Source: a virus. From it: a DNA stretch of 29,170 bases. The position numbers and the translations under genes were made by a program. The stretch covers positions 1 to 29,170 of the IMG/VR virus record IMGVR_UViG_3300036770_003071, one strand, 5' to 3'. This document shows positions 1 through 29,170 of the stretch, piece after piece; the first letter of the stretch is position 1, and every line of letters begins with the position of its first letter. Below the pieces are notes generated by a model. That model was not told where the DNA came from, did no database searches, and saw only the letters and a program-made list of their open reading frames with translations.

Positions 1-127
1 TGCACCGGCTCGGGCAGACGGTCGAGGATGGCCAGCGCGACCCCGAGCAGCGCCCGCAGGTACTCGGTCGGCCCGCCGAAGCGGGCAGACGCGGCGAGCG
101 TGCGAGCATGCGCGAGGTCGGGCGACA
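1..127. repeat. Direct terminal repeat, left copy
   Basis: These 127 bases are identical to the last 127 bases of the window. An exact repeat of 127 bp fits a circular contig whose ends overlap by one assembler k-mer (127 is a common largest k). It lies inside a coding gene, which argues against a biological terminal repeat, although a short real repeat cannot be excluded without reads. The genome is therefore circular, or circularly permuted, at 29,043 bp. Confidence 0.95.
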
Positions 128-128
128 T
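1..128 (-). CDS. Small Ala/Pro-rich protein in head module, 5' part (gene continues across the contig join)
   Basis: This is the start of a 74-aa gene that is split by the linear cut. The ATG at 128-126 overlaps the capsid gene stop (TGATG), so translation is probably coupled to the capsid gene. Across the circular join the reading frame continues at 29043 and stops at 28947. The N-terminal 43 residues look helical (LRALLGVALAILDRLPE). The C-terminal part is a low-complexity Pro/Ala stretch ending in a basic tail (GKPKGKR). It lies between the major capsid gene and a head-tail connector-like gene. I do not recognise a family; a minor head protein is an inference from position only. Confidence 0.8.
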   Translation of the reverse strand, partial: MSPDLAHARTLAASARFGGPTEYLRALLGVALAILDRLPEPV

Positions 129-1147
129 CAGCTGGTCGCCTTGTTGGCGCAGTAGGCGCCGCGCCAGTCGCGAACAACGGCGCCGAAGCGGAACGAGGCC
201 TGAAGCACCGTGCACTTGCGCGACTCGTCGCGGTAAGTGACCAGCACCGGGGCGCCCGAGTCGGCGATGACGAGGCCAGCGTCGTCCGTAGCCATCCACC
301 AGGCGTCAGCGTCATCCGTGAGGAACGGGTTGACGATGACCGACAGCAGGCCCCGGTTGGGGTTGATGTCGTTCTGCGCCGAGCCGGGAAGGTTTTGGCT
401 TTCGAGCACTTGCATCGCCGTCGTGCGAAGCGCGGGGCCGACGATCAGCTTGGTCGGGCGGATGACGATGCGCTCGCCGCGCTCGTCGATGGCGTTTGTG
501 GTCGTCATCGCTTGGTAAGCGGTGTCGAGGTTGGTGGCCGACAGCGCCAGCGAGGCGGTCAGGTTGACGCCTTGGCTGCCCGCGTTGGTCGCGAACTTCA
601 ACGGGTGGGCGTTACCCGAGGCGGCGAACCACGGCTTGCCATCGTAGACGAACTTGCGGTTGGTATCGGGCGCGCCGGGGTAGCTGCCGTCAAAGAACGT
701 GGCGTTACCCGCCGACAGCGTGCCCTTCTGCAACATGCCAGCGACGATGCTGTCCTTCTTGGTGGCCGAGTTCTTGCTGTACTCGGTGACGAACAGCTGC
801 ACCAGCGACTGCACGCGGGCCTGAGCGTTGGCCGCCTCAAGGATGCTGTCAGGCACCACAAGGCGGTCGGCGTACTCGTTGGCCGCGAGCTGCCACGCGT
901 AGCCTTCGCCGAGCGTCTGGGCCGCGACCTCGTCGCCGTCGCGGTGCAGGGTCGGCTGGCCGACGCCCACCATCGTGACGCCACGGTGCCCGTAGGGGGC
1001 GTCGTGCAGCGCGGAGATCGGGATGATGTTGCTCGACACAGACCGGAAGTGCTCGACATCGGGTTGGTAGCTGGACGCCATGACCTCGTAGCCGAGGTCG
1101 ATGACGTACTTGGAGATGGAGCCTGGGGAAAGGGTAGCGCCGGACAT
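128..1147 (-). CDS. Major capsid protein
   Basis: The 339-aa product has the size and position of a phage major capsid protein: portal, scaffold and decoration-like genes come before it and connector genes follow. The sequence has a hydrophilic N-terminus, a middle part rich in aromatic and Gly residues (FFDGSYPGAPDTNRKF), and a C-terminal part with a NPNRGLLSVIVNPFL segment, as in gpT-like/HK97-fold coat proteins. The fold itself is inferred. The ATG at 1147 follows GGAGG with good spacing, a strong ribosome binding site suited to an abundant protein. The stop overlaps the ATG of the next gene. I see no N-terminal delta domain longer than about 30 residues, which fits with a separate scaffold gene. 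Confidence 0.88.
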   Translation of the reverse strand: MSGATLSPGSISKYVIDLGYEVMASSYQPDVEHFRSVSSNIIPISALHDAPYGHRGVTMVGVGQPTLHRDGDEVAAQTLGEGYAWQLAANEYADRLVVPDSILEAANAQARVQSLVQLFVTEYSKNSATKKDSIVAGMLQKGTLSAGNATFFDGSYPGAPDTNRKFVYDGKPWFAASGNAHPLKFATNAGSQGVNLTASLALSATNLDTAYQAMTTTNAIDERGERIVIRPTKLIVGPALRTTAMQVLESQNLPGSAQNDINPNRGLLSVIVNPFLTDDADAWWMATDDAGLVIADSGAPVLVTYRDESRKCTVLQASFRFGAVVRDWRGAYCANKATS

Positions 1148-1159
1148 GCTGGCCTCCTA

Positions 1160-1579
1160 TCAGACCACGCCAGCGAGGACGCGGCGGATGGTGATGTACG
1201 CGAGGTTGGAAACGGTGTCGACCGACTGGATGAGGATGCAGTCGTCAGCCGACGCGGTGATGTCGATGGACTGCGCGCCGCCGACATCGCAGGTCTTGCC
1301 GACCATCGCCTGAGTCAGCGTGCCCGAGCTGGGCGGGAACAGGTAGACGGACTCGGAGCCGACATCGACCTGCACCGTGAAGGCACCGTCGCTGGCAGGC
1401 GCCGAGCTGCACGGGTCGAAGGCCACACCGATGGCGTTCTCACCGGCGGCGGCCTGCTGCACGAAGCCGTTGCTATCGAGGGAGATGAGGTCGCCAGCGG
1501 CGAAGGTCTCGCCGGACTTGACGGGCAGCGCGATGAACAGGCGCTCGCCCTTGACGTAACCGTAGGACAGGTTGGCCAT
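1160..1579 (-). CDS. Capsid decoration/stabilisation-like protein
   Basis: The 139-aa product is rich in Gly, Ala, Ser and beta-branched residues. It begins with a short beta-type pattern (VKGERLFIALPVKSGETF, AGDLISLD), which resembles the DUF2190/head-decoration group of small beta-barrel proteins coded just before the coat protein. The assignment rests on this pattern and on its place between scaffold and capsid; I see no catalytic motif. The ATG follows TTGGAGGCCCACA, a strong ribosome binding site, so high expression is likely. Only 12 bp separate its stop from the capsid start. It could instead be a head fibre base. Confidence 0.6.
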   Translation of the reverse strand: MANLSYGYVKGERLFIALPVKSGETFAAGDLISLDSNGFVQQAAAGENAIGVAFDPCSSAPASDGAFTVQVDVGSESVYLFPPSSGTLTQAMVGKTCDVGGAQSIDITASADDCILIQSVDTVSNLAYITIRRVLAGVV

Positions 1580-1609
1580 TGTGGGCCTCCAAGGTGAAGG
1601 CCCGAGGCG

Positions 1610-2194
1610 TTACCGCTTGGCGGTTTTACCGGGGCCGTGCAGGTTGTAGAACTTGCGTACCACGGCAGGGTTGATCGTGCGAAGGTCGGGCCGTTCCGAC
1701 TCCACCCACCGCAGCTCGGCCGGGGTCAGCTCGCTCGGGTCTGGGGTGCCCGTTGGAGCCATGCCGCCCTGAGGATACCCCGCCGCCGGTGGTGGCGTGG
1801 CTGGGGTGCTGCCCGTGGCGGTGGCTTGCGCGTGTTGGCTGGCAAGCTCGACGGCATCGAGCCAGCTGCTCACCAGCCTGTCGTCAAGGCTTTCGGGGGC
1901 CTTGCCGCGCAGCACCTCGGGGAGGGCTGCGATGCGCTCGGCGTTGCGGACCCGTAGGGCCTCGGCCTGCTGGGTCTGGTACGCCTGCCATTCCTCGGCT
2001 GCGGTGCGCCAGCTGGTCGACTGCTCGCGCAGCTGCTCCAGCTCGGCCTGCACCGTGGCCAGCGCCTCGGCTGCCGCCTGTGCCCGCTTGCGCTCGCTGA
2101 CGAGTGCTGCGATAGGCACCACGGTCGCCTCGGTCTGGGCTGTGGTGGATGGGGTCGGAACGTCAATGACCGGCGCAGTTTCTTCGCCCTGCAT
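1610..2194 (-). CDS. Scaffolding protein
   Basis: The 194-aa protein has a Thr/Pro-rich start, then a long charged coiled-coil-like helix (about residues 29-91, rich in Ala, Glu, Gln and Arg). A Pro/Gly/Thr-rich linker (about 125-152) is followed by a short basic C-terminal segment (VRKFYNLHGPGKTAKR). This layout is typical of phage scaffolds, in which the basic C-terminal helix contacts the coat protein. It lies directly before the decoration-like and major capsid genes, as expected. The ATG at 2194 is preceded by GCGAGGATGCACG. No protease domain is visible, so removal of the scaffold by proteolysis cannot be assigned to a gene here. Confidence 0.75.
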   Translation of the reverse strand: MQGEETAPVIDVPTPSTTAQTEATVVPIAALVSERKRAQAAAEALATVQAELEQLREQSTSWRTAAEEWQAYQTQQAEALRVRNAERIAALPEVLRGKAPESLDDRLVSSWLDAVELASQHAQATATGSTPATPPPAAGYPQGGMAPTGTPDPSELTPAELRWVESERPDLRTINPAVVRKFYNLHGPGKTAKR

Positions 2195-2274
2195 CGTGCA
2201 TCCTCGCTGCGCCCGTTACGGTCGGCGGCACCGGTTGAGGATGATGGATGCCTAGCACACGCACCGCGCAGCCG
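2195..2274 (-). promoter_or_regulatory. 80-bp gap before scaffold gene, weak promoter candidate
   Basis: This is one of the few real gaps in the late block, just before the scaffold and capsid genes that need high expression. On the - strand TTGACG (2278-2273, overlapping the upstream stop) makes a good -35, but the matching -10 position (TAGGCA at 2254-2249, 18-bp spacing) is poor. The gap before the methyltransferase gene has the same arrangement. The call is weak. Confidence 0.2.
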
Positions 2275-2751
2275 TCAAGGCAAGTGCTTACGAAGCAGTC
2301 CGTCAGCCCACGACCGCCCCGCGTCACCACCCCACCCGAGCCACGCCTGCCAGCCCTTGCTATCGACGCCCCAGCCTTCGCCCTGACGGTCGACCTCATG
2401 GCGCGCAAAGTAAGAGGCCATGCGCTGCAGCGTCTCCAGCGACACCGCCCGACCGTTAGCCAGGTCTCGGGCGCGGGCGATGCCGACGCTCGTCATGGCG
2501 CGACGGCTAGGCGGCAGGCTGGCGCGCAGGTCAAGCGCCCGCTTGGCTGCCTCGCGCACCGCCCGAGGCGGCACGAATGACAGACCCGAGGCGGCGGCGC
2601 GTCGGCGCTGGATGACCTCGCCCTGCAGTTCGGCCTTGGCGCGGGCTGCGGCCTCGCTCGCGCGGTCGCCCTCGGTGTAGGGGTAGAACGCCCCGGCGTC
2701 GCCCCAGCGGTAGCCACGCTGCCCGTCGATGGTGACCTCACGGACTGGCAT
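2275..2751 (-). CDS. Conserved phage protein of unknown function in the head module
   Basis: The 158-aa product starts inside the end of the portal gene (14-bp overlap; GAGGAACCCG before the ATG). Its N-terminal part carries a compact DGQRGYRWG...FYPYTEGD segment. The C-terminal half has a dense conserved-looking block: ARARDLANGRAVSLETLQRM, then MASYFARHEVD, then SKGWQAWLGWGGDAGRSWA. I associate this Trp/Gly-rich block with a family found near portal and prohead genes in other phages, but I cannot name a function. From position it may help in head assembly or maturation. No Ser protease triad (S/H/D) is evident. Confidence 0.7.
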   Translation of the reverse strand: MPVREVTIDGQRGYRWGDAGAFYPYTEGDRASEAAARAKAELQGEVIQRRRAAASGLSFVPPRAVREAAKRALDLRASLPPSRRAMTSVGIARARDLANGRAVSLETLQRMASYFARHEVDRQGEGWGVDSKGWQAWLGWGGDAGRSWADGLLRKHLP

Positions 2752-4294
2752 CGGGTTCCTCGGCGGGGGGCGCCTCGACCGCAGGCACCTCGGCCAGCGA
2801 CTCGCCCATGCGCAGCGCCTCCAGCTTCGCCATCAGCCCCTCGGCGGCGGACAGCTCTGCGCCGGTGCGCGCCGCCAGCTCGGCCTGCGCCCGCTCGGCG
2901 TAGGTCGCTGCGTCGGCGTCCTCGGGCACCCCGACACCCAGCCCCTGCAGGACGCGCACCGCGTCGACCCCGAGCAGCAGCCCCTTGTCCAGCAGCGTCG
3001 TCGTCAGCTCGGCCACGGCGGTAACGTCCATCGGCAGGGCAGCGCCGCCATCCACGACGTAGACATCGGCCAGGTCGTCCCACGGCACGGCATCATCGAT
3101 GGCCACCGCCATGCCAACGACCTGCGCCAAGGCATCATAGAAGGCCCGCCGGATAGGCTCGATCTTCGCCACGAACGCCCCGGCACGGTACGACAGGGCG
3201 GTGCCTGAGCTGTTCGCGCCCGAGTCGACGAACAGGAACTCAGGCAGCGTCTGCACCAGCGACTCGCGCATGCGGCTCGCTGCGTCAAGCGCGGTGTTAG
3301 CCCCCTGCAGCGTGGCCTCCAGCCATTGGAGGTCAGCACCCAGCGGCAGCGCCACCGACCGCCCAGCCTCCGACAGCCGAGCGTCCTGCGCGACCTGCAC
3401 GCCGATGGCCTTCAGGATGGGGTTGGCGTGGCGCGTTGTCAAGGCCTGCAGCTGCGTGAAGAATGAGTCGACCGCCGCCAGCGCGTCCTCGTAGCCGTAC
3501 CCCGCCCACGTCGACAGCGACCCATCGCCCACGTCGCGGTACGCCACCCGAACCAACGGCACGGCCCCCAGCACGTTGCGACCAGACTCGGCAGGCACCA
3601 GCGCCCCGTCGCGGAACACCTGCACCGTGTCGGCGGTGATGACGCGCCGGTACTGCACCGTGCGCGACTCGCCGGTGTACGCCCCGGTCTCGGGGTCGAC
3701 CTCCAGCCCCGTGCGGTAGTAGACGGTGATGACGGCCCGCTCGATGTACCGCCCCGTGGGGTCGCGCTGCACCTCGACCGTGCGAGGGTCATGAGCCACC
3801 ACGACGGCGCCGTCCTTGCTGTTGAGCGCCTCCAGATACACCTCGCCGAACACGCACAAGTTCAAGGCCCACCGCTGCCGCTGCGCGTCGATGCCAGACC
3901 GCCGCCAGACCTCTGCGCCCTTGGCCTGCACCATGGCGGGGTCGTCGTCGGGCGACACCAAGTCTGGCCGCGCCTGCAGGGACAGGGCGTTGCTGGCGAT
4001 GCTGCTGGCGTCGACCTCGCAGACGAACTGCAGGTCGCGGGTCATGCGGCGGGTGACGGTGATCTCGCGGTCTTGCGAGTCGACCGCCACAAACAAGTTC
4101 ATCCGCTCGATGTCGCCGCGCCGGTAGGCCAGCCCGAGGTACGCCTCCCAGCGGCGCGTGAACTCCTCGATGACCTCGTCCCGTGTCCGTGGCCAACGCC
4201 GACCGAAGGCCAGCGTCTGGCTGATGCCGTACACCAGCTCGTCGCCGCTGCGGCGGAAAGACTGGTCGGCGCTACTGTCGAGCAGGATAGGCAT
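2738..4294 (-). CDS. Portal protein
   Basis: The 518-aa product has the length and position expected of a phage portal: immediately after the large terminase and before scaffold and capsid genes. It forms the dodecameric ring at the special vertex through which DNA is packaged and ejected. The sequence shows alternating beta/helical segments and a long helix near residues 255-285 (DALAAVDSFFTQLQALTTRH), as in the stem/wing region of SPP1 gp6-like portals. It ends with a Glu/Pro-rich acidic tail. Its ATG at 4294 is one base past the terminase stop, behind CGGGGTGTGAG. The acidic tail is coded in the overlap with the next gene. Confidence 0.87.
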   Translation of the reverse strand: MPILLDSSADQSFRRSGDELVYGISQTLAFGRRWPRTRDEVIEEFTRRWEAYLGLAYRRGDIERMNLFVAVDSQDREITVTRRMTRDLQFVCEVDASSIASNALSLQARPDLVSPDDDPAMVQAKGAEVWRRSGIDAQRQRWALNLCVFGEVYLEALNSKDGAVVVAHDPRTVEVQRDPTGRYIERAVITVYYRTGLEVDPETGAYTGESRTVQYRRVITADTVQVFRDGALVPAESGRNVLGAVPLVRVAYRDVGDGSLSTWAGYGYEDALAAVDSFFTQLQALTTRHANPILKAIGVQVAQDARLSEAGRSVALPLGADLQWLEATLQGANTALDAASRMRESLVQTLPEFLFVDSGANSSGTALSYRAGAFVAKIEPIRRAFYDALAQVVGMAVAIDDAVPWDDLADVYVVDGGAALPMDVTAVAELTTTLLDKGLLLGVDAVRVLQGLGVGVPEDADAATYAERAQAELAARTGAELSAAEGLMAKLEALRMGESLAEVPAVEAPPAEEPDASP

Positions 4295-4295
4295 C

Positions 4296-5789
4296 TCACA
4301 CCCCGAGGCGATGACGGAACGAGCCTAGCACGGCTGGCGCGGCGAGCCACCGCAGGGCGTAGGCCGTCGCATCCCACTGGTCATCGTGCGCCGAGCTGGG
4401 CACGCTGCACATCTCCTCGACGTAGTCTGCCACCCACGGCGCCGAGGCAGGCAGCAGCACCTGCCCTGCCGACCACAGCCCGTGGTAGGGGCGCATGCGG
4501 GCGACCTTGTCCATCTGCCCTGGCTCCACCGTCTGGATGCCCCGCACCAGCGTGCGCAGGTCGGCGACCAGCGGGTCGCCCGTGGCCTTGCCTTCCACCA
4601 GCACCGCGTCAGGCTGCCACCGCGCCGCGAGGTCGCGCAGGGTGGTGCGCTGGGTGGGGTAGTCGAGTCGCTCGCAGGTGACGTGCAAGACGTAGTGCAT
4701 GGCGCCCTTGACGCCGACGACCACGAACGCGCTCGGGTCGCTGCTCTGCTTAGCCCTGAAGGCCGTATCCGCCGCCAGCACAACACGGTCCATCGTGCGC
4801 CGCACCTGCATGGGGTCGCCTTCGTAGCGGTGCCCGAGCCACGCCCGCGACAGCTCGCTGCCCTCGGCGGGGCTGGGACGCTGCTGGTACAGCGCGGCGA
4901 ACCGACGCGGGCCGATGACCCGCCGCGTTTGGTCGAGCTGCTCAGGCGTCATCAGCTCGGGGTCCAGCGCCGCCCCGACCTCGCGCCCGAGGATGTCGTC
5001 GGCCTCGGCCAGCGCAGGGTACGACACCACGCGCCACGCGTCGCCGCCCTTGCGCTCGGCAGCGAGCAGTCGCCCGACTAGGTCGTCCTCATGCCAGCGG
5101 GTGTGCATGACCACGATACCGGCCCGCGTGGCGGCGGCGCGAGGGATGACGACCGAGGCGTACCACGACCACACCGCGTCACGCTGGCGCTGGCTCGATG
5201 CCTCGGCCTCGTCGCGGAACGGGTCATCGACCACCAGCAGCTGCACCGTGCGCCCAGTCAGGCCCTGCCCTACGCCTCGCGACAGGTACCGCCCCGGCGG
5301 GCGCTGCTCGGCCTGCCCGAGCGACCAGTCGTCCAGGCGGTCGATGTCGTTGCGGGCGTAGCCACCAGCCTCGGCGACCCGCCGCTCCATCCGCAGGTGC
5401 GGCCACACCGCCAACGCCTCGCTGCCACGCGCCATCTCCCGAGCCGCCCGCGAGTGTTCCACCGCCAAGGAGTCGCCATAGGAGCAGACCGCCACCGTGC
5501 CACCGTACCGCGCCCCGTAGGCCACGGGCATGCGGCGCGACACCAGCTCCGACTTGCCATGCTGGGGCGGTGCGCAGACGATGAGCCGTGGCGCCTGCCT
5601 CGCTGCCGCCTGCGCCATGACAGCGTCCAGCTCGGCGCAGAGGTGCCGCTGCCACGCCGACAGGCGCAGCGGACCCCTAGCCGTCGGCGGGCCGTACTCG
5701 CACCACGCAGCCAGCCGGCGGCGGGCCAGCTCGCGCCGCGCCAGCTCGCGCCGCGCCTCAGTCCTCTGCGGCGAGGCGTTCAAGGACAT
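4296..5789 (-). CDS. terL: Terminase large subunit
   Basis: The 497-aa protein is the DNA-packaging motor. The ATPase domain shows Walker A APPQHGKS (residues 73-80), Walker B LLVVDDP (184-190, with catalytic acid next to it) and a motif III-like MHTRWHEDDL (228-237). The C-terminal RNase H-like nuclease shows D341 (AADTAF), E399 (VLVEGK) and D473 (QWDATA), the metal-binding acids used to cut packaged DNA. The gene overlaps the small subunit end by 32 bp. The ribosome binding site before ATG 5789 is weak, so coupling to the small subunit is likely. Residues 11-26 contain an RRELA repeat coded by a 15-bp tandem duplication. Confidence 0.96.
   Translation of the reverse strand: MSLNASPQRTEARRELARRELARRRLAAWCEYGPPTARGPLRLSAWQRHLCAELDAVMAQAAARQAPRLIVCAPPQHGKSELVSRRMPVAYGARYGGTVAVCSYGDSLAVEHSRAAREMARGSEALAVWPHLRMERRVAEAGGYARNDIDRLDDWSLGQAEQRPPGRYLSRGVGQGLTGRTVQLLVVDDPFRDEAEASSQRQRDAVWSWYASVVIPRAAATRAGIVVMHTRWHEDDLVGRLLAAERKGGDAWRVVSYPALAEADDILGREVGAALDPELMTPEQLDQTRRVIGPRRFAALYQQRPSPAEGSELSRAWLGHRYEGDPMQVRRTMDRVVLAADTAFRAKQSSDPSAFVVVGVKGAMHYVLHVTCERLDYPTQRTTLRDLAARWQPDAVLVEGKATGDPLVADLRTLVRGIQTVEPGQMDKVARMRPYHGLWSAGQVLLPASAPWVADYVEEMCSVPSSAHDDQWDATAYALRWLAAPAVLGSFRHRLGV
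5726..5755 (-). repeat. Two perfect 15-bp tandem repeats inside terL
   Basis: The unit ccagctcgcgccgcg occurs twice head to tail. It keeps the reading frame and codes a repeated RRELA in the N-terminal helix of the large terminase. A third, diverged ARRRL follows in the protein. It is probably a slippage duplication. Confidence 0.9.
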
Positions 5790-6180
5790 CGTCTGGGGTG
5801 TCGGGGCCGATGTCGATGCGCAGCGCGCCGCCCCTCGGGCCGCTCAGCTCGACCGACGAGTGCCTCGGGATGGCGAGGTCGGCCAACTTGGAGGCCGCCG
5901 CCACGCGGGCGCTCGGGCTGACTGACTTGTCTCCCGCGACTTGCGCCAGCGTCTGCACCGCGACGGGCGCCACGCGCACCACGGCGCGCCGTAGGGCATC
6001 CTGCGCGGCACGCTGTGACGCCTCGACCCATGCAGCGACGTGCGGACGGCGGCTGATGCGCCATGCGTGGGTGTGGGAAAAGCCCAGCTCCTCGCCGATC
6101 TTTCGGAACTCGCGCCCCTGCAGCATCAGCTCGGCGACCTTCAGCTCCTCGGGGCTGAGAACGTCACCTTCAGTTGCCAT
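5758..6180 (-). CDS. terS: Terminase small subunit
   Basis: The 140-aa protein has an N-terminal helix-turn-helix-like segment (ELKVAELMLQGREFRKIGEE followed by LGFSHTHAWRISRR, about residues 12-45). A helical oligomerisation region (HVAAWVEASQRAAQDALRR, then VAPVAVQTLAQV) comes next, as in phage small terminases that bind the packaging site. It lies directly upstream of terL. ATG 6180 was chosen because it follows GCGAGGTGTCCG; an earlier in-frame ATG at 6207 has no comparable site. The gene overlaps the methyltransferase stop by 11 bp and terL by 32 bp. It feeds viral DNA to TerL. Confidence 0.82.
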   Translation of the reverse strand: MATEGDVLSPEELKVAELMLQGREFRKIGEELGFSHTHAWRISRRPHVAAWVEASQRAAQDALRRAVVRVAPVAVQTLAQVAGDKSVSPSARVAAASKLADLAIPRHSSVELSGPRGGALRIDIGPDTPDDVLERLAAED

Positions 6181-7531
6181 CGGACACCTCGCGAGGATGG
6201 AGCGCACCGGGGCCGGGGTCGATGCCGTTCTGGACGGCCCACATAGTCCATCGGCGGCGGATGAGATCGCAGTAACGCGGGCTAATCTCGCAACCGTAAG
6301 CGATACGGCCCTCTGCTGCTGCTGCCATCAACGTCGTGCCGCTCCCCATGAACGGGTCGTATACGGCATCGCCGTCGTCGCTGTAAGCCTTGACGAAGAA
6401 CTGCGGTAGAGCCAGTGGGAAGGCTGCGCTATGGCCAGACCCAGCATTGGACCCCATGGCGCATTCGATGACGTTCCCAGGCAGCACCGAGTCGTAGTGC
6501 TTCATGATGCCCCTCGTAGTCTTGCCCTGCCTTATGCTCAGCTTGTCAGGACGGAATTCTCCCGATGATTCACGGTCCTCTCTTACGTTATCAGGTCGAA
6601 ACCTTACATCTTCGGATGCTGAGAAGTGGAAGATAGGTTCCCATTCATTCTTGAACCTAGGACCGAACAGTCCTGGCATACCGCCTCGTCTCCATACAAG
6701 CTGGTCTATGAGCCTCCATGACCAGCCGCGAACGTGCGTAATACACAGGTCAAGTACGTATAGGTGCTTCTGACCCGACTCGGTATGCTCCTTGATGTTC
6801 ACGAACCACGACCCATCCGCAGCCAGATGCGCGCGCACGTTGGCCTGCACAGCATCAAACCACGCGACATAATCGTCCGGCGGAATAGGCTTAAACCCGC
6901 TTGTCTCGTCGTACTTGCGCTGGCTGGCATACGGTGGGCTTGTGAACGCTAGGTTGATGCGCCTCCCATCCATCAGCCTCGACACCATATCAGCATCGCG
7001 ACAGTCACCGCACACCAGCCGATGCGGCCCGAGCTGGTACACCGTGCCCGCCGTGCTGTTAGGCTCGCCGTCCTCGTCCAGCTCTGGCGCGTCATCGCTC
7101 GGCGGCGCTGCCTCGATGCCATCACCGAGCAGCTCGCGCAGCTCGTCGTCATCCCAGCCCAACCCGTCGATCGGCGTGCCCTGCCGCTCAAGCTCGCCGA
7201 GAATGTCGGCCACGGCCTCGTCATCCCATTCGGCAAGCTCGGCGAGCTTGTTGTCGGCCAACGCCAGCGCCGCCGCCTCCGCTGGATCGAGGTCAAGGAA
7301 CCGCACCGGCACCTTGTCCATGCCCAACAACTGCGCAGCCTTCCAGCGAGTATGACCGCCGATGATGACGCGGTCGGCGGTGCGAGCGATGATGGGCGAG
7401 CCGAAGCCGAACCGCCGGATGGAGTCGGCCACGGTCTTGACCGCGTGGTCGTTGCGCCTCGGGTTACGGTCCCACGGGGTCAGGCTGTCGATAGCCTCCC
7501 ATGTAGCCGCAGCATCCAGCCTGCTGGCCAT
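6170..7531 (-). CDS. ParB-domain DNA methyltransferase (N6-adenine or N4-cytosine)
   Basis: The 453-aa protein joins two domains. Residues 10-80 are a ParB/Srx-like domain (PWDRNPRRN, then VIIGGHTRWKAAQLLG with the GHTR box). The rest is a permuted (beta-type) amino-methyltransferase: motif IV TSPPY at 197-201, a target-recognition region, then the SAM-binding motif I DPFMGSGTT at 392-400. Such enzymes modify phage DNA and may protect it from host restriction. ATG 7531 follows a very strong GGAGGTGTGAG. The catalytic part (about 6290-6960) is only about 43-57% GC in the lines I counted, far below its neighbours, so this half may have been acquired separately. The specificity cannot be read from the sequence. 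Confidence 0.92.
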   Translation of the reverse strand: MASRLDAAATWEAIDSLTPWDRNPRRNDHAVKTVADSIRRFGFGSPIIARTADRVIIGGHTRWKAAQLLGMDKVPVRFLDLDPAEAAALALADNKLAELAEWDDEAVADILGELERQGTPIDGLGWDDDELRELLGDGIEAAPPSDDAPELDEDGEPNSTAGTVYQLGPHRLVCGDCRDADMVSRLMDGRRINLAFTSPPYASQRKYDETSGFKPIPPDDYVAWFDAVQANVRAHLAADGSWFVNIKEHTESGQKHLYVLDLCITHVRGWSWRLIDQLVWRRGGMPGLFGPRFKNEWEPIFHFSASEDVRFRPDNVREDRESSGEFRPDKLSIRQGKTTRGIMKHYDSVLPGNVIECAMGSNAGSGHSAAFPLALPQFFVKAYSDDGDAVYDPFMGSGTTLMAAAAEGRIAYGCEISPRYCDLIRRRWTMWAVQNGIDPGPGALHPREVSDGN

Positions 7532-7595
7532 CTCACACCTCCACCGCACACCTACCCGCCGCCGGTGATAGGCGTCAAGCGCCGCCCCGCTCGGC

Positions 7596-8222
7596 TCACA
7601 CCTCCACCGTCGGGCGGGTGTCGGCACCCATCGCCCAGCACGCCAGGGCGACAGCCTCTGCCGCGTGGTCAGGCACCGCCTCGGGCAGCTCGACCGCCAG
7701 CGTAGGGTGCCGCAGCTCCAGCCCGCGCAGGCCGACGTGGTGCCTCCCGTGCAGCCAGTCGAGCGCCAGCCGCTTGGCCCGCTCGCGGTCGACCAGCAGC
7801 CGCCGCCCCGTATACACCTCGCGCCATTCCTCTGGCCTCGGGCGCCGCACCGAACGCCCGCCGACCTCCAGCATGCCCACCGCCAGCCCAGCCGCCTCGG
7901 CCAGCACCAGCGGCGACCCCTTGCCCTTGAAGGCCTGCACCGCCTCGACTGCCGCGCCGTCCATCACATCAGGCCAGCCGTCGACCAGCCACCGCACCCC
8001 GCCGCCGAGGGTGGTGAACCTGCGCACGTCCTCGCCGTCAGGCCCGTAGCGCCGCGCCTCCCACGCCTTGCCTACCGCCCGCCACCAGCCGACGTAGACG
8101 ACGCCCTCGCGCCCGACGACACCGATACCGCCAGCCAGCCTACCGGGGTCGATGCCGACCCAGTAGCCAGCCCCTTCCCTGACTGGTGCTGACTGGTGCT
8201 GACTGGTGAGGCTGACTGGCAT
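7596..8222 (-). CDS. RuvC-like Holliday junction resolvase
   Basis: The 208-aa protein has the RuvC/RNase H-like pattern. It starts with a first strand and acid, VGIDPG (D25). A second acid follows in AVEAV (E93), and a C-terminal DHAAEAVALACWA helix carries the last acids (D185, E189). These residues bind the metal ions that cut branched DNA. In phages such enzymes resolve junctions before packaging. It is the first gene of the late block, upstream of the methyltransferase and terminase. I chose ATG 8222 (GGGGG at suitable spacing). A GTG at 8276 in frame has no ribosome binding site. The first 14 codons are made of the CTGACTGG repeats described below. Confidence 0.82.
   Translation of the reverse strand: MPVSLTSQHQSAPVREGAGYWVGIDPGRLAGGIGVVGREGVVYVGWWRAVGKAWEARRYGPDGEDVRRFTTLGGGVRWLVDGWPDVMDGAAVEAVQAFKGKGSPLVLAEAAGLAVGMLEVGGRSVRRPRPEEWREVYTGRRLLVDRERAKRLALDWLHGRHHVGLRGLELRHPTLAVELPEAVPDHAAEAVALACWAMGADTRPTVEV
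8179..8219. repeat. Iteron-like array: three perfect 10-bp repeats plus a fourth core
   Basis: CTGACTGGTG occurs three times in perfect tandem (8179-8208), and the core CTGACTGG recurs at 8212-8219. A 10-bp period puts the sites on one face of the helix, as in protein-binding iterons. The array lies in the first codons of the RuvC-like gene, at the point where the two gene blocks diverge. Confidence 0.85.
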
Positions 8223-8477
8223 CCAAAAACCCCCGAGGACTATGGCTTTCAGCCAGTTACCACTCTTACCAGTCACGTATATATAGAAAAAGGAAAAAAG
8301 AATATAAGGGGAGAACTCGCCCCACCCGATGTACCCCCTTTTTTTATTTTCCGAGGGTTTTGGCGGTCACCTGACTGGCTGACTGGCAACGGCTCAAAGC
8401 CTAGTCGGAAACTGCGCCATCGCTGCCCATCAGAGACTGGCACACCCCGGCATCGTGACCGGCACACTGGTCGGCAG
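8223..8477. promoter_or_regulatory. Divergent intergenic region with AT-rich island, candidate replication origin/late promoter
   Basis: This noncoding stretch separates late (-) and early (+) genes. It holds an AT-rich island (about 8277-8309, TATATATA and A-runs) and a C-tract followed by a T-rich run (8334-8350), both exceptional in this GC-rich genome. One-mismatch relatives of the CTGACTGG core lie on the other strand (GTGACTGG, 8276-8269). Repeats flanking an easily melted island are typical of phage origins. The late promoter should also lie here, but I cannot place a convincing -35/-10 pair on the - strand. Function is inferred. Confidence 0.5.
8371..8386. repeat. Two tandem CTGACTGG units
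   Basis: Two copies of CTGACTGG are joined head to tail on the far side of the AT-rich island from the four-copy array. The same orientation and sequence suggest that they bind the same protein. Confidence 0.75.
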
Positions 8478-8480
8478 CGG

Positions 8481-8550
8481 AAAAAACTTGCGCCATGCCC
8501 TTGCGCCGCCAGCGGGGCGAGTGTATAAGACCATCACAAGGAGCGACCAC
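8481..8550 (+). promoter_or_regulatory. Early promoter cassette P1
   Basis: This is the first of five related modules. It has an A-run, TTGCGCCATGCCC, -35 TTGCGC (8501-8506), exactly 17 bp, -10 TATAAG (8524-8529), a short leader and CACAAGGAGCGACCAC before the ATG at 8551. It is the most upstream + strand promoter and probably drives the whole early block. The promoter reading is supported by conserved spacing in all five copies. Confidence 0.85.
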
Positions 8551-8859
8551 ATGACCGACCTGACCGACCTCTGCGCTGCTGCCCTCGTTGCCACCCAACA
8601 CGCGTTCGACGAGCAGGACGACGTGGGCCTCTGGATCGCTGCCCGTGATGCTTGGGCCTACGCTGAGGCTGAGTCCATCGCCAAGGCCGCATCTGGCCCG
8701 ATGTCCTACATGGCTCACTCGCTCGTCTCGGCCTGCAAGGATGCGCGCTCTGCCTGCTACAGCGCCTCGTGGTACTTCGACGCTGCCGAGAAGGGGCCGG
8801 ACGACATCTTCGCGCAGGCCCTCATCGCCGCCGAAGTGGTCATGATGTGGCTCGACTGA
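8551..8859 (+). CDS. Hypothetical early protein (102 aa)
   Basis: This is the first gene after promoter P1. It starts at ATG 8551 behind AAGGAG; longer in-frame starts would run through the promoter and are rejected. The 102-aa product is acidic, Ala-rich and predicted mostly helical, with repeated aromatic/Ala steps (ARDAWAYAEAESIAKAA, DARSACYSASWYFDAAEKG). No family is recognised. Its place as the first early gene suggests a role soon after infection, perhaps on host functions, but this is inference only. Confidence 0.8.
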   Translation: MTDLTDLCAAALVATQHAFDEQDDVGLWIAARDAWAYAEAESIAKAASGPMSYMAHSLVSACKDARSACYSASWYFDAAEKGPDDIFAQALIAAEVVMMWLD

Positions 8860-8903
8860 CCCCTAGCGTTACCCCCAACCCGACACCGACCAGGAGCCGA
8901 CCT

Positions 8904-9113
8904 ATGTACCACCTCGACATCAGCGTGACCCTACCGAGCAACGACGAAACCTTCGACATGGTTGTCGACTACACGCCCTTCCGTCCAGCGACCCGCTATC
9001 AGCCCGAGGAGGGCGGGGAGTGGGAAATCGTGGAAGGCTACCCCGACTTTGAGTTGAGCGATGAGGACTGCGAGGCCATCAGCCTTGCTGTCTACCGCGC
9101 GACGAGGGACTGA
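8904..9113 (+). CDS. Hypothetical early protein (69 aa)
   Basis: The small acidic product starts at ATG 8904 behind CAGGAGCCGACCT. Its composition (MYHLDISVTLPSNDETFDMV, then EEGGEWEIVEGYPDF) suggests a compact beta-rich fold with an acidic C-terminal helix. It is coded 2 bp before the zinc-finger gene, probably in the same transcript. I do not recognise it. Confidence 0.72.
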   Translation: MYHLDISVTLPSNDETFDMVVDYTPFRPATRYQPEEGGEWEIVEGYPDFELSDEDCEAISLAVYRATRD

Positions 9114-9115
9114 CC

Positions 9116-9637
9116 ATGTGGAAAGACCAAGCCAAGCTTCTAGGCGCCCGCGCTATCGCTGCCTCGCTGGGCCTCGATGTCTGCCCTGTCTGCGAGCACC
9201 GCCCCGAGTACCCGCGCCGCGACCGCATGGGGTCGGTGCAGTGGCGCGACCTCGGGCGGTGGCACTGCTACGCCTGCGACGCTGGCGGCGATGCCGTGGC
9301 CTTGCTCGCTGCTGTGGCCTGCGGGTCGACGCGGCCTGTGACCTCCGACGGCTGGCGCGAGGCCGAGCGCATCGCCGACTCGCTGGGCCTGACGCCGGGG
9401 CCTGCTCGACCCGCCCCGCGCCGCCCGCGCTACCCGCTGCCCGACGACGGCACGGCCCGCTGGCTGGCGGCTAGTCGGCTGGCAGAGGGGCTGGCCGACG
9501 CGCTGGCCGAGTACGCCCACGAGGACATCGGCAAGCATCGGGCCGTGGCGTGGGAGTGGGTCATGGACGGCGCTGCGCAGGATGCCTTGAACCGCGAGAC
9601 CGAGCTGGTGAAGCAGGTGATGCCGTGGCTGGGTTGA
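9116..9637 (+). CDS. CHC2-type zinc-finger protein (primase-like)
   Basis: The 173-aa protein has the DnaG-type zinc-finger pattern: CPVC at 23-26, then a spacer with basic residues, then HCYACDAGGDAVALL at 50-64, which matches the primase CHC2 zinc ribbon. It lacks a TOPRIM catalytic domain, so it is probably the template-binding part of a split primase or a helper of the helicase and VapE-like protein coded next. The C-terminal part is helical and unassigned. GAGGGACTGACC precedes the ATG. The end overlaps the helicase start. Confidence 0.75.
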   Translation: MWKDQAKLLGARAIAASLGLDVCPVCEHRPEYPRRDRMGSVQWRDLGRWHCYACDAGGDAVALLAAVACGSTRPVTSDGWREAERIADSLGLTPGPARPAPRRPRYPLPDDGTARWLAASRLAEGLADALAEYAHEDIGKHRAVAWEWVMDGAAQDALNRETELVKQVMPWLG

Positions 9638-11112
9638 CGCCCCGCCGCTGGCAGGTCGAGGCGCTGCCGCTGTGCCTTGCCGCCATGCGCTCCCGAGAGG
9701 CCCGCGTCGTGCAGGCCTGCACCGGCAGCGGGAAGTCCATCCTGCAGGCCATGGTGGTGCGCGAGGTGCTGGCATCGCCCCGCCTCGCCCCGACTGACTG
9801 CGTGGTCGTCACCTGCCCGACCGAGGCGCTGGTCGAGCAGCTCGCCGCCACCATCGCCGAGCACGGCCACCCCGCCACGGGGCGGTACTACGGGCGGCGC
9901 AAGGAGTGCCGAGGTCGCCGCGTCATCGTGGCCTGCACCGCCTCGCTCGGGGCGCTGGTCGATGCCATGCAGATACACGGCATGCGCTGCGTGGCGTGGC
10001 TGGCTGACGAGGTCCATCGTGGCGTGGCCTCCGAGGCGCAGCGCGAGACCATCGCCCGCCTCGACCCGCTGACGCGGCTGGCCTTCACGGCGACGCCGTG
10101 GCGCACCACCGAGGCCATCCCTGGCTGGACCGCCCCGCTTCTTTACTCCTACCGCCTGTCCGACGCGTTGGGCGATGGCGTCGTGGTGCCGCCCGACGTG
10201 CGCTACTGGACCGGCGAGGATGGCGTGGATGTCGACACCGCCCTGCTGGCGATGCTGGCAGCGCACGCGCCCGAGGGGCCGGGGCTGGTCTCAGCGATGG
10301 ACATCGCCGACGCCCGCGCAACCGCCGAGCAGTTGTCCGCCGCCGGATGGCCAGCCCTCGCCATCTACGGCACCCTGCCCGCCGCCGAGCAGGCTGCACG
10401 CATCGAGCGCCTGCGGTCGGGCGAGCTGCGGGCGCTGGTGCATGTGCGGCTCCTGCAGGAAGGCGTCGACCTGCCGTGGCTGCGCTGGCTCGGGATGCGC
10501 GTGCGCCGCACCGCCTTGCTACAAGTGCAGGAAGTCGGGCGCATCCTGCGCACCCACCCCGGCAAGTCCTCGGCGCTGGTCCTCGACCCGCTGTGCCAGT
10601 CGCCGGTCGCGGCCTTCTACTCGGCCGAGGCCCTCGGCGCGTGGGAGGACGAGGCCGCCGCCGAGCTGGTCGAGCGCGAGCCACAAGACCAGCCAGCCGT
10701 GCGCCTGCCGCCCCTTGCTGTCGCCGTCGACACCATCAGAGCATGGACGCTGACCCTACGGGCGCTCGCCCCGGCGGCGGGCCTGTCGCTAAGCGCACCC
10801 AGAACCACAAGCCGAGGCCCCAGCACCGACGCGCAACGGGCTGCGCTGGGCCGCTACGCCGACCGACCCCGTGGCGTCTGCTCGCGCTTCCCCGCCGCCG
10901 TGCGTGACGCCCTGCGCGACTTGTGCCGCGCCGCTGCCGCCCTCGACCGCGTGACCGCCTCCGAGCTGCTTGACGTTCTAGTCGCCGCCGGTCAAGAGGT
11001 CGGGCGGTCGGCTACCTCGGGCAGCTGGTCGAGGGCGTGGCGCTGGCCTGACTCGCTGACGCTACCCACCATCGACCCGAACGCCCTAGCCGCCCTTGAC
11101 CCAACCCGCTAA
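9625..11112 (+). CDS. SF2 DNA helicase (DEVH box)
   Basis: The 495-aa protein carries SF2 helicase motifs in order: Walker A ACTGSGKS (31-38), motif II DEVH (128-131), motif III TATPWR (155-160) and motif VI QEVGRILR (302-309). It probably unwinds DNA in phage replication together with the zinc-finger and VapE-like proteins. The reading frame opens upstream, but GTG 9625 is the best start because GCAGGTGATGCC precedes it; this overlaps the previous gene by 13 bp. A TTG at 9634 is the alternative. The last 150 residues or so after the helicase core are helical and unassigned. Confidence 0.9.
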   Translation: MAGLTPRRWQVEALPLCLAAMRSREARVVQACTGSGKSILQAMVVREVLASPRLAPTDCVVVTCPTEALVEQLAATIAEHGHPATGRYYGRRKECRGRRVIVACTASLGALVDAMQIHGMRCVAWLADEVHRGVASEAQRETIARLDPLTRLAFTATPWRTTEAIPGWTAPLLYSYRLSDALGDGVVVPPDVRYWTGEDGVDVDTALLAMLAAHAPEGPGLVSAMDIADARATAEQLSAAGWPALAIYGTLPAAEQAARIERLRSGELRALVHVRLLQEGVDLPWLRWLGMRVRRTALLQVQEVGRILRTHPGKSSALVLDPLCQSPVAAFYSAEALGAWEDEAAAELVEREPQDQPAVRLPPLAVAVDTIRAWTLTLRALAPAAGLSLSAPRTTSRGPSTDAQRAALGRYADRPRGVCSRFPAAVRDALRDLCRAAAALDRVTASELLDVLVAAGQEVGRSATSGSWSRAWRWPDSLTLPTIDPNALAALDPTR

Positions 11113-11119
11113 ACGCAAA

Positions 11120-11147
11120 GAGCCACGGGCGACCAGACCCGTGGCTC
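11120..11147 (+). promoter_or_regulatory. Perfect 10-bp stem-loop directly before a ribosome binding site
   Basis: GAGCCACGGG (11120-11129) and CCCGTGGCTC (11138-11147) form a perfect 10-bp stem with an 8-base loop. It stands between the helicase stop and the AGGAG of the VapE-like gene, whose ribosome binding site begins at the next base. There is no T-run, so a classic terminator is unlikely. A translational control element or RNA-stabilising hairpin is more plausible. Confidence 0.75.
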
Positions 11148-11160
11148 AGGAGCGACACCT

Positions 11161-12654
11161 ATGACGACCGACCAAGCCGTCCCGCGTAGCCTACCCCGTC
11201 GTGGCGAGGCACGCAACCGTACAACCGCCGCCGACGCGCTACTGCGCCTGCAGGCCCTGCGCGACGCCCTGCTGGCCGACCCCGACACGGGGCGCGGCGC
11301 ATGGACGACCTACCTAGCCACCGCATGGCCAGACGACTCTCGGGCGCTGGCTGGCGAGGCCTGCGATGATGCCTGCCTAGCCCTTGACGCCATGGCCTCG
11401 GCCCGAGGCTACGCTGGCAAGGCCGCCGAGCTGCGCGCCACCCTGCGCCGCCTGGAGCGCACGATGCGCCGCGAGGCCCGTGCCGCCATGCTCGCCGAGC
11501 AGTACCCCGTCGACCTCGACCTCAACCCCTACGGCAAGCCCAAGCGCCACATCGGCAACCTACAGCGCCTGCTGGTGCATGACCTCGGGCGGCGGTTTCA
11601 ATGGAACGAGTTTACCGAGTCGCTAGAAGTCGACGGCGCTCGCGTCAGCGACACCGCCCTGACCCGCGTGCGCCTCGACACCCACGCCCGCTACGAGCTG
11701 GACCCCGGCGCCGAGTCGCTGCTGCAGCTCGGCGAGGCCTACGCCCGAGAGCATCGGTCCTACCACCCCGTCCGCGACTACCTCGACTCGCTGGTGTGGG
11801 ACGGCGTACCGCGCCTCGGCTCGTTGCTCGCCCGCTACCTTGGCGCCGAGGACACCCCGCTGCACACCGCCTACAGCGTCAAGACGCTGGTCGCCGCCGT
11901 GCGCCGCGTCTATCAGCCTGGATGCAAGGTTGACACTGTGCTTATCTTGCAAGGCAAGCAAGGCAAGGGTAAGTCGACTGCCCTGCGGGTGCTGGGTGGC
12001 GACTGGTTCCGGGATGCCGAGCTGGACCCAGGGACCAAGGATGCCTCGATGCTGCTGCGCGGGGCGTGGTTGTACGAGTTGGGCGAGTTTGAAAAGTGGC
12101 TATCGCGGTCCAACCTGAGCACGATTAAGGCCATGGTCACGCGGCAGGATGAGACCTATCGCCCACCCTATGGCAAGGTCGACATCGTGCAGCCGCGCCA
12201 GCTGGTGTTCATCGGCACCACCAATACCGACGACATCCTGACCGACCCGACAGGGCACCGCCGGTTCTGGGTGGTGCGCACCGGGGCCATCGACCTGCAG
12301 GCCTTGACTGCCGACCGCAACCAGCTGTGGGCTGAGGCCGTCGCAGCCTACACCGCCGGCGCCGAGACCTACCTGTCGTCGGACGAGGTCGAGGCGCACG
12401 CCGCCGCCAGCGTCGAGTTCGAGTTTGAGGACGCTCGCCAGTCTGTGGTCGCCGAGTGGCTCGGGGCGCAGACCATGAGCGAGGGTTGGACTACCATGCA
12501 GGTCATGCGCGATGCCTTGGGGTTGGAGCCGCACAAGGTGCGCGGGGTCGACGGCAAGGATGTTGCCGCCATCCTGCGCCGCCTCGGCTTGGAGGCCCGC
12601 CGCACCGGCTCGGGCATCGGCCGGGCCACGCGATGGTACCGCCCGCGAAAATAG
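11161..12654 (+). CDS. VapE-like P-loop ATPase/helicase
   Basis: The 497-aa product matches the virulence-associated E family, found in phages and islands as replication ATPases. The N-terminal 110 residues are helical. The AAA+ core shows Walker A GKQGKGKST (265-273), Walker B-like WLYELGE (303-309), a sensor FIGTTN (350-355) and an arginine-finger-like GHRRFW (365-370). It probably acts as replicative helicase or initiator, perhaps at the repeat region near 8200. ATG 11161 follows AGGAGCGACACCT, immediately after the stem-loop. The stop lies inside the upstream element of promoter P2. No primase domain is visible. Confidence 0.88.
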   Translation: MTTDQAVPRSLPRRGEARNRTTAADALLRLQALRDALLADPDTGRGAWTTYLATAWPDDSRALAGEACDDACLALDAMASARGYAGKAAELRATLRRLERTMRREARAAMLAEQYPVDLDLNPYGKPKRHIGNLQRLLVHDLGRRFQWNEFTESLEVDGARVSDTALTRVRLDTHARYELDPGAESLLQLGEAYAREHRSYHPVRDYLDSLVWDGVPRLGSLLARYLGAEDTPLHTAYSVKTLVAAVRRVYQPGCKVDTVLILQGKQGKGKSTALRVLGGDWFRDAELDPGTKDASMLLRGAWLYELGEFEKWLSRSNLSTIKAMVTRQDETYRPPYGKVDIVQPRQLVFIGTTNTDDILTDPTGHRRFWVVRTGAIDLQALTADRNQLWAEAVAAYTAGAETYLSSDEVEAHAAASVEFEFEDARQSVVAEWLGAQTMSEGWTTMQVMRDALGLEPHKVRGVDGKDVAAILRRLGLEARRTGSGIGRATRWYRPRK

Positions 12655-12724
12655 TTGCGCCATGCCCTTGCCGCCCCAGCACGGCGCGTGTATAAGACAA
12701 GCACACCAACCAAGGAGCGACCAC
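12647..12724 (+). promoter_or_regulatory. Early promoter cassette P2
   Basis: The module has GAAAATAG, TTGCGCCATGCCC, -35 TTGCCG (12668-12673), 17 bp, -10 TATAAG (12691-12696) and AAGGAGCGACCAC before ATG 12725. The leader is a few bases longer than in the other copies. It begins inside the stop of the VapE-like gene. Confidence 0.82.
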
Positions 12725-12904
12725 ATGACCACCGAGACCACCCACGGCGACCTCTACGACCTGCAGACCGGCGACTACCTCGGCCCCGCCACCGCCGAGC
12801 AGCGCGCCGCCAGCGATGCCGCCGCCCCGATCGACATGGGAGCCTTCCGCGACCCCGAGACGGGCCGCGTCTGCTTCGTCGACTACCCCGGCTGCGGTAC
12901 CTGA
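12725..12904 (+). CDS. Hypothetical protein (59 aa)
   Basis: The small acidic product is driven by promoter P2 and starts at ATG 12725 behind AAGGAG. It reads MTTETTHGDLYDLQTGDYLG, then PATAEQRAASDAA, then FRDPETGRVCFVDY. Short proteins of this style, with a GDYLGPATAEQ-type centre and a C-terminal aromatic strand, are common near replication genes in GC-rich bacteria and phages, but I know no function. Confidence 0.72.
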   Translation: MTTETTHGDLYDLQTGDYLGPATAEQRAASDAAAPIDMGAFRDPETGRVCFVDYPGCGT

Positions 12905-12938
12905 CCTCAGCCCAACCCCAACCCCAGGAGCCGACACC

Positions 12939-13631
12939 ATGACCAGACTATCACCCGACGCGCTGTGGAGCGTAGCCGAGCGCATCCACCGAGGCGGCAT
13001 GTTCGCCGGCAAGTTCAAGACTCCCGAGGCCGTGTTTACGGCGATGCTGTTGATGCAGGAGCTGGGCTTCGAGGCCGTCAGCGGCCTGTCGTCCATCCAC
13101 ATGATCCACAACGTGCCCGCCCTGTCGTCGCGTGCCCTGCTGTCGCTGGTCCTGCGCCGTGGCTACCGCCTCGCATGGACCGAGCGCAGCGAGACCGCCG
13201 CCGAGGTGACCGTCACCCACGCCGAGCGCGAGGGTTCCCACACCGTGCGCTACGCCATCGAGGACGCCAAGCGGGCGGGCCTGTTGAGCAACCGCGCATG
13301 GCAGACCATGCCCCGCTCGATGCTGACGGCACGCGCCCTGTCTGAGCTGGTCAGCAGCTGGTGCGCCGATGTGCTCGGCGGTGCCACCATCTACACCGAG
13401 GAAGAGGTCGGCGACTTTGCCCGCCCGCAGCCCGAGGCGCCCGCACCCAAGACCCTACCGCCAGCCGTTGACGTGCCCGACGCCGAGCGCCTGAGCCGCG
13501 CTATCCAATGGGTCGAGGCTAGGGGCCTGCTCGAACAGGCCGAGCAGGAGTACGGCCCCGCCGCCGAGTGGGAGCCTACCATCCTCGATTCGGTCAAGAC
13601 CTGGGCTAAGCGCATCGGCGGTGGAAAGTGA
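12939..13631 (+). CDS. RecT-like single-strand annealing protein
   Basis: The 230-aa protein resembles the RecT annealase family. It has FTAMLLMQELGF (33-44), then HNVPALSSRALLSLVLRRGY (57-76), then YAIEDAKRAGL (105-115) with W...PRSMLTARALS (121-135) and DVLGG...TEEE (144-156). This order is the usual RecT core, here without N-terminal extension. It would anneal ssDNA made by the PD-(D/E)XK nuclease coded 1.3 kb downstream, with SSB between them. ATG 12939 follows CAGGAGCCGACACC; the longer upstream frame is rejected. The gene overlaps the next one by 4 bp (GTGA). Confidence 0.72.
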   Translation: MTRLSPDALWSVAERIHRGGMFAGKFKTPEAVFTAMLLMQELGFEAVSGLSSIHMIHNVPALSSRALLSLVLRRGYRLAWTERSETAAEVTVTHAEREGSHTVRYAIEDAKRAGLLSNRAWQTMPRSMLTARALSELVSSWCADVLGGATIYTEEEVGDFARPQPEAPAPKTLPPAVDVPDAERLSRAIQWVEARGLLEQAEQEYGPAAEWEPTILDSVKTWAKRIGGGK

Positions 13632-13891
13632 GCCACACCGCCCGAGCCATCGAGGCCGTCATGCGGCTGGAGGCCGACGCCCTGCGCAGCGGCTACCTCG
13701 CAGGCTACCGCGACGGCATCGCCCTCGCCGTCACCTACCTCCGCCGCCTGTCCGCAGACGGCACCACCGACTACCTCCATCCAGACGACCCCGGCGCCGG
13801 TCGCCGCCGCCCCACCGTGGTGCTGCGCGCAGCTGCCGATGCCATCGAGCAACAAGCCAACCAAGCCCTCGCTACCGAAGGAGCACCCTAA
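13628..13891 (+). CDS. Hypothetical protein between RecT-like and SSB genes (87 aa)
   Basis: The GTG start overlaps the RecT-like stop (GTGA), and the TAA overlaps the SSB ATG (TAATG), so all three genes look translationally coupled. The product is helical and Ala/Arg-rich: ARAIEAVMRLEADALRSGYL, then a LHPDDPGAGRRRPT loop, then RAAADAIEQQANQAL. No motif is recognised. Its fixed place between two recombination genes suggests a helper role. Confidence 0.7.
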   Translation: MSHTARAIEAVMRLEADALRSGYLAGYRDGIALAVTYLRRLSADGTTDYLHPDDPGAGRRRPTVVLRAAADAIEQQANQALATEGAP

Positions 13892-14280
13892 TGTTCTGCG
13901 AAGTCACCATCATCGGCAACCTCGGGCGCGACCCCGAGGTCAAGACCTCAGCCAGCGGCACCGCGTGGTGTACCCTGTCAGTCGCCACCACGCGCCGCGC
14001 CAAGCAGGGCGAGCAGTACGTCAACGTGACCGAGTGGCACCGCGTCAAGGTGTTCGGGCGCCCGGCAGAGTGGCTCGGCAAGGACGCCCGCAAGGGTAGC
14101 CAGGTGTTCGCCGTCGGGCACCTTGAAACAGAACGCTACACCGCCAAGGACGGCACCGAGCGCCAGCAGACCGTCATCGTGGCGCGGGAGGCCCGAGTCG
14201 TCGGCACGCGAGGCGCGCCGGCGCAGCAGCCCGAGGCCACGCCATCCGGCGGCGGGGATGACTACGAGATCCCGTTCTGA
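13891..14280 (+). CDS. ssb: Single-stranded DNA-binding protein
   Basis: The 129-aa protein has an OB-fold of SSB type: VTIIGNLGRDPEVKTSASG (about 5-23), then CTLSVATTR, WHRVKVFGRPAEW and VGHLETERYTAKDGTERQ. A Gly/Pro-rich linker leads to the acidic tip DDYEIPF, the usual binding site for SSB partners. It protects ssDNA during phage replication and recombination. The ribosome binding site GAAGGAGCACCCTA is strong. The length is short for an SSB but normal for phage forms. Confidence 0.94.
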   Translation: MFCEVTIIGNLGRDPEVKTSASGTAWCTLSVATTRRAKQGEQYVNVTEWHRVKVFGRPAEWLGKDARKGSQVFAVGHLETERYTAKDGTERQQTVIVAREARVVGTRGAPAQQPEATPSGGGDDYEIPF

Positions 14281-14290
14281 GCGCCCTTGC

Positions 14291-14361
14291 GAAAAAACTT
14301 GCACCATGCCCTTGCGCCCCTAGGGGTCCAAGGGTATAGTGCATGCACAAGGAGCGACCAC
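14291..14361 (+). promoter_or_regulatory. Early promoter cassette P3
   Basis: The module has GAAAAAAC, TTGCACCATGCCC, -35 TTGCGC (14312-14317), 17 bp, -10 TATAGT (14335-14340) and CACAAGGAGCGACCAC. The spacer carries a perfect palindrome CCCCTAGGGG (14317-14326). It follows the ssb stop by 10 bp. Confidence 0.83.
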
Positions 14362-14553
14362 ATGACCACCAAGACCACCAAGACCACCAAGACCACCGAC
14401 CGCCAGAACAGCATGAGCGAGTACGGCCTGGCCGCCCTCATGACCCGCAGCCGTAGCAAGTCGATGCCGGTTCCCGCTCCGGTGAACATCGAGTCCTACG
14501 ATGTGCTCCGCAACAACGAGCCGGCGACTGTCTGGGGCTACTGGCCGGCCTGA
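14362..14553 (+). CDS. Hypothetical protein with Thr-Thr-Lys repeats (63 aa)
   Basis: The small basic product is driven by P3 and starts at ATG 14362. Residues 2-10 are three TTK units (then TTD) coded by exact 9-bp repeats. The rest (SEYGLAALMTRSRSKSMPVP, ending in EPATVWGYWPA) shows no known motif. Its stop abuts promoter P4, so the gene and its promoter form a compact 0.26-kb unit. Confidence 0.68.
   Translation: MTTKTTKTTKTTDRQNSMSEYGLAALMTRSRSKSMPVPAPVNIESYDVLRNNEPATVWGYWPA
14365..14391 (+). repeat. Three perfect 9-bp tandem repeats
   Basis: ACCACCAAG occurs three times in frame, with a fourth partial unit ACCACCGAC. It codes TTKTTKTTKTTD at the start of the 63-aa protein. It is a likely slippage tract and may vary between strains. 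Confidence 0.9.
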
Positions 14554-14624
14554 AAATACTTGCACCATGCCCTTGCGCACCTAGCGGCGCAGGGGTATAA
14601 CTACAGCACAAGGAGCGACCGACC
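14551..14624 (+). promoter_or_regulatory. Early promoter cassette P4
   Basis: The module has GAAAATAC, TTGCACCATGCCC, -35 TTGCGC (14573-14578), 17 bp, -10 TATAAC (14596-14601) and CACAAGGAGCGACCGACC before ATG 14625. It overlaps the stop of the previous gene. It is closest in sequence to P5. Confidence 0.84.
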
Positions 14625-14906
14625 ATGAACGACCACACCATGACCACCCTGCTGACCCGCCTTGACCGCGACATCGAGGTGACCCTGCTGTTCTGCGCAG
14701 ACACCCGCGACATCGACGTGGTGGCGACCTGCTGGCGCGACACCGGCGAGTCGGCCACGCTGACTGACGCCGAGTTCGGCGAGGTCTACGACAACCTGCA
14801 CGCCATCGTGTACCGCGCCATCCGCCGCAAGGTGACCTTCAGCCACCAAGCGCCCCGCCGCCGTGTGCGCCGCATCCGCATCGACCCCACCACCCTGCCG
14901 TTCTGA
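14625..14906 (+). CDS. Hypothetical protein (93 aa)
   Basis: It is driven by P4 and starts at ATG 14625; ATG 14640 is an alternative. The product has an acidic first half (LLTRLDRDIEVTLLFCADTR) and a very basic C-terminal segment (AIRRKVTFSHQAPRRRVRRI). No family is recognised. The basic tail could bind nucleic acid. It is coded 8 bp before the nuclease gene. Confidence 0.72.
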   Translation: MNDHTMTTLLTRLDRDIEVTLLFCADTRDIDVVATCWRDTGESATLTDAEFGEVYDNLHAIVYRAIRRKVTFSHQAPRRRVRRIRIDPTTLPF

Positions 14907-14914
14907 GGACCACC

Positions 14915-15934
14915 ATGCGACCGACCTACCTTACCCTCGCCGCCGAACACTGCCCGCACGCCGTTACCCTCGCCGAGTCCGGCGCCTGTCGCGACGACGC
15001 GCCCTTCGCGGTCGGCATCGCCGCCCACGCCTTCCTCGAAGCGGGCCACCGCCGCGAGGACTGGCCCGCCCTCGCCGGGGCGCTGGTCGCTGTCGGCACC
15101 CCGCACGCGCCCGACCCGCATGGCCCGCTGGCGCCCGAGGCCGTGGCCGAAGGCATGCAGCTCGCAGGGCGCTGGCTCGACCGCCACCCGCTACCGGCGG
15201 CGGTCATCATCGAGCAGACCTACACCGACGGCGTGGTCGGCACCCGCGTCGATGTCGCGTGGTACGAGACGCCCGAGCTGCTGGTCATCCGCGACTACAA
15301 GACCGCCTGGACTGCTGACGCCTCGACCGTGCTACGCCTGCAGGCGCAAGTGCAGGTCATCGCCGCGCTCGCCGAGGACGATGAGCTGCGCGCCGTGCGC
15401 GTCGAGGTCGCCAACCTTCGCACGGGCCAGCTGCACGGCGAGACCATCGAGCGTGACGACCCCCGCGTGGCCGTCTGGCGCACCGTCCTACACGCTGCCT
15501 CTGATGCCCTGCAGGGCGAGCGCCGCGCCGCCCCTGGCGCCCGCTGCATCGGCTGTCGCTACGTCGTGGCCTGCCAGCCCGCCGCCGAGGCGCGCCGCGT
15601 GGGCGATGTCGTCACCCGCTGGGCTATCGCCAGCGCCGAGGCCAAGGCCTTGGAGGCCGAGGCCAAGGCAGCGTGCGCCGAGGGTCCGGTCGATGGCGTC
15701 GGCTGGTACCCGACCGCACAGCGCGAGCTGCGCGAGGATGCCGCCGAGCGTATCGCTGACGCCCTGCAGGGTCGGTCGCTGGGCGAGGTGCTGGGCGCGG
15801 CCAAGCTCGGGGTCACCGCCGCCGAGGCCATCGGGCGCCTGCTGTACCCCGCCCGCACCGAGGCCAAGGCCCGCGCCGCTTGGGTCGCCGAGCTGACGAC
15901 CGAGGCCATCGGGCGCCGGTTCGGGCGCGTCTAA
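14915..15934 (+). CDS. Cas4/RecB-type PD-(D/E)XK exonuclease with probable Fe-S cluster
   Basis: The 339-aa protein shows the RecB/Cas4 nuclease pattern: AAHAFLEAG with H38 (motif I), RVDVAW with D113, then VIRDYKT with D127 and K129 (the D-X-K core). A Q-rich helix RLQAQVQVIAAL follows (141-152). Cys13 or Cys25 together with CIGCRYVVAC (C211, C214, C220) would bind a 4Fe-4S cluster, as in Cas4 and AddB. It would degrade one DNA strand to give ssDNA for the RecT-like annealase. GAGGACCACC precedes the ATG. The C-terminal 100 residues are helical and unassigned. Confidence 0.85.
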   Translation: MRPTYLTLAAEHCPHAVTLAESGACRDDAPFAVGIAAHAFLEAGHRREDWPALAGALVAVGTPHAPDPHGPLAPEAVAEGMQLAGRWLDRHPLPAAVIIEQTYTDGVVGTRVDVAWYETPELLVIRDYKTAWTADASTVLRLQAQVQVIAALAEDDELRAVRVEVANLRTGQLHGETIERDDPRVAVWRTVLHAASDALQGERRAAPGARCIGCRYVVACQPAAEARRVGDVVTRWAIASAEAKALEAEAKAACAEGPVDGVGWYPTAQRELREDAAERIADALQGRSLGEVLGAAKLGVTAAEAIGRLLYPARTEAKARAAWVAELTTEAIGRRFGRV

Positions 15935-16004
15935 AATACTTGCACCATGCCCTTGCGACCCTAGGGGCGCGAGTGTATAACTACAGCACAAGGAGCGACC
16001 GACC
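15931..16004 (+). promoter_or_regulatory. Early promoter cassette P5
   Basis: The module has TAAAATAC, TTGCACCATGCCC, -35 TTGCGA (15953-15958), 17 bp, -10 TATAAC (15976-15981) and CACAAGGAGCGACCGACC before ATG 16005. The spacer carries the palindrome CCCTAGGG (15959-15966). It overlaps the nuclease stop. Confidence 0.84.
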
Positions 16005-16178
16005 ATGCAACCCTACGAGCCGAGCGCCATCGAGCGCATCCTGTTTCGCCAGCCCGACGGCACCACCGCCGACCTGCTGGCGCACATCGCAGTTACCCTC
16101 ATCGTTCTGGCGCCCCTCATCGGGTTCGCTTGGTCGGCGTCCGGCTGGCTCGACGAGCTGCGCGGGGGTGGCAAGTGA
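16005..16178 (+). CDS. Small membrane protein (57 aa)
   Basis: It is driven by P5. ATG 16005 starts MQPYEPSAIERILFRQPDGT. One strong transmembrane helix follows (about residues 24-43, LLAHIAVTLIVLAPLIGFAW) and a short polar tail. By charge the N-terminus may stay in the cytoplasm. A lone early membrane protein could act on the host envelope, for example in superinfection exclusion, but this is inference. The stop overlaps the next gene's GTG start (GTGA). Confidence 0.72.
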   Translation: MQPYEPSAIERILFRQPDGTTADLLAHIAVTLIVLAPLIGFAWSASGWLDELRGGGK

Positions 16179-16741
16179 GCTTGACCGTTACCCTCGCCGA
16201 GCTGCGCGCCATCGAGGCGCCCGACCTCGACCTGCTCGTCAACGCCCTCGGCGGCGAGCGTACCGAGGACGAGGCTATCACCATCGCCGAGGCAGTCGGC
16301 GCCATGCGGTCGGTCACCATGACCACTTGGCTGCTCGCCGCATGCTGGGACCGTGGCGGGCAGGAACTCGCCGAGCGCCTGCTGCGCTGCACCGCCGACA
16401 GGGCGCAGACCTACGCCGACACCGCCATGGCAACCGCCGACGCTGCGACCAAGATGGCCAGCACCTGTGACTGCCCGACGGCACGGCGCTATGCTGGCTT
16501 TGCCTGCTCGCTCTCGGGCGATGCGCAGTACGCGTACTCGCGCTGCGTGGCAGCGGTGCGCGCCTACTTTGCCGCGCCGAGTTGGGCCGCGTTCATCGAG
16601 CAGATGGCGCTGGTCGACAGCCTGACCGTCGAGACCTCCGAATACGCCAGCCGCGCAGCGAGCCACGCCGCCAGCGCCATCGAGGCAGCGACCAAGCCCG
16701 CAGGCGACCGCGAGCAGGTGTGCGCGCTGGTGACCCCATGA
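16175..16741 (+). CDS. Hypothetical Ala-rich helical protein (188 aa)
   Basis: GTG 16175 overlaps the stop of the 57-aa gene and follows GGGGGTGGCAA. The product is mostly helical with many Ala, Tyr and Cys (DRAQTYADTAMATADAATK, then CSLSGDAQYAYSRCVAAVRA). Its repeated aromatic/Ala helices resemble in style the 102-aa protein after P1. I recognise no enzyme motif. Its stop overlaps the next ATG (ATGA). Confidence 0.72.
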   Translation: MSLTVTLAELRAIEAPDLDLLVNALGGERTEDEAITIAEAVGAMRSVTMTTWLLAACWDRGGQELAERLLRCTADRAQTYADTAMATADAATKMASTCDCPTARRYAGFACSLSGDAQYAYSRCVAAVRAYFAAPSWAAFIEQMALVDSLTVETSEYASRAASHAASAIEAATKPAGDREQVCALVTP

Positions 16742-17082
16742 CCGCCAAGCCCACCGCCCTCGACATCCTGCGCGCCGCCCCCGAGGGTGACGGCTACTCG
16801 ATGGAGGACATCATGTGGCTGACCGGCTGGGACGCCAGCTTCACAACCTCCGAGCTGCAGCGCCTCGGCAAGCGCGGCAGCGCCGTCGAGCGCGACGGGG
16901 TGTGGTACGCCACGCAGGCCAAGGGACGGCGCCCGCTGCCCGCCTCGGCCAAGGGCCTGCCCCACCCACCCGATACCGCCATCACCATCGAGGACGAGGT
17001 CGCCGAGGCCGAGCAGGCCATAGCCCTCTGGTCCGCCCATCTGCGCGCCCTGCGCGCCTACCAAAGGAGCCGCCATGCCTAA
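16738..17082 (+). CDS. Possible winged-helix protein (114 aa)
   Basis: ATG 16738 is coupled to the previous stop. Residues 6-50 read like a small winged helix: LDILRAAPEGDGYSMEDIMW, then TTSELQRLGKRGSAVERDG, then VWYA as the wing strand. A linker and a C-terminal helix follow (EDEVAEAEQAIALWSAHLRA). It may bind DNA and could be a regulator of the cassette promoters, but there is no direct evidence. The fold call is by eye only. Confidence 0.6.
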   Translation: MTAKPTALDILRAAPEGDGYSMEDIMWLTGWDASFTTSELQRLGKRGSAVERDGVWYATQAKGRRPLPASAKGLPHPPDTAITIEDEVAEAEQAIALWSAHLRALRAYQRSRHA

Positions 17083-17533
17083 CTTCTACATCCGAGACGG
17101 AGCATGCATCGGGCCAGCCGTCCGCAAGCAGCCGCTGCCCGAGGGCGCCGAGCTGCGATACTTCCGCCGCCAGCTCCAGCCAGGGGAGCGCGTGCGACTG
17201 CGAGACCAACGCGACCCCACGTGGCTACCCCGTGGCCAGGTGTACATGACCCGCGCCGACTACGATGCCATCCACGCCGCCGCCAACGGGCGAGGCGTCG
17301 AGGCGTGGCTGGCGTGGGCCGTGGCTGACGCTGCCGAGCGCCGCCGCTGCCCCGAGCCGGCGCCCAGCCCGACGGGCGATGTGGTGCGCTACGTGCGCCT
17401 GCTGGCCAGCGAGACCACCGTGCGCTGGCTGGCTGGTGTCTCTGACGGCCTCGGAGTGTCGCAGGCGTCAGTGGCTAGGGGTATCGCCCGCGATGCGCTC
17501 CAGCGCCGCTACAGCGCGTTCTGCGACGGGTAG
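17075..17533 (+). CDS. Last early gene, possible ribbon-helix-helix protein (152 aa)
   Basis: ATG 17075 follows CCAAAGGAGCCGCC. The N-terminal half (MPNFYIRDGACIGPAVRKQP, then ELRYFRRQLQPGERVRLRD) looks beta-rich. The C-terminal part fits a CopG/Arc-like unit: a strand VVRYVRLLA, helix TTVRWLAGVSDGLG and helix SQASVARGIARDALQ (about 108-145). It may be a DNA-binding regulator. Its last 66 bp overlap the end of the opposite-strand holin-like gene. Confidence 0.65.
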   Translation: MPNFYIRDGACIGPAVRKQPLPEGAELRYFRRQLQPGERVRLRDQRDPTWLPRGQVYMTRADYDAIHAAANGRGVEAWLAWAVADAAERRRCPEPAPSPTGDVVRYVRLLASETTVRWLAGVSDGLGVSQASVARGIARDALQRRYSAFCDG

Positions 17534-17824
17534 CGCCCGCTCGGCGATGCCAAGGGCCTTCTCCAACATCGCGACCGCACGGGCGAACCCGTCGCGCACC
17601 AGCCAGCCGAGGGTGACGACCGCCGCCGAGATAGGGCCATCGCCGAGCGCCCAGACCGTCATCTGGTCGGGCGCCGCAACCGCACCAGCATCCTGCGCCA
17701 GCGCCACGCCCCCAAGGCCGACAGCAGCCACCCCACAGGCGAAGGCAAGGCCGCTCCCGATGGTGCTACGGAAGGCCGAGCAGATGAGCGCGAGGCAGAC
17801 GAACACGGCAGCATAGAACAGCAT
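17468..17824 (-). CDS. Holin-like membrane protein
   Basis: The 118-aa product has two strong transmembrane helices (about 2-18 and 23-43), a possible third (64-76) and a C-terminal amphipathic helix rich in Ala, Glu and Arg (79-112). This size and layout, next to the M15 peptidase gene, fit a holin that opens the inner membrane for the endolysin. No conserved holin motif proves it. ATG 17824 follows GGGGGCTGTG; a TTG four codons upstream is possible. It is the last late gene and overlaps the last early gene tail to tail. Confidence 0.6.
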   Translation of the reverse strand: MLFYAAVFVCLALICSAFRSTIGSGLAFACGVAAVGLGGVALAQDAGAVAAPDQMTVWALGDGPISAAVVTLGWLVRDGFARAVAMLEKALGIAERALPVAERAVAALERIAGDTPSH

Positions 17825-17857
17825 CACAGCCCCCAAAGATGCGCCGAGACTAGCACG

Positions 17858-18289
17858 TCAGACGGCAGGCTTCCACGCGTGGTAAGCCTTACCGTCAAAG
17901 CGCAGGGTCTCGCCGCGTTGTCGCCCGATGGAGTACGACACATGCACCCAAGTCGGCTCCCAGATGAGCTGGTCGAAGGGCAGGCGCTCAGCAGCGATAA
18001 ACGTGGCCAGCTGCTGCGGGGTCATGCCCTCGACCCGGATGTCGGCCGCCTCGCCCACCATGTGCTGCGACGTGGTCGAGCCGCCGATGGCCTTGTTGAC
18101 CGCCGCCGAACGGAACCCCGAGTTGATGCGCACCGGCTTGCCGAGTGCCTGCCGCAAGGGGTCGAGGACCGCAGCGCACAGCGCCACCAGCCGAGCCTGC
18201 GCATCCGGCGGCGGGGTGTTGTCGAGTGGCTGCTGTGTAGTCGTCATCTCGGCCCAGCTGAAGCTGCGCCCCGGTCGGTCGAGTATCAT
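17858..18289 (-). CDS. M15-family peptidase, probable endolysin
   Basis: The 143-aa protein has the M15 zinc peptidase pattern: SGFRS (57-61), then GGSTTSQHMVGEAADI with H76 and D83, and WVHVSY with H116. These residues hold the zinc ion; a nearby E111 may assist catalysis. M15 enzymes cut peptide cross-links or stem peptides of cell wall peptidoglycan. Beside the holin-like gene it is the likely lysis enzyme. ATG 18289 overlaps the previous stop (ATGA) and follows GAGGAGACTGACGCC. No signal peptide or wall-binding domain is seen, so release through a holin is expected. Confidence 0.88.
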   Translation of the reverse strand: MILDRPGRSFSWAEMTTTQQPLDNTPPPDAQARLVALCAAVLDPLRQALGKPVRINSGFRSAAVNKAIGGSTTSQHMVGEAADIRVEGMTPQQLATFIAAERLPFDQLIWEPTWVHVSYSIGRQRGETLRFDGKAYHAWKPAV

Positions 18290-18609
18290 GGCGTCAGTCT
18301 CCTCTGTTTGCGTCGTTGCCTGCGCCGCTCGGCCAGCTCGGCGCAGTCGTCGTGCGCCAGCCGCACCAGCTCGACCACGGCCTCGGCGAGCAGGTGCGCC
18401 TGCCCCTCGTCGATGCCAGGCACCTCGTCGAGCGCGTCGTGCGCCAGCCGGTAGACGGCGACCTCGGTGGCGCTGGTCCAACCGTGGCGCGCCTCGCGCA
18501 CCAGCGGCGGCACGTCCTCGACCAGCTCGCCCACTAGGTCGGCCAGCCAGTCCAGCGGCGAAGGCAGCGCAGCCCGCAGCGCCCAGCGCAGCACCGACGC
18601 GGGCGTCAT
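18286..18609 (-). CDS. Hypothetical protein before the lysis genes (107 aa)
   Basis: The product is helical, with an N-terminal amphipathic stretch (VLRWALRAALPSPLDWLADL) and a strongly basic end (ERRRQRRKQRRLTP). It has 4-bp overlaps with both neighbours (ATGA), so it is part of one coupled chain from tail genes to lysis. No family is recognised. Position suggests a tail or lysis accessory. Confidence 0.68.
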   Translation of the reverse strand: MTPASVLRWALRAALPSPLDWLADLVGELVEDVPPLVREARHGWTSATEVAVYRLAHDALDEVPGIDEGQAHLLAEAVVELVRLAHDDCAELAERRRQRRKQRRLTP

Positions 18610-18827
18610 GCCTCAGCCCCGACACCGGCGGCGGCGAACTCTGCGACGGCCCAGCGCAGCCGGTGCATCAGGGCGGGGCGCATGGCGACGGCCATGCCAT
18701 CCAGCTCGGCGGCGTGGTCGAGCAGGCCCAGCTCCACCGCGTCAGCAGCGGCCTCGACCATGCAGCGGTAGGCAGCGAGCGCACCCACGATGGTCTCATC
18801 GGGCGGGGTGTCGAGGGTCAGGTGCAT
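18606..18827 (-). CDS. Hypothetical small protein (73 aa)
   Basis: The product (MHLTLDTPPDETIVGALAAY, then helical Ala-rich to EFAAAGVGAEA) is acidic and mostly helical. ATG 18827 lies 6 bases after AAGGG, which is ideal. An upstream ATG at 18833 overlaps the tail gene stop (ATGA) but would leave no spacing. Function is unknown. Confidence 0.65.
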   Translation of the reverse strand: MHLTLDTPPDETIVGALAAYRCMVEAAADAVELGLLDHAAELDGMAVAMRPALMHRLRWAVAEFAAAGVGAEA

Positions 18828-18829
18828 GG

Positions 18830-20428
18830 TCATCCCTTGGAGCGCAGCGCGTCGTCGCGCAGGTAGACGGTAACACGCATCGCCTGCCCGTCGTATTCGA
18901 CCTCGCCGATGGTGGCGGGCGCGTCGATGATGCCGAGGCGCGTGCAGGTGTAGGTCACGACCTGTCCGGGCAGCAGCTCCTGCGCAGCGCCGGGGCCGTA
19001 GATGTCGGGGTCGGCCATGTGTGGGATAGCGCGGGGTGGCGCGGCCTGCATGGCCAGTCGCATCCGTGCCGCCGCCGTGGCCGTGGCCTCGTCCCATGTG
19101 CAGGTCGATTCGATGACCTCTTGCGACGCGCCGACCGAGGCCGCCAGCCCGTAGGGCGAGTCGGCGGCGCTCAGGGTCACCGACCGCGTGCAGGCACCAG
19201 CCCGCGCCCCGTAGGCGTAGCGCACCGTCACCGATGCAGTCGGGGCGGCGGCGAGGTAGCGCACCAGCCCAGCCTGAGCGAACCCCGGCCCCTCGACCAG
19301 ACCCCGAGCCGGTGGGATGTCGAGGCCGTCGGCCCAAGGGTACGGCACCGGCGCCAACCCGAACGGCCCAGCGACCACGCCGATGGGGAGCATCGGCAGG
19401 ACCACCGACTGCAGGTAGGCGGTCGGCGAGGTGAACGAGTCGATGTACCCCGACAGCTGGTATCGGTTCAGCCAGGAGCGCAGCGCGTGCCACGCTGGCA
19501 AGTCTATCTGCAGGGTGGACTGCTGGAGCAGGAACAGGCACAGGTCGCCAGCGCCGCCGGGCAAGGCCGCGCCGTCGGTCCACTCGACAAAGTACTCGCC
19601 CTCCTCGAAGCCAACGATGGTCGACCCGCCGCCAGAAGCAGGCACCTCGACGTAGGAGTACCCCTGCCCGAGGTCGTCAACGTCATAATAAACGGTCTTT
19701 GTCTCGGTGATGAACTCGGTTTTGCTGTTGCCGTCCTGCCCGTATAGCGTGACGGTCGCCGCCTCGACGGGGTGCCGAGCAATGAGGACGCGCCGGGGGT
19801 TGCTGGCGAGGTCGACGATGTACGCTGGCGTGGCTGGTGTGGCTGCGCCCGAGTTGCCCGGCGTGCCGTACACCAGCGGCCCGACCTTGCCGACGGCTCG
19901 GGTGGCGGGGTCGCTGAAGGCCGTTAGCAGGGTCTGCCACGGGATGCCGACGATCTGTTTCATCAGCACGCGAGGCCGCGCCACCGTCCCAACCGACTGG
20001 ATGTAGTCGTTCCATTCCTTGTTCGGCAGATTAGCCTCTGAGATACGCCAGATGGTAGCCCACGCCTCAAGGTACTCGGGCGGGTACTCGGTCGTCAGGA
20101 ACTCGGCAGGTATGACCCCACGGTCCTCGTCGGCACCCTGCGAGATGGTGACCTGAAGGATGGTCTCGTCGTACTGCACGTCGCGCCACGGCCCAGCGAT
20201 GGCCAGCCGCCCGTTGAGGTACAGCGCACCGACCCCAGCGAAGGGCGTAACGCGCTGCGCCATGGCGGCGGGGTCGAGGTCCAGCGGGGCGAAGGCGATG
20301 CTGGCGCTGCGCTCCTGCCGCGTCAGGGTGCCGAATAGCGCCTGCGACTCGGTGATGGTGGCAGCGACCGACTCGACCGCGCCCGACGCGCCGCCCCAGC
20401 TCCAGACGAACAGCCAGCCGCCAGCCAT
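18830..20428 (-). CDS. Tail hub/baseplate-like protein
   Basis: The 532-aa protein follows the tape measure and the 1028-aa tail protein, where phages code tail-tip parts. Its beta-rich N-terminal half (LFGTLTRQERSASIAFAPLD, then GRLAIAGPWRDVQYDE) and its C-terminal half (QELLPGQVVTYTCTRLGIID, then ATIGEVEYDGQAMRVTVYL) resemble siphovirus hub/tail-tip proteins that carry gp27-like barrels; I cannot confirm this by eye. TAATG joins it to the upstream gene, behind GAGGAGGTCTA. It probably takes part in cell attachment or DNA passage. Confidence 0.6.
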   Translation of the reverse strand: MAGGWLFVWSWGGASGAVESVAATITESQALFGTLTRQERSASIAFAPLDLDPAAMAQRVTPFAGVGALYLNGRLAIAGPWRDVQYDETILQVTISQGADEDRGVIPAEFLTTEYPPEYLEAWATIWRISEANLPNKEWNDYIQSVGTVARPRVLMKQIVGIPWQTLLTAFSDPATRAVGKVGPLVYGTPGNSGAATPATPAYIVDLASNPRRVLIARHPVEAATVTLYGQDGNSKTEFITETKTVYYDVDDLGQGYSYVEVPASGGGSTIVGFEEGEYFVEWTDGAALPGGAGDLCLFLLQQSTLQIDLPAWHALRSWLNRYQLSGYIDSFTSPTAYLQSVVLPMLPIGVVAGPFGLAPVPYPWADGLDIPPARGLVEGPGFAQAGLVRYLAAAPTASVTVRYAYGARAGACTRSVTLSAADSPYGLAASVGASQEVIESTCTWDEATATAAARMRLAMQAAPPRAIPHMADPDIYGPGAAQELLPGQVVTYTCTRLGIIDAPATIGEVEYDGQAMRVTVYLRDDALRSKG

Positions 20429-23400
20429 TAGACCTCCTCCTCAAACGACAGCACCGGCACGCGGTAGCCGTCGCCGACGCCGAACTGCCCGATGCCTAGT
20501 TGCTCGCGCCGGAAGGCGTTCGTCAACCGACCGTACAACCATTCGCTGGCGCCGCCCGTGGTGTACGCCACCCAGCCAGCCGAGGCCCGAGGCAGCGACG
20601 GCAGCAGCACGCAGGGCGACCGCCCGATGTGCCGCACGATGCCCTCCAGCGACAGCGGCGCTGCGTACCTGTCCGCTGCCGGGGTGGTGCCGCCGGTGGT
20701 AACGACCACATAGTCGGGCGAGCTGGTTGCCGAGCGCAGTTGCGACACGTCGAGGTGCGAGTCAACCACGGCCACCTCCACTCGGCGGCGGGTAGGCTCG
20801 CGCTGGGTCAGGTAGCGAGACCCATCGGGAGCAGTCTGGATGACATCGCCGGGCACGACCTCGACTGAGGTGCCCCGGTCCCAGTTGCGGCCCATGACCT
20901 CGACCCGCCCCGCGACCACCTGCCCGATGCCCCGGTAGTCGTCGGCATGGATGGGGTCGGTGCCCCGCAGGACCAGCTGCAGCGACTCGGTTGGCGCGCC
21001 ACCGTAGCGCACCAGCAGGGCCTTCGGCGGCCACAGCTTGACGGCCTGCGCCGCCGCTGGGGCGTCTGACTCCAAGTACACGACCGCCCGCCGCTCGGCC
21101 TGCGAGCTGCCGTAGGTCAGCGACCCCGAGGTGTTGCCTACGATGCGCAGCACATCGCCAGAGGTCACGAACTCAGCGAAGCCGCCGACCAGCTCGTCCT
21201 CGCGCAGCCATGGCCCGAGGGTGCGCGTGCCCGTCGACAGCGCCTGCAGGGCGTCGCCTTGCGTGGCCGACACCGACCAAGGGATGCGCAAGTCGAGCGT
21301 GGCGAGGGTGGTGCCTGCGTCCTTGACCACGACCGTCGGCACCGAGTCCAGCCCGAGCAGGGCGACCGCGAACAGCTCGGACCCACGCGCCTGCGGGTTG
21401 CCCGAGTTGAGCGAGAACTGCAGGATCTGGTCTGCGGGCGCCGTGCCCGACCGCCAGCCGCGCCGAGGCGAGGGCTGCACGCTCGGCAACAGGTTGCGCT
21501 TGACGAACTGCCCGCCGCTGCGCATGGTCCAGGTCTCGCCGTTGCGTGCCCCCGTGCCGCCGCGTGGCGAGACTGACAGCCCGCCCGCCATGTAGGTCGA
21601 GACCCCGCCGCCGAGAGGGATGCCCCGCAGGTCGGTGCCGTCGCTGGCGTTGCCGTCGGCCAGCGGGTGGACAAAGCCAACCCACCACCACAAGTCAGCC
21701 CGCAGCCAGCGCACGGTGGTCGAGGCACCAGCCGACAGCCGCGCCCCGTCGTTGGCCAGCACGCCAGCGCCCGTGGCTGTGGTGCCGAGCAGGGTCCACT
21801 CGCGAGGTACGGTGGCGGTGTTGTAGCGCCACCACACCGACACGTCGTTGCCCGCCGAGTCGAGGACCGCCAGCACGTCGAGGTACCCGCCGCTGTGGTT
21901 GTCGGTGTTGGTGCCGTCGCTGATGGTGGAGCTGGTGACGGTGATGGTGCCGGTGTCGTTGTTGCCTTCCAGCACGATGGTAGCCGTACCGCTGACGACC
22001 TCCAGCGTGACCTGCAGGACCAGCGACCGCTCGGCAGTACCGCCCAGCGAGTACGTGTGCGTCACCGCCTCGCCAGCCCCTGCCGCGTCAGACTCGCCCG
22101 CCGACCTCGACAGCGAGGTACCAGGGGTGCCGGTCGCTGCGCGGGTCCACCCGTAGTTGGCCAGCGAGTCGATGGGGTGCCAGACCGTGCCGAGCGCATC
22201 GCCCACGACTTGCGCCCCGTAGGCCAGCGGCAGGCTCGGAGTGACGTAGGACGCGCCGCCGTAGGTCGCCTCCATCAGCATCCCGATGGTGGCGGTGGTG
22301 CCGTCCCAGCCTTGATGCAGCACCACGATGGTGCCGCCGACCAAGCGCATCACCGGCTGGTTGGGCCGGATGTCGCCAGACCCGGCGAACATCAGGTTGG
22401 CGGTGTTACCCCACGTCGACAGGTCGAGGCTCTGCTCTGACTGCAGGCCGGTGCCCGAGTCGTAGCACGCGAGGTAGCCCCCGCCGGGGCGCAGGCACAG
22501 CGACCCGCCGCCGGTGTAGGCCGCTGCCGTGGTGCTGGCGTCGAGGGTGGTGGCCAGCCCCTCGTAGACGCTCTGAGTGCCCGTTGTGGCGCGCCGGATG
22601 ACGAACGTAGGTGTACCCCCTACCGCCTCGGCTGCGAGCACGTAAAGGCCCGTTGCGGTCGCGATAGCATCCCACACCACGGTCGGCGCCGCCTGCGTGG
22701 CGATGCTGTCGAAGGTGTACCCGCCGTCGGTGCTGTACAGCTCGGTGACGGCCCTCGCTGTCGTGGTGCCCGTCGTGCCGAACAGGCGCACCGTGCCGCC
22801 GAGGACCGCGCCGCGCAGCTGGTTGTACCGCGTGGCCGAGGCGCCGCCGTCGATGTACCGCCCCTGCGCGTCCCACGTTGCGCCGCCGTCCTCGGAGCGC
22901 CACAACGACAGCGAGTAGGTCGAGCCGCCCGAGCCGTCGGGCGCTTGCTGGTGGGCGTACAGATGCACCGCCCCGTCGGGCGCCACCAGCAGGCAGCAGG
23001 CATGCGTGCCAGCCACCGACACCGGGTTGATGGTCGCGACATCGGTGCCAGCGTCGTAGATGCCGTCAGCGTCGCGCTGGTACACGCGAAGCACGATGGT
23101 GCTGCTCACCTGCACCGTCGCCGCCACCAGCGCCGTCGAGCCGGGCAGCGGCAGGATGTCGTAGGTCTCCAGCGTGTCGGTGTCGACGGTCTGATACCCC
23201 GTGCGCCAAGTCGGGGCGTCGGCCCCGAACCAGCCGCCGTACCCTGAGCCGGTGTCGAGGCGGGCCAGCAGCGAGGGCGGTGCGCCAGCGTCCTGCACTT
23301 TCATCTGCAGGCGCAACGGCGCGAGCGGGGTGCCCGACACCTCGGGGTAGAACCGGCTCGCGAAGGTGCCCGAGTAGACAGCGGCCCCTGGCTGTGGGTC

Positions 23401-23514
23401 GGCCTCGCTGAAGTCGTCGCCGACCGCGTCGTCTGCCGCGTAGTCGGGGTCGAAGTCCAGCGGCAGCAGAATGCCGGTCAGGATGGTGGCGTCGTCGTTC
23501 TGCTTGGTGCCCAT
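20428..23514 (-). CDS. Large tail protein with Asp-box (BNR) repeats, probable tail-tip/receptor-binding protein
   Basis: The 1028-aa protein is the largest in the genome and follows the tape measure gene directly (TGATG). Residues 207-214 (SEDGGATW) and 261-268 (STDGGYTF) are clear Asp-boxes, the calcium-free turns of sialidase-type beta-propellers. Around them are repeated propeller-like strands (VAPDGAVHLY, LGGTVRLFG). The C-terminal part (about 690-1028) is distinct and beta-rich. It is probably a tail-tip or host-binding protein with a carbohydrate-recognising propeller. No sialidase catalytic Arg triad is evident, so binding rather than cleavage is more likely. Confidence 0.7.
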   Translation of the reverse strand: MGTKQNDDATILTGILLPLDFDPDYAADDAVGDDFSEADPQPGAAVYSGTFASRFYPEVSGTPLAPLRLQMKVQDAGAPPSLLARLDTGSGYGGWFGADAPTWRTGYQTVDTDTLETYDILPLPGSTALVAATVQVSSTIVLRVYQRDADGIYDAGTDVATINPVSVAGTHACCLLVAPDGAVHLYAHQQAPDGSGGSTYSLSLWRSEDGGATWDAQGRYIDGGASATRYNQLRGAVLGGTVRLFGTTGTTTARAVTELYSTDGGYTFDSIATQAAPTVVWDAIATATGLYVLAAEAVGGTPTFVIRRATTGTQSVYEGLATTLDASTTAAAYTGGGSLCLRPGGGYLACYDSGTGLQSEQSLDLSTWGNTANLMFAGSGDIRPNQPVMRLVGGTIVVLHQGWDGTTATIGMLMEATYGGASYVTPSLPLAYGAQVVGDALGTVWHPIDSLANYGWTRAATGTPGTSLSRSAGESDAAGAGEAVTHTYSLGGTAERSLVLQVTLEVVSGTATIVLEGNNDTGTITVTSSTISDGTNTDNHSGGYLDVLAVLDSAGNDVSVWWRYNTATVPREWTLLGTTATGAGVLANDGARLSAGASTTVRWLRADLWWWVGFVHPLADGNASDGTDLRGIPLGGGVSTYMAGGLSVSPRGGTGARNGETWTMRSGGQFVKRNLLPSVQPSPRRGWRSGTAPADQILQFSLNSGNPQARGSELFAVALLGLDSVPTVVVKDAGTTLATLDLRIPWSVSATQGDALQALSTGTRTLGPWLREDELVGGFAEFVTSGDVLRIVGNTSGSLTYGSSQAERRAVVYLESDAPAAAQAVKLWPPKALLVRYGGAPTESLQLVLRGTDPIHADDYRGIGQVVAGRVEVMGRNWDRGTSVEVVPGDVIQTAPDGSRYLTQREPTRRRVEVAVVDSHLDVSQLRSATSSPDYVVVTTGGTTPAADRYAAPLSLEGIVRHIGRSPCVLLPSLPRASAGWVAYTTGGASEWLYGRLTNAFRREQLGIGQFGVGDGYRVPVLSFEEEV

Positions 23515-25211
23515 CAGTAGACTCCTGCGAGGCGCATGCCGTAGGTCGGGTCGGGTGCGGCGAACAAGCGCGTGCCCACCCTGCGCCCGTCTAGCATCAC
23601 GAACACCCCGCCGCCGGTAGCCGGTGCCTCGCCTGCGTTCATGCGCGCCAGCCCTGACTGCCCGAGCGCCCGAGCACCCTGCGCCGTCATCATGGCGGGC
23701 ACCTCGTTGCGCCTGATGACCACCTCGTCGGGCGACAGCATCGAGGGGCTGGCAAGGTAGCCGCCACGGTGGAATGTCGGGCGCTGCTTGGCGATGAGAC
23801 CTATCTGCACGCCAGTCTGCGCCGCCACGATGGGTGCCATGATGGCGCCGCCGACAGGGCCTAGCTCGGCGAACGCCCGAGTGATGGCGACCGCGCCGTT
23901 GATGATGGCCTCTGACACGCGGGCCGCTTTCATCGCCGTAAACAGGCGCATCTTGACCTGTCGGCTGGCGCCGTCTGCCAGCTCCAGCGCCCCGCTGAAG
24001 ATGTCGCCGACCGCACCGACCCCAGCGCCGACTTTGCTGAACACGTCAGCCACACCGGCGGCGCTGGCCTTGAACTTCTCCAGCTTGATCGGCAGCTCGT
24101 CGATGGTCTCGCCGACCGCCATGAACGCCTCGTTGAGAGAGCCACCGAGGTCGGCCTCTTGCATCTGCCCCTCGATGCCAGCCATAAACTCGGCAGCCTT
24201 GCGCGCCGCTGCCTCGGCCTCAGTCTCGGCGAACTCGATCTCGCCGATCTCGCCGAACTCGATGGTCGGCATGGTGTCGACAGCCTTAGCCGTTTCGGTT
24301 GCAGCCTTGGTGGTGTGCTGGATGGCTTGAGTCAGCCCACGGTACTGCTTGGTCACGTCAGCGATGCGCGGCGCCTGCGCTGCGTGCGCGTCGCTTGCCT
24401 TGGTCGTCGCGTGCGCCTCGGCCTCGGTCTGCTCGGCCAGCTCCTTGCGCTGCCGCAGGTAGCCCTGCACCGTGCCCGCCGCGACCTCCAGCGCCTTGGA
24501 GTGCGCGCCGAACACGTTGCCCGACAACACCTGGTCTGCCAGCTCGCCGAAGTAGGTGATGCTGCCCACCAGCCCCGTCATGAACTGGTTCCAGCGCGGG
24601 GCGAACTTAGCCGCCGCCGTCGCGATGAACGTGTCCCACACCCGCTGACTGAGCGTCACCCCGGCGTTGGCCTGATACAGCGCGTCGACCTGCCCCTGCG
24701 TCACCATGTTGGTGTGCGCGGCGCGGTCGATGGCCTCGGTATAGTCTTGGATGTTGGTGATGACGCCGAACACCTGACCAGCCAGCGCACCGATAGCCGC
24801 GACGGCAGCGAGCGCGGCGACACCCACGGCAGCGGTGCGTGGTCCAGCTGCAGCGGCCAGCTCGCTGAAGTCGTTCAGCGGCCCCACGATGTCGCCCATG
24901 GCGCCGTTGAGCACTCGGGTGCCCTTGTCGAGGTGCCCGAGCTGCTCGCCGAGGTCGGCCGTACTGCGCGCCGCGTGGTCGGCCCTGTCCTCGTACTTGG
25001 CGATGTCGACGCCAGCCTTGCGCGCAGCGTCTGCTGCCTTGTCGAACTTGGTTTGAGCCTCGGCCATGGCGCGGTTCAGCTCGGCGCTGGTGTCCTCGGT
25101 CTCAGCCACGGCACGGGCGAACCGGCCCAGCTCGTCGCGGGCACGCTTGACCTCCGACTCCATCTTGCTGGCGTCGGCGTTGATGATGATGTTCACGTCA
25201 CCCTGTGCCAT
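23514..25211 (-). CDS. Tape measure protein
   Basis: The 565-aa protein follows the tail chaperone genes. It has a coiled N-terminal part (MAQGDVNIIINADASKMESE, then charged helices to about residue 100), a hydrophobic stretch (VGVAALAAVAAIGALAGQVF, about 127-150), further helices and a Gly/Met-rich C-terminus. These are tape measure features. At about 1.5 Angstrom per residue the tail would be about 85 nm, which is an estimate. GAGGGGGCTAC precedes the ATG. The frameshift extension ends 14 bp inside its start. Confidence 0.9.
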   Translation of the reverse strand: MAQGDVNIIINADASKMESEVKRARDELGRFARAVAETEDTSAELNRAMAEAQTKFDKAADAARKAGVDIAKYEDRADHAARSTADLGEQLGHLDKGTRVLNGAMGDIVGPLNDFSELAAAAGPRTAAVGVAALAAVAAIGALAGQVFGVITNIQDYTEAIDRAAHTNMVTQGQVDALYQANAGVTLSQRVWDTFIATAAAKFAPRWNQFMTGLVGSITYFGELADQVLSGNVFGAHSKALEVAAGTVQGYLRQRKELAEQTEAEAHATTKASDAHAAQAPRIADVTKQYRGLTQAIQHTTKAATETAKAVDTMPTIEFGEIGEIEFAETEAEAAARKAAEFMAGIEGQMQEADLGGSLNEAFMAVGETIDELPIKLEKFKASAAGVADVFSKVGAGVGAVGDIFSGALELADGASRQVKMRLFTAMKAARVSEAIINGAVAITRAFAELGPVGGAIMAPIVAAQTGVQIGLIAKQRPTFHRGGYLASPSMLSPDEVVIRRNEVPAMMTAQGARALGQSGLARMNAGEAPATGGGVFVMLDGRRVGTRLFAAPDPTYGMRLAGVY

Positions 25212-25356
25212 GTAGCCCCCTCATGCGCGCCGTCGTGTCTGGGTCGCTGCGCCAGTATGCCACCCACGCTGCCCGCTCGGCGCGGTCGAGCGCGTGCCAG
25301 TCGACGCGGTACCGCGCCCACATATCCAGCAGCATGTAGTCGACCTGGCCTTCACC
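25198..25356 (-). CDS. Tail assembly chaperone extension, read by probable +1 frameshift
   Basis: After the stop of the 163-aa gene the +1 frame stays open and codes GEGQVDYMLLDMWARYRVDW, then HALDRAERAAWVAYW and a short basic end, stopping at 25200-25198 inside the tape measure start. This looks like the second part of a G-GT type chaperone. A fused product would be 214 aa. Independent start at ATG 25335 (45 aa) is possible but no ribosome binding site is obvious. The fused form binds tape measure and tube proteins in known phages. Confidence 0.65.
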   Translation of the reverse strand, partial: GEGQVDYMLLDMWARYRVDWHALDRAERAAWVAYWRSDPDTTARMRGLHGTG

Positions 25357-25360
25357 CGCG
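25351..25360 (-). promoter_or_regulatory. Candidate +1 frameshift site CGC GGG TGA A
   Basis: The last codons of the 163-aa gene are TTT CGC GGG, then TGA. A tRNA-Gly on GGG can re-pair with GGT one base on, at a slow UGA stop. This parallels the known CCC-UGA (phage PSA) and CUU-UGA (prfB) +1 sites. GC-rich GAGG triplets lie upstream but not at the prfB distance. I see no -1 slippery heptamer in the overlap. Confidence 0.55.
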
Positions 25361-25843
25361 AAACGTGGCCTCGGCCTCGCGGACCTCCACGTCTGACGGC
25401 ATGCCCTGCAGTACCTCGACCGAGCGCCGGTACAGCTCCATTCCTACGCGGATGATGTCGGCCTCGGGCCAGCCGCTGTCGTACAGCTCGTCGGCGGCGA
25501 AGCGCCCCGCCGCAGACCGACCACCAGCGGGCGCCCGTGTGAAGGCCATCGCGTCGTACAGCGTGCGCGCCTGCAGCTCCCACGCTGGGTCGGCCCAGCA
25601 CCGCATGATGATGTACCCCGAGGCCCGCACCAGCGCGTCCTGCGCATCGAGGAAGGCCCCGGCGTCGTTGACATCCTGTGCCGCCTTAGCGGCCTGCGCG
25701 GCCTCGGTAGCAGGCTCGACCATCGCCACAATCTCGGACGGGCGAGGCAGGCGCAGCACAGTACCCGCCGCCGTAGGGGTGTCGGCGCGCAGGTACGGGT
25801 GGCGGTCGGGTGGGTCTGGCAGTCGCTCGGCTCGTTGCTCCAT
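25352..25843 (-). CDS. Tail assembly chaperone, first part (gpG-like)
   Basis: The 163-aa protein lies between the tail tube and tape measure genes, the standard place of the gpG chaperone. It is helical and mostly acidic (RPSEIVAMVEPATEAAQAAK, then MELYRRSVEVLQGMPSDVEV). ATG 25843 follows CTCGGAGGTGCCCG; an in-frame ATG at 25969 lies inside the tube gene and is rejected. It would coat the tape measure while the tail tube grows. It ends at GGG-TGA, where a +1 shift gives the longer form. Confidence 0.75.
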   Translation of the reverse strand: MEQRAERLPDPPDRHPYLRADTPTAAGTVLRLPRPSEIVAMVEPATEAAQAAKAAQDVNDAGAFLDAQDALVRASGYIIMRCWADPAWELQARTLYDAMAFTRAPAGGRSAAGRFAADELYDSGWPEADIIRVGMELYRRSVEVLQGMPSDVEVREAEATFRG

Positions 25844-25878
25844 CGGGCACCTCCGAGCCGAGCGTAACCTGTCCAGCG

Positions 25879-26391
25879 TCAGGGGTTGCGCGTGATGCCG
25901 ATGACAGCGTTCGGCGACTCGACCGTGAAGGTGAGCATGATGCCGTCGCGGGCGGGGTTCATGGACCACCCCGGCTGAACCACGCAGTCGTTCAGCGCGT
26001 AGACTGCGCCCTTGTTGGTGCCGCTGTCTGCCAGAGTCAACGTAAAGTCGAAGGTCTCAAGGTCGCTATCGGTGTCGGTGCTGGTCCACGTCGAGGCGAA
26101 GTAGCCAGTGCCGTTCATGATGTCCATGAGGACCGCCTCGCTGGCATTCGCGCCGGGGTCGAACATCGCCGCCGAGATGGACACCGTAGACGGGTTGGCG
26201 ACCTCGCCCTTGCGCGCAGGGCCGATGTAGTCGCCCGCCGCGTCCTTCATGCGCACGATGGTGTACCCACCTGCAGTGATGGCAGCCTGACCCGAGGTCA
26301 GCCGGATGGTGTAGGTCTTGGGCGTGGCGGTGGCATCCTTGAACGCCAAGGTAGCGCCGCGCAGGGTGTGGAAGAATGTTTGCTCGGCCAT
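25879..26391 (-). CDS. Major tail tube protein
   Basis: The 170-aa product has a beta-rich sequence (FFHTLRGATLAFKDATATPK, then YTIVRMKDAAGDYIGPARKG), a long STWTSTDTDSD loop and a C-terminal FTVESPNAVIGITRNP. Size, composition and place upstream of the chaperone fit a siphovirus tail tube subunit. ATG 26391 follows CTAGGAGGCCCGCT, the same strong type of site as the capsid gene, as needed for an abundant protein. The longer frame from 26448 overlaps the upstream gene and is rejected. Confidence 0.8.
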   Translation of the reverse strand: MAEQTFFHTLRGATLAFKDATATPKTYTIRLTSGQAAITAGGYTIVRMKDAAGDYIGPARKGEVANPSTVSISAAMFDPGANASEAVLMDIMNGTGYFASTWTSTDTDSDLETFDFTLTLADSGTNKGAVYALNDCVVQPGWSMNPARDGIMLTFTVESPNAVIGITRNP

Positions 26392-26401
26392 AGCGGGCCT
26401 C

Positions 26402-26809
26402 CTAGGTAGCGTTTGCGTGCAGTACGTCGAACCGCGCCGAGACCTCATAGACCTCGGAGTCGGGACGGCGAGCCACCGTCACGTCGGTGGGGATAGCATG
26501 CGCCGACACCGACGCAAGCGCAGCCGAGGCGTCGAGCGCCCGCTGGATGGTGCGCGCCACGTCGAGGCCCGCGCCGTGGCCTGACTGCGGGTAGGCCGAG
26601 ACCAGCACCCCGATGTCGACCTGATGCCGGTCGATGACCAGCCCCGAGCCGTCGGCAGGCCCGCCCTGCGTGGCGATCAGCTGCACCGACACCCACTCGC
26701 CGACCCCAGCCGAGGTCAGCAGCCCGACCTCGCCGACGGGCGCAACGGTGAACCCCGCCGAGGCTAGGGCGGTGCCGATGGCGGTTTCAAGGGAAGCCCA
26801 TGCTGCCAC
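26402..26809 (-). CDS. Tail terminator-like protein
   Basis: The 135-aa protein (gpU-like position) starts with GTG behind GGGGTGTGAT. The sequence alternates helix and strand: WASLETAIGTALASAGFTVA, then VSVQLIATQGGP, RHQVDIGVLVSAYPQ, and a C-terminal YEVSARFDVLHANAT strand. This is the alpha/beta pattern of tail terminators that close the tube and join it to the head. The call rests on position and pattern. Confidence 0.62.
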   Translation of the reverse strand: MAAWASLETAIGTALASAGFTVAPVGEVGLLTSAGVGEWVSVQLIATQGGPADGSGLVIDRHQVDIGVLVSAYPQSGHGAGLDVARTIQRALDASAALASVSAHAIPTDVTVARRPDSEVYEVSARFDVLHANAT

Positions 26810-26810
26810 A

Positions 26811-27362
26811 TCACACCCCGAACAGGTTGCGCTTGAGGGGCGCCGACAGCTTGTTGGACAAGTCCTCGACCAGCTCGCGCTGGAGCTGTTCCTTGATGTA
26901 CGGCACGACGTAGGTGTTCACCACCGTTCGGCTGCGTGGCGTGCCTGCACGGTGCACGTACTTGGCGTATGGGGTCGGGTTGCTGAAGTCGACCATGAGG
27001 CGCAGTCCGCCGCCTACGTCTTTCAAGTCAACCGACCAGTTGGACATAAACGTGCCTGTCTGGTAGGTCGGCCGCGAGAACGCCCGCAGCTTGTCGAGCG
27101 CCCGCTTGGCGGCGGCCCGCATGATGCGGTTGAGGGCGGCGCGCAGGGTGCGGTCGGTGGTCGCACGCGCCAGCTCGCCAGCCGACAGCAGCAGCGAGGC
27201 GTTGAGCGCCAGCCCCTCGCCACCCTGCACCGGCACGGCACGGCCTCGGAACGAGTCCAGCCGCTGCTGCAACGCCTCCTGCCGCGTGTCGAAGCGCAGC
27301 AACGGGCGGTTGAGCGTGTCGCCCTGCTGGGTGCTGACCGGCCCACGTGGTGCCCTTGCCAT
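26811..27362 (-). CDS. HK97 gp10-like head-tail joining protein
   Basis: The 183-aa protein has a basic helical N-terminal half (RFDTRQEALQQRLDSFRGRA, RAALNRIMRAAAKRALDKLR). A core like the HK97 gp10 family follows: SNPTPYAKYVHRAGTPRS, with the PYAKYVHRG-type motif, and then IKEQLQRELVEDLSN. Such proteins sit between connector and tail. ATG 27362 follows CTCGGAGGTAGCGC. It lies 3 bp after the previous stop and 1 bp before the next start. Confidence 0.7.
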   Translation of the reverse strand: MARAPRGPVSTQQGDTLNRPLLRFDTRQEALQQRLDSFRGRAVPVQGGEGLALNASLLLSAGELARATTDRTLRAALNRIMRAAAKRALDKLRAFSRPTYQTGTFMSNWSVDLKDVGGGLRLMVDFSNPTPYAKYVHRAGTPRSRTVVNTYVVPYIKEQLQRELVEDLSNKLSAPLKRNLFGV

Positions 27363-27365
27363 GCG

Positions 27366-28079
27366 CTACCTCCGAGCCGAGGGCGCGGGCCTCGGGAACT
27401 GCGCACCCATCTGCGGGTACTCGGGCGCTGTGTCGGCAGGGCCGTCGCCGGTCAAGTCGTAGCGCAGCAGCATGCGCTCCCAGCCGTCGCGGTACTCGCG
27501 GCGGTGGTAGTCACGCTGGGCGATGCTGGCGGCGCTGCCGGTGAGCGCGGCCTGCAGGTTCCACACCAGCTCGCACGCACGGTGTAAGCAAGGCTCGGCA
27601 AGCCGGTCGGCGCTGAAGATGGTGGCGTCTGCTGCCTGCCGCGAGTAGGTCACCAAGTCCTGCCGCACCATGCCCGAGGCGACGGCGCACAGCGGCTCCC
27701 AGCTCGTCCACCCCGTGGGGTAGGTCGTCAGGTAGGGGTACAGCAGCTCGATGGTTTCGCTGTTCACCAGCGGCCCGTCGAGGTTCGATGTGGCGCCGAA
27801 CACCTCGCGCTGCACCAGCAGGGGCTGGCTGTCCACCGTCATGGTCCACGACTCGTAGTTACCGCCGCCGAGGTCCAGCCCCGACGGCACAACGAACGAG
27901 GCGGTATCGCCAGCCGTTACTGGCTGCGTGGTCAGTAGCGTGCCAGCCCGGTCGAACAGGCGGTAGGTGCCTGTCGCTGTCGTCGGTGCTGCGCCGTTGT
28001 TCTGCACCGGCAGACTGCGCGTGACGGTCTGGCCTAGGGCCAAGAACACGGGGTCGGCACGACCGACGAACAGGGCCAC
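27366..28079 (-). CDS. Head-tail region protein of unknown function (237 aa)
   Basis: A GTG start is used behind GTGAGGTAGCCC. The N-terminal half looks like an immunoglobulin-type beta domain (VTRSLPVQNNGAAPTTATGT, then AGDTASFVVPSGLDLGG). The C-terminal half is helical (SIAQRDYHRREYRDGWERML) and ends in a Pro-rich tail. It lies among connector genes. It may be a head decoration or neck protein; no family is certain. Confidence 0.68.
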   Translation of the reverse strand: MALFVGRADPVFLALGQTVTRSLPVQNNGAAPTTATGTYRLFDRAGTLLTTQPVTAGDTASFVVPSGLDLGGGNYESWTMTVDSQPLLVQREVFGATSNLDGPLVNSETIELLYPYLTTYPTGWTSWEPLCAVASGMVRQDLVTYSRQAADATIFSADRLAEPCLHRACELVWNLQAALTGSAASIAQRDYHRREYRDGWERMLLRYDLTGDGPADTAPEYPQMGAQFPRPAPSARR

Positions 28080-28087
28080 GGGCTACC

Positions 28088-28600
28088 TCACGCGGTCGGG
28101 GCGGTCGAGAGCAGAACGAACAGCGTGTAGCTGACTGCGCCCGCGCTCGGCGTGTTATCGCTGCCAGCGCCGCCCGAGATCACGATGGTGAACTCGTCGG
28201 CGGTCTGGATGGCGGCAAAGCCACCGGCGCCGGTCGAGTTGGCCGTCAACCCCGAGAGAGTGAACAGCGTGGTGGCGCTGGCGTTGGCCTTGAACGCCAC
28301 GCTGGCGCCGGCGCCCGTGCCAGCGATAGCCGTGGTCACCCGAGCGCCGCCACCCATGATGGCCGAGCCAGCAGGCAGGGCGCCGCTGTCGAGCGAGACC
28401 GTGGTGGTGGCGCCCGACGTGGACAACGTGGCCGTGCCCTCGATGGTCGTCCAGGTTGCCGAGGCGCCGTTGTCGGCGGTGATGGACACCCCGCTGCCGA
28501 GCAGGGCGAGCGAACCCATGCCACCGAGCGTCACAGCGCCGGTGTCGGAGATGTCGAACAGGCTGGTGCCTGCGGAAGTCTGGAGGGTAAAGACGGACAT
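28088..28600 (-). CDS. Thr/Ala/Gly-rich structural protein (170 aa)
   Basis: The product is almost wholly short beta-prone repeats rich in Ser, Thr, Ala and Gly (DTGAVTLGGMGSLALLGSGV, then TLSTSGATTTVSLDSG), with a more regular C-terminal domain (FTIVISGGAGSDN, VSYTLFVLLSTAPTA). Such composition is common in head fibres and decoration proteins. GAGGTGCCTG precedes the ATG, which overlaps the upstream stop (TGATG). Its exact role is unknown. Confidence 0.68.
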   Translation of the reverse strand: MSVFTLQTSAGTSLFDISDTGAVTLGGMGSLALLGSGVSITADNGASATWTTIEGTATLSTSGATTTVSLDSGALPAGSAIMGGGARVTTAIAGTGAGASVAFKANASATTLFTLSGLTANSTGAGGFAAIQTADEFTIVISGGAGSDNTPSAGAVSYTLFVLLSTAPTA

Positions 28601-28950
28601 CAGGCACCTCGACGGAAGTAGCGGTCAGACGGGGCTAGGCCCAGCGTCGTGACGGCGGCGGTGGGGAGGATCGGACCCTGCGCGGCGTACTGCTCGATGA
28701 GGGTCTGCAGGTACTGGGCGGCGGCGGTCTCATCGACCGAACCGTCCTCGTTTGAGAAGTTGCGGGCGAACCGTGCGACCTTGACCAACAAGACGCGCGC
28801 CGCCTCTGCGACTGCACCGCGCCAGCCGCCCGCGTCGGCGATGATGGCGGTCAGCTCCTCGTCGCTGAAGAACTGGTCCTCGGGGCGGGTGTCCATCAGG
28901 CGCAGACGTACCCGCCCGATGTCTGTGGTGGGCGAGTACGTGAACGTCAC
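28600..28950 (-). CDS. Head-tail connector protein (gp6-like)
   Basis: The 116-aa protein resembles the gp6/gp15-like connectors that form a ring under the portal: YSPTTDIGRVRLRLMDTRPE, then FFSDEELTAIIADAGGWRGA with helices, and RVLLVKVARFARNFSNED. The GTG start at 28950 overlaps the stop of the 74-aa gene (GTGA). Its place after the capsid gene fits this call. Confidence 0.75.
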   Translation of the reverse strand: MTFTYSPTTDIGRVRLRLMDTRPEDQFFSDEELTAIIADAGGWRGAVAEAARVLLVKVARFARNFSNEDGSVDETAAAQYLQTLIEQYAAQGPILPTAAVTTLGLAPSDRYFRRGA

Positions 28951-29170
28951 GCGGGCACCCGCTTGCCCTTGGGCTTACCCGCCGCCGGGGTTGCAGGGGC
29001 GGGCGTTGGAGCAGGAGCTGGGGCCGGCTCGGCCTCGACCACCTGCACCGGCTCGGGCAGACGGTCGAGGATGGCCAGCGCGACCCCGAGCAGCGCCCGC
29101 AGGTACTCGGTCGGCCCGCCGAAGCGGGCAGACGCGGCGAGCGTGCGAGCATGCGCGAGGTCGGGCGACA
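28947..29170 (-). CDS. Small Ala/Pro-rich protein, remainder of the gene split at the contig join
   Basis: This copy holds all of the 74-aa gene except the first base of its ATG, which lies at position 128 after the join. Residues 46-64 are a Pro/Ala repeat (EAEPAPAPAPTPAPATPAA). The protein ends with KPKGKRVPA. The stop overlaps the connector gene start. The same gene is entered at 1-128. Confidence 0.8.
   Translation of the reverse strand, partial: SPDLAHARTLAASARFGGPTEYLRALLGVALAILDRLPEPVQVVEAEPAPAPAPTPAPATPAAGKPKGKRVPA
29044..29170. repeat. Direct terminal repeat, right copy
   Basis: This is an exact copy of 1-127. See the left copy for interpretation; it should be removed when the genome is circularised. 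Confidence 0.95.

What the first reader, a model, noticed from the sequence alone, without database searches (positions are those of the whole stretch)
25198..25843. Probable +1 programmed frameshift in the tail assembly chaperone at GGG-TGA
Most phages use a -1 shift here. In this genome the -1 frame gives an Arg/Cys/Thr-rich nonsense sequence, while the +1 frame gives a plausible 52-aa extension (QVDYMLLDMWARYRVDW...) that stops just inside the tape measure start. The site CGC GGG TGA A allows re-pairing of tRNA-Gly from GGG to GGT at a UGA stop, like the CCC-UGA and CUU-UGA +1 sites.
Basis: partly seen in the sequence, partly recalled or inferred. Interest (0 to 1): 0.7.

Follow-up and report, generated by a model that had tools for sequence, protein, structure and literature searches.

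The report
+1 frameshift in phage tail-chaperone gene
An uncultured tailed virus appears to make its long tail-assembly chaperone by ribosomes skipping one base forward, probably at the sequence UUU_CGC, while every readable relative slips one base backward; the same forward motif has been proposed in unrelated archaeal viruses and is known from influenza and plant viruses.

Summary
On the minus strand, between a tail-tube gene and a tape-measure gene, a 163-aa ORF ends in TGA (25354-25352). An extension in the +1 frame runs to 25198, just inside the tape-measure start. Codon statistics place the frame switch within 25366-25354. The +1 extension, unlike frames 0 and -1, resembles the chaperone extensions of two relatives, starting upstream of ATG 25335. 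Two codons upstream lies TTT_CGC (25363-25358), the UUU_CGN motif of influenza PA-X and amalgaviruses, already proposed for the tail chaperone of HF1-group haloviruses. TTT_CGC occurs in no other gene tested here. TTT followed by C falls in 0.15% of five-codon windows. The Phe codon aligns with the -1 sites of two relatives. All six relatives with a readable junction use -1, so this lineage seems to have switched direction at the same codon. The main rival is a one-base assembly error: there are no reads and no close second genome, although no other unexplained frame break exists in 29 kb. Independent initiation at ATG 25335 is less likely (weak Shine-Dalgarno sequence). No product has been seen. 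New member of a known kind, moderately interesting.

The parts
25352..25843 (-). Tail assembly chaperone short form (163 aa, gpG-like position), ATG 25843, stop TGA 25354-25352
   Evidence: ORF and strong Shine-Dalgarno GGAGG; lies between tail tube and tape measure; 24-29% identity to the chaperones of L005 and L007; all-helical model
25358..25363 (-). Proposed +1 shift site TTT_CGC (UUU in P site, CGC in A site)
   Evidence: Codon-usage optimum; TTT_C in 0.15% of five-codon windows and no other TTT_CGC in the genes tested; aligned with the Phe shift codons of L005 and L007; same motif in HF2 and HSTV-2
25352..25357 (-).
   Evidence: Sequence; GGG_T also at codon 76 of the same gene
25198..25359 (-). 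+1 frame extension: 53 aa after the Phe (AGEGQVDYMLLDMWARYRVDW...), stop TGA 25200-25198
   Evidence: Open frame; fused 214-aa product; similarity to L005 and L007 extensions
25444..25446 (-). Upstream in-frame stop (TAG) of the +1 frame, which bounds the region where the shift can happen
25333..25335 (-). ATG that would allow an independent 45-aa product (rival)
   Evidence: Only weak Shine-Dalgarno-like bases upstream
23514..25211 (-). Tape measure protein (565 aa), start inside the extension
   Evidence: PHROG tape-measure matches at E about 1e-4; strong Shine-Dalgarno
25879..26391 (-). Major tail (tube) protein, upstream neighbour
   Evidence: Predicted model (mean pLDDT 60) matches tail-tube/Hcp folds: T5, SPP1, lambda gpV, HFTV1

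Best explanation
The gene encodes the two-form tail assembly chaperone of a siphovirus-like phage. Most ribosomes stop at TGA 25354 and make the 163-aa short chaperone. A minority, with peptidyl-tRNA-Phe on UUU (25363-25361) and CGC waiting in the A site, slip one base forward so that the tRNA re-pairs with UUC. They then read GCG GGU GAA GGC... and make a 214-aa long form whose C-terminal domain would couple the chaperone/tape-measure complex to the tail-tube protein. Shown by computation: gene order, open frames, frame-switch position, homology of the +1 peptide, rarity of the site. Inferred: that ribosomes shift there in vivo, the efficiency, and the exact tRNA event. No RNA stimulator was detected.
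For: Synteny tail tube - chaperone - extension - tape measure. Frame transition mapped to 25366-25354 with the optimum at the TTT codon. +1 peptide similar to the extensions of L005 and L007, beginning before ATG 25335. Relatives L005, L006, L007, L023, L027 and L029 all keep an overlapping -1 extension with a heptamer-like or U-run site, so the two-product design is conserved. Phe161 TTT aligns with the L005 GTT_TTT_CCG and L007 GAT_TTT_TGA sites. TTT is rare (21 of 155 Phe codons), TTT_C rarer (2 of 6810 codons), TTT_CGC absent. HF2 ends its chaperone TTT_CGC_AGA_TAG and HSTV-2 has TCC_TTT_CGC with an annotated join one base forward. UUU_CGU shown to be a +1 site by peptide sequencing in PA-X (PMC3498833); UUU_CGN prevalent in amalgaviruses (PMC5052127); TTT-CGC proposed for HF1-group viruses (PMC7230728).
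Against: Single genome: no close relative with the same junction was found, so conservation of the site cannot be tested. CGC is a common codon in this genome, so a slow A site is not evident. Downstream RNA folding is ordinary (z -0.10 and -0.65). No prfB-like Shine-Dalgarno sequence at the 3-nt spacing; GAGG lies 5 nt upstream of TTT. Codon usage alone does not separate TTT from GGG (difference under 2 log units).
Confidence: 0.62

Rival explanations
1. The +1 shift is real but occurs at GGG_TGA, with tRNA-Gly re-pairing from GGG to GGU while the stop codon is slow to be read.
For: GGG_TGA is present; stop-codon A sites favour +1 shifts, as at CUU_UGA in prfB and CCC_UGA in Listeria phages (PMC5009743); codon usage is compatible.
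Against: GGG is a common codon and GGG_T occurs elsewhere in the same gene; the text of PMC10885494 names CUU, CCC and UUU, not GGG, as the most slippery codons before a stop; the relatives' shift sites align with the TTT, not the GGG.
Confidence: 0.13
2. The +1 arrangement is a one-base assembly or sequencing error, or a real one-base mutation, in a gene that otherwise resembles its -1 relatives.
For: All six relatives with a readable junction are -1 and one base of difference converts one arrangement into the other; there are no reads and no sister genome.
Against: No other unexplained frame switch in 29 kb, so errors must be rare; the sequence carries no canonical X_XXY_YYZ heptamer in the overlap, yet it carries the rare TTT_CGC exactly at the switch; homopolymers at the switch are only 3 bases long.
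Confidence: 0.15
3. No frameshift: the extension is a separate 45-aa protein started at ATG 25335 by re-initiation after the TGA 17 bases upstream.
For: An ATG exists at 25335; in L005 the chaperone stop overlaps an ATG of the extension frame (ATGA), so coupling is conceivable in this family; T4-like phages are reported to use a mechanism other than frameshifting (title cited in PMC12859696).
Against: Similarity to L005 starts upstream of the ATG (AGEGQVDYM versus AGWGADDLM); +1 coding statistics begin at 25363-25354, not at 25335; weak Shine-Dalgarno sequence compared with GGAGG/GAGGGG at the neighbouring genes; in L007 no ATG or GTG occurs in the extension before the homologous region.
Confidence: 0.08
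4. A -2 shift rather than +1 gives access to the same frame, as in phage Mu.
For: The -2 and +1 frames are the same; Mu gpGT uses -2 (stated in PMC3498833).
Against: No codon in the switch zone can re-pair two bases upstream (TTT to CGT, GGG to GCG) (sequence).
Confidence: 0.02

Closest known systems
HF1-group and HSTV-2 haloarchaeal myoviruses (Hafunaviridae), tail assembly chaperone
   Same: [quoted passage not shown] in HF2 even the same layout, TTT CGC NNN stop (PMC7230728)
   Different: Contractile-tailed archaeal viruses; no similarity to these proteins was found by searching the phage collection. The window virus has a Mu gpT-like capsid, an endolysin and a non-acidic proteome, so probably a bacterial host; its relatives use -1
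Lambda gpG/gpGT-type tail assembly chaperones (-1 shift)
   Same: Position, two products, tape measure downstream; relatives L005, L006, L007, L023, L027 and L029 are of this kind
   Different: Direction of shift and slippery site
Influenza A PA-X and amalgavirus UUU_CGN +1 shift sites
   Same: UUU in the P site followed by a CGN arginine codon; tRNA-Phe moves to UUC (PMC3498833, PMC5052127)
   Different: Eukaryotic ribosomes, RNA viruses, unrelated products; the codon before UUU is UCC in PA-X, ACG here
Listeria phage PSA/A118/A500 and SPP1 +1 shifts
   Same: +1 shift in a phage tail gene
   Different: In the Listeria phages at CCC_UGA; in both cases in the major tail protein, not in the chaperone (PMC5009743, PMC3498833)

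Membership tests
Frameshifted tail assembly chaperone (gpG/gpGT type) | Short ORF plus overlapping out-of-frame extension between major tail protein and tape measure gene | tested here: met
Frameshifted tail assembly chaperone (gpG/gpGT type) | Coding potential continues in the second frame at the junction | tested here: met
Frameshifted tail assembly chaperone (gpG/gpGT type) | Sequence or fold match to known chaperone families (not a strict requirement: the family is very divergent and is recognised by position and recoding) | tested here: inconclusive
   No Pfam or PHROG match for window or relatives; helical model without a significant structural match. Filing rests on position and recoding
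Frameshifted tail assembly chaperone (gpG/gpGT type) | Fusion product made in vivo at a low fixed ratio | not testable with these tools
   Needs mass spectrometry or a reporter
-1 programmed frameshift on X_XXY_YYZ | Extension in the -1 frame and an in-phase heptamer | tested here: not met
   The extension is in +1; no heptamer in the overlap
UUU_CGN +1 frameshift sites | In-phase UUU followed by CGN in the overlap, near the frame switch | tested here: met
UUU_CGN +1 frameshift sites | Site conserved among relatives that use +1 | not testable with these tools
   No close relative found in viral or genome contigs
UUU_CGN +1 frameshift sites | Junction peptide shows the residue of UUU followed by +1 reading | not testable with these tools
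   Needs proteomics
prfB/CCC_UGA-type stop-stimulated +1 sites | Slippery codon directly before UGA and, for prfB, a Shine-Dalgarno sequence 3 nt upstream | tested here: inconclusive
   GGG_TGA present, but no Shine-Dalgarno sequence at that spacing

The most novel reading that the evidence does not exclude
A bacteriophage lineage changed the direction of its tail-chaperone frameshift from -1 to +1 at the same phenylalanine codon, through a single-base indel that turned a U-run -1 site into UUU_CGC. UUU_CGN would then be a general +1 recoding signal that works on bacterial, archaeal and eukaryotic ribosomes.
Probability: 0.45. Interest if true: 0.62.

Novelty: new member of a known kind. Interest (0 to 1): 0.47.

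Why it matters
Firth et al. (PMC3498833) predicted a class of +1 sites built on UUU_C with a preference for CGN. So far the motif is known from eukaryotic viruses and, as an untested proposal, from one group of haloarchaeal viruses. A case in an unrelated virus lineage, probably infecting bacteria and surrounded by -1 relatives, suggests convergent use of the motif. It gives a natural before/after pair for testing how a phage keeps the ratio of two products while changing shift direction, and it is easy to test with reporters in E. coli. It would also help gene callers, which mostly look for -1 heptamers.

Tried and rejected
Close relatives of the chaperone, tape measure, extension motif and tail-fibre-like protein: none beyond L005 and L007. 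Capsid-profile and tail-tube-profile searches of genome contigs: none. A capsid-protein search of the phage collection gave one weak partial match (MW202785.1), not followed. Downstream RNA structure as a stimulator: not different from shuffles. Rfam: nothing on the coding strand. A haloarchaeal host, which would make this an HF1-like case: proteome not acidic enough (Asp+Glu 11.8%). In-frame fusion in relatives: not seen; L020/L021 simply have one ORF of about 170 aa between tail tube and tape measure with no obvious extension. A -2 shift: no re-pairing possible. Earlier use of a +1 shift with UUU_C in a bacteriophage chaperone: not found in the paper library, although PMC10885494 reports 350 forward slippery-site cases in actinobacteriophage training data without naming the nucleotides in the passages read.

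Full report
What is there. The window is an IMG/VR virus record of 29,170 bases. On its minus strand, after the portal and a Mu gpT-like major capsid gene, come connector genes, a tail-tube protein (26391-25879), a 163-aa ORF (25843-25352), a short overlapping +1 frame, and a tape-measure gene (25211-23514). The tail tube is supported by a predicted fold of modest confidence whose matches are almost all tail-tube or Hcp proteins. The tape measure is supported by weak PHROG matches. The 163-aa ORF and its extension have no family match, so 'tail assembly chaperone' rests on position and architecture.

Is the frame switch real as a sequence feature? A codon model trained on 14 other genes of the contig was used to place a single switch from frame 0 to +1. 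The optimum is at 25363, and every placement within 2 log units lies in 25366-25354. A Viterbi segmentation over all six frames switches at 25361/25362 and shows no other coding-frame break without a start/stop explanation in the contig. The +1 peptide aligns with the extensions of relatives L005 (z 3.7) and L007 (z 5.6). The 0 and -1 frames do not. The similarity to L005 begins before ATG 25335.

What relatives do. Profile searches with the capsid and neighbouring proteins gave relatives at 35-68% capsid identity. Six distinct contigs contain a readable chaperone junction, all with the extension in the -1 frame: L005 GAG GTT TTT CCG, L007 GAT TTT TGA, L006 CCA AAA AAG, L023 GCT TTT TTT ACC, L027 GCG GGA AAC, L029 ATC CCA AAA AAC. 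The protein alignment puts the window's Phe161 at the Phe of the L005 and L007 shift sites. So the two-product design is conserved and the direction of the shift differs in the window.

Which site. The switch zone reads ACG TTT CGC GGG TGA. TTT_CGC is better supported. (i) UUU to UUC is a perfect re-pairing for tRNA-Phe (argument of PMC3498833). (ii) TTT is 21 of 155 Phe codons, TTT_C occurs twice in 6810 codons, and TTT_CGC nowhere else; 0.15% of five-codon windows hold TTT_C, while 21% hold some triple-base codon. (iii) In the chaperone gene TTT_C is unique but GGG_T is not. (iv) Homology places the shift of relatives at this codon. (v) The same motif stands at the chaperone +1 junction of HF2 (TTT CGC AGA TAG) and HSTV-2 (TCC TTT CGC), read here from the records. 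It was proposed for the HF1 group in PMC7230728. Codon usage alone does not decide between the two sites.

Mechanism. Shown: the anatomy above. Inferred: that a minority of ribosomes slip +1 on UUU with CGC in the A site and make a 214-aa long form, as with gpG/gpGT in lambda, where the T part recruits the tail-tube protein (PMC5009743). CGC is common in this genome, so slow decoding is not evident. PA-X and amalgavirus work also left the role of CGN open (PMC3498833, PMC5052127). No unusual downstream RNA fold was found.

Rivals. A one-base assembly error cannot be excluded without reads or a sister genome. Against it stand the otherwise intact contig and the presence of a rare, known +1 motif exactly at the switch. 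Re-initiation at ATG 25335 is weakened by its poor Shine-Dalgarno sequence and by homology and coding signal upstream of it. A -2 shift has no re-pairing partner.

Verdict. It is a new member of a known kind: +1 frameshifted tail chaperones and UUU_CGN sites are both on record, including their combination in archaeal viruses. The occurrence in a different lineage amid -1 relatives is new here, within the limits of the library searched.

Noticed in passing
AF222060 (HF2) record 61340-61810 minus; KC117376 (HSTV-2) 15489: Both halovirus chaperone genes carry in-phase TTT_CGC; HSTV-2 has TCC_TTT_CGC, identical to the influenza PA-X site except for the last base.
   Followed up: yes
window 6173-7627, minus: A single protein with an N-terminal ParB-like nuclease domain and a C-terminal DNA methyltransferase domain.
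   Followed up: no
L005 12308-12844: The chaperone stop overlaps an ATG of the -1 extension (ATGA), so this relative could also use translational coupling.
   Followed up: partly
L020 5568-6080 and L021 3408-3920: These relatives have a single ORF of about 170 aa between tail tube and tape measure and no visible extension frame.
   Followed up: partly
window 131-1147 and 28603-28950, minus: Capsid gene at one end of the contig and its usual downstream neighbour at the other end (adjacent in L002, L003), so the contig is probably a near-complete circularly permuted genome.
   Followed up: partly
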